Shown here one piece after another: positions 1 to 61,656 of a stretch of 61,656 nt of DNA. A program made the position numbers and the translations under genes. Under the pieces are notes generated by a model that saw nothing but the letters and a program-made list of their open reading frames with translations, ran no database searches and was not told where the DNA came from. Origin of the DNA: an uncultured Clostridia bacterium (GTDB taxonomy: Bacteria; Bacillota; Clostridia; Oscillospirales; Oscillospiraceae); the NCBI GenBank assembly GCA_946547105.1, contig CAMNOV010000003.1:1-61656 (forward strand), in the 5' to 3' direction. Numbering within the stretch: the first letter of the stretch is position 1; every line of letters starts with the position of its first letter.

Positions 1-550
1 CGGAGAGCGGCTCGTCGGCCACGATGAACTCGGGCTCCATGACGATGGAGCGGGCCAGGCCCACGCGCTGCCGCTGGCCGCCGGAGAATTCGTGCGGGTA
101 GCGGGTCAGATGCTCGGGCAGCAGGCCGACGTCCTTGACGATCTTTTCGATCTTGGCGATGCGGTCCTTGTCGTCCTTATAGAGATGGAAGTTGTACAGG
201 CCCTCGGAGATGATGTATTCGATGGTGGCGCGCTCGTTGAGCGAGGCGGCCGGGTCCTGGAAGATCATCTGGATCTTGCGGATGACCTCGCGGTCGTCCT
301 TGCGGGAGAGCTTGCCGGAGATCTTTTTGCCGTCGTAGTAGATAGCGCCGGCGGAGCAGGGATTGATCCTCACGATCGCGCGGCCGATGGTCGTCTTGCC
401 TGAGCCGGATTCGCCCACCAGGGAGAGCGTCTCGCCCTTGTAGATATCAAAGCTGACGTTATCGACGGCCTTGAAGGCCTTTTTCCCGCGCCCAAAGACG
501 ACGTCCAGATTCTGGATCGACAGCAGTACTTTCTTTTCCTTCGTATCCAT
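1..550 (-). CDS. oppF: Oligopeptide ABC transporter ATP-binding protein, OppF-like (partial, 3' end outside window)
   Basis: Nucleotide-binding subunit of a peptide-type ABC importer, acting at the inner face of the membrane. The visible 183 residues start [10 protein letters not shown]. They contain a Walker A (GESGSGKT), a Q-loop ([12 protein letters not shown]), the signature ([10 protein letters not shown]) and a Walker B running into VADEPLS at the window edge. The C-terminal part is off the left end. Walker A to Q-loop spacing is normal, unlike the neighbouring ATPase and the OppF of the second system. It follows the OppD-like gene by 12 bp on the same strand, so it is the last visible gene of the oppA-B-C-D-F operon. 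Assignment as F rather than D rests on order and on the shorter N-terminal half. Confidence 0.93.
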
Positions 551-562
551 ATGCCGTCCTCC

Positions 563-2359
563 TTAGGCTTCCAAGTCCACGTAGGTCTTGGAGATCTTCT
601 CGTGCAGGTTCTGGATGTTGGCCGGGGGCTCCACCTTCGGCGCGCGCGGATCCAGCAGCCAGGTCTTGGCGAAGTGGGTCTCGCTGATCTGGAACATGGG
701 CGGCTCCTCCTGCAGGTCGATCGCCATGGCGTACTGGCTGCGCGGAGCGAAGGCGTCGCCGACGATCTTGTTGTACAGGGAGGGCGGCGTGCCGGGGATG
801 GAGAAGAGGTCGCTGCCCTTTTCGGCCAGCTGCGGCAGAGAGCTGAGCAGAGCCCAGGTGTAGGGATGACGCGGATCATAGAAGATCTCTTCGACCGTGC
901 CGATCTCAACGATCTGGCCGCCGTAGAGCACGGCCACGCGCTCGGCCACGTTCGCCACAACGCCGAGGTCGTGGGTGATATAGACCGTGGTGAAGCCCAG
1001 CTCACGCTGCAGGTCCTTGATCAGGCGGATGATCTGCGCCTGGATCGTCACGTCCAGCGCCGTGGTCGGCTCGTCGCAGATGAGGATCTTCGGCTGGCAG
1101 GACAGCGCGATGGCGATGACGATGCGCTGGCGCATGCCGCCGGAATACTCGAAGGGATAGTCGTCGAAGCGCTTCTCCGGATCGGGGATACCGACCTTGG
1201 CCATGATGTCGAGCGTGCGCTCGCGCGCCTCGGCGTCCGAGCACTTCTGGTGCTTTTTGATGACCGTCATGATCTGCTTGCCGATGGTGATGACGGGGTT
1301 GAGCGAGGTCATCGGGTCCTGGAACACGGTGGCGATGCGGCAGCCGCGGATCTGCTGCCAGTCCTTGGTGAACTTGATCTTCGCGCAGTCGATGATCGCC
1401 GTGCCGTGGAGGACCTCGTTGGCCTCGTCATAGGACTTGAACTCGACGCGGAAGCCGATGTGGTCGAAGATCGCGTTGAGGATCTCCGGATCCTTCAGAT
1501 TCTCGCCGAGGCACATCGCGGCCTTGAAGTCCTTTTTCATCTTGGCCAGGAACTCGACCTTGTTCTTCATCGGATAGCGGCCGATGGACAGCAGGATCTC
1601 GTAACCGATGATCTTGTTGCGCTCGAGCACCTCGTCGCTCAGGCCGTAGGGATTGGCGGGGTTATCCGCCGTTTTGATCTTCTGGTCTCTGAGCGCCTTG
1701 AGCTCGGCCAGCTCCTTCTGATCGTTCTCGGCCCGGGTACGGTCGCTCTGATAGGAGGCGGCGCGGTTTTTGACAAGCTGGTCGCGCTCCTTCTCGATGC
1801 CGCTGCGCTTGTCGCGCAGGGCCTTGATCTCGCCCTCGAGCCGGGCGTACTCCGCCGCGTCGGCCTTGCGGTCGAGCGTCCAGAGATAGTTGGTCTTGTC
1901 GACGATCTGATCGCTGACTTCCTTGACGCGCAGTTTGAAATCCGCTTCCTCCTCCATGGTGATGGACTTGGACTGGCTGATGCGCTGCTTCTTGTCCTGG
2001 ATGGCCCGGAACTCGGCCGCGCCGCGCTCGAGCGGAGAGAGCCGGTTGAGCATATCGGTGGCGTAGTTGAGGATCCGGCGGTTGAGCGGCGTCAGCTTGA
2101 CGTCGGTCTTGGAGATCTCGTCGTCAGAGAAGATGATGCTGCCCTGGGGGATGAAGCCGTTGGAATCGAGCATGCCGGCGAAGGTCTTGGTCAGCACCGA
2201 TTTGCCGGAGCCGGATTCGCCCACGATGGCCAGCGCCTCGTTCTCGTAAATGTCCAGCGAGACGTTGCGGATGGCCGTGAGGATACGGCCGCGGACGTTG
2301 AACTTGACTTCAACGTTTTTCAGAGAGAGGAGAACCTTCTTTTCGTTTGTATCGCTCAT
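563..2359 (-). CDS. oppD: Oligopeptide ABC transporter ATP-binding protein OppD-like with large helical insertion
   Basis: ATPase subunit of the first Opp system, 598 residues where OppD/DppD proteins are usually about 320-360. Walker A is at 47-54, the Q-loop at about 345-349, the signature SGGMRQR at about 406-412, and Walker B ILICDEP at about 425-431. Walker A and Q-loop are separated by about 290 residues instead of roughly 45-50. The extra block (about 85-330) is rich in Lys/Glu/Arg and has coiled-coil character in its first half. The C-terminal region has the OppD/F-type end ([21 protein letters not shown], then a Cys-less PxFAPRSQYAM segment). The reading frame is open throughout, so this is an insertion and not a frameshift. 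It lies 12 bp after OppC. Substrate is unknown. Confidence 0.93.
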   Translation of the reverse strand: MSDTNEKKVLLSLKNVEVKFNVRGRILTAIRNVSLDIYENEALAIVGESGSGKSVLTKTFAGMLDSNGFIPQGSIIFSDDEISKTDVKLTPLNRRILNYATDMLNRLSPLERGAAEFRAIQDKKQRISQSKSITMEEEADFKLRVKEVSDQIVDKTNYLWTLDRKADAAEYARLEGEIKALRDKRSGIEKERDQLVKNRAASYQSDRTRAENDQKELAELKALRDQKIKTADNPANPYGLSDEVLERNKIIGYEILLSIGRYPMKNKVEFLAKMKKDFKAAMCLGENLKDPEILNAIFDHIGFRVEFKSYDEANEVLHGTAIIDCAKIKFTKDWQQIRGCRIATVFQDPMTSLNPVITIGKQIMTVIKKHQKCSDAEARERTLDIMAKVGIPDPEKRFDDYPFEYSGGMRQRIVIAIALSCQPKILICDEPTTALDVTIQAQIIRLIKDLQRELGFTTVYITHDLGVVANVAERVAVLYGGQIVEIGTVEEIFYDPRHPYTWALLSSLPQLAEKGSDLFSIPGTPPSLYNKIVGDAFAPRSQYAMAIDLQEEPPMFQISETHFAKTWLLDPRAPKVEPPANIQNLHEKISKTYVDLEA

Positions 2360-2371
2360 GATCTCTCCTCC

Positions 2372-3340
2372 TTACATATGGGTCCTGGGGTCAGAGGCGT
2401 CCGCCAGATTCTGGCCCAGCAGGTACAGCAGAATGGTGATGATCGAAGCGATGATGACCGGCGGCCAGAAGGCCCAGGGGAAGGTCATGAACGCGGTCTG
2501 GCCCTGCTGGATCATACGGCCCAGCGAGGGGACGGAGGCGCTCAGGCCGACGCCGATGAAGCTGAGGAACACTTCCATCGAAATGTAGCTCGGCAGCTCC
2601 GTGGCCAGCAGCGTCACGATCACGCTGGTGAGGAAGGGCAGGATGTTCTTGCTGATCACGCGGGGCACCGGGGTGCCGAGGCAGCGGGAGGCCAGCGAAT
2701 ACTCGCGGTCACGGATGATCATGACCTGCGTGCGGAAGAAGTAGGCGATGCCGAGCCAGCCGGTGACGGTCAGCGCGAAGACGAAGGGCCAGAAGCCGGA
2801 GCCGATGACGTAGACCAGCACCGAGATCAGCAGGATATAGGGAACGTTGGCGATGATGTTGTAGATGACCAGCATCACGGCGTCAAAGCGCTTGGAATAG
2901 CCCCAGACTGCGCCGACGATGATGCCGACGGTCATGTTGATGGCCGCGCAGATGATCGCCAGCTGCAGCGAGGTGCGGGCCGAGGACCAGATGCCGTACA
3001 TAATGGAGTTGCCGAGCTGGCCGGTGCCGAGGCACCACTTGATCGGGTTCTCGCCGTTGTAGTAGGCCATCGCCTTGGCGGGGCTGAGGTTGAAGGACTT
3101 GGCGTCCAGCACGTTTTCCATCGGATCGTAGGGCCACACCAGCGGCAGCAGGAAGGAGCCGAGGAAAATCAGCACCAGCAGAACGATCATGACGATGTTG
3201 CTCTTCTTGCGGAAGAAGACGCGGAACACCGAGCGCCAGTAGGAGTAGCGCGGGGCGGTGATCTTCTCGGAGGAGATCTCGTCGCGGTCGATAAAGCGGA
3301 AGAGGTCGGCGTTCTGAGCATTCATGTTCTTGTCACTCAT
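2372..3340 (-). CDS. oppC: Oligopeptide ABC transporter permease OppC-like
   Basis: Inner-membrane permease, 322 residues, normal length for the family. An N-terminal cytoplasmic tail of about 45 residues precedes TM1 (IVMIVLLVLIFLGSFLLPLV). An extracytoplasmic loop then leads into the BPD_transp_1 domain with five further hydrophobic segments. The EAA-type cytoplasmic loop is readable as SLASRCLGTPVPRVISKNILP, which contacts the ATPase in this family. The gene overlaps the start of its operon neighbour oppB by one base (3340) and is followed by oppD after 12 bp. It should form the channel with the enlarged OppB. Confidence 0.94.
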   Translation of the reverse strand: MSDKNMNAQNADLFRFIDRDEISSEKITAPRYSYWRSVFRVFFRKKSNIVMIVLLVLIFLGSFLLPLVWPYDPMENVLDAKSFNLSPAKAMAYYNGENPIKWCLGTGQLGNSIMYGIWSSARTSLQLAIICAAINMTVGIIVGAVWGYSKRFDAVMLVIYNIIANVPYILLISVLVYVIGSGFWPFVFALTVTGWLGIAYFFRTQVMIIRDREYSLASRCLGTPVPRVISKNILPFLTSVIVTLLATELPSYISMEVFLSFIGVGLSASVPSLGRMIQQGQTAFMTFPWAFWPPVIIASIITILLYLLGQNLADASDPRTHM

Positions 3341-4920
3341 TATCTTCCGCCTCCTTTGTCAGCATTCAGGGAAATTCTCGGGTCGTACTTGGCAAGCAGA
3401 ACGTCGCCGAGGATCAGCGAGAGGATGGACAGCGTCGTGTAGAAGACCGTGACGGCCACGATCACGCCGTTGTCGTGGGAGTTGATGGCGTTGGTCAGCA
3501 GACGGCCGACGCCGGGCACGCCGTACACCGTTTCGGTGATGATGGCGCCGGTCAGGCAGCCGAGGATGCTGGCCGGGATGCCGTGGACCAGGTAGATCAT
3601 CGCGTTCTTGGAGATGTGCGTGTTGTAGATCTCCTTCTCGCTCAGGCCCTGGGACCGGGCGAACTTGACGTAGTCGGAGTTCATCTGGTCGATCATGTAG
3701 CGGCGCATCCACTTCATCAGGCTGCCGATCTGCGGCAGAGCCAGAGAAATGGTGGGCAGCACGTAGGCCAGGATCGGGATCGCGGCGTTGGCGAACTTGT
3801 AGGGCAGCTTGAACACCGAGGTGCCGATGGCGGCGAACATGAAGATGTAGCCCAGGGACGGCACCGACATGATGAAGATGATGTAGGCGTTGCCGAGCTT
3901 GTCGGCCAGCTTGTCCTTGCGCCGGGCGTTGAGCATGCCGAGCGGCAGGCCGATCGCATAGGCGAGGAGCGTGGCGATCAGGCCGATGACGAAGGAGTTT
4001 TCGATCATGCTCAGACCGCTGCGGTTGTAGGAATAGACCGTGTACTTGTCGGGGAACTGGCTCTTTTCCACGTCGCTGATGACGCCGGTGTTATAGGTCA
4101 GGGAGTGGAAATTGATGGCCGTGTCGACGTACTGGTCGGTCCCCAGCATCAGCGGGTACTGCTGCGACTTGGATTTCAGCTCGCCGGTGGGGTTCGTGAT
4201 CACGCTGGTGATCTCCTGGCCGCGGTAGGTCGTGTAGGAGGTGCCGAGGTTCAGGTGCAGCCAGTTCTGGTGGATGAAGGGGAAGCGCCCGTCAAAGTAG
4301 AGCAGATACTTGTGCTGCGTGCCGGAGCCGACGATGGCAAAGGCACCGGAATAGGGGTCCTTTTCAAAGCGGACATAGCGGTCGGTGAGCTCCGGATCCT
4401 GGACCATGTTCTTGTTTTCGGCCGTGATGAAGCCCTTAATGTAATCCAGCAGACGCCATACCACGTTCTTCTCCTGGATGGCGATCAGATAGCCGGTACC
4501 GCCGGGCTTGGTCTTGCCGGACTTGTACTTGAGCGGCTCCAGATAGCGCAGCTTGTAGCCCTGGGTGCCGTACTTCTGGATGAATTCGTTGACGGACTCG
4601 TTGTCCTTCCAGTCGCTTTTCTGGACGGCGGCCTTGTCCGCGATGAATTCCTTGGACGTAGCGTAGTCCGCGCCGTACAGCTCCGTGTACTTGCTCTTGA
4701 TGAAGTTGGTGTAATCCACGTAGTTGAGGTATCCGTACTTGCTGTACATCGTGTACTCGTAGATCACACGGTCGTTGGCGCTCTTTTTGTTCCACACGTC
4801 GTCGGTCTGGAAGATGGAGCTGCGTTCAATGGCTGTGTAGACCAGCAGCATGACGACCATCACGACGACGAGCAGGGAGAAGAGCGAGAACAGGATGCGC
4901 TTGAGCATGTATTTTCTCAT
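3340..4920 (-). CDS. oppB: Oligopeptide ABC transporter permease OppB-like with large extracytoplasmic insertion
   Basis: Channel permease of 526 residues; OppB/DppB are typically about 305-340. TM1 is at about 8-30. Residues about 31-310 form a hydrophilic, Tyr/Lys/Asp-rich block that topology places outside the membrane. The rest is a canonical BPD_transp_1 domain with the EAA loop (DYVKFARSQGLSEKEI) and the GVPGVGRLL motif near the C terminus. In the second Opp system the OppB is of normal size and the OppC carries an insertion of similar size instead. The preceding 289 bp separate it from oppA and hold stem-loops but no gene. Confidence 0.93.
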   Translation of the reverse strand: MRKYMLKRILFSLFSLLVVVMVVMLLVYTAIERSSIFQTDDVWNKKSANDRVIYEYTMYSKYGYLNYVDYTNFIKSKYTELYGADYATSKEFIADKAAVQKSDWKDNESVNEFIQKYGTQGYKLRYLEPLKYKSGKTKPGGTGYLIAIQEKNVVWRLLDYIKGFITAENKNMVQDPELTDRYVRFEKDPYSGAFAIVGSGTQHKYLLYFDGRFPFIHQNWLHLNLGTSYTTYRGQEITSVITNPTGELKSKSQQYPLMLGTDQYVDTAINFHSLTYNTGVISDVEKSQFPDKYTVYSYNRSGLSMIENSFVIGLIATLLAYAIGLPLGMLNARRKDKLADKLGNAYIIFIMSVPSLGYIFMFAAIGTSVFKLPYKFANAAIPILAYVLPTISLALPQIGSLMKWMRRYMIDQMNSDYVKFARSQGLSEKEIYNTHISKNAMIYLVHGIPASILGCLTGAIITETVYGVPGVGRLLTNAINSHDNGVIVAVTVFYTTLSILSLILGDVLLAKYDPRISLNADKGGGR

Positions 4921-5209
4921 ATTCCGTTCCTGCCGTCAGAGCTCCGTCCGACAGCACCCTCCTTTTCCGTGCTATGCCGTAATAATGAAAGTGAAAAGCT
5001 AAGTTCCGCCTCCACGACGGATTGATCTCGCCCAGACGCCAAACAGGCGCGGCGCCGGCGCCGCCCGTTTGGAAATAGAACTTAACTTTCCACTCCGAAT
5101 ATTTAAGTGTAATTGATGATTTGCCGTTTTGATGAAACACATAGGAGGACAAAATGTCCCCCTATGTGCTTCAAACCTTAGGTTAACTTTGATGAATGCG
5201 GATTGCGGA
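4921..5209. other. oppA-oppB intergenic spacer with stem-loops
   Basis: This 289-bp non-coding spacer lies inside the minus-strand operon. Directly after the oppA stop, 5138-5151 pairs with 5155-5168 (14 bp with one mismatch, 3-nt loop). No strong U-tract follows, so it looks like an mRNA-stabilising or partial-termination hairpin. A second GC-rich dyad centred near 5055 (CCAAAC...GTTTGG ends) sits in the oppB leader. The arrangement would let oppA be expressed in excess over the membrane genes. No small ORF is convincing here. Confidence 0.6.
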
Positions 5210-7402
5210 TCAGAACAGGCCGATGACCTTGGTCATGTAGCCAGCGCCCTCACCGGCGAAGGTGTCGAGGTAGGTGCAGGGATCACCGAAGTCAGGACCC
5301 CAGCCGGAGCCGTAGAACATATCAAAGTTGCCGGCCTCGCCGTTGGAGGCACGGTAGCCGGAGGCGTAGTAGTCTTCACGAGTGGTAGCCTCGACCAGGT
5401 TGACCTGGACGTTCTCGGCACCCAGCGTGGACTCGATCACCTGCTTGTAGACCTCAGCCTGAGCGGTGATGTTGTCGTTGGCGGAGAAGTAAACCACGTC
5501 GATCTGGATCGGGTAGCTCACGAGGTCGCCCAGCTCAGCCTTGGCAGCCTCGAGGTACTCCTTGGCAGCCTCGGGGTTGAACCAGCCGTCGATCTGGTCG
5601 GCAACCTGGACCTTGCAGCCGATCTTGTCGCAGTAGTACTGGACCATTTCACCGTAGAAGGTGCCGGCGGGGAAGGTGTGGCCGTCAGCATCGGTGGTGT
5701 CAGCGGTGATGGAGACGAACTGGGGGTGCGTGTACATGTTGCGCAGGTTGGCGTACTTCAGATCCTCGCCGTTGATAACAGCGTTCTGAGCGCCCTTGTC
5801 GAAGGCGTGCTGCAGGGCCTTGCGGAAGTTCTTGTTGTTCAGAGCGGTGACGGTGTCGGCCTTCTGCTGCTCGTCCTTGGTGGAGGCAACGGTGCCGGCC
5901 TCAAGAGCGAAGGTGCCGCGGTTGAGGTTCAGGCCGCCGAAGTAAGAGGTGGAAGTGGTCTCGGTGACGTAGGCATACTTCTCAAAGTTGCCGTCTTCCT
6001 TGGCCTTGGCCATGGTGCCGTTGGACTCACGCAGAGCAACAGCGGCGTACACGCCGGCCACAGTGTCATTGTAGTAGGCGTCGGGGTTCTCACCGGCGTC
6101 GGCGATCCAGGTGATCTTGTCGAGGGTGACCTTGTCGGCATTGTAGTAGTTGGGGTTCTTCACGACAACGATCTCAGAGTCCTTCTGCAGCTTCTGGAGC
6201 AGGAACGGGCCGCTGTAGACCTGGGAAGCGACGTCCTCGGACTTACCGAAGGTGTAAGTGTTGGTGTCGGCGAAGGCAGCCTGGTACTCCTCAGCACCGT
6301 ACACACCGCCGTGAGCCAGGTAGAAGGGCTCGCAGATGGGCAGGAAGCAGGAGTAGGTCAGCATGGTCATGAAGTAGGGGGTATCAGCCTCAAGGGTGAT
6401 CTCCAGGGTCTTCTCGTCGATGGCCTTGTAGCCAACGTCGTCGAAGGAACCGCCGGCGAGGTACTCGGAAGCACCGGCGACAACACCTTCAACCAGCCAC
6501 TCCAGGCCGGCGGCGGTGTCGAGCATGTGGTGGAAGCCGGCGACGAAGTCGTTGGCGGTCACGTCGGCATACTCGGTGCCCTCGGAGGTGTACCACTTCG
6601 CACCTTCACGGATGTGGAAGGTGTAGGTCAGGCCGTCATCGGAGATTTCCCAGCTCTCGGCCATGGCAGGCTGCATGACGTTGAGGTTGTCGTACTGGAC
6701 CAGGCCGTCGACACAGTTGACGGTGATCTCGGTATCGGACTGGGAAGAGGTGTTCAGCCAGTCGATGGTGACAGGCGCGGTGGAGAAGGTGGTCTTGTAC
6801 TCGGTGGCGAGGGTGTGGCCCTTCTCGGTCAGGTAAGCGGCGGGATCGTACTCGCCCTCACCGGCGACAGCCTTGCCCCACAGATCGAACAGGTCGTTGC
6901 GCTCCTCGGGAGTGAGGAAGTCGTCAGCGGTGACGACCATGCCGAACAGACGGTCGTCGTCATTGCCCCACTGCACGTAAGGAATGGTACGGGGAGCAAT
7001 GCGGCTGATCTGATAGGTACCGCCCTGGGTGGTGGTGGGGATCATGACGGCAGAGTCGAGCAGGTAGGCCTCAGCCTGAGCATACAGGACAAAGCGATCA
7101 TTGTTGTTGTCAGCGGCCTTGGCGGCGGCCATCAGGGCCTCGTACTCGCCGAGAGCACCCTCGTAGATCTCCTCGTCGTCGCCGCGGACATACTTGCCGT
7201 CGGCGTCGAGCTCACTGACGTAGCCCTGATAGCCTTCCGGCTCGGCGGGCTGCTCGGCAGGCTGCTCGGCGGGCTGCTCGGCAGGCTGCTCGGCCGGAGT
7301 CTCGTCAACGACGGGCTCGGCGGGAGCGGGAGTGGTGTTGCCGCAGGCAGCCAGGCTGAGAATCATCATCAGCGCCAGAAGCATTGCAACAAACTTCTTC
7401 AT
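5210..7402 (-). CDS. oppA: Peptide-type ABC transporter substrate-binding lipoprotein, apparently circularly permuted
   Basis: Secreted solute-binding protein, 730 residues, first gene of the operon. It has a signal peptide with lipobox LAAC (Cys20), so it should be lipid-anchored. An AEQP-repeat linker covers about 23-57 and is encoded by a 12-bp tandem repeat. Residues about 58-157 (DRFVLYAQAEAYLLDSAVMIP...) resemble the segment that normally closes family-5 binding proteins. The usual N-terminal part begins only at about 208-270 (AMAESWEISDDGLTYTFHIR). The protein then stops soon after DMFYGSGWGPDFGDPCTYLD, where relatives continue for about 80-100 residues. I infer circular permutation rather than truncation. 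RBS AAGGAG precedes the ATG. Confidence 0.92.
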   Translation of the reverse strand: MKKFVAMLLALMMILSLAACGNTTPAPAEPVVDETPAEQPAEQPAEQPAEQPAEPEGYQGYVSELDADGKYVRGDDEEIYEGALGEYEALMAAAKAADNNNDRFVLYAQAEAYLLDSAVMIPTTTQGGTYQISRIAPRTIPYVQWGNDDDRLFGMVVTADDFLTPEERNDLFDLWGKAVAGEGEYDPAAYLTEKGHTLATEYKTTFSTAPVTIDWLNTSSQSDTEITVNCVDGLVQYDNLNVMQPAMAESWEISDDGLTYTFHIREGAKWYTSEGTEYADVTANDFVAGFHHMLDTAAGLEWLVEGVVAGASEYLAGGSFDDVGYKAIDEKTLEITLEADTPYFMTMLTYSCFLPICEPFYLAHGGVYGAEEYQAAFADTNTYTFGKSEDVASQVYSGPFLLQKLQKDSEIVVVKNPNYYNADKVTLDKITWIADAGENPDAYYNDTVAGVYAAVALRESNGTMAKAKEDGNFEKYAYVTETTSTSYFGGLNLNRGTFALEAGTVASTKDEQQKADTVTALNNKNFRKALQHAFDKGAQNAVINGEDLKYANLRNMYTHPQFVSITADTTDADGHTFPAGTFYGEMVQYYCDKIGCKVQVADQIDGWFNPEAAKEYLEAAKAELGDLVSYPIQIDVVYFSANDNITAQAEVYKQVIESTLGAENVQVNLVEATTREDYYASGYRASNGEAGNFDMFYGSGWGPDFGDPCTYLDTFAGEGAGYMTKVIGLF

Positions 7403-7543
7403 TTTGTGTCCTCCTTATAATTTTGATTGGTATTTTTGAACAAGCCCCTTGAGGCATAGTTCACGGATAAAGACGCGTCTTTCCGCGCTGCCGGACGGGA
7501 GAAAAAGTGAATATACTTTTTTCCCTTTTTATTACACTAAAGG

Positions 7544-7572
7544 ATTTTATCATAGAACGCAGCAAAGTGCAA
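7544..7572 (-). promoter_or_regulatory. Putative sigma-A promoter of the first opp operon
   Basis: Read on the minus strand: TTGCAC (7567-7572), 17 bp, TAAAAT (7544-7549). This leaves a leader of about 135 nt before the oppA ATG. The -35 is weak and the -10 good. The surrounding stretch is AT-rich compared with the genome. The 7403-7793 gap otherwise holds no gene I can support. Confidence 0.45.
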
Positions 7573-7793
7573 GCATTTTAAATCGCAAAAGTATCATCTT
7601 GATGAAAGCGCGACAAAAAAACATGGCCGCATTTTGCCGTTTTTGTTAATATTTTTGTAAAAATTGCCGGATCCCACGGTAAGGTATGCATTCGTCGCCC
7701 TCTGCCGGCCGATTTTGAGAATAAATATTCAAAAGGAGGAAATACTGAGTCCAGAAGGAGCGTTTTCGCGTTCCCGCTGGAAAGGAGAAGCAA

Positions 7794-7967
7794 ATGACGA
7801 CCAAAGAACTCTTGTATGTGGACGACGCGCTCGGCCATTGCCGGACGCTGGCCACGCAGTTTGAAAACGCGGCCAACCAGCTCCAGGACGCGGCGCTGCG
7901 CGTCCAGGTCCAGCAGATGGCCAACCGGCACCGCGAGATCTACCGCCGGTTTTACGAACTTGTGTGA
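7794..7967 (+). CDS. Small protein next to spore coat gene, likely spore-associated
   Basis: A 57-residue protein starting MTTKELLYVDD and ending RRFYELV, preceded by a good RBS (GGAAAGGAGAAG, 7 nt before ATG). It looks like a helical, Gln/Ala-rich polypeptide (NAANQLQDAALRVQVQQ) with a C-terminal HREIYRRFYELV helix. It lies 11 bp upstream of a CotF-type gene on the same strand, so it is probably co-expressed during sporulation. I do not recognise the family by name. Small helical proteins paired with CotF-like proteins are common in spore-forming Clostridia (general knowledge). Composition and codon use match the neighbours. Confidence 0.72.
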   Translation: MTTKELLYVDDALGHCRTLATQFENAANQLQDAALRVQVQQMANRHREIYRRFYELV

Positions 7968-7978
7968 GGTGAAGAACG

Positions 7979-8230
7979 ATGGATGATCGATGCATCATGG
8001 AAGGGCTGCTCCTGGACGCCAAGGGCCTGTGCGATCTGTATATGCACGGCGCCGTCGAATCCGGCACGGCCAATGTCCGCCAGGCCTTTTCGGCCGCCTT
8101 TGACAGCGCCCTGGCGATGGGCGACTCGATCTATCAGCAGATGAGCGCCAAGGGCTGGTATCAGCCCGAGGCCGCGCCGCAGCAGCAGCTGCAGCAGCTC
8201 CGGCAGAAATTCCCGCCCGCCTGCTGCTGA
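7979..8230 (+). CDS. CotF-like spore coat protein
   Basis: An 83-residue protein (MDDRCIMEGLLLDAKG...). The pattern matches the Coat_F domain: an N-terminal helix (LLLDAKGLCDLYMHGAVES), a central FSAAFDSALAMGDSIYQQM segment, and the hallmark KGWYQPEAAPQQQLQQL near the end. It terminates in a Cys-Cys pair. The length is near that of a single-domain CotF relative. It should be a structural component of the endospore coat, made in the mother cell. It follows the 57-residue gene by 11 bp and is closed by a strong terminator. I could not identify a sporulation-sigma promoter upstream with confidence. Confidence 0.85.
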   Translation: MDDRCIMEGLLLDAKGLCDLYMHGAVESGTANVRQAFSAAFDSALAMGDSIYQQMSAKGWYQPEAAPQQQLQQLRQKFPPACC

Positions 8231-8244
8231 GCGGGCCGGGCAGA

Positions 8245-8285
8245 GATCCGGGGACGCCGTCCGCGTCCCCGGATCCGCGTTTTTC
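8245..8285 (+). terminator. Rho-independent terminator after the coat gene pair
   Basis: Positions 8245-8256 pair perfectly with 8264-8275 (GATCCGGGGACG arm, 7-nt loop), followed by CGCGTTTTT. It ends the two-gene coat unit. Confidence 0.85.
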
Positions 8286-8361
8286 CGCCTTGTTTTCCCC
8301 GTTCTCCCCCGTCGGAACGCGGCGGGCCGGGCGGCTTGCATGGATTCCTTCTGTTTTTCTG

Positions 8362-8390
8362 TTGCAAAACAGGCTCTCTTGGTGTAAAAT
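8362..8390 (+). promoter_or_regulatory. Sigma-A-type promoter of the polysaccharide operon
   Basis: TTGCAA (8362-8367), 17 bp, TAAAAT (8385-8390), overlapping a second TATAAT at 8390-8395. It gives a leader of about 60 nt to the first aminotransferase, whose RBS is TTTAGGAGAAACGAGCC. The region is distinctly AT-rich. Confidence 0.6.
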
Positions 8391-8460
8391 ATAATTTGTA
8401 TGATTGTGTGAATTTGTCTGTTTGTAAGAGAAGATCCTCTTTCTTTAGGAGAAACGAGCC

Positions 8461-9777
8461 ATGACTAACAAAGTAATTCCGTTCAGTCCCCCGGATATCA
8501 GCGATCTGGAGATCGCCGAGGTCGCGCAGGCTCTGCGCTCCGGCTGGATCACCACCGGTCCGCGCACGAAGCTTCTGGAGCGGCGGCTGGCCGCCTACAT
8601 AGAAACCGGGCGGACGGATATCGACTGCGAAAGCAGCGAAGGCGTCGACCGCTGGAGCAACCGCGTGGTCTGCCTCAATTCCGCCACCGCGGCGGAGGAG
8701 CTGAACCTGCGCATGCTCGGCGTGGGCGAAGGCGACGAGGTGCTCGTCCCGGCCTACACCTATACGGCCAGCGCCTCGGCCGCTCTGCACTGCGGCGCGA
8801 AGGTGCGCTTCATCGACATCCGGAAGGACGGCGACCCGGCCACCCACATGCCGGAGATGGATTACGACGCGCTGGAGGCGGCGATCACGGAGAAGACCAA
8901 GGCGATCGTCACCGTCGACCTGTGCGGCATCGTCTGCGATTACGACCGGGTCTACGACATCGTGGAGCGCAAGCGCGCCCTCTTCACGCCGAAGGAGAGC
9001 GACGGAACGCCGCTCGGCGACCTGAACAGCCGCATCCAGAAGGCGATCGGCCGCGTCGCGGTCATGGCCGACGGCGCGCACAGCCTGGGTGCATCGCGCG
9101 TGTTCCGGGGCGAGAAGAAAAACTGCGGCGCGATCGCGGATTTCACGGACTTCTCCTTCCACGCGGTGAAGAACTTCACCACCGCCGAGGGCGGCGCCGC
9201 CACCTGGCTGCCGCTGGACGGGATCAGCGACGAAGAGATCTATAAAATGTTTCAGCTCCTGTCCCTGCACGGGCAGAGCAAGGACGCGCTGGCCAAGAGC
9301 TCGATCGGCGCCTGGGAGTACGACATCGTCGGCCCCTGGTACAAGTGCAACATGACCGACATCATGGCGGCCATCGGCCTGCGCCAGCTGGACCGCTATC
9401 CCTCGCTGCTGGCGCGGCGCGCGGAGATCATCCGCCGCTACGACGCGGCCTGCGACGCGCTGGGCGTCTCCCACCTGCACCACCACGTGCCCGGCATGGA
9501 CAGCTCCAATCACCTGTATCTGATCCGCATCCCCGGCGTCGGCGAGGAAGAGCGCAACGCGATCATCGGCCGCATGGCCGATCGCGGCGTGGCGACGAAC
9601 GTCCACTACAAGCCCCTGCCGATGATGACCGCCTACGGCGCCGACTGCACGGACTATCCCAACGCCTACGATTATTATCACAACCTCATCACCCTCCCGC
9701 TGCACACGCTGCTGACGGACGAGGACGTGGACAGAGTCTGCGAGGCGCTGAAGGAATCCGTGAAAGACTATCTCTGA
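8461..9777 (+). CDS. DegT/DnrJ/EryC1/StrS aminotransferase
   Basis: PLP-dependent sugar aminotransferase, 438 residues. The N terminus (PFSPPDISDLEIAEVAQAL, SGWITTGPRT) is typical of the family. The predicted PLP lysine is K237 in SFHAVKNFTTAEGG, with the upstream Asp in ADGAHSLGA. Compared with short family members there is an extra stretch around 165-190 (KRALFTPKESDGTPLGDLNS). Known relatives transfer an amino group to C4 or C3 of keto-sugar nucleotides. With a PglC/WcaJ-type sugar transferase directly after it, a role in making the first sugar is possible, but no 4,6-dehydratase is present in the window. First gene of the 8461-22003 operon. Confidence 0.92.
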   Translation: MTNKVIPFSPPDISDLEIAEVAQALRSGWITTGPRTKLLERRLAAYIETGRTDIDCESSEGVDRWSNRVVCLNSATAAEELNLRMLGVGEGDEVLVPAYTYTASASAALHCGAKVRFIDIRKDGDPATHMPEMDYDALEAAITEKTKAIVTVDLCGIVCDYDRVYDIVERKRALFTPKESDGTPLGDLNSRIQKAIGRVAVMADGAHSLGASRVFRGEKKNCGAIADFTDFSFHAVKNFTTAEGGAATWLPLDGISDEEIYKMFQLLSLHGQSKDALAKSSIGAWEYDIVGPWYKCNMTDIMAAIGLRQLDRYPSLLARRAEIIRRYDAACDALGVSHLHHHVPGMDSSNHLYLIRIPGVGEEERNAIIGRMADRGVATNVHYKPLPMMTAYGADCTDYPNAYDYYHNLITLPLHTLLTDEDVDRVCEALKESVKDYL

Positions 9778-9793
9778 GAAAGACAATATCCGC

Positions 9794-10489
9794 ATGCTGA
9801 AAGCCTGGGAAGAACTGCCGGATGATATGCGCGTCCCCGAAGTCCGGCCCTACTATGAAATATTGCAAAAGCGAAAGCTGTCGCTGCTTGTCAAGCGGGT
9901 GTTTGATTTTGTGGCGGCAGTGCTTTTGCTGCTTGTGCTCGCCATTCCGATGGCGGTCATCGCCGTCTGCGTCAAGGCCGACAGCGAAGGCCCCGTCTTT
10001 TACCGGCAGGAGCGCGTGACGACTTACGGCAAGCATTTCCGCATCCACAAATTCCGCACCATGGTCACGGGTGCCGACCGCATCGGCAGCGCCGTGACCG
10101 TCAGTAACGACAGCCGCATCACCCGCGTCGGCAGCAAGCTGCGCCGCCTGCGCCTGGACGAGCTGCCCCAGGTCTTCGACGTGCTGGAAGGCAACATGTC
10201 CTTCGTGGGCACGCGGCCGGAGGCGGTCAAGTACGTGGAGCAGTACCGCCCGGAGTTTTACGCCACGCTCCTGCTGCCCGCCGGCATCACCAGCGAGGCG
10301 AGCATCCGCTACAAGGACGAAGACCGCCTGCTCAGCGCCGCCGAAGACGTCGACCGCGTGTATCTCGAGCAGGTGCTGCCCGAGAAAATGAAATGGAACC
10401 TGGCGAGCATCCGGGACTTCCGTTTCCTGCGCGACATTCTGACCATGTTCCGTACGGTGGCCGCCGTATTGGGTAAGGAGTATCAATGA
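9794..10489 (+). CDS. Undecaprenyl-phosphate sugar phosphotransferase (bacterial sugar transferase family)
   Basis: Priming enzyme, 231 residues, that transfers a sugar-1-phosphate from a nucleotide sugar to undecaprenyl phosphate at the inner membrane. One N-terminal hydrophobic segment (FDFVAAVLLLLVLAIPMAVIAV) is followed by the family signatures GPVFYRQERVTTYGKHFRIHKFRTM, LRRLRLDELPQ and SFVGTRPE. The size is that of the short, single-membrane-segment (PglC-like) type rather than the long WbaP/WcaJ type. Its stop overlaps the next gene's ATG, indicating translational coupling. Confidence 0.93.
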   Translation: MLKAWEELPDDMRVPEVRPYYEILQKRKLSLLVKRVFDFVAAVLLLLVLAIPMAVIAVCVKADSEGPVFYRQERVTTYGKHFRIHKFRTMVTGADRIGSAVTVSNDSRITRVGSKLRRLRLDELPQVFDVLEGNMSFVGTRPEAVKYVEQYRPEFYATLLLPAGITSEASIRYKDEDRLLSAAEDVDRVYLEQVLPEKMKWNLASIRDFRFLRDILTMFRTVAAVLGKEYQ

Positions 10490-11742
10490 ATATCCTGTAT
10501 ATCGATCACTATGCCGGCTCCGTCGGCATGGGGATGGAGTTCCGCCCCTACTATTTCGCCCGCGAGTGGCAGAAGCTGGGGCATAAGGTGCGCGTCATCG
10601 GCGCGAACTTTTCCCACCTGCGCAAGACGAATCCCACGGTGGCGAAGGATTTTGAGATCCAGCAGATCGAGGGCGTCGAATTCCAGTGGATCAAAACCGG
10701 GACCTATGAGGGCAACGGCGTGAAGCGCGCGCTGACGCTGTTCGAGTTCTGCACGAAGCTGGACCTCTACGCGCCGAAGCTGGTCAAAGAATTCCGCCCG
10801 GACGCCGTGATCTCCTCCTCCACCTATCCGCTCGATACGTACCCCGCCCGGCGGATCGCCCGTCTCGCCGGAGCCAGATACGTCCACGAAGCCCACGATC
10901 TCTGGCCGCTGACGCTGATCGAGCTGGCCGGCTGGAGTGAAAAGCACCCGTTCATCCGGATGCTTGCCGCCGCGGAAAAAGCCGCGTATGCCAAATCCGA
11001 CGCCGTCGTCGGTCTGTTTGCCGCGCAGGCGGAGCATATGCTCGCGCACGGCATGCAAAGCAGAGACAAGTTTACCCACATCCCGAACGGGATCGTGCTG
11101 GAGGACTGGGATCGGCCGGAGCCTTTGGGCGATACGCACGCCCAGCTGCTGACGCGGCTGAAGGCGGAAAACAAATTCCTCGTCTGCTATCTCGGCGGAC
11201 ACGCGCTCTCCAACGCGCTCGACACGCTGCTCGACGCGGCCAAGCTGATGCGCGGCGACGAGCGCTTCGCCTTCGTGATGGTGGGCGGCGGCGTGGAAAA
11301 GCCGCGGCTGCAGAAACGGGCGGAGGACGAGCATATCGACAATCTCTTCTTCCTCCCTCCGGTGGGAAAGAAGCAGGTGCCCAGTCTGCTGGCGCAGATG
11401 GACGCCCTTTACGTCGGCGCCGAGCGCTGCAGTCTGTACCGTTTCGGCGTGTCCATGAACAAGGTCTATGACTATATGATGGCCGCCAAACCGATCATCT
11501 ACGGCGTGGAGGCGGCAAACAACGACGTGGCGGAGGCCGGCTGCGGCATCACCATCGAGCCCGGCAGTGCCTCCGGGATCCGGGACGCCGCGCTCGCGCT
11601 CATCGGCATGAGCGAAGGCGAGCGGCAAGCCATGGGCGAACTCGGCCGCCGCTGGGTGCTGGAAAACTGCGAGTACGGCCGCCTGGCGGAACAGTTTTTG
11701 AAGGTCCTGGCGCCCGAAAAGCACGTGAAGCAGGACGGATGA
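10486..11742 (+). CDS. Glycosyltransferase, GT4-like
   Basis: 418-residue GT-B fold glycosyltransferase. The N-terminal domain begins MNILYIDHYAGSVGMGMEF with a Gly-rich loop. The second domain has the linker and nucleotide-sugar region (HIPNGIVLEDW, LVCYLGGHALSNALDTLLDA, MVGGGVEKPRLQ) and a late VYDYMMAAKPIIYGVEA segment equivalent to the EX7E area. The pattern resembles WbuB-like transferases that act on N-acetylated deoxy-sugars, but the donor cannot be read from sequence. No signal peptide; expected at the cytoplasmic membrane face. Overlaps both neighbours by 4 bp. Confidence 0.9.
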   Translation: MNILYIDHYAGSVGMGMEFRPYYFAREWQKLGHKVRVIGANFSHLRKTNPTVAKDFEIQQIEGVEFQWIKTGTYEGNGVKRALTLFEFCTKLDLYAPKLVKEFRPDAVISSSTYPLDTYPARRIARLAGARYVHEAHDLWPLTLIELAGWSEKHPFIRMLAAAEKAAYAKSDAVVGLFAAQAEHMLAHGMQSRDKFTHIPNGIVLEDWDRPEPLGDTHAQLLTRLKAENKFLVCYLGGHALSNALDTLLDAAKLMRGDERFAFVMVGGGVEKPRLQKRAEDEHIDNLFFLPPVGKKQVPSLLAQMDALYVGAERCSLYRFGVSMNKVYDYMMAAKPIIYGVEAANNDVAEAGCGITIEPGSASGIRDAALALIGMSEGERQAMGELGRRWVLENCEYGRLAEQFLKVLAPEKHVKQDG

Positions 11743-12851
11743 ACACGATGAAATCAATTCTTGTTTTGACAGAAGATTATCCCAATCCCGCCGGCGGAGT
11801 CAGCATGTACTTCGTCCACACCAGAAACCTCCTGTATCGGGAGGCCGGTCTGCAGCTGTCCGTGCTGAACTTCTCTGCCGGGAGCGGCTATGAAAAGGAC
11901 GGGATCCGCGTCATCACCTACCGGGATTATCTCCGCGAGAAGGAGAACTATTCCTTCCTCATCTCCCACGCGCCCAATCTCCGGCATCACTATGTTTTTC
12001 TGAAAAAGCATTTGAACGATTTCAGCCGCTTCTGCTTTTTCTTCCACGGGCACGAGGTCCTGCGCATCAGCAAGGTGTACTCGAAGCCCTATCCATATAA
12101 TAAGGAAAACGCCCTCGCCGTGTGCGCCAGAGATCTCTATGACGGACTAAAGCTTGCCGTATGGAGAAGCTTTTTCCCGAAGATCCGCGATAAAGCCTCC
12201 TTTATTTTCGTCAGCCGGTGGATGCAGGACGAATTCTTCCGCTGGACGAAGATCGACCCCTCCGTGCTCCTGGACCGCTGCCACATCACCTATAACGGCA
12301 TCGGCCGGCAGTTTGAAAACACGCAGTTTGACGGCGACTGCGAAAAGAAATACGATTTTCTGACCATCCGCAGCAATCTGGACGGCTCCAAATACTGCGT
12401 CGATCTGGTCAATCAGATCGCAAAGCAGAATCCGCAGTACCGCTTTCTTCTGATCGGCAAAGGCCGCTTCTTTGATTTCAACGAAAAAGCGGAGAATCTG
12501 GAGTGGCGGGACACCACGCTCTCCCATGCGCAGATCATGGAAGTGATGCAGCAGTCGAGATACGCCCTGATGCCGACCAGAACGGACGCGCAGGGCCTGA
12601 TGATGTGCGAGATGGCTTCGACGGGCATGCCGCTGATCACCTCGGATATCCCCGTCTGCCGCGAGGTATTTGCGAATTTTGAGAACATCGCGTTCATCCC
12701 CAATGAGCAGGAGCGCTACGAGCTGCCGAAGGTCCTGGCATCCTTCGGCGCGCGCCGGGCGTTCCCGCACAACCCGACCTACTATGCCGAAAACACGGGA
12801 AGGAAAGAAATCGCGCTGATCAAGGCGGCTTTTGCCGAAGCGTCTGAATGA
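11739..12851 (+). CDS. Glycosyltransferase family 4-like protein
   Basis: 370 residues with a GT-B layout. Start MNTMKSILVLTEDYPNPAGGVSMYFVHTRN has the N-terminal Gly-Gly loop. The central part (HGHEVLRISKVYSKPYPYN) and the C-terminal half (FLTIRSNLDGSKYCVDLVNQIA, FLLIGKGRFFDF, ALMPTRTDAQGLMMCEMASTGMP) contain the EX7E-like donor site. GC content is a little lower than neighbouring genes, which hints at separate ancestry of this transferase. Probably adds one sugar to the lipid-linked repeat unit. ATGA-type overlap at both ends. Confidence 0.88.
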   Translation: MNTMKSILVLTEDYPNPAGGVSMYFVHTRNLLYREAGLQLSVLNFSAGSGYEKDGIRVITYRDYLREKENYSFLISHAPNLRHHYVFLKKHLNDFSRFCFFFHGHEVLRISKVYSKPYPYNKENALAVCARDLYDGLKLAVWRSFFPKIRDKASFIFVSRWMQDEFFRWTKIDPSVLLDRCHITYNGIGRQFENTQFDGDCEKKYDFLTIRSNLDGSKYCVDLVNQIAKQNPQYRFLLIGKGRFFDFNEKAENLEWRDTTLSHAQIMEVMQQSRYALMPTRTDAQGLMMCEMASTGMPLITSDIPVCREVFANFENIAFIPNEQERYELPKVLASFGARRAFPHNPTYYAENTGRKEIALIKAAFAEASE

Positions 12852-12865
12852 TTTCGAGGAAGCTT

Positions 12866-13978
12866 ATGAAAACAGTTTTGGTCGTATTTGGTACCCGGCC
12901 GGAAGCCATCAAAATGTGCCCGCTCGTCAAGGAGCTGAAAAAACGTCCGGATATCAGAACCATCGTCTGCGTCACCGGCCAGCACAGGAACATGCTTGAC
13001 CAGGTCCTGCGCGTTTTTTCCGTCGTGCCGGATTACGATCTGTCCATCATGAAGGAGAAGCAGGATCTGTTCGATATCACCTCCGCCGTGCTGCTGCGCA
13101 TCAAGGAGATCCTGCGCGAGGTCAAGCCGGACATCGTTCTGGTCCACGGCGACACCTCCACCACCTTCTCCGCCGCATTGGCCAGCTTCTATATGCACAT
13201 CCCCGTCGGCCACGTTGAGGCCGGCCTGCGGACACGCGACATCTATTCGCCCTGGCCGGAGGAATTCAACCGCCAGGCCGTCGACATCGTTTCCTCGTAC
13301 TATTTCGCTCCGACCGTACTGGCCAAAAACAACCTGCTGGCGGAGCAGCACGACGGGGAGAAGATCTGGGTAACGGGCAACACCGCCATCGACGCCCTGC
13401 AGACGACGGTCCGCGAGGATTACAGCCATCCGGAGCTCCAGTGGGCTGCGGACTCCCGGCTGATTCTGATCACCGCCCACCGGCGGGAAAACCTCGGCCA
13501 GCCGATGCAGAACATGTTCCGGGCGATCCGCCGGGTCATGGACGAGCATCCGGACGTAAAAGCGATCTATCCGGTCCACCTCAACCCCCTGGTCCGGGAG
13601 ACCGCGAGGTCGATCCTGGGCGACGACGACAGGATCCACCTGATCGAACCGCTGGACGTGATCGATTTCCATAACTTTATGAACCGCAGTTATCTGATCC
13701 TGACCGACTCCGGCGGCATCCAGGAGGAGGCCCCCTCTCTGGGCAAGCCCGTCCTGGTCATGCGCGACACGACCGAACGGCCCGAGGGGATCGAGGCGGG
13801 TACGCTGAAGCTGGTGGGGACCGAATCACAGGCGATCTATTCGCAGTTCACCGCTCTGCTTGACGATGAGCGGGCCTATCAGCAGATGTCCCATGCGGCC
13901 AACCCCTACGGGGACGGCCATGCGAGCATCCGCATTGCCGATATCCTGGAATTCGGCACGGCGGAGGAGCTTGCGTAA
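12866..13978 (+). CDS. wecB: UDP-N-acetylglucosamine 2-epimerase (non-hydrolysing)
   Basis: 370-residue enzyme converting UDP-GlcNAc (or a 2,3-diamino uronate derivative, as in WbpI) to the manno epimer in the cytoplasm. Signatures are FGTRPEAIKMCPLV at the N terminus, LVHGDTSTTF, GHVEAGLRT, TAHRRENLG and TDSGGIQEEAPSLGKP. I chose the ATG at 12866 because GAGGA sits 6 bp upstream and family members start MKTVLVVFGTRP. An in-frame ATG at 12848 overlapping the previous gene would add six residues. With the dehydrogenase at 20666 it could make UDP-ManNAc uronic acid or its 3-amino relative. Confidence 0.95.
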   Translation: MKTVLVVFGTRPEAIKMCPLVKELKKRPDIRTIVCVTGQHRNMLDQVLRVFSVVPDYDLSIMKEKQDLFDITSAVLLRIKEILREVKPDIVLVHGDTSTTFSAALASFYMHIPVGHVEAGLRTRDIYSPWPEEFNRQAVDIVSSYYFAPTVLAKNNLLAEQHDGEKIWVTGNTAIDALQTTVREDYSHPELQWAADSRLILITAHRRENLGQPMQNMFRAIRRVMDEHPDVKAIYPVHLNPLVRETARSILGDDDRIHLIEPLDVIDFHNFMNRSYLILTDSGGIQEEAPSLGKPVLVMRDTTERPEGIEAGTLKLVGTESQAIYSQFTALLDDERAYQQMSHAANPYGDGHASIRIADILEFGTAEELA

Positions 13979-13991
13979 GGAGCTGAACATC

Positions 13992-15122
13992 ATGAAAAAG
14001 TGTATCTTCTATCTTCCCTATGAATTGGATCCCACGGCCGCGCGCGCCCGTATGGTCCGCCCGAGAAAGATGATGCAGGCCTTCCGGGACATCGGCTACG
14101 ATGTTTTTGAGATCACCGGCTACGTCGCAGAGCGGAAAGAAAGGATCGCGGCGCTGAAAGAAGAGATCCGCGCGGGGCAGCGCTTTGACTTCATGTACGC
14201 CGAGGCGAGCACCATGCCGACGCTTCTGACGCAGCCGCACCATTTCCCGACGCACCCGCTGCTGGATTTCGGCTTTTTCCGCTACGTGAAAAAGCAGGGC
14301 ATCCCGATCGGGCTGTTCTATTCCGATATCTTCTGGAAGTTTGAAGATTACGGGAAAGATCTCTCCTTCTGGAAAAAAACCGCCGCCCTGACCTGCTATC
14401 GCTACGATGTGAAGCAGTACGAGCGGCTGCTGGACAAGTTCTATCTTCCCACCGAAAAGCTGCTGGACTATCTCGGCTCGGACCGTCTCTGCGCCGTTGC
14501 GGAGGCCCTGCCGCCCGGCGCCTCGGACATTCCGGAAGTTTCCCGGGCGGACGCCGGCAAAACCGATGATCCCGCCGCGCTGACGATCCTTTACGTCGGC
14601 GGCGTGGGCGGATACTACCAGATCGGCGAGCTTCTGAAGGCGGTCAACGCCGTCGATCGCTGCCGCATGATCCTGTGCTGCCGGGAGCAGGACTGGGAAA
14701 AGACGAAAGACGAGCTGCAGCCGCTGCTCAGCGACCGGATCGAAGTGGTCCACAAGTCCGGCGAGGAGCTGGAGGACTGCTATCAGCGCGCCGATCTCTG
14801 CTCGCTGATGTTCCGGCACAACCCCTATATCGACATGTCGCAGCCGGTCAAGGCCTACGAGTATCTGGCCCACGGGATCCCCATGCTGGCAACGGAGGGC
14901 ATGGCCATCGCCGATTTCGTCAAGCGTTACGACATCGGCTGGACGCTGGACGACTCGGCGGAGGCCATCGCGCAGCAGCTGCGATCCTGCATTGAGCATC
15001 CGGAGCTGCTGGAGGAGAAACGCCTGCACTGCAGGCAAGCCCGCCCGCTGCACACATGGAAAGCGCGCGCCGAGCAGGTTGCCCTGGGGCTGAAGCCGCT
15101 GGGCAAAGCAGAAGGAAAATGA
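13992..15122 (+). CDS. Putative glycosyltransferase (GT-B type)
   Basis: 376 residues starting MKKCIFYLPYELDPTAARA, with RBS AAGGAGC 8 bp upstream. A longer in-frame extension exists to 13860 but it lies inside the epimerase gene and is not credible. The C-terminal domain is recognisable: LTILYVGGVGGYYQIGELL, RCRMILCCREQDWE, DLCSLMFRHNPYIDMSQPVKAYEYLAHGIPMLAT. The last segment is the typical late GT1/GT4 element. The N-terminal acceptor domain is divergent. Its stop overlaps the following membrane gene (ATGA). Acceptor and donor unknown. Confidence 0.85.
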   Translation: MKKCIFYLPYELDPTAARARMVRPRKMMQAFRDIGYDVFEITGYVAERKERIAALKEEIRAGQRFDFMYAEASTMPTLLTQPHHFPTHPLLDFGFFRYVKKQGIPIGLFYSDIFWKFEDYGKDLSFWKKTAALTCYRYDVKQYERLLDKFYLPTEKLLDYLGSDRLCAVAEALPPGASDIPEVSRADAGKTDDPAALTILYVGGVGGYYQIGELLKAVNAVDRCRMILCCREQDWEKTKDELQPLLSDRIEVVHKSGEELEDCYQRADLCSLMFRHNPYIDMSQPVKAYEYLAHGIPMLATEGMAIADFVKRYDIGWTLDDSAEAIAQQLRSCIEHPELLEEKRLHCRQARPLHTWKARAEQVALGLKPLGKAEGK

Positions 15123-16348
15123 AGCGCTCCTTCTCCTTCCCGGCCCGCCTGCGTCTGGATTACGACGTCTTCGTCGCGCTGTTTTTGAATCTCAGCCTGG
15201 TGTTCCAGTTTCTCGGGGCGATCCTCGTCCTGCTTCTGGGCAGAGAGCCGGGCTGGTTCACCCTGATCCAGAAAACCGCGGTCGCCGCCTTCCTCGTGCT
15301 CGCCGTGGCGGCGCTCCTCTTGCGCGGCGCAGGCCTTTTATTGCTGACGGGGAGCGCGATCTGGCTTGCCCTGCACCTCGGCTCCTACTTCATCGAGCCC
15401 CGCATCACGATCCTTCTGGTGCGGATCGTGATCTACTCCTACGGCTACGTCCTGCTGACCGCCTGTCTGATCGCCCGGATCAAGGATCCTTCCGCGCTGA
15501 TCCGCGCCATGAAGCCCTTTATCCCGGTATCCCTGCTTTACGCGATCGTGCAGCTGCTGGTCTTCCGCAAGACGGGCCTGTACAGCATGCCCTTTTCCTA
15601 TGCCACGGTCCCGTCGGCCATCTTGTGCCTTCTGTTCTGGAAAAAGGAGAAGAAGTACCTTTTCCTCTTCCTTCTGATCGCCCTTGTCGACCTGATCTGC
15701 GGCTCCCGCGGCTGCTTTCTGTGCTTCCTGCTCGCCGTGCTCCTCTCGGAGCTGATGCAGGGGAAAAAGGGCTACCGCATCCTGGGGCTGGCGCTGCTGG
15801 CCCTGGCCTTCCTGCTGATCCTGGTCAACATTTCCGCGATCGCGGGTCTGGCCCTGAAGCTGTTTCCCGGTTCCAGGACCGTTCAGATCCTCGCTTCCGG
15901 CGAGTTCCATCTCTCCGGGCGGGAGGCCTACTACTCCAATCTTCTCAACATCATGCGGGAGTCCGGCTTCGCTCCCCACGGGCTTTACAGCGACCGCTTC
16001 GTGATGGCCATGTATCACGCCCGCTATTCCATGGAGGAGATCTTCGGCTCCTATGCGCACAATTTCCTGATCGAGGTCCTCTTTCAGTTTGGCTGGATCG
16101 GGATCCCTCTTCTGATTCTGTTTTTTATTTCGCTCTTTGTATCCTATGGCCGTGTCAGGCGCAGCGGAGACGCCGGCATGATCCGTGTATGGATCATTGC
16201 GGTCTCCTACAGCATGGGGCAGCTGCTGGTCTCTTCCTCGTATTTGACGGCGATCTCCTTCGGCATGCTGCTCGGCGTGATGCTTTTATCGCGCAGAGTG
16301 CCCGCAAACGGGAGGCTCAGGCTGCCGGGGAGCTATTTCATCGGCTGA
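15119..16348 (+). CDS. O-antigen ligase/polymerase-like membrane protein (Wzy-type)
   Basis: 409-residue polytopic membrane protein with about 10-12 hydrophobic segments. A large non-membrane loop lies late in the protein (residues about 270-330: GREAYYSNLLNIMRESGF, SYAHNFLIEVLFQFG). The HNFLIEVLFQFGWIGIPLL motif is characteristic of the Wzy/WaaL (Wzy_C) family, with an SRGCFLCFLLAVLLSE segment earlier. Expected to polymerise lipid-linked repeat units outside the membrane. I used the ATG at 15119, which overlaps the preceding stop and has GAAGGA upstream. Sequence in this family is too variable for firm assignment beyond context. Confidence 0.85.
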   Translation: MKRSFSFPARLRLDYDVFVALFLNLSLVFQFLGAILVLLLGREPGWFTLIQKTAVAAFLVLAVAALLLRGAGLLLLTGSAIWLALHLGSYFIEPRITILLVRIVIYSYGYVLLTACLIARIKDPSALIRAMKPFIPVSLLYAIVQLLVFRKTGLYSMPFSYATVPSAILCLLFWKKEKKYLFLFLLIALVDLICGSRGCFLCFLLAVLLSELMQGKKGYRILGLALLALAFLLILVNISAIAGLALKLFPGSRTVQILASGEFHLSGREAYYSNLLNIMRESGFAPHGLYSDRFVMAMYHARYSMEEIFGSYAHNFLIEVLFQFGWIGIPLLILFFISLFVSYGRVRRSGDAGMIRVWIIAVSYSMGQLLVSSSYLTAISFGMLLGVMLLSRRVPANGRLRLPGSYFIG

Positions 16349-16369
16349 GAGCGAAAAGCGGAGACCATC

Positions 16370-17650
16370 ATGATCGAAAAAGCAAAACAATCCCTGAAGA
16401 CGCTCTGGGAGAAAGGGCTCGTCCATATTTTCGCCGGCTCCTTTCTGACCAAGTGCATCTCCTTTTTCGGCTCCATCGTCCTGGTCAAGGCGCTGAGCAA
16501 ATTCGAATACGGCGTGCTCGGCTATCTGGAGAATATCTACGGCTACGTCTGGATCTTCGCCGGGCTGGGCCTTTCCAACGCCATTTTGCGCTTCTGCGTG
16601 CTGGGCGAGGACCGGGATCAGAAAAAAGCCTTTTTTTCCTACGCGGTGAAGACGGCCTTCCTGTGCAACATCGCCCTCGTGCTGATCGGTTCGCTGTTCA
16701 ACACGGTCTATCCGCATCGCACGGACTACGCGCCCTACGCCTGGCTGCTGTTCGTGCTGCTGCCCTCGCTCCCCTTCCAGTATCTCACGGACAATGTGCT
16801 CGGGCATGAGCGCGCCATGTTCGACAACCGGCGCTATGTTCTCTTCTCCATGATCCTGAGCATCAGCGTCATCGCCGGCAAGGTGCTCTTCGGGCACTGG
16901 TTCGGCATCCGCGGCGCCGTGTTCAGCCAGGCCGGCACCTACCTCATCCTGGGCCTCGTCTTCCTGGCCAGCACCTGCAAAAAGCATTACGGAAGCCTCC
17001 GTCTGAGCACCGGGGAAGGGATCGTCAACCGGAAGGAAGTCAATTCCTATTCCATCCAGTATATGATCACGAACGGCCTCTGGGCCATCTTCATGCTCAA
17101 CGACGTCTATCTGCTGGGCCGCTTCTCCCCGGCGGAGGTACTGGCGGAATACAAGGTCGCCTACACCATCCCCGGCTGCGTCACGCTCATCAGCACCTCG
17201 ATCGGGATCTTCGTGGCGCCCTACTTCGTCAAGAACGAAAACGACCGGGCCTGGGTCAGAGACAACTATAAAAAAGCCTTCCTCGCCACGGCCGCCCTGG
17301 TCGGCGCGGTCTGCGCCGCGATCGCCGTGCTGGCGAAATATCTGGTGCTGTGGCTTTACGGGGAACAGTATCTGCCGGCCGTTCCGGTCATGCGGCTTCT
17401 TCTGATCGCCTCGTTCTGCAACTGCGGCCTGCGGTATACGACGGCGAACATCCTCGCCGCCATGGGCCAGGTCAAATACAACATGGCGGTTTCCGCTGTC
17501 GGCACGGTGCTGCAGATCCTGATCAATCTGTGGATGATCCCGCATTACTCCTCTTACGGCGTGGCGATCACCAGCTGCATCGTTTACAGCTTCATGGCCG
17601 TTTCGCTGTTCATCGTGTTCTATCGGAAATATTACAGAGGCCGGGCCTGA
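16370..17650 (+). CDS. Oligosaccharide flippase (Wzx/MATE-like, polysaccharide biosynthesis protein)
   Basis: 426 residues, about 12 predicted membrane segments in the pattern of the MVF/MOP flippase superfamily. It starts MIEKAKQSLKTLWEKGLVHIFAGSFLTKCISF, typical of Wzx. Repeated short charged loops and a C-terminal VAITSCIVYSFMAVSLFIVFYRKY helix complete the fold. It should move the undecaprenyl-linked repeat unit across the membrane for the polymerase encoded just upstream. Spacing to the previous gene is 21 bp with an RBS-like AGCGGAGA. Confidence 0.92.
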   Translation: MIEKAKQSLKTLWEKGLVHIFAGSFLTKCISFFGSIVLVKALSKFEYGVLGYLENIYGYVWIFAGLGLSNAILRFCVLGEDRDQKKAFFSYAVKTAFLCNIALVLIGSLFNTVYPHRTDYAPYAWLLFVLLPSLPFQYLTDNVLGHERAMFDNRRYVLFSMILSISVIAGKVLFGHWFGIRGAVFSQAGTYLILGLVFLASTCKKHYGSLRLSTGEGIVNRKEVNSYSIQYMITNGLWAIFMLNDVYLLGRFSPAEVLAEYKVAYTIPGCVTLISTSIGIFVAPYFVKNENDRAWVRDNYKKAFLATAALVGAVCAAIAVLAKYLVLWLYGEQYLPAVPVMRLLLIASFCNCGLRYTTANILAAMGQVKYNMAVSAVGTVLQILINLWMIPHYSSYGVAITSCIVYSFMAVSLFIVFYRKYYRGRA

Positions 17651-17684
17651 TCCGGCAGCAGAATCACAAGGGAGATATCGTACT

Positions 17685-18623
17685 ATGAAGAAAATCTGTG
17701 TCATCGGCGGCGGCCGCTGGGGCGAAAACCACATCCGCACCCTGCACGAGATGGGCAATCTCGGCGCGGTGGTGGATATGAACGCCGCGCGTCTGGCGGA
17801 GCTGCAGGAAAAATACGGCATGGAGACCTATACGGATCTCGACGAGGCCATCGCCCACGGCTATGACGGCTTTGTGGTCTCCACCTCGGCGGAAACGCAC
17901 TATGCCATCGGCAAGAAGCTGCTCGGTCTCGGCCTGCCGACCCTGATCGAAAAGCCCATGACCATGCACATCGAGGAGTCCGCAGAGCTGGTGGAGATCG
18001 CCGAGCGCACCGGCGCCAACTTCATGGTGGCGCACATCCTCCTGTTCCATCCCGCCATCAACAAGATCAAAGATCTGATCGACAGCGGCGCGATCGGAGA
18101 CCTGTACTACATGTACTCCACGCGCATCAAGTTCGGCGTCGTGCGCACGGAGGAAAACGTGTTCGAGTCCTTCGCCCCGCACGATCTGGCCACGCTCAAC
18201 TACTTCGCCGGAGTCCCGGCCGAGAGCATGACCCTGCACCGCGGCTACTTCCTGCAGAAGGACATCTGCGACTACGTGCTGGCCTATCTGGAGTACCCCA
18301 ACAACGTCAAGGCGCACATCCAGGTCTCGTGGCTGCATCCCTTCAAGGAGCAGCGCGTGGTCGTAGTCGGCAGTAAGGGCATGATCTGGTTCGACGACGC
18401 GGGCGACAAGCAGGTGCGTCTGTGCAACAAGCACATCGAGTGGATCGACGGCGTGCCCACCTGCCAGGAGACGGAGTCCGACGTGGTCCCCGTGGACTAC
18501 AGCCAGATGCCGCTTGAGCGCGAGCTGCGCTACTTCGTCGCCCACACCGACAAAAAGCCGGAGTATTCCACCGGCGCGGACGGCTATGCGCTCGTCAGGG
18601 CACTGGCCGAATCGAGAAAATAA
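17685..18623 (+). CDS. Gfo/Idh/MocA family oxidoreductase
   Basis: NAD(P)-dependent oxidoreductase, 312 residues. The N-terminal Rossmann motif is CVIGGGRWGENH and the family hallmark is LIEKPMT at about 88-94. The C-terminal alpha/beta domain includes SFAPHDLATLNYF (the HD pair near the active site). In WbpB/WlbA systems such an enzyme oxidises C3 of a UDP-GlcNAc uronate before amination by WbpE. The adjacent WbpE-like aminotransferase and nucleotide-sugar dehydrogenase support that reading, which remains inference. RBS GGGAGA lies 8 bp upstream. Confidence 0.9.
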   Translation: MKKICVIGGGRWGENHIRTLHEMGNLGAVVDMNAARLAELQEKYGMETYTDLDEAIAHGYDGFVVSTSAETHYAIGKKLLGLGLPTLIEKPMTMHIEESAELVEIAERTGANFMVAHILLFHPAINKIKDLIDSGAIGDLYYMYSTRIKFGVVRTEENVFESFAPHDLATLNYFAGVPAESMTLHRGYFLQKDICDYVLAYLEYPNNVKAHIQVSWLHPFKEQRVVVVGSKGMIWFDDAGDKQVRLCNKHIEWIDGVPTCQETESDVVPVDYSQMPLERELRYFVAHTDKKPEYSTGADGYALVRALAESRK

Positions 18624-18645
18624 GCCCCCAAGAAGGAGAACTCCT

Positions 18646-19533
18646 ATGAAAATCGACGCGCACAACCATCCCAACTGGTACGGCTACAGCTTTGACCGCT
18701 TCCTTCAGAACATGGATGAAAACGGCATCGACAAGACCTGTATCATCTCCTGGGAAACGCCGATGAGCGAGCATATCATCGGCCAGACCTGGATCGTCAG
18801 CGATTATCTGACGCCGGGCGCCAACCCGGTCCCCGCCCCCTTCTCGCAGTGCATCGACTTCAAGATGCGCGCGCCCGAGCGCTTCATCCTCGGCTACGGC
18901 CCCGATCCGCGCGATCCGCGCGCCATCGACCAGCTGCACAGCGCGATTTTGAACTTTGACACCAAAATCTGCGGCGAGATCAAGTACCGCATGATGTACG
19001 ACAATCCCGACGCGATCGACCTGTTCCGCTATGCCGGCGAGCAGGGTCTGCCGGTCATCCTGCACTTCGACTATCCCGAAGCGACCCGGCAGAAATACAT
19101 CTACCCCCGCCGCAACTGGTGGTACGGCGGCGACATCGACACGCTCGAGCGCGTGCTCAAGCTCTGCCCCGACACCAATTTCCTCGGCCACGCGCCCGGT
19201 TTCTGGTGCCACATCTCCAACGACGACGAGGGCCGCACCGTCTCCAAGCCGAAGGGCCCGGTCATCCGCGGCGGCAAGATCGAGCAGTTCCTGGACAAGT
19301 ACCCCAACCTCTACTGCGACTGCTCGGCCAAATCCGCGGTCAACGCTCTGTCCCGCGACACGGAGTATTCCAAAGAGCTGATGCTCGCCCACCCCGACCG
19401 CTTCGTCTTCGCGCGCGACAACTTTGAAAGCGAACTCATCACCCTGGTCGACGGCTTCGGCCTGCCCGAGGACGTCCGGGAGATGTTCTACAGCAAAAAC
19501 CTGCTGAGACTGATTCATGAGGAAGAAGGTTAA
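18646..19533 (+). CDS. Amidohydrolase family (TIM-barrel metal-dependent hydrolase)
   Basis: 295 residues. Metal-binding features of the amidohydrolase_2 family are visible: MKIDAHNH (HxH at residues 6 and 8), a barrel strand VILHFDYPE, FLGHAPGFW with a further His, and a late RFVFARDNFES Asp. The ATG at 18646 has a clear RBS (AAGGAGAA). It lies 22 bp after the oxidoreductase and 3 bp before the aminotransferase, so it is embedded in the sugar-modification block. Family members perform decarboxylation or hydrolysis. What this one does to a sugar nucleotide or lactone is unknown. Confidence 0.87.
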   Translation: MKIDAHNHPNWYGYSFDRFLQNMDENGIDKTCIISWETPMSEHIIGQTWIVSDYLTPGANPVPAPFSQCIDFKMRAPERFILGYGPDPRDPRAIDQLHSAILNFDTKICGEIKYRMMYDNPDAIDLFRYAGEQGLPVILHFDYPEATRQKYIYPRRNWWYGGDIDTLERVLKLCPDTNFLGHAPGFWCHISNDDEGRTVSKPKGPVIRGGKIEQFLDKYPNLYCDCSAKSAVNALSRDTEYSKELMLAHPDRFVFARDNFESELITLVDGFGLPEDVREMFYSKNLLRLIHEEEG

Positions 19534-19536
19534 TCC

Positions 19537-20664
19537 ATGGAATTTCGTGATCTGAAAAAACAGTACCAGGTCCTCAAGGCGGAGATCGATGAGGGCGTGC
19601 TGGCCGCGATGGCCTCCGGCGCCTACATCCTCGGCAAGCCCGTGCAGGAGCTGGAGGAAAAGCTGGCCGCCTACGCTGGCCGTAAACACTGTGTCGCCGT
19701 CGCCAACGGCACCGACGCCCTGCAGCTGTCGCTGATGGCCTACGACGTCGGCCCGGGTGACGCGGTGTTCACCTCCGATTTTACATATTTCGCCTCGGCC
19801 GGCAGCGCCTCCATCATCGGCGCCACGCCCGTGCTGGTGGATATCGACCCGGCCACCTTCAATATCTCCCCCGAGGATCTGGAGAAGAAGATCCAGGCCG
19901 TGCTGGCCGAGGGCAAGCTCACCCCGAAGTTCATCGTCCCGGTCGACCTCTTCGGTCTGCCCGCCGACTTTACGAGGATCCTGCCCATCGCCGCAAAATA
20001 CGGCCTCAAGGTGCTGGAGGACGGCGCCCAGGGCTTCGGCGGCGCGATCAACGGCAAGCGCGCCTGCTCCTTCGGCGATATCTCCACGACCTCCTTCTTC
20101 CCGGCCAAGCCCCTCGGCTGCTACGGCGACGGCGGCGCGATCTTCACCGACGACGATGAGATCGACGCCCGGCTCCGTTCGCTGCGCGCCCAGGGCAAGA
20201 GCCCCGCGGACAAGTACGACAACCGCGAGATCGGCATGAACAGCCGCCTGGACACCCTGCAGGCCGCCGTGCTGCTGCCCAAGCTCAGGGCCTTCGAGGC
20301 CTATGAGGTAGAGGCCGTCAATAAGGTCGCCGATACCTACACCGCCGCGCTCAAGGACAAGGTCGTCACCCCGACGATCCCGGAGGGCTTCTATTCCAGC
20401 TGGGCGCAGTACACGCTGATGCTCGACAGCAAGGAGACGCGCGATCGCGTGCAGAAGGCGCTGAAGGCAAAGGGCATCCCCACGATGGTCTACTATCCCC
20501 GCGGCCTGCACCAGCAGGCGGCCTACGCCTGGATGAATCTGTCCGACGAGGCCTTCCCGCACACGACGAAGGCCACGCAGTGCGTCCTGAGCCTGCCGAT
20601 GCACCCCTACATGGAGCCCGACGAGCAGAAATATATCATAGACAGTTTGCTGGAGGTACTTTGA
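19537..20664 (+). CDS. DegT/DnrJ/EryC1/StrS aminotransferase, WbpE/WlbC-like
   Basis: 375-residue PLP enzyme. It follows the WbpE-like pattern closely: EFRDLKKQYQVLKAEI start, GAYILGKPVQELEEKLA, ANGTDALQLSLMA, and TSFFPAKPLGCYGDGGA containing the PLP lysine K191. It ends with MNSRLDTLQAA and LSLPMHPYM. WbpE aminates the 3-keto group of a UDP-GlcNAc uronate using glutamate. Together with the oxidoreductase (17685), dehydrogenase (20666) and epimerase (12866) it outlines a 2,3-diamino-2,3-dideoxy-uronate route. No WbpD-type acetyltransferase is present in the window. Confidence 0.93.
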   Translation: MEFRDLKKQYQVLKAEIDEGVLAAMASGAYILGKPVQELEEKLAAYAGRKHCVAVANGTDALQLSLMAYDVGPGDAVFTSDFTYFASAGSASIIGATPVLVDIDPATFNISPEDLEKKIQAVLAEGKLTPKFIVPVDLFGLPADFTRILPIAAKYGLKVLEDGAQGFGGAINGKRACSFGDISTTSFFPAKPLGCYGDGGAIFTDDDEIDARLRSLRAQGKSPADKYDNREIGMNSRLDTLQAAVLLPKLRAFEAYEVEAVNKVADTYTAALKDKVVTPTIPEGFYSSWAQYTLMLDSKETRDRVQKALKAKGIPTMVYYPRGLHQQAAYAWMNLSDEAFPHTTKATQCVLSLPMHPYMEPDEQKYIIDSLLEVL

Positions 20665-20665
20665 G

Positions 20666-22003
20666 ATGAGCGAAATCAGATTCAACGATCTTTATGAACG
20701 CCTGATCCACGGCGAGGAAAAGCTCGCGCTGGTCGGCCTCGGTTACGTCGGCATGCCGATCGCGGTCGAGTTTGCCAAGCACGTCAAGGTCATCGGCTTC
20801 AACCACAACGAGCGCCGCATTCTGCAGTACAAGAGCGGCATCGACCCGACCAATGAGGTCGGCAACGAGGTCATCAGCAAGACGACCGTCGACTTTACCA
20901 GCGACGAGACCCGTCTGAGCGAGGCCAAGTTCATCGTCGTGGCCGTGCCGACGCCCGTCAAGGACGACAACAACCCCGACCTCGAGCCCGTGGAGAACGC
21001 CTCCCGCATCGTCGGCCGCAACATGGTCCCCGGCACGATCGTCGTCTATGAGTCCACCGTGTACCCCGGCGTGACCGAGGATATCTGCATCCCCATCCTG
21101 GAGAAGGAATCCGGCCTCAAGTGCGGCGTGGACTTCAAGATTGGCTACTCCCCCGAGCGCATCAACCCGGGCGACCGCGTCCACACGCTCACCAACATCC
21201 GCAAGATCGTCTCCGGCATGGATGCCGAATCCGCCGCCGTCATCAAGAAGATCTACGACATCATCATCAAGGCCGGCACCTTCCCCGTCTCCAACATCAA
21301 GACCGCCGAGGCCGTCAAGGTCGTCGAGAACAGCCAGCGCGACATCAACATCGCCTTCATGAACGAGATCGCCATGATCTGCGACCGTCTGGGCATCGAC
21401 ACCGACGAGGTCCTCGCCGGCATGAACACCAAGTGGAACGCGCTGGGCTTCAAGCCCGGCCTGGTCGGCGGCCACTGCATCGGCGTCGACCCCTACTACC
21501 TGACCAACGTGGCCGAGAAGCTCGGCTATCACAGCCAGATCATCCTCAACGGCCGCAAGGTCAACGACAGCATGGGCGCTTTCGTCGCCGATGCCGCCAT
21601 CAAGCAGATGATCGAGGCCGGCAAGGCGCCGAAGACCGCCAAGATCTACATCTTCGGCATCACCTTCAAGGAAAACTGCCCCGACACCCGCAACAGCAAG
21701 GTCTACGACATCATCAAGCGCCTCAAGGAGTATGAGATCGTCCCGCAGGTCACCGACCCCTGGGCCGATCCCGAGATCGCCAAGCGCGAATACGGCGTGG
21801 ATCTGATCCCCTTCGAGGACGTCAAGGACGCGGACTGCATCATCGTGGCCGTCGGTCACAAGGAGTTCCGCAACCTGCCGATCTACGAGGTCAAGAAGAT
21901 GTTCAAGGACATGCCCGACGACGAGAAGGTCTTCCTCGACGTCAAGAGCCTCTATCGCATGGACGAGCTGGTCGCCTCCGGCATGCGCTTCTGGAGACTG
22001 TGA
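20666..22003 (+). CDS. Nucleotide sugar dehydrogenase (UDP-HexNAc 6-dehydrogenase, WbpA/TviB/WecC type)
   Basis: 445 residues. It oxidises C6 of a UDP-N-acetylhexosamine to the uronic acid with two NAD+. The N-terminal Rossmann part reads LALVGLGYVGMPIAVEFAKH. The central domain has FKIGYSPERINPGD. The catalytic cysteine is C271 in GGHCIGVDPYYL, and the C-terminal UDP-binding domain has GITFKENCPDTRNSKV. The SPERINPGD and long N-terminal helix point to the UDP-GlcNAc/GalNAc class rather than UDP-glucose dehydrogenase. It starts 1 bp after the previous stop and is the last gene of the operon. Confidence 0.94.
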   Translation: MSEIRFNDLYERLIHGEEKLALVGLGYVGMPIAVEFAKHVKVIGFNHNERRILQYKSGIDPTNEVGNEVISKTTVDFTSDETRLSEAKFIVVAVPTPVKDDNNPDLEPVENASRIVGRNMVPGTIVVYESTVYPGVTEDICIPILEKESGLKCGVDFKIGYSPERINPGDRVHTLTNIRKIVSGMDAESAAVIKKIYDIIIKAGTFPVSNIKTAEAVKVVENSQRDINIAFMNEIAMICDRLGIDTDEVLAGMNTKWNALGFKPGLVGGHCIGVDPYYLTNVAEKLGYHSQIILNGRKVNDSMGAFVADAAIKQMIEAGKAPKTAKIYIFGITFKENCPDTRNSKVYDIIKRLKEYEIVPQVTDPWADPEIAKREYGVDLIPFEDVKDADCIIVAVGHKEFRNLPIYEVKKMFKDMPDDEKVFLDVKSLYRMDELVASGMRFWRL

Positions 22004-22020
22004 TCCCTACATAAAACCCA

Positions 22021-22053
22021 AGCGGCGGGACGAAACGTCCCGCCGCTTTGTTT
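22021..22053 (+). terminator. Rho-independent terminator of the polysaccharide operon
   Basis: A perfect 12-bp stem (22021-22032 with 22036-22047) with an AAA loop and TTGTTT tail, 17 bp after the dehydrogenase stop. Confidence 0.92.
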
Positions 22054-22067
22054 CTGCCGAAAAACTG

Positions 22068-22096
22068 TTGGCATTTGGATCATTATCCAGTATAAT
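22068..22096 (+). promoter_or_regulatory. Strong sigma-A promoter
   Basis: TTGGCA (22068-22073), exactly 17 bp, TATAAT (22091-22096), directly after the operon terminator. It drives the small membrane protein and the spermidine-synthase-like gene. An apparent start codon at 22095 lies inside the -10 box, which argues for the ATG at 22131. Confidence 0.8.
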
Positions 22097-22130
22097 GATT
22101 GACATCAACCGATTGAAATGGGGCATCGAC

Positions 22131-22409
22131 ATGAGTATTGCGCTTGCCGTTCTGGCCGGACTTGTCTGGGGCGCGCTGGCCGCGCTGCTGGGCGGCGTCA
22201 TCACGCGGCGCTCGCTGGCCAAAAACAGCACCTCCGCCGTGATGGCCGGCAATCTCCTGCGCACCGTGACGGATCTCGCGGCGCTGGGCGTCGTCTTCCT
22301 GCTGCGGAAGCTCCTGCCTTTTGACTATACCTGGATGCTGATCGCCACGGCCGTGGCGCTGTCCATCGGCACCATCGTCATCAGCTACCGCATCGCAGGC
22401 AAAAAGTGA
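22131..22409 (+). CDS. Small hydrophobic membrane protein (possibly ATP synthase I-like)
   Basis: 92 residues with three hydrophobic segments: IALAVLAGLVWGALAALLGGVI, DLAALGVVFLLRKLL, and TWMLIATAVALSIGTIVIS. A basic loop ITRRSLAKNSTS lies after TM1. General layout resembles AtpI-like small membrane proteins, but no ATP synthase genes are nearby, so I leave the function open. It is 10 bp upstream of the spermidine-synthase-like gene and shares its promoter. The start was chosen downstream of the promoter; GTG/ATG alternatives upstream overlap the -10 element. Confidence 0.68.
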   Translation: MSIALAVLAGLVWGALAALLGGVITRRSLAKNSTSAVMAGNLLRTVTDLAALGVVFLLRKLLPFDYTWMLIATAVALSIGTIVISYRIAGKK

Positions 22410-22419
22410 GGCTTTTCCC

Positions 22420-24015
22420 ATGGGTGAACACAAAATCCTAAAAAACAAGTGGTTTCTGTATCTGACGGAGTTTTTCGCCGGCGTGTCCGTCATGGCGGTC
22501 GAGCTCGGCGCCAGCCGCCTGCTTGCGCCCTATTTCAGCTCCTCCCAGATCGTCTGGACCATCATCATCGGCACCATCATGATCGCCATGGCGCTCGGCA
22601 ACCTCTACGGCGGCCGCGCCGCGGACAAGAACCCCGATCCGGCGCGGCTCTACCGCCGCATTCTGATCGCCGCGGTCTGGATCGCCGCGATCCCGGTGCT
22701 GGGCAAGTATCTGATCATGGGCATCACGGGCCTGCTGATCGTGACGATCAGCACCAACTTCCTCGTGATCGCGGCCTTCGTGTCCTGCATGCTGATCTTT
22801 GTCTTCCCGCTGTTTCTGCTGGGCACCGTCACGCCCTCGCTGGTGAAGGTCACGGTGGACAGCCTGGACGACAGCGGCCGCACCGTCGGCCGGCTCGGCG
22901 CCTGCAACACGATCGGCAGCATTCTCGGCACCTTCCTGCCCACCTTCGTCACGATCCCCGCCGTCGGCACCGCCGTCACCTTTCTGATCTTCTCCGGCGT
23001 GCTGCTGGTGATCGCGCTGATCTATTTCCTCAGCGAAAAAACGAAGCTGCGCGCCGTCATCATCGCCGTCATTCTCTTTGTCCTCTGCCTGCTCTTCGGG
23101 CGCAGCACGGCCTTCGCCTTCTGGGAGGACGACCTGAGCTACGAGGGCGAATCGGTCTACAACTATCTGCAGGTCAAGGAGGACGACCGGCAGGTCGTCC
23201 TGTCCACCAACGTCCTCTTCGGCGTGCAGAGCGTGCGGATGAAGGAGGGCGGCCTGACCGGCATGTACTACGACTACGCGCTGGCAGGGCCGGTCATGGC
23301 TGGGAAGGACGCGCCGAAGGTCCTCGTGCTCGGCAACGGCAGCGGCACCTTCGCCAGCCAGTGCCTGCAGTATTTCCCCGGCTGCACGGCCGAGGGCGTG
23401 GAGATCGACGGCAAGATCACACAGCTTGCCTGGGATTACTTCGCCATGCCCGAGGCGGTTCAGGTGACGGAATACGACGGCCGCGCCTATCTGCAGGCCA
23501 TCGACGGACAGTACGACGTGATCCTCGTCGACGCCTATCAGGACATCACGATCCCCTTCCAGATGTCCTCGGTGGAGTTTTTCCGCCTGGTGCGCGAGCA
23601 CCTGGCCGAGGGCGGCGTGATGGTCGTCAACATCAACATGCGCTCGGACGGCGAGGGCAGCATCAACCAGTACCTCTGCGACACGATCGCCTCGGTCTTT
23701 GACAAGGTCGCCACCGTGGACGTGCCCTATACCACCAACCGCGAGCTCTTCGCCTGCGTGGGAGAAACGCCCGCCGAACGCCTCGCCGCCGGCACGGAGC
23801 GCGTCGCCGATCCCGCGCTGCGCAGCCTCATGGCGCGCGTCTCCGCCAATCTCGTCCCCTATGAGGGCGGCGAGCTGATCTTCACCGACGATCAGGCGCC
23901 GGTGGAGCTGCTGGGCATGCGGGTGATCGACGGCATCATCGAGCAGGAGCTGAGCTATTACAAGGAAATCTATGAGCGCGACGGCCTCCAGGGCATCCTC
24001 GACGACTTCCGCTGA
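22420..24015 (+). CDS. Membrane-fused spermidine synthase-like protein
   Basis: 531 residues. The first ~215 residues contain about seven hydrophobic segments (WTIIIGTIMIAMALGNLYGG, VTPSLVKVTVD). The cytoplasmic C-terminal domain has the Rossmann-type aminopropyl/methyltransferase fold: VLVLGNGSGTFAS, AEGVEIDGKI, VILVDAYQD. This matches the fused MFS/spermidine-synthase family, whose biochemical role is poorly known. Acidic residues at the decarboxy-SAM position are plausible in the VEIDGK strand. The gene follows a shared promoter at 22068 and has no polyamine genes beside it; potABCD is 23 kb away. Confidence 0.88.
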   Translation: MGEHKILKNKWFLYLTEFFAGVSVMAVELGASRLLAPYFSSSQIVWTIIIGTIMIAMALGNLYGGRAADKNPDPARLYRRILIAAVWIAAIPVLGKYLIMGITGLLIVTISTNFLVIAAFVSCMLIFVFPLFLLGTVTPSLVKVTVDSLDDSGRTVGRLGACNTIGSILGTFLPTFVTIPAVGTAVTFLIFSGVLLVIALIYFLSEKTKLRAVIIAVILFVLCLLFGRSTAFAFWEDDLSYEGESVYNYLQVKEDDRQVVLSTNVLFGVQSVRMKEGGLTGMYYDYALAGPVMAGKDAPKVLVLGNGSGTFASQCLQYFPGCTAEGVEIDGKITQLAWDYFAMPEAVQVTEYDGRAYLQAIDGQYDVILVDAYQDITIPFQMSSVEFFRLVREHLAEGGVMVVNINMRSDGEGSINQYLCDTIASVFDKVATVDVPYTTNRELFACVGETPAERLAAGTERVADPALRSLMARVSANLVPYEGGELIFTDDQAPVELLGMRVIDGIIEQELSYYKEIYERDGLQGILDDFR

Positions 24016-24073
24016 AAGAAAGATAAAACAGCAAAGCACAGGGCGCTTCCTGCAAGAAAAAGGTGGTCGTGAT

Positions 24074-24565
24074 ATGGGCCTGCCGAAGCGAAAAACAATT
24101 CGTTTGCCAAACTACGATTACTCCTCTCCGGGCGCGTACTTTGTTACCGTCTGCACGAAGGACAGGCGCCGCCTGTTGTCGGAGATCGCCGTAGGGGCCG
24201 ACGCCCTCGGCGGCCCGCGTCTGAGCCTTACGGCGACCGGTAAAATCGTAGAAAAATATATCCTGTCAACGGATCGTCTCTCCGGCGTGTCGATTGACAA
24301 GTACGTCATCATGCCGAACCATATCCATCTGATCCTTCGTATCGGCGCAGAGCCGCAGAGCGGGCCGCCGGGGGCGTCGGCCCCTACGGTTTCTGATGCG
24401 GTCGGCGCGATGAAACGGCTCGTCAGCAAAGAAGTCGGAGCAAATATCTGGCAGCGGTCGTTCCACGAACACGTGATCCGCGGTGCGGAGGATTATGCCA
24501 TGATCTGGGACTACATAGAACAGAACCCGGCAAAATGGGCCGAGGACCGATACTATTCAGAATAA
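24074..24565 (+). CDS. REP-associated tyrosine transposase (RAYT, Y1_Tnp/IS200-like)
   Basis: 163-residue single-strand DNA nuclease of the HUH superfamily. The HUH-type motif is MPNHIHLIL (H83, H85) and the likely nucleophile is Y147 in WDYIEQNP. The N terminus LPNYDYSSPGAYFVTVCT is typical of RAYTs. The ATG at 24074 follows a GG-rich RBS; an in-frame extension to 23972 overlaps the previous gene. Two inverted copies of a 27-bp palindromic repeat are built into the coding sequence, encoding residues 40-48 and about 97-106. The same repeat forms the array at 61414-61656. GC is lower than the neighbours outside these copies. No flanking inverted repeats or second transposase gene, so it is domesticated rather than an IS. 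Confidence 0.93.
   Translation: MGLPKRKTIRLPNYDYSSPGAYFVTVCTKDRRRLLSEIAVGADALGGPRLSLTATGKIVEKYILSTDRLSGVSIDKYVIMPNHIHLILRIGAEPQSGPPGASAPTVSDAVGAMKRLVSKEVGANIWQRSFHEHVIRGAEDYAMIWDYIEQNPAKWAEDRYYSE
24191..24217 (-). repeat. Palindromic repeat copy 1 inside RAYT coding sequence
   Basis: These 27 bp are the exact reverse complement of 61414-61440 in the right-end array. They fall precisely on codon boundaries and encode VGADALGGP. Confidence 0.9.
24361..24387 (+). repeat. Palindromic repeat copy 2 inside RAYT coding sequence
   Basis: Same orientation as 61414-61440 with one mismatch in 27 bp, inverted relative to the copy at 24191-24217. It is read in a different codon phase, giving the SGPPGASAPT region. 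Confidence 0.9.
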
Positions 24566-24567
24566 AC

Positions 24568-24599
24568 AAAGCACAGGGCTTCCGCCCTGTGCTTTTTTC
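24568..24599. terminator. Bidirectional terminator between RAYT and spoVAE
   Basis: A 12-bp stem (24568-24579 with 24584-24595), T-run on the plus strand and a TTTGTTTATT tract on the minus strand. It separates two convergent genes and is followed by short 7-bp repeats at 24599-24612. Confidence 0.85.
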
Positions 24600-24612
24600 T
24601 AAAAACTGAAAA

Positions 24613-24984
24613 CTATTGATTCTTGTCCCCCGGCTTGCAGACGAGGGCGACGAGGAAGCCGAAGAACATGGCCGCGCAGATGCCTCCCGAGGCGGCGGTA
24701 AAGCCGCCGGTGAAGGCGCCGAGCAGTCCCTTTTCCTCCACCGCCCGTTTGACGCCCTTCGCCAGCGCATTGCCGAAGCCGGTCAGCGGCACGGTCGCGC
24801 CCGCGCCCGCCCAGTCGGCCAGCGGCTGATAGACGCCCAGCGCCCCGAGCAGCACGCCCGCGACCACGAAGATCGTCAAAATCCGCGCGGGCGTCAGCTT
24901 CGTATAGTCGATCAGCAGCTGCCCGACGACGCACAGCAGCCCGCCCACGGCAAAGGCCTTTCCATATTCAATCAGCAGTTCCAT
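24613..24984 (-). CDS. spoVAE: Stage V sporulation protein AE (SpoVAE/SpoVAEb)
   Basis: 123-residue membrane protein with about four hydrophobic segments. Diagnostic pattern: YGKAFAVGGLLCVVGQLLID, LTPARILTIFVVAGVLLGALG, GFGNALAKGVKRAVEEKGLLG, then FTGGFTAASGGICAAMFFGF. It is part of the SpoVA channel that moves dipicolinic acid into the forespore and out on germination. It overlaps the end of spoVAD by 17 bp, so the two are translationally coupled. No spoVAC gene is present upstream, although the usual Clostridia order is spoVAC-spoVAD-spoVAE. Confidence 0.95.
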   Translation of the reverse strand: MELLIEYGKAFAVGGLLCVVGQLLIDYTKLTPARILTIFVVAGVLLGALGVYQPLADWAGAGATVPLTGFGNALAKGVKRAVEEKGLLGAFTGGFTAASGGICAAMFFGFLVALVCKPGDKNQ

Positions 24985-26008
24985 TGCCCCATCCTCCGTT
25001 CTCGATGGCCACCGCGTGGCAGATGCCCGGGATGCTGCTGCCCTGCTGCGCGCTCAGCGGGCTCATCAGCGCGCCGGTGGCGGCAAAGAGCACGCGGTTC
25101 CACACGCCTTTTTCCATGCCGCGCAGGATATGCCCGCCCAGCACCGAGGCGCTGCAGCCGCAGCCGGAGCCGCCGGCGTTCACGTCCTGCGTGTTCAGGT
25201 CAAACAGCAGCACGCCGCAGTCCATATACGTGCAGCCGAGCTCCACGCCGTCGCGGCGGAAGAGCTCCTGCAGGATGTCGTGCCCGAGCGCGCCGAGGTC
25301 GCCGGTAAAGATGGCGTCGTAGTCCTCCGGTCCTCGCCCGGTGTCGGCAAAATGCGCCTTGAGTGTCTCATAGGCCGCCGGGGCCATGGCCGAGCCCATC
25401 GCGTTTGCGTCCTTGATGCCCGCGTCCACGATGCTGCCGAAGGTCACGGCCGTCACGCGCGGCCCCTGTCCCCCGGCGCCGAGCAGCACCGCGCCCGCGC
25501 CGGTGACCGTCCACTGCGCCGTAGGCGGACGCTGGCCGCCGTATTCCAGCGGGAAGCGGTACTGCCGCTCGGCCGAGCAGAAATGCGAGCCGGTGACGGC
25601 TGCGGCGCGCCGGGCATAGCCGCCGTCGATCAGCAGCGCCGCGAGGCCAAGGCTTTCGGCCATGGTCGAGCAGGCGCCGTAAAGCCCCAGATAGGGCAGA
25701 TCCGAGTCCTTCATCGCGAAGGCGGAGCTGATGCACTGGTTCAGCAAGTCGCCGGAAAACACCGCGTCAAGCGCGGAGGGCGGCAGCTGCGCCTTGGCGC
25801 AGGCCAGCTCAAAGCACTGGCGGAGCATGTGGCTCTCCGCCTTTTCCCAGGTCTGCTCGCCGAAATACGAGTCCTCGGAGATCAGGTCGAAGCAGTCCTT
25901 CAGCGGCCCCTCGCCCTCCTTCTGCCCGACCACGGCGGCGTGGCCGATGATCGACGGCGCGGACGGGAGCAGCAGCGTCTGTTTTCCGATGCGTTTGTTC
26001 ACTTGCAT
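24968..26008 (-). CDS. spoVAD: Stage V sporulation protein AD (SpoVAD)
   Basis: 346-residue soluble SpoVA component with a thiolase/KAS III-like fold that binds dipicolinic acid. Landmarks: LPSAPSIIGHAAVVGQKEG near the N terminus, YGACSTMAESLGLAA at the pseudo-active-site Cys, NAMGSAMAPAAYETL, and GGSGCGCSASVLGGHIL. The ATG at 26008 has GGGGG abutting it; a GTG six bases further in (MNKRIGKQ) has better spacing and may be the real start. Longer in-frame extensions upstream are not family-like. It should be forespore-expressed, but I could not pick out a convincing sigma-G promoter. Confidence 0.95.
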   Translation of the reverse strand: MQVNKRIGKQTLLLPSAPSIIGHAAVVGQKEGEGPLKDCFDLISEDSYFGEQTWEKAESHMLRQCFELACAKAQLPPSALDAVFSGDLLNQCISSAFAMKDSDLPYLGLYGACSTMAESLGLAALLIDGGYARRAAAVTGSHFCSAERQYRFPLEYGGQRPPTAQWTVTGAGAVLLGAGGQGPRVTAVTFGSIVDAGIKDANAMGSAMAPAAYETLKAHFADTGRGPEDYDAIFTGDLGALGHDILQELFRRDGVELGCTYMDCGVLLFDLNTQDVNAGGSGCGCSASVLGGHILRGMEKGVWNRVLFAATGALMSPLSAQQGSSIPGICHAVAIENGGWGNGTAD

Positions 26009-26107
26009 CCCCCATTTTCTCTTGATGGGCTTAGTTTGCCCCTTTGCGTCCGAAATCCCCGGACGCGCCAACGCCAATTTTTCCCATCATTTTTCCGGGC
26101 TTCGCAC

Positions 26108-26136
26108 TTGACACAGCACCCCGAACAAGTTAAAAT
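26108..26136 (+). promoter_or_regulatory. Sigma-A promoter of rny
   Basis: TTGACA (26108-26113), 17 bp, TAAAAT (26131-26136). It leaves a leader of about 165 nt that holds two hairpins (GGCATC/GATGCC near 26158-26175, and ACGGAC/GTCCGT near 26202-26227), so post-transcriptional control is possible. Confidence 0.8.
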
Positions 26137-26305
26137 AGATCGGATAGAATTTTGACCGGCATCAGGGGAGATGCCCGGCCCGGGTTCTATGTTTACAATG
26201 CCACGGACGGATGCGTTTTATGGTCCGTCTTTGCTTAGAATCGAATACCCGATCCCGCAGTAACCACCGCGAAATTCTGAAAGAATGGAGGTGTGTTTAC
26301 TACCT

Positions 26306-27847
26306 ATGCAATGGTTAATAGGCATTTTGATCGGTCTGGTTGTGGGCGCCGCCGTCACAGCCGCCGTTTTTGTCTCCCGTGAAAAGAACGCCGAACGCAG
26401 TATCGCCAACGCCGAAGAACAGGCCAGGCAGATCGTCAACGATGCTATTAAGAGCGGCGAGAGCAAGAAAAGAGAATCTCTCGTCGAAGCAAAGGAAGAA
26501 ATACACAGACGCCGCTCCGAGTATGAGCGGGAAGAAAAGGCACGCCGTGCCGAGCTGCAGAAGCAGGAACGCCGCCTGCAGCAGAAGGAAGAAAACCTCG
26601 ACCGCAAGATCGATTCCGTTGAGAAGAAGAGCGACACCCTGAACAACAAGATCGCCGCCGCCGAAGCTCAGCAGAAAGAGATCGCCCAGGTCAAGAAGAG
26701 CCAGCTGGAAATGCTGGAACGGATCTCCGGCTTCTCCACCGATGACGCCAAGGCCTATCTGATTAACGCCGTCCGCGACGACGTGACCCACGAGATGGCC
26801 ATGAAGGTGAAGGAAGTGGAGGCCCAGTTCAAGGATGAGGCCGACGATCGCGCCCGCGAGATCATCGCCACCGCCATCCAGCGCTGCGCCGCCGACCATG
26901 CCAGCGAGATCACCGTCTCCGTCGTCCCCCTCCCCAACGACGAGATGAAGGGCCGCATCATCGGCCGCGAGGGCCGCAACATCCGCAGCATCGAAACGCT
27001 GACGGGCTGCGACCTGATTATCGACGACACCCCCGAGGCCATCACTGTCTCCAGCTTCGACCCCGTCCGCCGCGAGGTGGCGAGACTGGCGCTGGAGAAG
27101 CTGATCCAGGATGGCCGCATCCACCCCGCCCGCATCGAGGAAATGATCGCCAAGGCCCAGAAGGAGGTCAACGCCACCATCAAGGCCGAGGGCGAGCGCG
27201 CCGTGTTCGAAACGAACATCCACGGCCTGCACCCCGAGATCATCAAGCTGCTGGGCCGTATGAAGTACCGCACCAGCTACGGCCAGAACGTGCTGAACCA
27301 CTCCATCGAGGTCTCTCACATCGCAGGCCTGATGGCCGCCGAGCTCGGCGTGGACGTGAACATCGCCAAGCGCGCCGGTCTCCTGCACGATATCGGCAAG
27401 AGCATCGACCACGAGGTCGAGGGCAGCCACGTGACCATCGGCGTGGACATCTGCCGCAAGTACAAGGAGTCCGAGGCCGTCATCCACTGCATCGAGGCGC
27501 ACCACGGCGACGTGGAGCCGCACACGATCGAGGCCTGCCTCGTCCAGGCGGCCGACGCGATCTCCGCCTCCCGCCCCGGCGCCCGCCGCGAGAACATCGA
27601 GAACTACGTCAAGCGTCTGGAAAAGCTGGAGGAAGTGTCCAAGAGCTTCCCCGGCATTGCGAGTTCCTATGCGATCCAGGCCGGCCGCGAGATCCGCGTG
27701 ATGGTCAAGCCCGAGGAGGTCAGCGAGGACCAGATGGTGCTGCTGGCCCGCGACATTGCCAAGAAGATCGAGGAAGAACTGACCTACCCCGGCCAGATCA
27801 AGGTCCATCTTCTGCGCGAAACCAAGGCTGTCGACTACGCAAAATAA
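26306..27847 (+). CDS. rny: Ribonuclease Y
   Basis: 513-residue membrane-anchored endoribonuclease that initiates mRNA decay in Firmicutes. It has an N-terminal TM ([20 protein letters not shown]), then a long coiled coil (about 30-175, [20 protein letters not shown]). The KH domain has [15 protein letters not shown], and the HD domain has HDIGKSID and EAHHGDVEP. Length is close to the usual 520. The ATG at 26306 gives the family-like start [10 protein letters not shown]; an ATG at 26285 lies in the GGAGG ribosome-binding site. Own promoter at 26108 and own terminator at 27858. Confidence 0.96.
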
Positions 27848-27857
27848 GCAAAAAAGG

Positions 27858-27888
27858 CAGAGAAAGCATTCGCTTTCTCTGTTTTTTT
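27858..27888 (+). terminator. Rho-independent terminator of rny
   Basis: A 10-bp perfect stem (27858-27867 with 27872-27881), ATTC loop, then seven T residues. Confidence 0.92.
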
Positions 27889-27936
27889 ATCGTTTATTTG
27901 GTTTACATAATATTATTATCGGCCACTTGCAAACTG

Positions 27937-29019
27937 TCATCTGCCGGATCGATCGCCATAATAGTCCGCGCCGCGGAGGAAGCCGCTCGTGGCGTGATAG
28001 CCGGAGGCATCGTGATAGACGAGGTCCAGGTTTTCCCGCGTGATGGGCGCGGTGAAGGGGCTGAGGCAATCGTTGATCATCGCGAGCCAGTCCTCCGGCT
28101 CCGGCAGCGTGTAGCTCAGCCCCGCCACGGTGGCGGGGGTGTTTGGCATGGTGTGGAAATGAATATCCTCCCGCCGGCACTGCAGCGCCTGGCGCAGCAG
28201 CCACGCGATATTGGCCGCCGAGAGCTCGGTGTCGGTGTGCGAGGCGACGAGCTCCGCCAGCTCCGGCAGACGCGGCACGCTGCCGAGCGTCAGCAGCTGA
28301 GCGAGGGCGGCGTCCATGAAGCGCTGCTGCACGGCCACGCGGTCGAGGTCGCCGTTGAGATAGCTCGCCCGGTAGCGCACGAGGCCCATGGCCTCCTCCC
28401 CGCTCAGGCGCCGGAGCCCCGCGTCCAGATGGATGTGCAGGTCCTGCGCCGGATCGTCGTAGTGCAGCGCCTGCGGCAGCTCGAATTCGATGCCGCCGAT
28501 GAGATCGACCGCCTCGACAAAGACCGCCAGATCCACCACGGCGCTGCAGTCCGGCGTAAAGCCGCAGAGCTTCCGGATCTCCCGCCGCAGCGTCTCGCCC
28601 GGCGACTGCCCCGCGTTGACCGCGGCGGCGTAGACGGCGTTGAGCTTGCGCACCGGCCAATCGAGGTTGACGAGCGTATCGCGCGGGATGCTGACCAGAT
28701 CGAGCCGGTGCAGCCGCGTATCGAGCCGCCCGAGGAGCACCGTGTCGGTGCAGCCGCTGGCCTCGTCCCGCCCGGCCAGCAGGAGCGTATACGTGCCCGG
28801 CCTTCGCCCGGCGACCCCGGCCTCTGCCGCGAGCTGCGCCTCCGTCCGCTCCGCCTCGTCCGTTTTGCGCAGCACCGGGCGCGATTCGACCGGCAGCGCC
28901 GCGATCGCCGGCGGCTGCTCCCAGCGCAGATAAAGGATCCAGGCCAGCGCGGCCAGCAGCAGCGCCAGACCGACGAGCGCCGGAACACGCCGCAGGCGGC
29001 GGTGTTTTTTCATATCCAT
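27937..29019 (-). CDS. LytR-CpsA-Psr (LCP) family protein
   Basis: 360 residues. A short cytoplasmic tail and one TM (VPALVGLALLLAALAWILYL) precede an extracytoplasmic LCP domain. Family landmarks: TYTLLLAGRDEASGCTDTVLLGRLD, LDLVSIPRDTLVNL, KLNAVYAAA, and the late GLVRYRASYLNGDLDRVAVQQRFM with its conserved Arg and Asp residues. LCP enzymes transfer undecaprenyl-linked polymers to peptidoglycan, so it could attach the polysaccharide made by the 8461-22003 operon. The ATG at 29019 has GGAGGG 11 bp upstream; an ATG at 29013 is also possible. Monocistronic. Confidence 0.93.
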   Translation of the reverse strand: MDMKKHRRLRRVPALVGLALLLAALAWILYLRWEQPPAIAALPVESRPVLRKTDEAERTEAQLAAEAGVAGRRPGTYTLLLAGRDEASGCTDTVLLGRLDTRLHRLDLVSIPRDTLVNLDWPVRKLNAVYAAAVNAGQSPGETLRREIRKLCGFTPDCSAVVDLAVFVEAVDLIGGIEFELPQALHYDDPAQDLHIHLDAGLRRLSGEEAMGLVRYRASYLNGDLDRVAVQQRFMDAALAQLLTLGSVPRLPELAELVASHTDTELSAANIAWLLRQALQCRREDIHFHTMPNTPATVAGLSYTLPEPEDWLAMINDCLSPFTAPITRENLDLVYHDASGYHATSGFLRGADYYGDRSGR

Positions 29020-29171
29020 CGTTCTTTGACCCTCCTGTTCTCCTTGTATTATGCCCATCGCGCCCGGATTCAGACGCTTTCGCGCGCCGGTATATTTTCT
29101 TTCCGGCGTGGGAAAAGTAATAGGGTCCTACATATACTGTATTGGACCACAAGCTATCCGGAGTGAGAAAC

Positions 29172-29519
29172 ATGAGTACGGTCAAACGAGGAGAAATCTA
29201 TTACGCCGACCTGAGTCCCGTGGTGGGCAGCGAGCAGGGCGGCGTGCGCCCGGTGCTGATCGTTCAGAACGACACCGGCAACCGCCACAGCCCCACGGTG
29301 ATCGCCGCGGCCATCACCAGCCAGATGGGCAAGGCGAAGCTGCCCACCCATATCCACCTGTCCCGCCAGACCACCGGTCTGAACCGCGACAGCATCATCC
29401 TGCTGGAGCAGATCCGCACGCTGGATAAATCCCGCCTGCGCGAGCGCATGGGGCGGCTGGACGAGGACACGATGAGCGCCGTGGACAACGCCCTGTCCGT
29501 CAGCTTCGGACTGCAGTAA
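29172..29519 (+). CDS. mazF: MazF/PemK (NdoA)-type endoribonuclease toxin, no antitoxin beside it
   Basis: 115-residue PemK-like protein. Signatures are [40 protein letters not shown] and [16 protein letters not shown], all in the order of Bacillus NdoA (EndoA). These enzymes cut mRNA at short sequence motifs. I prefer the ATG at 29172 (GGAGTGAG upstream); an upstream ATG at 29142 would add ten residues. The 152 bp to the divergent LCP gene has no room for a MazE/NdoAI-like antitoxin of normal size, so the partner must lie elsewhere or be absent. The stop is followed by a 7-bp tandem repeat and a terminator. Confidence 0.93.
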
Positions 29520-29551
29520 CAATTCGGAATTCGGAGTTCGGAATTCGGAAT
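29520..29551. repeat. Heptanucleotide tandem repeat, (AATTCGG)n type
   Basis: About four and a half degenerate copies of the 7-mer AATTCGG begin right after the mazF stop codon. A related block in opposite orientation lies at 41808-41840. Confidence 0.85.
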
Positions 29552-29555
29552 GAGA

Positions 29556-29595
29556 AAGCCTCTTTGTTCATAAGCATGAGCAAAGAGGCTTTTTT
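29556..29595 (+). terminator. Rho-independent terminator of mazF
   Basis: An 11-bp stem (29556-29566 with 29581-29591), 14-nt loop and T-run. It ends just before the next gene's RBS (GGAGG). Confidence 0.85.
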
Positions 29596-29606
29596 CGGAG
29601 GACGCC

Positions 29607-30077
29607 ATGGAGTATCCGATTTATATTGAAGGCAGGCCGAGCGGCACGCTGACCGAGACGGCGGAGGGACTGTACACGGTGTTTCAGGCCGACTGCCCAA
29701 GGCGCAACGGGCTGATCCGCCTCTGGCTGCACGGCGGCGGGCAGAGCGCCTGTCTGGGTCTGCTCGCCCCGCGCGGCGAGCGGCTGGTGCTGACGCGGCG
29801 CCTGTCCCGCCGGGCGCGGGCGGCCTTTCCCCGGCTGATCGAGCGCGTGTCGGATGAACCGCGCTCAGGAGCCGTGCCGCGGGCCGCTCCCCTGCCGCCG
29901 GAGCCCGCGCCAGGCGCGCCTAAAGCGGCGGCGGAGGGCTGGCGGGCGCTCGGCGACGGCACGCTGCTGGCTGCCGACGGGCGGCGCGCCATCCCGGCCG
30001 CCCTGCCGCCGGATTCGCCGCTCGCGCCGCATCTCCGGCGCATCGGCGGGCGGGACTATCTTGTATTTCGCCTGTGA
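29607..30077 (+). CDS. Hypothetical protein
   Basis: 156 residues, cytoplasmic by composition, with no signal or membrane segment. N-terminal half: MEYPIYIEGRPSGTL, LYTVFQADCP, LIRLWLHGGGQSACLGLLAP, which reads as a small beta-rich domain. A Pro/Ala-rich linker (about 95-112) then leads to a short second element (WRALGDGTLLAADGRRAIPA, GGRDYLVFRL). The two halves look like paired beta elements. RBS TCGGAGGAC lies 6 bp upstream. I recognise no family. It lies between the mazF terminator and the promoter of the phosphorylase gene and is probably expressed on its own. Confidence 0.75.
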   Translation: MEYPIYIEGRPSGTLTETAEGLYTVFQADCPRRNGLIRLWLHGGGQSACLGLLAPRGERLVLTRRLSRRARAAFPRLIERVSDEPRSGAVPRAAPLPPEPAPGAPKAAAEGWRALGDGTLLAADGRRAIPAALPPDSPLAPHLRRIGGRDYLVFRL

Positions 30078-30089
30078 ATGCGATATAAT
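30061..30089 (+). promoter_or_regulatory. Putative promoter of pdp
   Basis: TTGTAT (30061-30066), 17 bp, TATAAT (30084-30089). It overlaps the last codons of the preceding gene and sits about 37 bp before the phosphorylase ATG. The -10 is perfect and the -35 partial. Confidence 0.55.
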
Positions 30090-30125
30090 AAATTGTTAAT
30101 TCACATACAGAAAGAGGCGAATATC

Positions 30126-31430
30126 ATGCAGATGACTGATCTGATCGCCAAAAAGAGGGACGGCGGCGCGCTGAGCACCGAGGAGATCGAATTTATCATC
30201 CGCGGCTATACCGAGGGCAGCATCCCGGATTATCAGATGTCCGCGCTGTGCATGGCCATTCTGTTTCGCGGCATGGACGACCGGGAGACGCTGGATCTGA
30301 CGCTGGCGATGATGCACTCCGGCGAGACGCTCGATCTGAGCCCGATCCGCGGCGTCAAGGCCGACAAGCACTCCACCGGCGGCGTCGGCGACAAGACGAG
30401 CCTGATCCTCTGCCCGATGGTGGCGGCCTGCGGCGTGAAGATCGCCAAGATGTCCGGCCGCGGCCTGGGTCACACCGGCGGCACCATCGACAAGCTGGAG
30501 AGCTTCAAGGGCTTCGTCACCGGCATCAGCGAGCAGACCTTTTTCGATAACGTCAACCGCATCGGCATTGCGATCGCCGGACAGACGGCCGATCTGGACC
30601 CGGCGGACAAGAAGCTCTACGCCCTGCGCGACGTGACCGGCACCGTGCCCTCCATCCCGCTGATCGTCAGCTCCATCATGTCCAAAAAGCTGGCCTCCGG
30701 CGCGGACGTGATCGTGCTGGACGTCAAATGCGGCAGCGGCGCCTTTATGAAAACTCCCGAGCAGGCCGAGGAGCTGGCCCGCGGGCTGACGCGCGTCGGC
30801 CGCCTGGCCGGGCGGAAGGTCGCGGCGGTCATCACCGACATGGACGAGCCGCTCGGCAATGCCGTCGGCAACGCGATCGAGGTCAAGGAGGCCATCTCCG
30901 TACTGCGCGGCGAGACGAAGGGCGAGCTGCTGGAGCTCTGCCTGACGCTGGGCAGCTGTATCCTCACCGAGGCGGGCCTGGCCGCCGGCGACGCGGAGGC
31001 GCGCGAAAAGCTGCAGGCCGTCATCGACGACGGCAGCGCGCTCAGAAAGCTCTACGAGCTGGTCGAGGGCCAGTTCGGCGAGGCGGCGGCCGTGTACGAC
31101 ACCTCCCTGCTGCCGGATGCGAAGGTGAAGCTCGAGGCGCTCAGCGAGGAGGCGGGCTTTGTGGCCCATATCCAGGCCGAGCAGGTGGGCCTGGTGTCGA
31201 TGCACCTCGGCGGCGGCCGCGTGACCAAGGACAGCGAGATCGACCTGTCGGTGGGCGTGTTCCTGCACAAGAAGGTCGGCGACCGGGTCGAACGGGGCGA
31301 GAGCCTCGGCACGATCCACGCCGCGAGCGAGGAAAAGGCGCGCGAGGCAGCCCAGCTGCTGCGCCGCTGCTACAGCTTCAGCCCCGATCCCGTGGAGAAG
31401 CCGCCCTTCATCAAGGGCATCGTCCGGTGA
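30126..31430 (+). CDS. pdp: Pyrimidine-nucleoside phosphorylase
   Basis: 434 residues, the standard length. It catalyses phosphorolysis of uridine, thymidine and deoxyuridine in nucleoside salvage. Motifs: KADKHSTGGVGDKTSLIL (phosphate/nucleoside site), SGRGLGHTGGTIDKLES (the thymidine/pyrimidine-nucleoside phosphorylase signature), DVKCGSGAFMK, and a C-terminal domain with GVFLHKKVGDRVERGESL. The ATG at 30126 with upstream AAAGAGGCG fits family starts (MRMVDLI-like). A longer extension to 30078 overlaps the promoter. No deoC or cdd partner is adjacent. Confidence 0.96.
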   Translation: MQMTDLIAKKRDGGALSTEEIEFIIRGYTEGSIPDYQMSALCMAILFRGMDDRETLDLTLAMMHSGETLDLSPIRGVKADKHSTGGVGDKTSLILCPMVAACGVKIAKMSGRGLGHTGGTIDKLESFKGFVTGISEQTFFDNVNRIGIAIAGQTADLDPADKKLYALRDVTGTVPSIPLIVSSIMSKKLASGADVIVLDVKCGSGAFMKTPEQAEELARGLTRVGRLAGRKVAAVITDMDEPLGNAVGNAIEVKEAISVLRGETKGELLELCLTLGSCILTEAGLAAGDAEAREKLQAVIDDGSALRKLYELVEGQFGEAAAVYDTSLLPDAKVKLEALSEEAGFVAHIQAEQVGLVSMHLGGGRVTKDSEIDLSVGVFLHKKVGDRVERGESLGTIHAASEEKAREAAQLLRRCYSFSPDPVEKPPFIKGIVR

Positions 31431-31431
31431 T

Positions 31432-31466
31432 TCAGTTTTTAGTTCTTAGTTCTTAGTTTTTAGAAA
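31432..31466. repeat. Heptanucleotide tandem repeat, (AGTTTTT/AGTTCTT)n type
   Basis: About four copies of a 7-mer start 2 bp after the pdp stop codon. The same family occurs at 24599, 44336, 47066, 47145, 48304 and 58089. Confidence 0.85.
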
Positions 31467-31526
31467 AAAAAGGATGTGAACCGAAGGCTGCGTTTCGAAT
31501 GAGAGCTGCTGCAGCTTCAGTTTTTC

Positions 31527-31590
31527 CTGTGTCTCCACCTCATCCGCCCCAGTGTGCGCACTGAGGCACCTTCCCCTCAAGGGGAAGGCA
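31527..31590. repeat. Composite palindromic intergenic element
   Basis: Two adjacent dyads, a GTGTGCGCAC core with CAG/CTG flanks and CCTTCCCCT/AGGGGAAGG, in a compact CACCTCATCCG-led unit. A related layout occurs at 57481-57618. It fits a dispersed REP-like element of this lineage (inference). Confidence 0.65.
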
Positions 31591-31594
31591 AAAA

Positions 31595-31627
31595 AGATGT
31601 GAACCTTTCGGTTCACATCTTTTTTTA
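31595..31627. terminator. Bidirectional terminator between pdp and the DUF3899-like gene
   Basis: An 11-bp perfect stem (31595-31605 with 31610-31620) flanked by A- and T-tracts on both sides, so it can terminate both convergent units. Confidence 0.9.
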
Positions 31628-32041
31628 TCCTTCGAAATAGTGGAAGAACAGCGCGAGGAAGACGAGCGAGACGGCCAGAAAGACGCCGCCGACCAGGAAC
31701 AGGAAGCCGTAGCCGGTGAGTTTGCCCTTTTCGGCCCGGCGGCTGACGTAGTCGCCGTAGCTCTCATCGCGCCTGCCCGACCAGGGGACGAACATGCGCG
31801 CTACAAAGCGGGCGGCATAGGAGATGCCGTTGAAGATGCCGTAGTTGGAGACGAAGATCAGCGCGCCGGCGCTGACAAGCAGCGCGCCCGGCACGAAAAA
31901 GCCGTCGCAGAGCAGGCGGCAGCGTTCCGCCGGGTCTTCGGCCTGCCAGAAGCCGTGCGTGGCCAGGACGGCCAGCGCCACAAGCAAGGAAATCAGCGTG
32001 CTGACGCCGAGCTTGAGAACTTGCGCGCGGCGGTTTTTCAC
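31625..32041 (-). CDS. DUF3899-like membrane protein
   Basis: 138 residues. TM segments are [43 protein letters not shown] and [26 protein letters not shown] conserved-looking [21 protein letters not shown] segment lies between TM2 and TM3. The arrangement matches DUF3899, whose function is unknown. I place the start at GTG 32041, which overlaps the stop of the upstream ATPase gene (GTGA) and has AAAGGAA 9 bp before it. Being the last gene of the second Opp operon, it may be co-translated with the transporter. Confidence 0.8.
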
Positions 32042-33240
32042 TGCTCCAGTTCCTTTCGGATCTTCCCTTCCTCCGCGTCGTTGCACATGACGAAGTGGCC
32101 GGGTCTGACCTCGCGGAAGCTGGGCTGCTGCTCGGAATAATCATGCTCCGCCAGCGGATTGTAGACGATGCGCTTGCGGTTCTTCTCATAGACCGGGTCC
32201 GGCAGCGGGATGGCGGACAGCAGGCTCTTGGTGTAGGGATGCAGCGGATGGGCGAACAGCTCGTCCGAGTCGGCCATCTCCACCATTTTGCCGAAGTACA
32301 TGACGCCGATGCGGTCGGAGAAGTACTTGACGACGGACAGGTCGTGGGCGATGAAGAGGATCGTCAGCCCCAGGCGCTCGCGCAGCTCGTTGAGCAGGTT
32401 GATGACCTGCGCCTGGATCGACACGTCCAGCGCGGAGACCGGCTCGTCCGCGATCAGCAGCGCGGGGTTCATGATGACGGCGCGCGCGATGCCGATGCGC
32501 TGCCGCTGGCCGCCGGAGAACTCGTGCGGATAGCGGGAGGCGTGCTCGCGCACCAGGCCGACGAGCTCCAGCATCTCGAAGACCTTGTCCTCGATCAGCT
32601 TTTTGTCCTTTTCGCCCTTGATGATCAGGCCCTCGGAGATGATCTCCTTGACGGTCATGCGGGGGTTCAGAGATGCGATGGGATCCTGGAAGATCATCTG
32701 CATCTGCGTGACGATGCGCTCGTGTCTGGCCTTGTGCAGCTCCGCCTTGTATTCCTGCTGCAGCGCGGCCTTTTCCGCTTCGCCCGCGGCCGCCAGCAGC
32801 GGCGCGTATTTTTCCTCGACCGCCTTGACCTGCGCCTTGGCGTATTCCTTGTCGCAGTTCTTGTGGGCCCGGTCGGCGATGCGGATCTTCTCGCGGTTTT
32901 CCGCGATGATCTTGTCCAGCTTTTCCTTGTCCGCCGGCGTTTTGGCGGAGGCCTTGTATTCTTCGCGGGCCGCGCGGATCGCCTCGCGGTAAGAACGCTT
33001 GCCGGCGGCGATCAGAATGCCTTTGAAGTAGACGTTGCCGGAGGTGATGTCATACAGCTTGATGATGGAGCGGCCGGTGGTGGTTTTGCCGCAGCCGGAT
33101 TCGCCCACCAGGCCGAAGACCTCGCCTTTTTTGATGTCAAAGCTGACGTCGTCGACAGCCTTGAGGACGCTCTCCCCCTTGCCGAAGTACATGGAGAGGT
33201 GCTCAACCTTGAGCAGAACATCCTGATCGTTTACGCTCAT
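32038..33240 (-). CDS. oppF: Oligopeptide ABC transporter ATP-binding protein OppF-like with helical insertion
   Basis: 400 residues. Walker A is GESGCGKT (46-53), the Q-loop is at Q185 ([12 protein letters not shown]), the signature is EFSGGQRQR and Walker B is [12 protein letters not shown]. An insertion of about 100 residues (about 75-175) lies between Walker A and Q-loop. It is almost entirely Ala/Glu/Lys/Arg with heptad-like patterns, so it is likely a helical hairpin or coiled coil. The C-terminal part has the OppF-type [20 protein letters not shown]. It overlaps oppD by 4 bp. The OppF of the first system lacks this insertion. Confidence 0.94.
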
Positions 33241-35393
33241 TTGTTCTCTCCTCTCTTGCTCTTCATGCGTTCGATCCTGTCGCTGATGATCTTGGGACGC
33301 TCCAGCTTCGGCGCGTCCGGATGCAGCAGCCAGGTCGCCGCATAGTGGGTGTCGCTGACCTGGAACATCGGCGGCTGCTCTTCAAAATCGATCGCCATGG
33401 CGTACTTGTTGCGCGGAGCAAAGGCGTCGCCCTTGGGCGGATAGATCATGTTCGGCGGGGTGCCGGGGATGGACTCCAGCTTCTCCTTGGTGTCCAGGTC
33501 GGGCATGGAGCTCAGCAGCGCCCAGGTATAGGGATGGCGGGGATCGTAGAAGATCTCCTCCGCGGTGCCGTATTCCACGATCTTGCCGGCATACATGACG
33601 GCGACGCGGTCGGCCATGTTGGCAACGACGCCCAGGTCGTGCGTGATAAAGATGATGGACAGATCGCGTTCGGCCTTCAGCTTGTTGATCAGCTCCAGGA
33701 TCTGGGCCTGGATGGTCACGTCCAGCGCGGTGGTCGGCTCGTCGCAGATCAGGATATCGGGGTTGGCGGCCAGGGCGATGGCGATGACGATGCGCTGGCG
33801 CATGCCGCCGGAAAACTCGAAGGGGTACTGGTTGTAGCGCTTACGCGGCTCGGCAATGCCGACTTCCTCCATCAGCTTGATGGCGCGGTCCTTGGCGATG
33901 CGCTGGGTGACCTTGGCGGCCTCGCCCTTGGCGTTGGCCTTGAGGTATTCGATGGCCTCGGTCGTTTCGCGGTCATAGTCGCGCTCGCCGCGGCGGGACA
34001 GCAGCTCCTCATAGTGCTGCACCTGGCGGTCGATCAGACGGACCACGTTCGCCTTGACCAGCTCCAGGTCGGTGATCGAAGCCTCGGCCACCTTCCAGTC
34101 GGGCTCCTTGCCGCGGGCGACCAGGCGGTCGTGCTTCCTCTTCTGGCGCTCGTAGCGCTTCTGCGCGGTGACGTTTTTGCCGATGGAGTCAAAGTAGCGG
34201 GCGACCTCGGCCTTCAGGCCGGGCCCGAAGGTATAGCTCAGGCTGTCCTTCACGATGGCCAGCGGATCGATGGTCTCTTCCACCGCCGCCGAAAGCTTCT
34301 TGACCGCGGCGGCGCACTCGGCCTTGTCGAGCTTTTCGCGCTCGAAGGTCGGCACGGCCTGCCGGAGGATCTCAATGGCGCGCTCCATGCTCTCATAGGA
34401 GAGGGCGGCCGAATGGGCGACGCCCTTTTCCGCCTTGTCATGGAAGGAGGCCATGAAGTTTTCACCCATGGCCGCGGACAGCTGCGCGTTGAGCTGCGGG
34501 ATCGGCAGCTGCGGCACTTCCTTGCCGCTGCACTGCAGATGGTAGCCGAGGGCGAAGAAGTCCGGCTCCTCAAGCGCCAGCGCCTGCCGCAGGATCTCCT
34601 GCATGCCGCGCAGCGCGCCGATCAGCGCGGCGGCATTGCCGCCCTTGACGACGGGCGCGATCTGCTCTTTGGCCGTGGCGATCAGCTTCTGCAGCTGCTC
34701 GGCCCCGTCCTTGACGACGTACTCGTGGATGGCGGTCTTCGCGTTATCGCAGATATTGTTGACGCGGAATTTGACGTCCTTGGCGGCGTTCTTTTCCAGC
34801 TCGAAGGCCAGAAGCTCGATGTCCTCATCGGCCTCGACGGCGGCCTCACGGGCCCGGTTGTACGCGCCCTCCAGCTGGACGTGCTTGTGCTCGAAGTCGC
34901 TGAAGGTCTTGCACTGGGCGGCAAATTCCGCCTTGGCGGCCGCGTCGCCGCCGAGGGCGTCACCCGTGCGCTGTTCGAGGTTTTTCAGATAGCTTTTGAA
35001 GTTGATGCGGCTTTCCTTCTGGCGGGCCTTGCCCTTGAGGATCATGGCCTCGGTCAGCTGACGGCCGATCTTGACGATCGGGTTGAGGCTGGACATGGGG
35101 TCCTGGAAGATCATGGAGATCTTGTCGCCGCGGATCTTGTGGAAATCCTCTTCGCTGATCTTCAGAAGGTCCTTGCCGTCATAGATGATCTCGCCGGACT
35201 CGGTGATGGCGTTGGCCGCCTGGATGCCGAGGATGGCCTTGGAGGTGACGGACTTGCCGGAGCCGGACTCGCCGACGATGGCAAGGGTCTCGCCCTTGGC
35301 CAGGTCAAAGCTGATGCCGCGCACCGCCTGGACTTTACCGTTGGTGGTGCGGAAGGAGACGCGGAGATCGCGGACCTGCAGTTTCATTTCCAT
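33237..35393 (-). CDS. oppD: Oligopeptide ABC transporter ATP-binding protein OppD-like with very large insertion
   Basis: 718 residues, about twice the family norm. Walker A is at 41-48 (GESGSGKS) and the Q-loop at Q97 with normal spacing. About 375 extra residues (about 122-500) come next, before [25 protein letters not shown] (signature about 528-533) and Walker B ILICDEP (547-553). The insert is mostly helical by composition, with several Ala/Glu/Lys-rich stretches. It therefore lies in the helical subdomain, a different site from the first system's OppD. The frame is intact. The tail ([26 protein letters not shown]) is OppD-like. It follows oppC by 2 bp. Confidence 0.94.
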
Positions 35394-35395
35394 GA

Positions 35396-36937
35396 TCAGT
35401 CATCCTCCCCTCTGGTGGTCGGGTTGAAGGCGTCGCGCAGGCCGTTGCCGAACAGGTTAAAGGAGATGAGCAGCAGCGAGATGAACAGCGACGGGAAGAA
35501 GATCGCATGCGGCGCCGAGGTCATGGCCACCTGGCCCTGGCTCATCAGCGTGCCGATGCTGGTGCCCGCGAAGTCGCTGAGGTTGATGATGCCGAGGTAG
35601 GTCAGCTGCGTTTCGGAGCTGATGACGCTCGGGATGACCAGGGCGACGCTGGTGATGATGGTGCCGATGGAGTTGGGGAAGATGTGCTTGAACATCAGCC
35701 GCGCATCGGACGCGCCCAGGGTGCGGGCCGCGAGGATGAACTCCTGGCCCTTGAAGCGGTAGAACTGGCGGCGGGTCAGCGAGGCCATGCCCAGCCAGCC
35801 CGTCAGCACAAAGGCAAAGAGGAAGGATGGCACGACGCCCACCTTCTGCGCCAGATGCAGCTGGAACAGGGTCGTGGCGACGACGAAGGGGATGCCGCCC
35901 AGGATATCGCTGATGCGCTCCATCGTCAGGTCGATGGCGCCGCCGTAGTAGCCCTCGATCGAGCCGTAGATGGCGCCGATGAAGAGGTTGATGGCGGAGA
36001 CCAGGATGGCGAAGATGATGGAGAAGCGGGCGCCGACGCCGATGGCCATGAACAGATCCTGGCCCATGGAGTTGGTGCCGAAGAGGTAGAAGGGCACATG
36101 GCCGTTGACGTAGGTATAGTAGTTGTAGTAGTTGACGCGGCACTGCACGGCGCCGGACTTGGCGGTGGAGTAGATGTAGCTGCCGTCGTCGCCGGGGATG
36201 CGCAGGGAGTGATACTCCGCGCCGGCGATCGCCTGGTTGGTGGAATAGACCGGGACGAAGTTGCCGTCCGCGTCCAGCTTGGCCGCGCCGGATTTATCCA
36301 CCTTGTACCAGATGTTGGGGTTGTCGGTGATGCCCTCGATGTCCCGGGGCTCGACATAGGGGTAGATCACCTGGATGCCGGTCTCGTCCTGCCAGGCCTG
36401 GATCTTCTCAAACTCGGCATAGGAGAAGACGCTGTAGATCATGCCCTTTTCGTAGTACTGGTTGGTCTCGATGGTGTAGCTGTACACATCGCGGATCTTG
36501 CCGCGGTGGGTGGTCTGGGTGCTGGTCGTTTTGAGGATGCGCAGCACCGGATCGCGCCCGGTCTCCTCGGCGATGCCGCGCCAGAAGGTCATGCTCTTCT
36601 CGTTCTGGCTGGAGCGGGTTGTCGCGCCGTCGAAGATGCCGATGTGTTTTTCCGCGATCGATTCGACATAGGGCGCGTAGCTCTGGTAGAAGCGGTCCTT
36701 GTCGTTGATGGTGTAGGGGGAAATGATGGGAGAAAGCAGCGCAAAGAGCAGCAGGAAGGCAATGATGAACGCCGCGACGACGGAGGACTTGTTCTTGCGG
36801 AAGCGCAGCCAGGCGTCCGCCAGATAGCTGCGGGACTTGGTCTCGAGCTTGGTGTCGTGCAGCGCCGTGTCCATCTGCGTGAAGACAAAGCGCGATTTGT
36901 CGATATGCTGATAAGCATTGTTCTTGTTTTCTGTCAT
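35396..36937 (-). CDS. oppC: Oligopeptide ABC transporter permease OppC-like with large extracytoplasmic insertion
   Basis: 513 residues where OppC is normally about 300-330. A cytoplasmic N-terminal tail and TM1 (VVAAFIIAFLLLFALLSPII) precede an insertion of about 210 residues (about 78-285). It is rich in Tyr, Thr and charged residues and should lie outside the membrane. LFGTNSMGQDLFMAIGVGARFS then opens the canonical channel domain, with the EAA loop FILAARTLGASDARLMFKHIFP. Mirrors the enlarged OppB of the first system. The stop of oppB overlaps its start by 4 bp. Confidence 0.93.
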   Translation of the reverse strand: MTENKNNAYQHIDKSRFVFTQMDTALHDTKLETKSRSYLADAWLRFRKNKSSVVAAFIIAFLLLFALLSPIISPYTINDKDRFYQSYAPYVESIAEKHIGIFDGATTRSSQNEKSMTFWRGIAEETGRDPVLRILKTTSTQTTHRGKIRDVYSYTIETNQYYEKGMIYSVFSYAEFEKIQAWQDETGIQVIYPYVEPRDIEGITDNPNIWYKVDKSGAAKLDADGNFVPVYSTNQAIAGAEYHSLRIPGDDGSYIYSTAKSGAVQCRVNYYNYYTYVNGHVPFYLFGTNSMGQDLFMAIGVGARFSIIFAILVSAINLFIGAIYGSIEGYYGGAIDLTMERISDILGGIPFVVATTLFQLHLAQKVGVVPSFLFAFVLTGWLGMASLTRRQFYRFKGQEFILAARTLGASDARLMFKHIFPNSIGTIITSVALVIPSVISSETQLTYLGIINLSDFAGTSIGTLMSQGQVAMTSAPHAIFFPSLFISLLLISFNLFGNGLRDAFNPTTRGEDD

Positions 36938-37887
36938 TTCTTCGACCCCATTCTGATCCGCGGATCAATAAATCCGTAGCTGATATCGACCACAATGCCG
37001 GCCGCCAGACCGATCGCCGTGTAGAAGCAGGAGTCCAGCATGAAGATATTGTAGTCGCGGCCGTTGATGGCGTTCAGGTAAAGGTTGCCGACGCCGGGGA
37101 TCGCGAAGATCTTCTCAATGACGAGGGAACCGGCCATGATGCCGATGAACTCGCCGAAAATGGCGGGAACCACGACCACCGCGCAGTTTTTCAGCGCGTG
37201 GCGGACCGTCGCCTGCGCACGGGTCAGGCCCTTGGTGCGCGCCAGCAGCATGAACTCGCTGGTCAGCACCTCGGTCAGCTCGGCACGGGTCGTTCTGGTA
37301 AATCCGGCGATGACCGTGAAGGACAGGCTCAGCACCGCGGGCAGCATACTGACGAACATGCCCCAGCTGAGCCAGTCGGTGCCGGCCTTCATCAGAAACG
37401 GGAACCAGCCCAGCTTGAAGCTGAGCACGTACTGGATGATGAACGCGTACACGAAGCTGGGAACCGAGATGACGATCATGGTCAGCGTGGAGATCGTATA
37501 GTCGATCCAGGTATTCTTCTTCAGAGCGGCCCAAACGCCAAGCGCAATGCCGATCGGGATGCTCAGAATGATGGAATACAGGTTGACGATGACGGTCGCG
37601 GGCAGCTTGCTGAGGAAGATCGCGGCGACGTCCTGGCCGAAGTAGAGCTTGTCGCTGACGCCCCAGTCGAACTTCGTGAAAATGTTTTTCAGGAAGATCC
37701 AGAACTGGACCAGATACGGCTTGTTGTAGCCCGCGGCCTCGCGCCGGAGCTCGATGATCTTGGTGTGCGGGTCGTTCAGCGGCAGCTCGGCCGGCGGCAG
37801 CATGCGCACCAGCACAAAGCAGATCAGGGTAATCACGAGCAGAGTAAAGAGCATCAGCAGGATTCTCTTGACAATATACTTGCCCAT
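36934..37887 (-). CDS. oppB: Oligopeptide ABC transporter permease OppB-like
   Basis: 317 residues, normal OppB length, six hydrophobic segments. TM1 is RILLMLFTLLVITLICFVLV, followed by a periplasmic loop with PPAELPLNDPHTKI. The EAA loop is TSEFMLLARTKGLTRAQATVRHALKN, and the C-terminal motif is AIPGVGNLYLNAINGRDYN. Forms the channel with the enlarged OppC. RBS GGGAGG lies 7 bp upstream. The gene is 213 bp downstream of oppA with a stable hairpin between them. Confidence 0.95.
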   Translation of the reverse strand: MGKYIVKRILLMLFTLLVITLICFVLVRMLPPAELPLNDPHTKIIELRREAAGYNKPYLVQFWIFLKNIFTKFDWGVSDKLYFGQDVAAIFLSKLPATVIVNLYSIILSIPIGIALGVWAALKKNTWIDYTISTLTMIVISVPSFVYAFIIQYVLSFKLGWFPFLMKAGTDWLSWGMFVSMLPAVLSLSFTVIAGFTRTTRAELTEVLTSEFMLLARTKGLTRAQATVRHALKNCAVVVVPAIFGEFIGIMAGSLVIEKIFAIPGVGNLYLNAINGRDYNIFMLDSCFYTAIGLAAGIVVDISYGFIDPRIRMGSKK

Positions 37888-38100
37888 AAAATACCTCCCC
37901 CATCGTAATATTTCGGAATGCTTGGATCAAAGACCCTGCGCTTGTAAAAGCCGCGTCATGAAGGCACGGCGCGGCTTTTAGCAATGCAGGATCAGCTGGT
38001 CGTCCAAGCGCTGTTTAGTCCAATAGTTGCAGGGGCAGAGCCCCTGCAACTATCGGGAATGTTATTGTTTGTTCAGCGCTTTAGACAGTGCGGTGACGGA
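37888..38100. other. oppA-oppB spacer with hairpins, second Opp system
   Basis: 38023-38036 pairs perfectly with 38040-38053 (14 bp, AGA loop), about 50 bp after the oppA stop on the minus strand. No U-tract follows, so partial termination or 3'-end protection of oppA mRNA is likelier than full termination. A second dyad (AAAAGCCGCG with CGCGGCTTTT) lies at 37946-37980. No gene is present. Confidence 0.65.
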
Positions 38101-40686
38101 TTAATAGGTCAGCTCGCCGCCCTCGGAGGCAACGTAGGCAGCCCACTCGGCGTCATTGTAGTTGTACTTCATGTACTGGATGCCGCCGCGGCCCATGATG
38201 GGATTGTACTCGTCGACCACGTAGAAGACCTGCTTGGAGAGCAGAGCGGCAGAAGCGTCCTGCAGCATGGGCAGGTAGTCGTAAGTGCCGAGGATGACGG
38301 TCTCCAGAGCGGCCAGGATGTCCAGACGGGTCTCGACGTCGGCAATGCCGTCGCCGAAGCAGTAATCCTTGCCGTTGTCGGCCGTGACGGTGGCACCGTT
38401 GAGGGCGTCGGACCATCTGTGGATGTCCATGGTGATCTCTTCACCGGCAACCTCGAGGGTCATGTCGACTTCGTCGGAGACGAACCACTGGGCGTCATAC
38501 TGGTAGGAAGGATTGACGTACAGGTCGGTCAGGCTGAACGGGTTGAGCGCGGAACCGGACCAGCCGCCCAGAACGGTGTCGGCCAGGCCAGCCTTGATCT
38601 TGTTGGACCAGTCGTTGCCGTAAGGCGCGGACTTGGCGAACTTGATCTTGCCGTCGAACGGAGTGCCGACAGTGACCTCGGCCATCTTCTCGTTGAGGTA
38701 GTCGATGGTGCGGGTCATGAAGTCGGAGTCGGAGCTCATGGAGTACTCCAGGGTGATGGTCTGATCGCTGATGCCGTCGCCGTCGGTGTCGGTGATGAAG
38801 CCGGCCTCGATGCCTTCGGCAAAGGCAGCGGCGAACAGCTCCTTGGCGGTCTCGGGATCGTAACCGGTGATGGAATCGACAGCAGCGTCAAGGTCGCCGC
38901 CGAAGTCGTCAACGTTCACGGAGTAGAACGCGCACAGGGCCTTCTTGGCCTGATCGGTGTCGCGGTAGCGGGCGCCGGTCTCGGGATCGTAGATGTAGGC
39001 GTTGCCGATGATGCCGTAGCCGCCGGAGCGGGACGGGGAGACGGTGGAAGCAAAGAGCTCCTTGTCGTAGGTGACGGCGATGGCCTTGCGGAAGTTGAGG
39101 TTGGTCAGCATCTGCAGGTCGGCGGTGGCGGTGTCGAAGTCAGCGGCAGCTTCGCGGTTCTCAATGGCCTGCTTGTAGCCGTTGAGGATCAGGAAGAAGA
39201 TGGTCTCGGAAGGAGTGAAGTAGACGTAGTCGGAGTTGCGGTAGGTGGCAAAGTCGGAGGCCTGCAGGCCATAGCCCATCAGCTCGCCCTTGAGGAACAT
39301 GAGCTTGCGGGTCTCAGCTTCGGCAACGACCTCGGTCTCGATGATGTCGGTCTGGTACATCGGGTAGGTCTCGCCGTCCTCAGGATCGACGTAGACGTGC
39401 TTGCCGTCGTTCCAGCCGTACCAGTTCTCGTTCTTCTCGAACTTCATGAACTTGTCGGCCTGGTAGGTGACGAGCTTGTAGGGGCCGTAGGAAGAGGTGG
39501 TCTCCACGCTGGTGTTGTAGGTGGAGCTCCAGACGCCGTTGGACTCGGAGAGGTTGGCCTCGTAGAGGTCTTCCTTCACGATCCAGTTGCTGGACAGGTT
39601 GTACAGCAGGTTGAAGCCGGCCAGGCTCTTGCCGAAGACCAGGGTGATCTGGTAGTCGCCGCTCTTGAAGCAGCCAACGGTGCCTTCGTAATCGACAACG
39701 GGCATATCAACGCCGGTGACGAAGTAGTTGGGCAGATCGTCCGCCGTCTCGCCCCAGGCTTCGTTGCCGGTGGTGACGGGGGTGAAGAGCTCGAGGGTCT
39801 CATCGTTGAGGGGGATGAGGCCGTTCTCGTCCATCATCTCAACCAGGGCTTCCCAGTTGGTCACGTCGAAGTAAGCGTCGCCGTAAGCTTCCACGTAATC
39901 CTTCAGGGTGTCGCCGCCGGTCCAGTCGAGGGCGAAGTCAAGGCCGATGAACATCTTCTCGCCATTGGGGCCGACGTAGTTGCCGTCTTCGCCCTTGGTG
40001 AGGTCAGCCATGGTGTAGCCCGCGCCGACGCCGTTATCGGTGTAGCTGGTGTGGCCGGCGTTGGCATAAGCCTCAGCGCCCGCGATGCACAGGTCGCCGG
40101 CATAGTAGTCGGTGGCGCGGTAGTTGAGCAGGTCAGGATTGAGCAGCTGCTTCATGGAGTAGACATAGGTGTCGGCATTGATGGGGGTGCCATCTTCCCA
40201 GACAGCGTCGGGGTTGAGGTCGATGGTGTAGGCGTAGCCGGCGGTGGCGGACTCGGGGATGTTGAACTCCGGGTGCTCGGCCTTGATCTGCTCGGTCACG
40301 TCAACAGGCTCGGAAGCGGCCATCTCGGGGACGATCACATAGCCGGTGTAGGGATCCTTGCCCTCGACCGGGTGCAGCTCGTCGTTGAACCAGAAGCTGT
40401 ACAGACCAACGCGCAGGAAGTCGGCGGGATAGGCGTCATCCGTGGTCTGATAGGTGTGGGGGTTCCAGTTGGTCGCCATGGTGGACACGGAATCCTGATA
40501 CGTATAGGTAGCAGGAGCCGCGGGCTCCTCGGACGGCTGCTCGGCAGGGGCTTCGGTGGGCTGCTCGGCAGGGGCTTCGGCGGGCTGTTCGGCAGGAGCC
40601 GACGTATTGCCGCCGCAGGCAGCCAGAGCGAACACCATGGCCAGGGCCAGCACGAGGGCCAGGAGCTTGGACAGATTCTTGCTCAT
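38101..40686 (-). CDS. oppA: Peptide-type ABC transporter substrate-binding lipoprotein
   Basis: 861 residues, large for family 5 (usually 500-620). The signal peptide has lipobox LAAC (Cys24), followed by a Pro/Glu/Ala linker (AEQPAEAPAEQP pattern) to about residue 58. Domain order is conventional: the N-terminal lobe has TYTYQDSVSTMATNWNPHTYQ, and the C-terminal part has ETVILGTYDYLPMLQDASA and ends KYNYNDAEWAAYVASEGG. A Ca-binding-like loop DTDGDGISD sits near 630-640. The extra length is spread through the middle. First gene of the complete second Opp operon. RBS AGGAGG lies 8 bp upstream. Confidence 0.94.
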   Translation of the reverse strand: MSKNLSKLLALVLALAMVFALAACGGNTSAPAEQPAEAPAEQPTEAPAEQPSEEPAAPATYTYQDSVSTMATNWNPHTYQTTDDAYPADFLRVGLYSFWFNDELHPVEGKDPYTGYVIVPEMAASEPVDVTEQIKAEHPEFNIPESATAGYAYTIDLNPDAVWEDGTPINADTYVYSMKQLLNPDLLNYRATDYYAGDLCIAGAEAYANAGHTSYTDNGVGAGYTMADLTKGEDGNYVGPNGEKMFIGLDFALDWTGGDTLKDYVEAYGDAYFDVTNWEALVEMMDENGLIPLNDETLELFTPVTTGNEAWGETADDLPNYFVTGVDMPVVDYEGTVGCFKSGDYQITLVFGKSLAGFNLLYNLSSNWIVKEDLYEANLSESNGVWSSTYNTSVETTSSYGPYKLVTYQADKFMKFEKNENWYGWNDGKHVYVDPEDGETYPMYQTDIIETEVVAEAETRKLMFLKGELMGYGLQASDFATYRNSDYVYFTPSETIFFLILNGYKQAIENREAAADFDTATADLQMLTNLNFRKAIAVTYDKELFASTVSPSRSGGYGIIGNAYIYDPETGARYRDTDQAKKALCAFYSVNVDDFGGDLDAAVDSITGYDPETAKELFAAAFAEGIEAGFITDTDGDGISDQTITLEYSMSSDSDFMTRTIDYLNEKMAEVTVGTPFDGKIKFAKSAPYGNDWSNKIKAGLADTVLGGWSGSALNPFSLTDLYVNPSYQYDAQWFVSDEVDMTLEVAGEEITMDIHRWSDALNGATVTADNGKDYCFGDGIADVETRLDILAALETVILGTYDYLPMLQDASAALLSKQVFYVVDEYNPIMGRGGIQYMKYNYNDAEWAAYVASEGGELTY

Positions 40687-40828
40687 TTTTTCATTTCCTC
40701 CTATTTTAATTTTATTAAACGCACTTTATGTACGGATAATAAACCAAGGGGCTTCCCTCATCGGCGAGAGAAAAACACGCTTGCTCTTGTCATCGATCTG
40801 CAAGAGATTCAACCATTTGTTGAAATAA

Positions 40829-40857
40829 ATATTACCATATTATGAATTCAATATCAA
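40829..40857 (-). promoter_or_regulatory. Putative sigma-A promoter of the second opp operon
   Basis: On the minus strand: TTGATA (40852-40857), 17 bp, TAATAT (40829-40834), with a leader of about 135 nt before oppA. The 40687-41051 gap is AT-rich; I see no gene in it. Confidence 0.55.
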
Positions 40858-41051
40858 GCGAGATTTGCCCCTTTTCATTTTATTCAGCCCGATATTATGC
40901 AAGCTGCCCGGAGAAACCGGGCAGGATTTTGTTGATTCTTGTTAAAACTATACGGCTCAAACTGGGCAAAACACCGAAAGAGCCGGCGGGATATTCAGAA
41001 TAATTTTTATATATTCATTTTTCGACTGGAAAAATTTCCGTTTTTTGGACA

Positions 41052-41792
41052 TTATCCGATAAAAAATCCGCCGTCGCACTGCAAAACCTGGCCCGTGGTA
41101 TAGCTGGCTTCTTCCGCCAGATACAGCACTGCCCGCGCGATCTCCTCGGGCCTGCCGAGCCTGCCCATCGGGATGGTCTCCTGCGCCAGGGCGTCGAGGG
41201 TCTCGCGGCCGAGCACCTGCACCATGTCGGTGTCGATGACGCCGGGCGCGACGCAGTTGACGCGGATGCCGCTGGGCGCGAGCTCCGCGGCCAGCGAGCG
41301 GCTGAGGCCGATAATGGCGTGCTTGGTGGCGGCGTAGGCCGTCTCGCAGGAGGCGCCGTGCGAGCCCCAGATGGAGCTGACGAAGATCATGCAGCCGCTG
41401 TGCTCGTGCAGCATGTGCGGGAGCACGGCCTGGGCGCAGTGGAAGGCGCCGTTGAGATTCACGTCGAAGATGCGCTTCCACCAGTCGGGGCTGATGTCCT
41501 GGAAGAGATGCTGCTCGGCCACGCCCGCGTTGGAGACCAGCAGCGTCACCGGCCCGAGCTCCCGCTCGATGCGCGCGACCATGGCGTTTACCGCCTCACG
41601 GTCGGCCACGTCCGCCTGCTGGGTGATCACGCGGCAGTCCTCGGCGCGCAGCGTCTCCGCAAGCGCCTGCGCCGCGTCCCCGCGCTCGATGTAATTGATG
41701 CACACGGCGTAGCCCGCCCGGGCGAGGGCCGCGGCCGTCGCCGCGCCGATGCCCCGGGAGGAACCGGTGACCAGGGCCACTTTATTGCTCAT
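41052..41792 (-). CDS. Short-chain dehydrogenase/reductase, FabG-like
   Basis: 246 residues. The cofactor site is VTGSSRGIG (8-16), NAG is at 88-90, and the catalytic Ser140-Tyr153-Lys157 triad lies in FVSSIWGSHGASCETAYAATKHA. The C-terminal PIPMGRLGRPEEIARAVLYLAEEASYTTGQVL...DGGF pattern is typical of 3-oxoacyl-ACP reductases. No other fatty acid synthesis genes lie beside it, so it may instead reduce another ketone. Downstream of the acyltransferase on the same strand, separated by 46 bp carrying a heptamer repeat. Confidence 0.9.
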   Translation of the reverse strand: MSNKVALVTGSSRGIGAATAAALARAGYAVCINYIERGDAAQALAETLRAEDCRVITQQADVADREAVNAMVARIERELGPVTLLVSNAGVAEQHLFQDISPDWWKRIFDVNLNGAFHCAQAVLPHMLHEHSGCMIFVSSIWGSHGASCETAYAATKHAIIGLSRSLAAELAPSGIRVNCVAPGVIDTDMVQVLGRETLDALAQETIPMGRLGRPEEIARAVLYLAEEASYTTGQVLQCDGGFFIG

Positions 41793-41807
41793 GTCCGTTC
41801 CCTCTAT

Positions 41808-41840
41808 TCATTCCGAATTCCGCATTCCGAACTCCGAATT
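41808..41840. repeat. Heptanucleotide tandem repeat, (CCGAATT)n type
   Basis: About four degenerate copies between the SDR and acyltransferase genes. It is the reverse complement type of the block at 29520-29551. Confidence 0.8.
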
Positions 41841-42654
41841 ATTGTTCCGTCTCGTCGAGCCGCGCCTGGATCAGGCTCCTGGCCTCCCCGGCCAGATCGT
41901 TCGTGCTCATGGCCTTGACGCGCTCGGCGTCGATGACCTCCAGGATATCGAGATACACCGGCGTTTTCCAGAAAAAGAAGCACTTTTTGACCTTTTCCGT
42001 GCCGCGCGAGCAGGCCACGACCACCGGCGCGCCCGCCTTCTGCGCGATCTTGAAGGAGCCGGCATGGAAGGGCAGCAGCTGACCTGTCCGGCTGCGGGTG
42101 CCCTCGGGATAGATGCCGATATTGCACACGCCGCGCTTGAGGTAGTCGGCGGCCATCAGGATGGTCTTGAGCGCCTCGCGGTTATTCTCCCGGTCGAGCG
42201 CCAGAAAGCCCGAGCGCCGCCCCGTGATGCCAACGATCGGCAGCGCGAGGTTGGAGGGCTTGGAGACGAAGCTGATGTTGTATTTGGCAAGATAGCCCAT
42301 CACGAGCGCCGGGTCGAACATCGAGCGGTGGTTGCAGACGAAGAGGAAGGGCCCCTCCGGCATCTGCTCCAGGCCGGACAGGTGCACGCGCATTCCCGCA
42401 TAGCCGCAGAGCCAGCGCGCGGCGGCGCCGCAGATCCAGCGGCTGAGGCAGTGCTGCTTTTCGATGCCCTCGCCGGGCGCGAGCTTCGGCAGCAGCAGTC
42501 CGTTGAGCGTGAAGCTCAGCACGAACAGCAGGTTGGCGGCCAGAAAGCTCAGCAGCAGCACGCCCAGCAGGCTCCACAGGCTGATCGCGGGCGCGAGCAG
42601 GGCGTATACGACGGTCGCCGCGGCGGCGAGCAGCCATAAATACACAAAAATCAA
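41839..42654 (-). CDS. plsC: 1-acyl-sn-glycerol-3-phosphate acyltransferase (PlsC family)
   Basis: 272 residues with this start. Two N-terminal hydrophobic segments (VYLWLLAAAATVVYALLAPA, LLGVLLLSFLAANLLFVLSF) precede the acyltransferase domain. Motif I is the HX4D-type CNHRSMFDP, motif II is near GRRSGFLALDRE, and motif III is IYPEGTRSR. It makes phosphatidic acid at the membrane. I chose the TTG at 42654 because GGGAGGGAGGAA lies 8 bp upstream. An in-frame ATG at 42693 (MIKRKPRG) lacks an RBS but would add 13 residues. Divergent from glpK, with which it shares glycerol-phosphate metabolism. Confidence 0.88.
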   Translation of the reverse strand: MIFVYLWLLAAAATVVYALLAPAISLWSLLGVLLLSFLAANLLFVLSFTLNGLLLPKLAPGEGIEKQHCLSRWICGAAARWLCGYAGMRVHLSGLEQMPEGPFLFVCNHRSMFDPALVMGYLAKYNISFVSKPSNLALPIVGITGRRSGFLALDRENNREALKTILMAADYLKRGVCNIGIYPEGTRSRTGQLLPFHAGSFKIAQKAGAPVVVACSRGTEKVKKCFFFWKTPVYLDILEVIDAERVKAMSTNDLAGEARSLIQARLDETEQ

Positions 42655-42777
42655 GGAGAATTCCTCCCTCCCCCGTGGTTTCCGCTTTATCATACCGCAT
42701 CGCGCCGCTTTTTCCAAGTCCTTTTTGGGCGGACGGGCGGAGGAATTGTGCGCTCTTTGCCCTTGAATTTTCCGGCG

Positions 42778-42783
42778 TATAAT
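42778..42783 (+). promoter_or_regulatory. Putative -10 element of glpK promoter
   Basis: A perfect TATAAT, about 60 bp before the glpK ATG. The best -35 candidate at usual spacing is TTTGCC (42756-42761, 16 bp), which is weak, so an activator may be needed. Confidence 0.4.
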
Positions 42784-42805
42784 GATAGAGTGTTTTATAC
42801 AATAG

Positions 42806-44335
<1,530 letters not shown>

Positions 44336-44364
44336 TTTTCAGATCTCAGTTTTTAGTTTTTAGA
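44336..44364. repeat. Heptanucleotide tandem repeat
   Basis: Three to four AGTTTTT-type 7-mers follow the glpK stop codon immediately; same family as 31432-31466. Confidence 0.75.
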
Positions 44365-44383
44365 AGGATACGAGGATTCGGAA

Positions 44384-45205
44384 ATGTCTGATTATTCCAA
44401 GCTGAAAGACTGCGAGCTGTTCCTGTTCGATATGGACGGAACGCTTTATCTGGGCGACGAGGTCTACGACGGCGCGATCGCGCTGATGGAGGATCTGCCG
44501 CGCCTGGGCAAGAAATACATCTACCTCACCAACAACTCCTCCCGCGCCGGCGAGGACTACATCACCCGCCTGCGCCGCCTGGGCTTCCCCTGCGAGGCGG
44601 AGAACGTCTTCACCTCCGGCATGGCCACCGGCCTCTACCTCAACCAGCGCCACCCCGGCGCGAGCGTGTATCTGGCCGGCACGAAGGCCTTCTACCGCGA
44701 GCTGAAAAGCTACGGGGTGAAGCTTGTTAACGACGAGTTCGGCCACACCGAGGCGGAGGACGTGGACGTGGTGGTGCAGGGCTTCGACACGGAGCTGGTG
44801 TACGAAAAGCTCGACCGCGCCGTGCATTACCTGCGCCGCGGCTCCGTCTTCATCGCCGCCAACCCCGACTGGGTCTGCCCGATGCCGCGCGGCGAGGTGC
44901 TGCCCGACTGCGGCAGCATCTGCGCGCTGCTGACCGCCTCCTCCGGCGTCAGGCCCGAGTATATCGGCAAGCCCAACCGCAACATGATCGACGTGATCTC
45001 CGCCATGACCGGCATCCCCAACGAGAAGATCTGCGCCGTGGGCGACCGGCTCTATACCGATATCGCCGTGGCCCAGAACGCGGGGAGCGTCTCGGTGTTG
45101 GTGCTCTCGGGCGAGACGAGCAAAGAGATGGTCGACGCCGCCGAGCGGCAGCCGGACTATATCCTCCCCAGCGTCAGGGAGCTGCACGAGGTGCTGGCCG
45201 GCTGA
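44384..45205 (+). CDS. HAD-IIA family hydrolase (NagD/phosphoglycolate phosphatase-like)
   Basis: 273 residues. HAD motif I is LFDMDGTLYLGDE (nucleophile Asp in DMDGT), motif II is LTNNSSR, a C2-type cap domain fills about 85-190 (KAFYRELKSYGVKLVNDEF), and motif III/IV is KPNRNMIDV...AVGDRLYTDIAVAQNAG. Family members dephosphorylate small sugar or glycerol phosphates. Being next to glpK, a glycerol-phosphate or related substrate is conceivable but not shown. RBS CGAGGA lies 9 bp upstream. Confidence 0.92.
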   Translation: MSDYSKLKDCELFLFDMDGTLYLGDEVYDGAIALMEDLPRLGKKYIYLTNNSSRAGEDYITRLRRLGFPCEAENVFTSGMATGLYLNQRHPGASVYLAGTKAFYRELKSYGVKLVNDEFGHTEAEDVDVVVQGFDTELVYEKLDRAVHYLRRGSVFIAANPDWVCPMPRGEVLPDCGSICALLTASSGVRPEYIGKPNRNMIDVISAMTGIPNEKICAVGDRLYTDIAVAQNAGSVSVLVLSGETSKEMVDAAERQPDYILPSVRELHEVLAG

Positions 45206-45235
45206 GCCCGCCGCATAACCGCACAAACGACAAAA

Positions 45236-45260
45236 CGGCGGGGGCGCAAAGCTCCCGCCG
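45236..45260 (+). other. Intergenic stem-loop
   Basis: A 10-bp stem (45236-45245 with 45251-45260, one G-U pair) between the HAD and glycosyltransferase genes. No T-run follows, so it is not a clear terminator. Confidence 0.45.
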
Positions 45261-45275
45261 GGATTGGATCTGCCT

Positions 45276-47069
45276 ATGAAAGCTACCTATCTGCTGCCCA
45301 TCGCGCTGACCGTGCTGATCGTGATCTTTTTCGCGGGGCTGCCTGCGCTGCAGGTCTGCCCGCCGCCGAAAAAGCTTGCGGACGACAGGCGCGGCTGGCG
45401 CAGCCACTGGTTCATCCTGCTGCTGACGCTGGTTTACTGCGTCGTCGCCTTCGCCAATCTCGGCGATACGCGCGCGCCGCAGAGCTTCCGTCAGCTTGAC
45501 AACGAATACGCGGACATCGAGCTGAGCGAGCCATCCCCGATCGGCCGCGTGATGCTCTATACCGGCATCGTCCAGGGCAGCTATACCCTGCAGTTTTCCC
45601 AGGACGGAGAGACCTGGATCCCGGCCGCGAACTACGAGCAGGGCCACGCGGCGCTGCTCAAGTGGGAGGAGCCGGAGCTCTTCGCCGTGCCGGAGGGCGC
45701 GGTGCGCAGGGTGCGCATCATCGGCTACGACGGCGCGGAGCTGGGCGAGGTCGCGCTCTTCTCCCCCGCCGGCGAGCGGCTGGAGGTCCGCTGCGGCGTG
45801 ACGGAGCTCTGCGACGAGCAGGCGCTCGTGCCGGACACGCCCTTCTACCTCAACTCCAGCTATTTTGACGAGATCTACCACGCCCGCACCGCCTGGGAGC
45901 ATCTGCGCGGCATGTGGCCCTATGAGATCAGCCATCCGCCGCTGGGCAAGGAGATCCTGTCGCTGGGCATCCTGCTGTTCGGCATGACGCCCTTCGGCTG
46001 GCGCTTCATGGGCACGCTCTTCGGCGCGGCGATGCTGCCGCTGATTTACTGGTTTGCCCGCAAGCTCTTCGGCGGCAAAACGGTGCCCGCCTGCTGCGCG
46101 GCGCTGCTGGCGACCGATTTCATGCACTTTGCGCAGACGCGCATCGCCACCATCGACACCTACGGCGTGTTCTTCATCCTGCTGATGTACGGCTTTATGT
46201 ACGACTATCTGCAGACGCGCAGCCGGAAGGCCCTGGCGCTGAGCGGCCTGTTCTTCGGACTCGGCGCCGCGAGCAAGTGGACCTGCCTCTACGCGGGCGC
46301 CGGGCTCGGCGTGCTGTGGCTGGCCGATTGGATCCGCCAGGCGCGCGCCGCCGCCCCGGAGGGCAGGGCCCTCGGCGAAAAGACCGCCGACGCGCAGCCC
46401 GGGCGCGCCTTCCTGCAAAACGTGGGCTGGTGCCTGATCTTCTTCGTGGCGGTGCCCGCGCTGATCTATTATCTGTCCTATCTTCCCTACGGGCTTGCCC
46501 GCGGGGCGCTGCCCTTCAGCGGGGATTACACGAAGATCGTCTGGGACAACCAGGTCTTCATGTTCACCTACCACAAGGGCGTCAATGCCACGCACCCCTA
46601 TTCCTCGCGCTGGTATCAGTGGGTGCTGGACATCCGCCCGATCCTCTTCTATCTCAAGCGCTTTGACGACGGGCGGCGCTCCAGCTTCGGCGCCTGGGTC
46701 AACCCGGTGCTGTGCTGGGCGGGTCTGCTGAGCCTGTTCGTGCTGCTGTATATGGCGCTCGTCCGCCGCGACCGCAAGGCCTCTTTCCTGCTGTGGGGCT
46801 ATCTGGCGCAGCTGCTGCCCTGGGTGCTCATCACCCGCACCACCTTCGAGTACCACTACTTCCCCAGCTCCGTGTTTCTGGTGCTGGCGCTGGGCTATGT
46901 GTTCAGCCTGATGCGCGACTGCGAAAAGAACTGGAAATGGCGGGTCTTCGGCCTGTGCGGGCTGAGCGCGGCGCTGTTCGTGCTGTTCTATCCCGCGATC
47001 TCCGGCCTGCCGGTCAACGGCGATGCCGCCACAAAAATCCTCAAATGGCTGCCCACCTGGCCGTTTTAG
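45276..47069 (+). CDS. GT39-type (PMT-like) glycosyltransferase with extracytoplasmic beta-sandwich insert
   Basis: 597-residue polytopic enzyme using a lipid-linked sugar donor. Two N-terminal TMs are followed by an unusual loop (about 70-190) that reads as a discoidin (F5/8C)-like domain: QLDNEYADIELSEPSPIG, YTLQFSQDGETWIPAA, VRRVRIIGYDGA. The PMT signature follows: YFDEIYHARTAWEHLRG with the acidic pair, ISHPPLGKEILSLGI, TRIATIDTYGVFF. Many TMs complete the protein. The insert may bind sugar or acceptor protein. The ATG at 45276 has no strong RBS. Function could be protein or cell-wall glycosylation. Confidence 0.87.
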   Translation: MKATYLLPIALTVLIVIFFAGLPALQVCPPPKKLADDRRGWRSHWFILLLTLVYCVVAFANLGDTRAPQSFRQLDNEYADIELSEPSPIGRVMLYTGIVQGSYTLQFSQDGETWIPAANYEQGHAALLKWEEPELFAVPEGAVRRVRIIGYDGAELGEVALFSPAGERLEVRCGVTELCDEQALVPDTPFYLNSSYFDEIYHARTAWEHLRGMWPYEISHPPLGKEILSLGILLFGMTPFGWRFMGTLFGAAMLPLIYWFARKLFGGKTVPACCAALLATDFMHFAQTRIATIDTYGVFFILLMYGFMYDYLQTRSRKALALSGLFFGLGAASKWTCLYAGAGLGVLWLADWIRQARAAAPEGRALGEKTADAQPGRAFLQNVGWCLIFFVAVPALIYYLSYLPYGLARGALPFSGDYTKIVWDNQVFMFTYHKGVNATHPYSSRWYQWVLDIRPILFYLKRFDDGRRSSFGAWVNPVLCWAGLLSLFVLLYMALVRRDRKASFLLWGYLAQLLPWVLITRTTFEYHYFPSSVFLVLALGYVFSLMRDCEKNWKWRVFGLCGLSAALFVLFYPAISGLPVNGDAATKILKWLPTWPF

Positions 47070-47178
47070 TTTTCAGTTTTTAGTTTTTAGTTTTTAGAAA
47101 GCGGCCCATGTGCGATGCACATGGGCCGCTTTTGATTCGTTCTTCTAAAAACTAAGCTCTAAATACTGAAAACTGATC
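47066..47178. repeat. Inverted heptamer repeats flanking a shared terminator
   Basis: 47066-47097 carries (AGTTTTT)n and 47145-47176 the reverse complement (CTAAAAA / CTGAAAA)n. They symmetrically bracket the terminator hairpin at 47099-47131, between two convergent genes. Confidence 0.85.
47099..47134. terminator. Bidirectional terminator between GT39 gene and potD
   Basis: A 15-bp perfect stem (47099-47113 with 47117-47131), GAT loop, TTT on one side and AAA on the other. Confidence 0.9.
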
Positions 47179-48291
47179 TCAGCCGATCTTCAGGGTCTCC
47201 CAGAGGGTGGTGATATAGCCCAGGGTGTCGGCGTCGAGGTTATAGAAGGCGTACTGGTTGAGGTACTCGTTGAAGTTGTCGGTGAAACGGTAGAGCACGT
47301 CCACGGTCTCCTCGCCCAGCTCCTCGAGGTACTCGGGATTCTTGTAGACCAGGGAGTTCGGGGAGGCATAGTAGATATACTCGGCGTTGGCGATGGCCGG
47401 CTCCTCGGAGAGCATGTAGTTGATGAAGATCTCGGCCAGCTCCTGGTTCTGGCAGCAGCTGGGGATGCACATCGCGTCGACGAAGAAGTTGGTGCGCTCG
47501 GGGTAGTAGAACTGCAGGTCCACGCCCTCGGCCTGCGCGTCGAGCATCGTGAAGTAGTCGCCGGCATAGTAGGCGCCGATGGCGGCCTCGCCGGACTCCA
47601 TCATGTTGTAGATCTCGTCCATGACGTAGCTCTTGACCAGCGGGGACTGGGTCTTGAGCTCAGCCAGCGCCTGATCCCAGACCGCATGGTCGGTGCTGTT
47701 GACGTCCAGGTCCAGCTTGTACTGCGCGGTGGCGAAGGCGTCGCGGGGATTGTTGAACTGCAGGATCTGGCCGGCATACTTCTCGTTCCACATCAGATCC
47801 CAGTCGCCGACGTCGGCTTCGTCCACAACGGCGGCGTTGTAGATCACGCCGACCACGCCGTAGGTGTAGGGCACGGAGTAGGTGTTCTGTGGGTCATAGT
47901 AGAGGCCGCGGAAGCTCTCGTCGATATACTGGTAGTTGGGGATGTTGTCGAAGTTGAGCGGCAGGAGCATGTTCTCGGCCGCCATGCGCGCGATCATGTA
48001 GTCGGAGGGGATGATCACGTCGTAGCTCACAGCGCCGCTGGAGAGCTTGGCGTACATGTCCTCGTTGCTGGCATAGGTGGTGTAGTTGACCTTGACCTTC
48101 TGGCCGTATTCGCCCTCGTACCATTTCTCAAAGGCCTTGATCGTGTCGAGCGAGCCCTCGGAGCCGTCGGAGATGTACTCGCCCCAGTTGTAGACGTTGA
48201 GGGTGAGCGTGTCCTTGGAGCCGCAGCCGGCCAGAGCCAGCAGCGCCAGCAGCATCGCGCCGACAAGAAGCACGGAAAGAATCTTTTTCAT
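47179..48291 (-). CDS. potD: Spermidine/putrescine ABC transporter substrate-binding lipoprotein
   Basis: 370 residues, lipobox LAGC (Cys23). PotD-like landmarks: LNVYNWGEYISDGSEGSL, DVIIPSDYMIARMAAENML, PYTYGVVGVIYN, and AMCIPSCCQNQELAEIFINYML. The Trp/Asp/Glu residues of the polyamine pocket are plausible in NWGEYI and the WDLMW segment. Delivers polyamines to PotBC. It is last in potABCD, 46 bp after potC with a heptamer repeat block in between. RBS AGGAGGAGAAACC. Confidence 0.95.
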   Translation of the reverse strand: MKKILSVLLVGAMLLALLALAGCGSKDTLTLNVYNWGEYISDGSEGSLDTIKAFEKWYEGEYGQKVKVNYTTYASNEDMYAKLSSGAVSYDVIIPSDYMIARMAAENMLLPLNFDNIPNYQYIDESFRGLYYDPQNTYSVPYTYGVVGVIYNAAVVDEADVGDWDLMWNEKYAGQILQFNNPRDAFATAQYKLDLDVNSTDHAVWDQALAELKTQSPLVKSYVMDEIYNMMESGEAAIGAYYAGDYFTMLDAQAEGVDLQFYYPERTNFFVDAMCIPSCCQNQELAEIFINYMLSEEPAIANAEYIYYASPNSLVYKNPEYLEELGEETVDVLYRFTDNFNEYLNQYAFYNLDADTLGYITTLWETLKIG

Positions 48292-48303
48292 GGTTTCTCC
48301 TCC

Positions 48304-48337
48304 TAAAAACTAAAAACTGAAAACTGAAAACTGAAAA
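48304..48337. repeat. Heptanucleotide tandem repeat, (AAAAACT/GAAAACT)n
   Basis: Five 7-mers between potC and potD, ending at the potC stop codon region. Confidence 0.85.
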
Positions 48338-49165
48338 CTACTTCCTCGCTTTTTTCTTCTCCTTGGCCTCCTTCACGGTCTGGGCCGTGTTGGCGTCGAG
48401 GAGATTCGAGAGCAGCAGCATCGCCAGGATCACGAAGAAGATGATCGTCGCCAGGGCGTACATTTTCGGGGTGACGGTCTTTTTCGTCATGTTGTAGATG
48501 CGGATCGGCAGGGTCTGGAAGCCGTTGCCGGAGGTGAAGTAGCTGATGACGAAGTCGTCGAGCGAGAGGGTGAAGGCCATGATGAGGCCGGTCAGCACGC
48601 CGGGGAAGATCTCGGGGATCTCCACCTTCAAAAAGGCGCGCAGCGGCGTGCAGCCGAGATCCATCGCGGCCTCGGGCAGCGCCTGGTCCATCTGCTGCAG
48701 CTTCGGCAGCACCTGCAAAATGACGTAGGGCAGGCAGAAGGTGACGTGCGCAATCAGCATCGTGCCGAAGTTCAGGCTCGTGGCGGCGCCGAAGAGCCGG
48801 CCGACGAAGACGAACATCAGCATCAGGGAGATACCGGTGATGATGTCGGGGTTGATCATCGGGATATTGGTGGCGGTGTCCAGCGCCAGGCGCAGATAGC
48901 GGTTGCGCAGGCGGTGGATGCCGACGGCGGCGGCCGTGCCCATGACGGTGGAGATGAGCGCCGCGCTCACGGCGAGGATCAGCGTGTTCTTCACGGCGCC
49001 GAGGGTCTCGGAGTCGCGGAAGAGCTCCTCATACCAGTGCAGCGAGAAACCGGAGAAGACCGACAGGCTCTTGGCCCCGTTGAAGGAGAAGACCAGCAGG
49101 ATCGCGATCGGCGCGAAGAGGAAGAGCATGACGAGGCCGGTATAGATTTTCGAGGCTGTTTTCAT
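48338..49165 (-). CDS. potC: Spermidine/putrescine ABC transporter permease PotC
   Basis: 275 residues, six hydrophobic segments, starting MKTASKIYTGLVMLFLFAPIAILLVFSFN. The EAA motif is EAAMDLGCTPLRAFLKVEIPEI and FTLSLDDFVISYFTSG is a PotC hallmark. The C-terminal tail is a Lys-rich EAKEKKKARK. RBS AGGGAGGGAC. It forms the channel with PotB, 12 bp after potB. Confidence 0.95.
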   Translation of the reverse strand: MKTASKIYTGLVMLFLFAPIAILLVFSFNGAKSLSVFSGFSLHWYEELFRDSETLGAVKNTLILAVSAALISTVMGTAAAVGIHRLRNRYLRLALDTATNIPMINPDIITGISLMLMFVFVGRLFGAATSLNFGTMLIAHVTFCLPYVILQVLPKLQQMDQALPEAAMDLGCTPLRAFLKVEIPEIFPGVLTGLIMAFTLSLDDFVISYFTSGNGFQTLPIRIYNMTKKTVTPKMYALATIIFFVILAMLLLSNLLDANTAQTVKEAKEKKKARK

Positions 49166-49177
49166 CTTGTCCCTCCC

Positions 49178-50052
49178 TTAGGCCATGGCGCGCTTGTTGG
49201 CCATGCGCTGCAGCAGCGCCATGCCGACGAGCAGCACCAGCATCAGGATAAAGGCGATGGCGGCGGCGAAGTGCAGGTTGTTGGCCACGTACTGGCTCTC
49301 GATCGCGTCGCCGATCAGGTAGAACTTGCCGTTGCCGAGCTTCTGGGAGATATAGAAGGTGGAGATTGAGGGGATCAGCACCATCTCCACGCCGGAGATC
49401 ACGCCCGGCAGGCTCAGCGGCCAGATCACGCGGCGCAGCACGCCCGCGCCGCTGCAGCCGAGGTCGCGCGCGGCCTCGATGAGCTTGACGTCCATCTTGG
49501 CCATCACGGAGTAGATCGGCAGGATCATATAGGGGAAGTAGTCGTAGACCATGCCGATGACGACCGCGCTCTCGGTGCCGATGATGTGGATCTTGCCGAG
49601 GTGCAGCGCGCCGAGCAGCCCGTTGAGGATGCCGGTGTCCTGCAGGATGGTCATCCAGGCGTAGGTGCGGATCAGGAAGTTCATCCACATCGGGATCATG
49701 ATGAGCGTGATGAGGACGCCCTGGGTCTTCGCGCTCGCGCGGGAGATCATCAGCGCGAAGGGATAGCCCATCAGCAGGCAGATCGCCGTGGAGATCACGG
49801 CCAGCTTCAGCGAGCGGACGAAGATCAGCAGGTAGGTGCGCACCTCCCGGGTCGCCTCTCCGCTGCTGACCTGGGAGGTGGCGGTGAAGAAGCGCGTCAG
49901 GTTTTCGGTGGTGAACTGGTAGTTGTTGTCGGTGAAGGCGTAGTAGGCCACGAAGATCAGCGGCACCACGATGAACAGCAGCGCCCAGACCGAGTACGGC
50001 GCGAGGGCCAGGCTCCGGATCAGACCGAGGCCGGACTTGTTGCTATCCTTCC

Positions 50053-50056
<4 letters not shown>
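49178..50056 (-). CDS. potB: Spermidine/putrescine ABC transporter permease PotB
   Basis: 292 residues. TM1 is [21 protein letters not shown]. The EAA-type loop is [25 protein letters not shown], and [17 protein letters not shown] is a PotB/PotH-type motif. It overlaps the end of potA by 4 bp, so translation is coupled. Normal length and composition. Confidence 0.95.
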
Positions 50057-51207
<1,151 letters not shown>

Positions 51208-51575
51208 GGCTGACCCTCCCGCGCAAAAGCAAAAATGACGTGTGCTTTCAGCACACGTCACCTGTTTCAGACTGGATCGCGCCGCCCGGCAAACCGGGTA
51301 TGGCGTTTCCCGCCTCTCTGGTATGAGAGTTTTTCGAGCAAAAAAGCTTACCTTACTCTTATTGACCATTTCACAAGTTAGTGTGCTCTGCGGCACCGGT
51401 TATAAAGTAACCAACTTACATGAAACTGAGCTTTTAACTCAATCAATAAGGCAACGAAGTTGCCGCCGCATTCCGCGGATCATCGGCATTCGACCCGGCT
51501 GTCCGTCTGGCCTCGGCCGCATTGCTGCGGCGGTCGCTATCTTGCTTTGGAAACTCTTATTGTATCCAATCGAGA
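51208..51575 (-). ncRNA. Candidate structured leader RNA / attenuator upstream of potABCD
   Basis: About 370 nt of non-coding sequence between the promoter and the potA SD. On the minus strand it holds hairpins CCGCA-GCAA-TGCGG, GGCAAC-TTC-GTTGCC, GGTTA-CTTTA-TAACC and CCCGG-TTTG-CCGGG. Closing helices include 51443-51450 with 51358-51365 (8 bp) and TTTCA/AAGTT with AACTT/TGAAA. The centre (about 51310-51440) is AT-rich against a GC-rich genome. It ends in an intrinsic terminator just before the SD. I do not recognise a known riboswitch class; the ligand is unknown. Confidence 0.6.
51231..51260 (-). terminator. Intrinsic terminator in the potA leader (attenuator)
   Basis: A perfect 11-bp stem (51250-51260 with 51236-51246), GAA loop, UUUUU at 51235-51231, about 10 bp before the potA SD. 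RNA segment AGCACAC at 51387-51381 equals part of the 3' arm and could pair with GUGUGCU of the 5' arm, giving an antiterminator. Confidence 0.75.
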
Positions 51576-51581
51576 CGCCTT

Positions 51582-51611
51582 ATTCTAACAGGATTTCCCC
51601 TGCCCTGTCAA
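51582..51611 (-). promoter_or_regulatory. Sigma-A promoter of potABCD leader
   Basis: On the minus strand: TTGACA (51606-51611), 18 bp, TAGAAT (51582-51587). It starts just downstream of the ftsH terminator. Confidence 0.75.
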
Positions 51612-51634
51612 CTGTTATTTTGGCCTTATTTCGC

Positions 51635-51662
51635 CAAAAAACGCAGGGACAAGCCCTGCGTT
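51635..51662 (-). terminator. Rho-independent terminator of ftsH
   Basis: An 8-bp stem (51654-51661 with 51641-51648) and a six-U tail on the minus strand, just after the ftsH stop. Confidence 0.88.
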
Positions 51663-51672
51663 TTTGGCATTT

Positions 51673-53772
51673 TTATTCTTTTTTGTCCGGATCGGCGTCC
51701 TCCGTGTTCCCGGCGGGCGGTTCGGGCTCGCCGGCAGGCGGTTCGGGCTCGCCGGCGGAGGGCTCGGGCTTGTCCCCGGAAGGTTCGGGCTCGTCCCCGG
51801 ACGTGTCCGGCAGGGGCTGAGGCTCCGCGTCGTCGAAGCGGGCGATCTTGCGCGCCGGGCGCTCGATGGTGGCGTCGCTGCGGGCCTTCTTGGCGTCCTT
51901 CACGGACTCGGGCATGAATTCGCCGTGCTCGAAGAAGTAGTCGAACTCCTCGCCCTCCATGGTCTCGTGCGCCAGGAGGTACTCGGCCACGGCGATCAGC
52001 TGCTCGCGGTGCTCGGTGAGGATGCGCTCGCACTCGGCGGCGGCCTTGTCGAAGATCTTTTTCACTTCCTCGTCGATCGCGGCGGCGGTCTCCTCGGAAT
52101 AGCTCTTGGTGGTGCCGAAGTCGCGGCCGATGAAGATGGAGTGGTCGGAGCTGTCGTAGAGGATGGGGCCGAGGCGGTCGCTCATGCCGTAGCGGGTGAC
52201 CATGCTGCGGGCCAGGTTCGTGGCCTGCTGGATGTCGCCGGAGGCGCCGGTGGAGATGTCGTCGAGGAAGAGCTTCTCGGCCATGCGGCCGCCGAGGCTC
52301 ATCACGATGGTCTCGAACATCTCGCTGCGGGAGGTGAAGTTCTCCATGTCCTCGTTCGGGCGCATCAGCGTGAAGCCTCCGGCCTGCCCGCGCGGGATGA
52401 TGGTGATATAGTGCACGGGGTCGACGTGCTGGAGGAACTTGGCGGCCACGGCGTGGCCGGACTCGTGGTAGGCCGTGAGGCGGCGCGCCTTGTCGCTGAC
52501 CTTGCGGCTCTTCTTCTCGGGGCCCATCTCGACCTTGAGGATGGCCTCCTCCACGTCTTCCATCGTGACGAAGCGGTGCTTGCGGCGCACGGCCAGCAGG
52601 GCAGCCTCGTTCATCAGGTTCTCCAGATCCGCGCCCGAAAAGCCCGGGGTGCCGCGGGCGATGGAGTTGAGGTCGACGTCCTCGGCCAGCTGCTTGTCGC
52701 GGGAGTGGATCTTCAGGATCTCCTCGCGGCCCCTGATATCGGGCAGGCCGACATAGACCTGGCGGTCGAAGCGGCCGGGACGCAGCAGCGCGTTATCCAG
52801 GATGTCGGCGCGGTTCGTGGCCGCCATGACAATGACGCCCTCGTTGCTGCCGAAGCCGTCCATCTCCACCAGCAGCTGGTTGAGCGTCTGCTCGCGCTCG
52901 TCGTGTCCGCCGCCGAGGCCGCTGCCTCTCTGGCGGCCGACCGCGTCGATCTCGTCGATGAAGACGATGGCGGGGGCGAGCTTCTTGGCCTGCTCGAACA
53001 GGTCGCGCACGCGCCCGGCGCCGACGCCGACGTAGAGCTCGACGAAGTCAGAGCCGGAAATGGACAGGAACTGGACGTTGGCCTCGCCCGCGACGGCCTT
53101 GGCCAGCAGCGTCTTGCCGGTGCCCGGAGGGCCGACCAGCAGCACGCCCTTCGGGATGCGCGCGCCCATGGCGGTATAGGCCTTCGGGTCCTTGAGGAAG
53201 TCGACGATCTCGGCCAGCTCTTCCTTTTCCTCGTCGCAGCCGGCCACGTCGGCAAAGGTCTTTTTGTTCTTCTCCTCGCTGCCGAGGCGGGTGCGCGCCT
53301 TGCTGAAGCGGGCAATGCCCGCGCCGCCGCCCTGGTTGTTCATCATCGCGTACCAGAGCCAGATCATCACGCCGAACAGCAGCAGATAGGGGATGATCCC
53401 CAGCCACCAGGGCGCGGTGAAGCCCGGCTTGTAGTCGTATTCCTCGATGATGCCCTTGTCGCGCTGCTCGGCGATCAGCTCGTGGAAGTCCTCATAGAAG
53501 ACGGCAAAGCTGATGAGGCTGTATTCCTTCGTCTCGAGCTTTTCCTCGCCGGTGACGGCGTCTGTCTCGCCGGTATGCAGCTTGAGGACGATGTCGTTGC
53601 CCTCGGTGACGAAGGACTGCACCTTCTCTTTCTGGAACAGCTCCACCAGGTCGGAATACACCATCGGATCCTGCACGGGCTGGCGCAGCAGCAGAAAGAG
53701 CGTGGAGGCCAGGATCACCAGCAGCAGAACGTAAAAGCCGATGTCCCGGGAACGGTTGCGTTGAGGTTTCAA
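51673..53772 (-). CDS. ftsH: ATP-dependent zinc metalloprotease FtsH
   Basis: 699 residues. Two TMs (about 12-30 and 122-142) flank an extracytoplasmic domain. The AAA+ domain has Walker A GPPGTGKT (214-221), Walker [12 protein letters not shown] and [11 protein letters not shown]. The zinc-protease motif is HESGH (436-440). It degrades membrane and regulatory proteins. The C-terminal tail (about 655-699) is a low-complexity [14 protein letters not shown] repeat encoded by a 21-bp tandem DNA repeat. Order tilS-hpt-ftsH matches Bacillus, but 393 bp separate hpt and ftsH here. Confidence 0.97.
51706..51800. repeat. 21-bp tandem repeat in the 3' end of ftsH
   Basis: About four degenerate 21-bp units encoding a Gly-Glu-Pro-Glu-Pro-rich 7-residue repeat. 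Copy-number variation between strains is likely. Confidence 0.8.
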
Positions 53773-54165
53773 ATGACTGTCACATCCTTAAATCTTCGCG
53801 TGTGAAACCTGTTTCACACGCGAGAAACTCGCATTTATCGCGCGAGCCACAAGGGAGACATGGCCCGCTTGGTCGATGCGAGGGCTCGCGCCGCTCGCCT
53901 CAGGGTGTTTTTGAGCCGGCAAAGCTGCCTCAAAAACGATTGGAAACCCTTTGGAAGAGCGGAGTCCTTACGCAGTCGACGGTTTCGTTTTTCTCGGGAA
54001 GCACAGATCAGGCCGGCGAGTGCGGGATGGCGAGCAGATTTTTCGTGTGATGAAGTCGAAAAACCGCAGGAATACTTTGTGTATTTCAAGGTTTTAAGAC
54101 GAAATCAGACGGAAAATATGCCGTCAGGCCGTGCGCGGCGGTTTGCTCTGCGTTTCCCAAAAGTA
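53773..54165. other. Unexplained hpt-ftsH spacer with dyads
   Basis: 393 bp without a credible gene. It holds a strong dyad next to ftsH (GCGTGTGAAAC / GTTTCACACGC around 53799-53822) and a long hairpin around 53909-53938 (TTTTTGAG...CTCAAAAA ends with a nested GGCA/TGCC stem). Short ORFs on both strands are Arg/Ser-rich and have no RBS. It could be a dispersed repeat of this lineage, an untranslated leader of ftsH, or an sRNA. Confidence 0.5.
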
Positions 54166-54699
54166 TTATTCGTATATTTCGCGTTTTAACACGCCGATGT
54201 AGGGCAGGTTGCGGTAGCGCTCGTTGTAATCGAGGCCGTAGCCCACGACAAAGGCGTCGGGGATCTCAAAGCAGGAGTAGTCGGCAAAGACCGGCGCCTT
54301 GCGGCGGGCGGGCTTGTCCATGAGCGTGGCGATGTGGATCGAGGCCGGGCCGCGCTGCTGCAGGAAATTTTTGAGATAATTGAGCGTCACGCCGGAGTCG
54401 AGGATGTCCTCGACGATGATGATGTGGCGCCCGGCGATGTCCTCGCTCAGGTCCTTGTTGATGCGCACGGTGCCCGTGGACTTGACGCCGCTGTAGGACG
54501 AGACGGCCATAAAGTCCATGGAGCAGTGGATGTCCACGCAGCGCAGCAGGTCCGCCATGAAAATGAAGCAGCCCTTCAGCACGCCGACGAACAGCGGATC
54601 CTTGCCCTCAAAATCGCGGGAGATCTGCGCGCCCATCGCGGCGACCTTTGCATGCAGCTCCTCTTCGCTGATCAAAACTCTTTCGATATCTTCTTTCAT
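54166..54699 (-). CDS. hpt: Hypoxanthine phosphoribosyltransferase
   Basis: 177 residues. It converts hypoxanthine (and often guanine) plus PRPP to the nucleotide. The PRPP-binding loop is VEDILDSGVT (96-105), the early loop is GVLKGCFIFMADLLR (LKG motif), SSYSGVKSTGTVRI forms the flexible loop, and the C terminus has FVVGYGLDYNERYRNLPYIGVL. Lies 18 bp after tilS in the conserved Firmicutes pair. Confidence 0.97.
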   Translation of the reverse strand: MKEDIERVLISEEELHAKVAAMGAQISRDFEGKDPLFVGVLKGCFIFMADLLRCVDIHCSMDFMAVSSYSGVKSTGTVRINKDLSEDIAGRHIIIVEDILDSGVTLNYLKNFLQQRGPASIHIATLMDKPARRKAPVFADYSCFEIPDAFVVGYGLDYNERYRNLPYIGVLKREIYE

Positions 54700-54717
54700 G
54701 CTTTGAAACTCCTATTA

Positions 54718-56073
54718 TTATTCCATCTTTTCCACGCTGAGAAGCAGGATCTCCTCATCGGGCGCGGGGACGGCGCGCTCGTCGAGCGCCAGAGGATACA
54801 CCGCGAGGATGCCCTCGCCGTCGCGAAAGACCAGAGCGCGGCTGCGCTGGATGCTCGTCATGCCGGATTCGAGAAACAGGGCTTTCAGGCTCTTGCCGAC
54901 GCCGCGGGACGCGGGATGCATCCGATCCCCCGGCCGGCGGCCCGTGCCGACGATATCGCCCTTGATTCTCTCATACCCGAAACAAAAAGAGTTGAACGGA
55001 CTGTTAATTTCTTTGCCGCCCGCCGGCGCTTTTTCCGCGCGCACGCGCAGGCCCAGCTCCGGGAATTCGGTCGTCTTTCCGATCTCGATGCGCCGCGGGA
55101 CGATCTCCGCCGGCGGCTCGGAGCCCAGATACAGTCTCCCCTGCTCGCGCCGCAGACGCAGGCCCGGCAGGTCGAGACAGCCGAATTCCGTGCCCTCGGC
55201 AAAGCGCAGCACGCTCTCCGTCTGCGCGGCGCTGAGACTGCGCGGGCAGATCTTTTTTATCACGCGCGAGGCGACGGCCGGGTGCAGTTTTTTCAGTGCG
55301 TCGAGCGGCAGGCTCTCGCCGTCAAAATGCGCTTCCATCCATTCTTCCGCCAGACCGCATAAAAAGGAATCGTCGCGGCGCAGCAAGGCCGCCGTGCGGC
55401 CGAGCGCCCCGTTCAGCGCGGGATTCAGCTCCCGCAACAGGGGGAGGATCTCTTTGCGCACGCGGTTGCGGCTGAAATCGAGGCTTTCGTTGCTGCTGTC
55501 CTCCACATGGGGGACGCCCTGCGCCTTCAGATACGCCTCTATCTCCGCCCGGCTCGTTTCCAGCAGCGGCCGGACGATCTTTCCGCGCCGCGGCGGGATG
55601 CCGCCGAGGCCCTTCGTCCCGCTGCCGCGGACGAGGTTCAGGAGGACCGTCTCGGCGTTATCGTCGGCGGTGTGGGCGGTGGCGATGCGCTCGCAGCCGA
55701 GCTGCTCCGCCGCCCGCTCGAGGAAGGCATAGCGCAGCTTCCGCGCCGCCTCCTCCAGGCCCAGGTGCTCCCGCTCCGCCAGGGCGCGGGTATCGCCGCG
55801 CTCCGAAACGAAGGGGATCTCATGCGCCCGGCACCAGTCCCCGACGAAGGCCATGTCCCGCAGAGATTCCTCGCCGCGCAGGCCGTGCTCGAAGTGGGCG
55901 GCGAAAACGGTGATGCCGCGCTCCGCCTCCAGGCTTTTAAGCAGCTGCAGCAGGCACATGGAGTCCGCGCCGCCGGAGACGGCGCACAGCACGCGCGCGC
56001 CCTCGGGCAGCATGTCCCAGCGATCCCAGAACGCCGGGTCGCCCGGTCGGTCCCGGAACTCAGTATTCGTCAT
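54718..56073 (-). CDS. tilS: tRNA(Ile)-lysidine synthetase
   Basis: 451 residues. It converts the wobble cytidine of tRNA-Ile(CAU) to lysidine with ATP and lysine. The PP-loop is AVSGGADSMC (SGGADS 33-38). Further N-domain motifs are ATAHTADDNAET and RGSGTKGLGGIPPRRGKIVRPLLE. The central domain has DSSNESLDFSRNRVR, and the C-terminal TilS domain ends in PGDRMHPASRGVGKSLKALF. Full-length. Its start overlaps the end of dnaB by 14 bp. Confidence 0.96.
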   Translation of the reverse strand: MTNTEFRDRPGDPAFWDRWDMLPEGARVLCAVSGGADSMCLLQLLKSLEAERGITVFAAHFEHGLRGEESLRDMAFVGDWCRAHEIPFVSERGDTRALAEREHLGLEEAARKLRYAFLERAAEQLGCERIATAHTADDNAETVLLNLVRGSGTKGLGGIPPRRGKIVRPLLETSRAEIEAYLKAQGVPHVEDSSNESLDFSRNRVRKEILPLLRELNPALNGALGRTAALLRRDDSFLCGLAEEWMEAHFDGESLPLDALKKLHPAVASRVIKKICPRSLSAAQTESVLRFAEGTEFGCLDLPGLRLRREQGRLYLGSEPPAEIVPRRIEIGKTTEFPELGLRVRAEKAPAGGKEINSPFNSFCFGYERIKGDIVGTGRRPGDRMHPASRGVGKSLKALFLESGMTSIQRSRALVFRDGEGILAVYPLALDERAVPAPDEEILLLSVEKME

Positions 56074-57406
56074 CCCGCCGTCTTTCCACGGAGCCGAAGG
56101 AGGTATACTCCGGCAGCCAGGTCAGCTCCACCGTACCGGTGGCGCCCTTGCGGTTTTTCAGCACGATGGCCTCGGCCAGCGTGGGATTTTCACTTTCTTT
56201 GTTGTAATAGCCGTCGCGGTAGAGGCCGATGACCACGTCCGCGTCCTGCTCGATGGCGCCGGACTCACGCAGGTCGGAGAGCATGGGGCGCTTGTCCTGG
56301 CGGTTTTCGTTGGCGCGCGAGAGCTGCGAGGCCGTGACCACGGGCACGTTGAGCTCCTTGGCCATGATCTTCATCATGCGGCTGATGTCGCTGACGGCCT
56401 GGGTGCGGCTTTCGTTCGACCAGCCATAGCCGCTGCCGGACGACTGCAGCAGCTGCAGATAGTCCACCACCACGAGGCCGAGGTTCGGCACGCGGCGGCA
56501 CTGGGCGTTCATGTCCGACACGGTGAGGGTCGGGTTGTCGTCGATGCGGATATCGGTGGCGCTGAGGGACTGCGCCGCCTCTGCGATGGCCGACCACTGG
56601 CGCTCATTGAGCTGGCCGGTGAGGAGGTTTTGCAGCGGCACCAGCGCCGCGCGCGACAGCAGGCGCGTGACCAGCTGCTCGCGGCTCATCTCCAGCGAGA
56701 AGATGACGACGGACTGTTTGTTGTTGAGCGCCACGTGCAGGGCCATGTTCAGCGCGATGCTCGTCTTGCCCATGCCGGGGCGCGCTGCGACCAGGACGAG
56801 ATCAGACTTGTTCAGGCCGAGGATCATCCGGTCCAGATCGGCAAAGCCGGTCTCGAGGCCGGGGATCTTCTTGCCGGATTCGGCCGCCGCGCTCAGCTCG
56901 TCGATGGTGCTCTGCACCACCGTGGCGATGGGCAGCAGGCCGCCCACATTGCGGCCCTGGCGCAGGGCGTAGATCTTGCGTTCGGCCGCCTCGAGCATGC
57001 TGTCGGCCTCGCCCGCACCCTCGTAGACCATGTTGTTGATCTCGTCGGCCGTCTCGCCCAGGTGGCGCAGCAGCGCGCGGTCGCGCACGATGGCGGCGTA
57101 CTCCATGACGTTGGCCGCCGTGGGCGTGACGCGCATCAGTTCGGCCATATAGGCGTCGCAGCTGTCGTCATAGACGCCGCGCACCTTCATCTGATCGAGC
57201 ACCGTCACCGGGTCGACCGTCATGCCGTAGGAGAACATGGCGTACATCGTCTCATAGATGTCCCGGTTGAGCTTGATATAAAATTCTTCCGCCTTGAGCT
57301 TATCGATCACCTCGGGAATGCACCTGGGGTCGATGAGCATGGAGCCGATCACCGCCTGCTCCGCCGGCGCGGAATGCGGCACCCGTCTGCCGAGCAGTTC
57401 ATCCAT
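56060..57406 (-). CDS. dnaB: Replicative DNA helicase DnaB (DnaC in Bacillus)
   Basis: 448 residues. The N-terminal collar domain starts RVPHSAPAEQAVIGSMLIDP. The RecA-like motor has Walker A AARPGMGKTSIALNMA, VVVDYLQLL (Walker B) and SQLSRANENRQDKRPMLSDLRESGAIEQDAD. The ATG at 57406 has AAGAGG 8 bp upstream; an in-frame ATG at 57475 lacks family similarity. It follows rplI and gdpP on the same strand, the usual Firmicutes cluster, but with 218 bp of repeats before it. Confidence 0.97.
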   Translation of the reverse strand: MDELLGRRVPHSAPAEQAVIGSMLIDPRCIPEVIDKLKAEEFYIKLNRDIYETMYAMFSYGMTVDPVTVLDQMKVRGVYDDSCDAYMAELMRVTPTAANVMEYAAIVRDRALLRHLGETADEINNMVYEGAGEADSMLEAAERKIYALRQGRNVGGLLPIATVVQSTIDELSAAAESGKKIPGLETGFADLDRMILGLNKSDLVLVAARPGMGKTSIALNMALHVALNNKQSVVIFSLEMSREQLVTRLLSRAALVPLQNLLTGQLNERQWSAIAEAAQSLSATDIRIDDNPTLTVSDMNAQCRRVPNLGLVVVDYLQLLQSSGSGYGWSNESRTQAVSDISRMMKIMAKELNVPVVTASQLSRANENRQDKRPMLSDLRESGAIEQDADVVIGLYRDGYYNKESENPTLAEAIVLKNRKGATGTVELTWLPEYTSFGSVERRRDDEY

Positions 57407-57472
57407 AGTGAATACCTCTTTAACATTCGAAATGCGGGATTGGATTGGCAGGAGAGGCGCTTGCTCCTCCCG

Positions 57473-57618
57473 CATAAGCCTCCCTTGCCTAAAGGGAGGT
57501 GGCGCGGCGCGTCTCCCGCAAGCGCCGTGACGGAGGGATTCTTCTGCCGTCGTTTTAATATCCCCCAGTCACACTCGCTGCGCTCGCGTGACAGCCCCCT
57601 TTAGGCAAGGGGGCCATT
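57473..57618. repeat. Pair of composite palindromic intergenic elements between rplI and dnaB
   Basis: Unit one (about 57480-57540): dyad CCTCCCTT...AAGGGAGG plus GGCGC...GCGCC. Unit two (about 57565-57618): GTCAC...GTGAC plus CCCCCTTT...AAGGGGG. They are opposed to one another and share the layout of the element at 31527-31590. Confidence 0.7.
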
Positions 57619-57624
57619 TTGCTG

Positions 57625-58071
57625 TTATCCCTCCACGACGAGGACGTTGATGCTGCCGCTGACCTCGAAGCCGAGCTTGGCCTTGACCGTGTAGGCGCCG
57701 AAGCTCTTGATGGGCGTGTCCTGGACGATCTTGTTTTTCTCGATGTCCATGTCGAACTGCTCCTTGAGCGCCTTGCTGATGGCTTCCGAGGTCACCGCGC
57801 CGAAGAGCTTGCCCGCGCCGCCGGCCTTGGCCCGCACGACGACCTGCACCGCGCCGAGCTTCTTGGCGTATTCCTCGGCCTTCGCCTTATCCTTGGCGAT
57901 CTGCGCGGCCTTGGCCTTTTCCTTCAGCTTGAGGGCGTTGATGTTGTCGGCGGTCGCCTCGGTGGCGAGCTTGCGGGGCAGGAGGTAATTGCGCGCGTAG
58001 CCGTCGGAAACTTCCTTCAGCTCGCCCTTTTTGGCCTGTCCGCGCACGTCCACGTTAAAAATGACTTTCAT
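57625..58071 (-). CDS. rplI: 50S ribosomal protein L9
   Basis: 148 residues, standard length. The N-terminal domain [36 protein letters not shown] carries the L9 signature. A long connecting helix ([26 protein letters not shown]) and a C-terminal rRNA-binding domain ([26 protein letters not shown]) follow. Typical partner of gdpP upstream and dnaB downstream. Confidence 0.98.
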
Positions 58072-58088
58072 ACTGCGTTCTCCTCTTC

Positions 58089-58118
58089 TGAAAACTAAGA
58101 ACTAAAAACTGAAAACTA
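58089..58118. repeat. Heptanucleotide tandem repeat
   Basis: About four (GAAAACT/TAAGAAC/TAAAAAC)-type 7-mers in the gdpP-rplI gap, reaching the gdpP stop codon. Confidence 0.8.
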
Positions 58119-60107
58119 ATTGTCGATGTACTCGTCGATGGCTTTGCGCACGCGCTGCGCCGCCTCCGCCACGCCGATGTCGCCGAACTGCGCGGCCGCC
58201 GCGCTGCGGTTGCCGCCGCCGCCCAGCTTCTCCATCAGGATCTGCACGTTCATTTCGCCGATGGAGCGCGCCGAGGCAAACACCGCGCCGCTGTCGTCCT
58301 GCGCGACCACCACGGAGGCGTCCACGCCGGAGATATTCAGCAGCTCGTCGGCCGCCGTGGCGACCACGACGCGGTTCTGCGGCTCCTCGGGCGCGGCCAG
58401 GGCCACGCCGCGGTAGAGCTCGGTGCCCTGCATGATGCGGTACTTGGCCACGGCGTCGCTCATGTCGCGCTGCAGCAGGCGCTTGACGTCCGCCGTGTCG
58501 GCGCCGCAGCGGCGCAGGTAGGCCGCCGCGTCAAAGGTGCGCTCGCCGGTGCGGATGGTGAAGCTCTTGGTGTCCAGCACGATGCCGGACAGCACCGCCT
58601 CCGCCTCGCAGCGCAGGATGTCGGCGGGCTCCGCCACCTCCTGCAGGATCTCGGTCAGCAGCTCGCAGGACGAGGAGGCGTAGGGCTCGATGAAGCTCAG
58701 CACGGCGTTCTGGATGTAGTTTGCGCCGACGCGGTGGTGGTCGATGACCGCCACGCGGGTACAGCTTTCCAGCAGGTTCGGGTCCTCCACCTGGGCGGGG
58801 CGGTTGATGTCCACCACCACCAGCAGGGTCTTCCCGTCGGAGCGCAGCATCGCGTCCTCGGGCGCGATGAAGCAGTCCTTGTATTCCGGCTCCTGCAGCA
58901 GCCGGTCGAGCAGCGCGTGGGAGGCGTTCTTCTCCAGGTCGATGACGATATTGGCCTTCACGCCGCACTTTCTCGCCAGGCAGCACACGCCGACGGCGGC
59001 GCCCACGCTGTCGAGGTCGGCGAAGCGGTGGCCCATGACCAGCACGCGCGAGGAATCCCGCACGAGCTCGGCCAGTGTCGTGGCCACGACGCGGCTTTTC
59101 ACCTTGGTGCGCTTTTCCACCTCGTTGCCGCGGCCGCCGTAGAATTCAAAGCTCAGGCGGTTTTTCACGACGGTCTGGTCGCCGCCGCGCGAGAGCGCCA
59201 GCTCCACGCCCATGTTGGCAAACTGCAGCGCCTCGCCGAGCGTGCCCGCGTCCACGCCGAGGCCGATGCTGATCGTGGCGTTGACCCCGTTGGGGCTGCT
59301 CACCTCGTGCATCTGCTCCACGATGCGGAACTTGTCGGCCTTCATGGCCTCCAGCGAGCGCTTCTCGAACAGCAGCAGATAGCGGTCATGGTCAAAGCGC
59401 TTGAGGATGCCGTGGCAGTCCTCGCACCACTGGTTCAGCCGGTCCTCCACCGAGTCGCGGATGACGTTGCGCACGCGCTCGGTCTGGTTCTTGGTCATCT
59501 CGTCGAGGTTGTCGATCACGATCACCGCCGCCACGGGGCGCGAGGCCTCGTACTCCAGGCGGATGTTGTCGTAGTCCGTCACGTCCACCCAGTAGGTGAT
59601 GCCCATGAAGGCGCTGTTCTCGTCGGCGCGCTCGGAGCGGATGATATTGCCGTGGATCTGGTACTTGCGCCCGTCCACCTGCATGAGGCTCGGATAGCGG
59701 TTTTTGCCCTCGAGCAGCCACTTGCCGGAAAATTCCGGCACCATATCGGAAATGCGCGCGTCCACGCGCGAGCCCTTTTCCCTGGCGAGGTTGAAGAACA
59801 TTTCGTTGCCCCAGACGATGCGGCTGTCATCCAAGCGGAAGACGGCGATCGGCAGTGGGAAATTCATCAGGGTGTTGTTTTTGGCGTTCTCGGTGTCGTA
59901 GGTGACCTCCTCGATCAGCGCGGCCAGCTGCTTTTTCCGGCGCCGGCGGGCAAAATGAGTATAGATCAGCAGTCCGAGGATCAGCGCGGCTTCGGCCGCG
60001 GCCAGGATGTATTGCTTGAAAAACAGCGACGCCGCGGCAAAGGCGACCAGAAAGATCAGATACAGTCTGCCGCCCGGCTCTGCCAGCCGCTGCAGTTTGT
60101 TGTTCAC
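58116..60107 (-). CDS. gdpP: Cyclic-di-AMP phosphodiesterase GdpP (DHH family)
   Basis: 663 residues. Two N-terminal TMs (LYLIFLVAFAAASLFF, ILAAAEAALILGLLIY) are followed by a PAS-like domain (FRLDDSRIVWGNEMFF), a degenerate GGDEF domain (IVIDNLDEMTKNQ, ISIGLGVDAGTLGEALQFANMGVELAL), then DHH/DHHA1 with VMGHRFADLDSVGAAVG, VVDINRP and VIDHHRVG. The last motif holds the metal ligands. It hydrolyses c-di-AMP and so affects osmolyte, cell-wall and sporulation control. Own promoter at 60162-60190. Confidence 0.96.
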   Translation of the reverse strand: MNNKLQRLAEPGGRLYLIFLVAFAAASLFFKQYILAAAEAALILGLLIYTHFARRRRKKQLAALIEEVTYDTENAKNNTLMNFPLPIAVFRLDDSRIVWGNEMFFNLAREKGSRVDARISDMVPEFSGKWLLEGKNRYPSLMQVDGRKYQIHGNIIRSERADENSAFMGITYWVDVTDYDNIRLEYEASRPVAAVIVIDNLDEMTKNQTERVRNVIRDSVEDRLNQWCEDCHGILKRFDHDRYLLLFEKRSLEAMKADKFRIVEQMHEVSSPNGVNATISIGLGVDAGTLGEALQFANMGVELALSRGGDQTVVKNRLSFEFYGGRGNEVEKRTKVKSRVVATTLAELVRDSSRVLVMGHRFADLDSVGAAVGVCCLARKCGVKANIVIDLEKNASHALLDRLLQEPEYKDCFIAPEDAMLRSDGKTLLVVVDINRPAQVEDPNLLESCTRVAVIDHHRVGANYIQNAVLSFIEPYASSSCELLTEILQEVAEPADILRCEAEAVLSGIVLDTKSFTIRTGERTFDAAAYLRRCGADTADVKRLLQRDMSDAVAKYRIMQGTELYRGVALAAPEEPQNRVVVATAADELLNISGVDASVVVAQDDSGAVFASARSIGEMNVQILMEKLGGGGNRSAAAAQFGDIGVAEAAQRVRKAIDEYIDN

Positions 60108-60161
60108 GGACGCGCCTCCTTCCTCTTCATTATATTTTCAGGCCGAAAGGATGGATAGTAC

Positions 60162-60190
60162 ATTATACCAAATCTGTTTCTTCATTACAA
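60162..60190 (-). promoter_or_regulatory. Sigma-A promoter of gdpP
   Basis: On the minus strand: TTGTAA (60185-60190), 17 bp, TATAAT (60162-60167), giving a leader of about 50 nt. Confidence 0.7.
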
Positions 60191-60252
60191 CAAATAATTT
60201 CCCGCTTCCGACGGATAATAAGCGTATCAGAAAAAGAAAAAGGGGCGATCGC

Positions 60253-61275
60253 ATGAAAGCTGTCATACTGGCCGGCGGCGAGGGGCGGCGGCTGCGCCCG
60301 GTCACCGGCGAAACACCGAAGCCGCTGGCGCCGCTGCTGGGCCGGCCCGTGATGGAGCACCTCCTGCGCCTGCTGGCCGAACAGGGCTTTACCGAGGTCT
60401 GCGCCGCGGTCAAATACCGCGCGGAGGAGCTCATGGCGCGCTTCGGAGACGGAAGCGGGCTGGGTCTTTCGCTGACTTACCGCGTGGAAAAAGAAGCCCT
60501 CGGCACCGCCGGGGGCGTGAAAAACTGCGCGGATTTCACCGGGGACGGGGATTTTCTCGTCGTCAGCGGCGACGCCGTCTGCGATTTTGACCTCTCCGCG
60601 CTGGCGCGCAGACACGCCGAAGCGGGCGCGGCCGCGACGCTGGCGCTCGCCCGCTCGCCGGAGCCGCTGCCCTACGGCCTCGCCGTCACCGACGAGGAGG
60701 GGCAGGTGCGCGCGTTCGTGGAAAAGCCCGGCTGGTCGCGGGTCGTCACCGACCTGGTCAACACCGGCATCTACGTGCTCTCGCCGCGCGCGATGGCGCT
60801 TGTGCCGGAGGGGACGCCTTTTGATTTCGCCAGGGACCTCTTTCCGCTGCTGCTGCGGCGCGGCGAAAAGCTGCTGGGCGTGGCGATGGAGGGCTACTGG
60901 TGCGATATCGGCAGTCCCCTCGCCTACTACCGCTGCTGCGCGGACGCGCTGGAGGGAAAGCTGAAGCTCACGCCCGGCGATTCCTTTGCCGCGCCCGCCA
61001 AAACCGGCGCGGAGGATGCGGAGGACGAGCCCGAGGGCCTGGACTGCCCCTGCCGCGACCGCGCGCAGCTGATGGGGACGCTGTCGGAGCTCTTTCTGCC
61101 GCTGGGCGCGGACTATTCGGACGGGCTGACGCTCTCCGCGCCAAACTACCGGCTGCAGATCCGCCCCTCCCCCTCCCGCTCGGCCGTCCGCATCGCGGTG
61201 CACGCGCAGGACGAGGAGTTTGCCCGCAGTCTGGCGCTCTCGGCGCGCGAGGTGGCGCAGGCGCTGGATCTTTAG
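60253..61275 (+). CDS. Sugar nucleotidyltransferase (mannose-1-phosphate guanylyltransferase-like) with a C-terminal phosphomannomutase-like remnant
   Basis: 340 residues. The nucleotidyltransferase motif ILAGGEGRRLRPVTGETPKP is followed by GTAGGVKNC, FLVVSGDAVCDFDL, FVEKPGWSRVVTDLVNTGIYVL and GYWCDIGSPLAYY. The usual left-handed helix and mutase body of the long fusion proteins are missing. The end (YRLQIRPSPSRSAVRIAVHA) resembles the RPSGTEP-type last domain of phosphohexomutases with key residues changed. So it may be a deletion derivative or a regulated short form. It would make an NDP-sugar for surface glycans. RBS AAGGGGCG; start at 60253. Confidence 0.87.
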   Translation: MKAVILAGGEGRRLRPVTGETPKPLAPLLGRPVMEHLLRLLAEQGFTEVCAAVKYRAEELMARFGDGSGLGLSLTYRVEKEALGTAGGVKNCADFTGDGDFLVVSGDAVCDFDLSALARRHAEAGAAATLALARSPEPLPYGLAVTDEEGQVRAFVEKPGWSRVVTDLVNTGIYVLSPRAMALVPEGTPFDFARDLFPLLLRRGEKLLGVAMEGYWCDIGSPLAYYRCCADALEGKLKLTPGDSFAAPAKTGAEDAEDEPEGLDCPCRDRAQLMGTLSELFLPLGADYSDGLTLSAPNYRLQIRPSPSRSAVRIAVHAQDEEFARSLALSAREVAQALDL

Positions 61276-61343
61276 CAGGACAGGGAAGCTTTCGCCTCCC
61301 TGTACGATCGACAGCCCCTGCAGTCAAAAGGAAATCAAAGAAA

Positions 61344-61408
61344 AAATCTCCGGCGAAAACGGGTTCAAGATCCGAATTCGCCGGAGATTTCTCTATGTTT
61401 GTTTTTTT
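61344..61408 (+). terminator. Terminator after the nucleotidyltransferase gene
   Basis: A 14-bp perfect stem (61344-61357 with 61377-61390) with a 19-nt loop, followed by a T-rich stretch (TTTGTTTTTTT). A smaller dyad ACAGGGA/TCCCTGT lies at 61280-61302. Confidence 0.75.
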
Positions 61409-61656
61409 CCCGCCGGGCCGCCGAGGGCGTCGGCCCCTACGGGCAACAATTACCTTCCCGGAACCCATACTGCCGGGCTGCCGCGGGCGTCAGCCCCTAC
61501 GGGCGGCGATTCCCTCCCCGGAACCCATACCGGCGGGCCGCCGAGGGCGGCGGCCCCTACGGGCAGCGATTCCTTTCCCGGGAATCCATACCAGGCGGGC
61601 TGCCGAGGGCGTCAGCCCCTACGGGCAGCGATTCCTTTCCCGGGAATCCATACCAG
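61409..61656. repeat. Tandem array of REP-like palindromes, running off the right edge
   Basis: Four units of about 60-62 bp, each with a GC-rich palindromic core (GGGCCGCC...GGCGTCGGCCC type), a conserved CCCCTACGGGC segment, then a less GC-rich GATTCCTTTCCCGG...CCATAC tail. The core of the first unit (61414-61440) is identical to the reverse complement of 24191-24217 in the RAYT gene. Units 3 and 4 are nearly identical over their full length. Confidence 0.93.

Follow-up and report, generated by a model that had tools for sequence, protein, structure and literature searches.

The 61,656-nucleotide stretch of DNA analysed here (the window) carries a gene whose product, judged from sequence comparisons, is very probably (we put the probability at roughly 0.93) an oligopeptide-binding lipoprotein of the AmiA type (family 5, cluster C) that has undergone natural circular permutation. 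Canonical AmiA/OppA proteins have the segment order N-M-C, whereas in the window protein the order is C-N-M: the old ends appear to be joined, the chain is cut elsewhere and nothing is lost. The layout of the gene and its neighbours is summarized in table 1.

Table 1. Features of the probable permuted binding-protein gene and of the operon to which it belongs (positions in the window; residues are those of the encoded protein).
Feature	Position	Strand	Basis
Probable permuted SBP_bac_5 lipoprotein gene, order C-N-M	5210..7402	-	ORF of 730 aa
Lipoprotein signal peptide, residues 1-20, LAAC, Cys20	7343..7402	-	sequence; low pLDDT in model
Flexible AEQP-repeat linker, residues 21-62	7217..7342	-	pLDDT <50 at residues 13-55
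Moved ex-C-terminal segment, residues 63-182	6857..7216	-	phmmer, segment profile, rotation test; AliD domain boundaries from excerpts of PMC11192437
Connector from old C terminus to old N terminus, residues 183-200	6803..6856	-	gap between segment profiles
Ex-N-terminal and middle part, residues 201-730	5213..6802	-	
GWGPD, residues 700-704, counterpart of AliB W500/D503	5291..5305	-	PDB-sequence alignment; role from excerpts of PMC11192437
New C terminus GYMTKVIGLF, residues 721-730	5213..5242	-	stop position compared over 80 loci
OppB/AmiC-like permease, 526 aa, long form	3340..4920	-	PF00528
OppC permease, 322 aa	2372..3340	-	PF00528, PF12911
OppD ATPase, 598 aa, with ~220-residue insert	563..2359	-	PF00005 in two stretches; NF043079
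OppD insert, ~220 residues, between the two ABC_tran stretches	1445-2107	-	
OppF-like ATPase, incomplete at the end of the window	1..550	-	name from position and ABC motifs

The swapped order is apparent from comparisons with proteins of known structure. When PDB sequences were searched with phmmer, residues 202-716 of the window protein aligned with residues 16-498 of the AmiA chain (8a42; 273 bits) and residues 79-182 with residues 519-625 of the same chain (26 bits). The same swapped two-piece alignment was obtained for AliC and AliB among the alignments listed, and AliD also matched in two stretches, with the alignment given for the first stretch only. A profile of the moved segment, searched against 177,635 distinct PDB sequences, yielded five matches at E<=1, comprising AliC (9.2e-14), AmiA (2.0e-9), AliB (2.4e-8) and AliD (2.3e-7), every one at the C-terminal end, and DppE (E 0.0035). 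The original prediction, that residues ~58-157 read like the closing segment of family-5 binding proteins, is thus borne out.

A reference profile built from 27 canonical relatives (model length 575) likewise matches the native chain in two domains, with model positions 1-462 on residues 201-720 (349.7 bits) and positions 454-563 on residues 62-167 (46.8 bits); the two pieces join with little overlap and no gap, and therefore nothing has visibly been lost or duplicated. Rejoining the chain in the canonical order (residues 208-730 followed by 58-207), in line with a check proposed together with the original prediction, produces a single domain spanning model positions 12-563 of 575 with a score of 400.5 bits. 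The gain for the window protein is thus ~51 bits over the best native domain, whereas shuffling the segment gains next to nothing (best domain 345-353 bits in all 20 controls). Rotating at residue 150 comes close to this score (397.5 bits), because most of the segment then still sits behind the remaining chain, and rotations at residues 100, 300, 400, 500 and 600 leave the match split. The rotated sequence outscores the native one in 86 of 88 permuted proteins, by a mean of 52 bits, and one of the two proteins showing no gain (L075) is cut by a contig end.

Structure prediction, the other check proposed, points in the same direction. AlphaFold2, given alignments of permuted sequences only, modelled the whole chain as one confident fold (pLDDT 88.7, pTM 0.84) with low values in the signal and linker. 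The moved segment is confident within this model and loses its confidence when folded alone (pTM 0.38), with blocks near residues 122-153 dropping from 79-96 to 35-52. Nor does the latter part of the chain look complete by itself, as anticipated, since residues 198-730 of the model match only residues 33-533 of the 627-residue AmiA chain. Superposed in sequence order on AmiA (8a42), the model reaches a TM-score of 0.74 by target. The structural matches reported span model residues from ~184 on, so that the moved segment lies outside them; no protein with the type I (cluster B) sugar-binding fold occurs among the 50 matches listed. The sequence comparisons demonstrate, with support from the model, that the permuted chain should still rebuild the complete three-domain AmiA/OppA-like fold.

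The proposed natural permutant, with its anchor now attached through the former C-terminal segment, is thus upheld by the swapped alignments, the rotation gain and the model, and the lipoprotein signal and AEQP-repeat linker are found in the ORF as described. Some details require revision. The moved segment extends over residues 62-182, with the C-terminal helix (165-179) included, rather than over 58-157; it comprises the end of Domain III, the last strands of Domain I and this helix. The old N-terminal part does come later in the chain but begins at ~198-201, not at ~208, and relatives do extend beyond the stop of the window protein, by ~105-125 residues and not by 80-100. Finally, Domain I (lobe 1) carries the old termini, in agreement with the expectation that the termini belong to lobe I, but the new ones map to Domain III, i.e. 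lobe 2.

This last point bears on the membrane tether. According to the excerpts of PMC11192437 used here, AliD Domain I consists of residues 29-63, 191-296 and 583-617, Domain II of 64-190 and Domain III (lobe 2) of 297-582, with the C-terminal helix at 622-652. In canonical proteins the tether is attached to lobe 1, where Domain I begins. The last residue of the window protein aligns to AliD 526, within Domain III, and the lipid tether should therefore shift from lobe 1 to lobe 2. Alignment to AliD thus indicates that the tether probably acts on lobe 2 rather than lobe 1. A simple rule, which sorts some rows wrongly (a lipobox is present in L096, and L068, scored as having one, resembles a plain signal), finds a lipobox in 69 of 92 permuted frames and a signal lacking it in 17 of 92, so that a tether is usual among these proteins but does not occur in all of them. 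In L040, L050, L062, L109 and others the moved segment follows almost directly behind a signal peptide that has no lipobox. The leader and repeat linker of the window gene (7226-7402, minus strand) share ~31-72% identity with the leaders of many frames elsewhere in the genus, and leaders look as if they had been swapped between genes.

The permuted form is not peculiar to the window but occurs in a family of bacteria from the rumen and gut. A scan of genome contigs (118 encoding stretches, 80 loci kept, nearly all from metagenome-assembled genomes, MAGs) recovered 80 loci from other genomes, all collinear with the window's C-N-M protein; their titles name Oscillospiraceae, Lachnospiraceae, Erysipelotrichaceae, Sphaerochaetaceae and others, and at least two genomes have two loci each. 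The stop falls exactly at residue 730 in 66 of the 80 loci and at most two residues off in eight, while six run off the contig; each of the 74 complete ends is hence found no more than two residues from the same position. Segment profiles applied to the frames of 163 loci gave 98 C-N-M, two cut C-N and 27 N-M-C calls, together with one N-C lacking an M call, one M-C-N and 11 lacking a C call; in these counts the 80 loci all fall within C-N-M/C-N and the window's own locus is counted several times. Over 92 distinct permuted frames, the two segment profiles are separated by 22-35 residues (median 22). With a profile built across the junction, matches to both of its sides are listed for 5 of 391 genomes of the class and for 12 of 200 genomes of the family, the window's genome being included in each count. 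Some genomes carry a canonical paralogue too, e.g. G085 (L181 permuted, L217 canonical). The window itself encodes, at 38506-40671 (minus strand), a further SBP_bac_5 lipoprotein, in canonical order; its frame has 874 residues and matches the profile at positions 3-61 and 66-364 of 368, with a long stretch between the two matches.

Several loci depart from the common architecture. L094 (108-2691) has the permuted core behind a different N-terminal region of ~200 residues with no evident lipobox, and opp genes are absent from the 6 kb downstream; the same 6 kb are devoid of opp genes in L101 (frame 3867-8004). Both L101 and L095 carry, fused in front of the permuted core, what we take to be SLH-like repeats, accompanied in L101 by presumably leucine-rich-like repeats.

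Could the gene nevertheless encode a normal binding protein that has lost its C-terminal end and acquired an N-terminal domain of other origin, so that residues 58-182 resemble a C-terminal segment by chance? Pfam would suggest as much, as it reports a single SBP_bac_5 stretch (PF00496, residues 243-720, 161.7 bits against a curated cut-off of 32.4) and flags no anomaly, so that such genes are easily mistaken for truncated ones. However, the hits of the segment profile to the C-terminal ends of AliC and AmiA, the gain on rotation that shuffled segments fail to reproduce, and the failure of the segment to fold confidently alone contradict this, and we regard its probability as negligible. The same holds for an assembly or binning artefact that swapped pieces of the gene. 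The genome of the window, in 110 contigs and 85.56% complete, might invite such a suspicion, but the recurrence of this order at 80 loci outside the window's genome, with at least two genomes carrying two loci each, and the occurrence of the junction among class and family genomes contradict a chimera as the source of the C-N-M form; the order is therefore no assembly error.

Within an oligopeptide ABC operon, the permuted gene is the one that encodes the binding protein. The genes oppBCD lie 3' of it in 66 of the 80 loci, oppB alone in three, and oppC with oppD in one; of the ten loci where opp genes are missing, eight have <900 bases downstream, and the other two are L094 and L101. The OppD protein has 582-629 residues in four permuted operons, 348-372 in six canonical ones and 366 in the M-C-N one. 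Searching for its insert with the window sequence alone in 398 genomes of the phylum gave three matches (one weak, the window included), and a 16-row profile gave five (one weak) across 296 genomes from the class to which G1064, the genome carrying L056, belongs. The six strong carriers (the window, G085, G1064 and the three genomes of L207-L209) all possess a C-N-M gene, i.e. the permuted form accompanies the long insert-bearing OppD in the strong cases examined. That the insert is exclusive to permuted systems must be rejected, as the NCBIfam model of mycoplasma OppD (NF043079) spans it, covering residues 10-593 of the window OppD with 689 bits (cut-off 740). The mycoplasma OppA model (NF043077), unlike the window protein, is canonical (N at ~35-355, M at 668-737 and C at 778-862 of 896), and so the long OppD may predate the permutation.

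A tree of all three segments comprises 56 rows (28 C-N-M, 27 N-M-C and one M-C-N, taken from 88, 27 and one, respectively), and two long end branches occur among its canonical rows. The C-N-M proteins make up one side of a single branch (SH-aLRT 99; a quick method, no bootstrap), hence one clade, in whose ancestor the permutation probably arose once. The labels of the MAGs suggest a later spread among Clostridia, Erysipelotrichaceae and Sphaerochaetaceae. On the same tree, L054 and L074 (SH-aLRT 96) pair a protein from a Sphaerochaetaceae-labelled MAG with one from Clostridia, which hints at mis-binning of the MAG or at a gene passed between bacteria in the gut. The permutation may have originated by tandem duplication, followed by trimming and accompanied by the gain of a new leader. 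No duplication intermediate with C at both ends was seen among the frames of the 163 loci, and no remnants of a duplication were found in 191 flanks (the best E values, 0.65 and 0.86, represent chance).

The M-C-N protein, L013 / L179 5439-7556 (G014:C143), branches beside the canonical L132 (99), away from the C-N-M clade, and would thus represent a second, independent circular permutation; it comes from one MAG only, and an artefact is unlikely. Another canonical protein, L210, is closer to it, sharing 61% identity in two pieces (L013 residues 378-704 on L210 59-353 and 46-364 on 349-663) that leave no gap, as in a seamless rotation. The genes oppB, oppC and oppD, together with another ATPase gene, lie downstream of the L013 gene. 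Chained, and hence rough, alignments place the cut in L013 around AliD 315, near where Domain III begins according to the excerpts of PMC11192437. When L013 was searched against 98 genomes related to G014 and 240 from the family of G299, no further M-C-N genes appeared among the matches listed.

How would the permuted protein work? The ex-C-terminal segment of ~120 residues sits behind the lipid anchor and linker, the connector of ~20 residues bridges the old C-terminus to the old N-terminus, and the chain stops at the cut. The resulting receptor, complete, bilobed and tethered via lobe 2 and a disordered linker, would close on peptides in the usual Venus-flytrap manner, with W701 and D704 gripping the amino end of the peptide. 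These two residues show no variation across 54 sequences and align to GWGPD of AliB, where W500 and D503 hold the amino end of the peptide (excerpts of PMC11192437). Captured peptides would be passed to OppBC, driven by the ATPases encoded directly downstream. The conserved residues and the operon make peptide binding and delivery to the Opp permease the most likely function.

A variation on the same theme is a domain-swapped dimer, in which one chain would lend its moved segment to complete the lobe of another. AliC has been crystallised as a domain-swapped dimer (8qlh, by its title; excerpts of PMC11192437), but there whole lobes are exchanged; the single-chain model, confident outside the signal and linker, and the short connector of near-fixed length argue against such an arrangement, which we consider improbable. 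A different matter is whether the tether position has any significance. The permutation might be a neutral frozen accident, an idea compatible with the permutant explanation itself and denying only its adaptive reading, and we regard the chances of this as even. It accords with the relatives that lack a lipobox or bear other leaders, and with a linker that is long and disordered in the model; against it speak the pairing of the permuted form with the distinctive long OppD and the fact that the new termini of the second permutation, too, seem to fall in Domain III. It is, in turn, conceivable, though we propose it tentatively and think it somewhat doubtful, that the AmiA fold was rotated independently at least twice (C-N-M and M-C-N), with new termini each time in Domain III, and that selection thereby favoured a tether on lobe 2 in place of lobe 1, in the C-N-M case as part of a transporter with an insert-bearing OppD.

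Few natural circular permutations of ABC binding proteins were found documented in the open-licence PMC literature. The pneumococcal AmiA, AliB, AliC and AliD (excerpts of PMC11192437) are homologous to the window protein over the whole fold and share with it the W-x-x-D peptide motif, the extra C-terminal helix and an Opp-type permease with ATPases, but they are N-M-C proteins tethered at the start of Domain I, unlike the C-N-M window protein with its predicted tether on Domain III. The glucose-binding TpMglB-2 (Tp0684) is also a natural permutant of a membrane-tethered ABC binding protein, and the excerpted text of PMC4990184 presents its topology as possibly an adaptation to anchoring. However, it has the type I/cluster B sugar-binding fold, and its moved part is poorly conserved with canonical relatives in sequence, so that its authors allow for an origin from a different gene (PMC4990184, same excerpts), whereas the homology of the moved part is clear in the window protein. 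Circular permutation has been described among glycine-betaine-binding proteins as well, where, according to the excerpts of PMC2395249, it was found by structure at <24% identity; neither operon nor tether is mentioned in these excerpts. No circularly permuted family 5 or oligopeptide-binding protein was found in searches of the open-licence PMC literature. Permuted ABC binding proteins are thus known from other classes already, and their occurrence in the oligopeptide-binding class is apparently new within the same scope.

What distinguishes the present case is that the permutation is clear at the sequence level, in genomes labelled as belonging to two phyla, some of which also harbour canonical paralogues. 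The second event, with a canonical relative 61% identical, permits direct tests of how permutations arise, and if both rotations are independent, all three rotations of the three segments occur in nature. The system also permits testing whether the position of the tether matters for peptide import.
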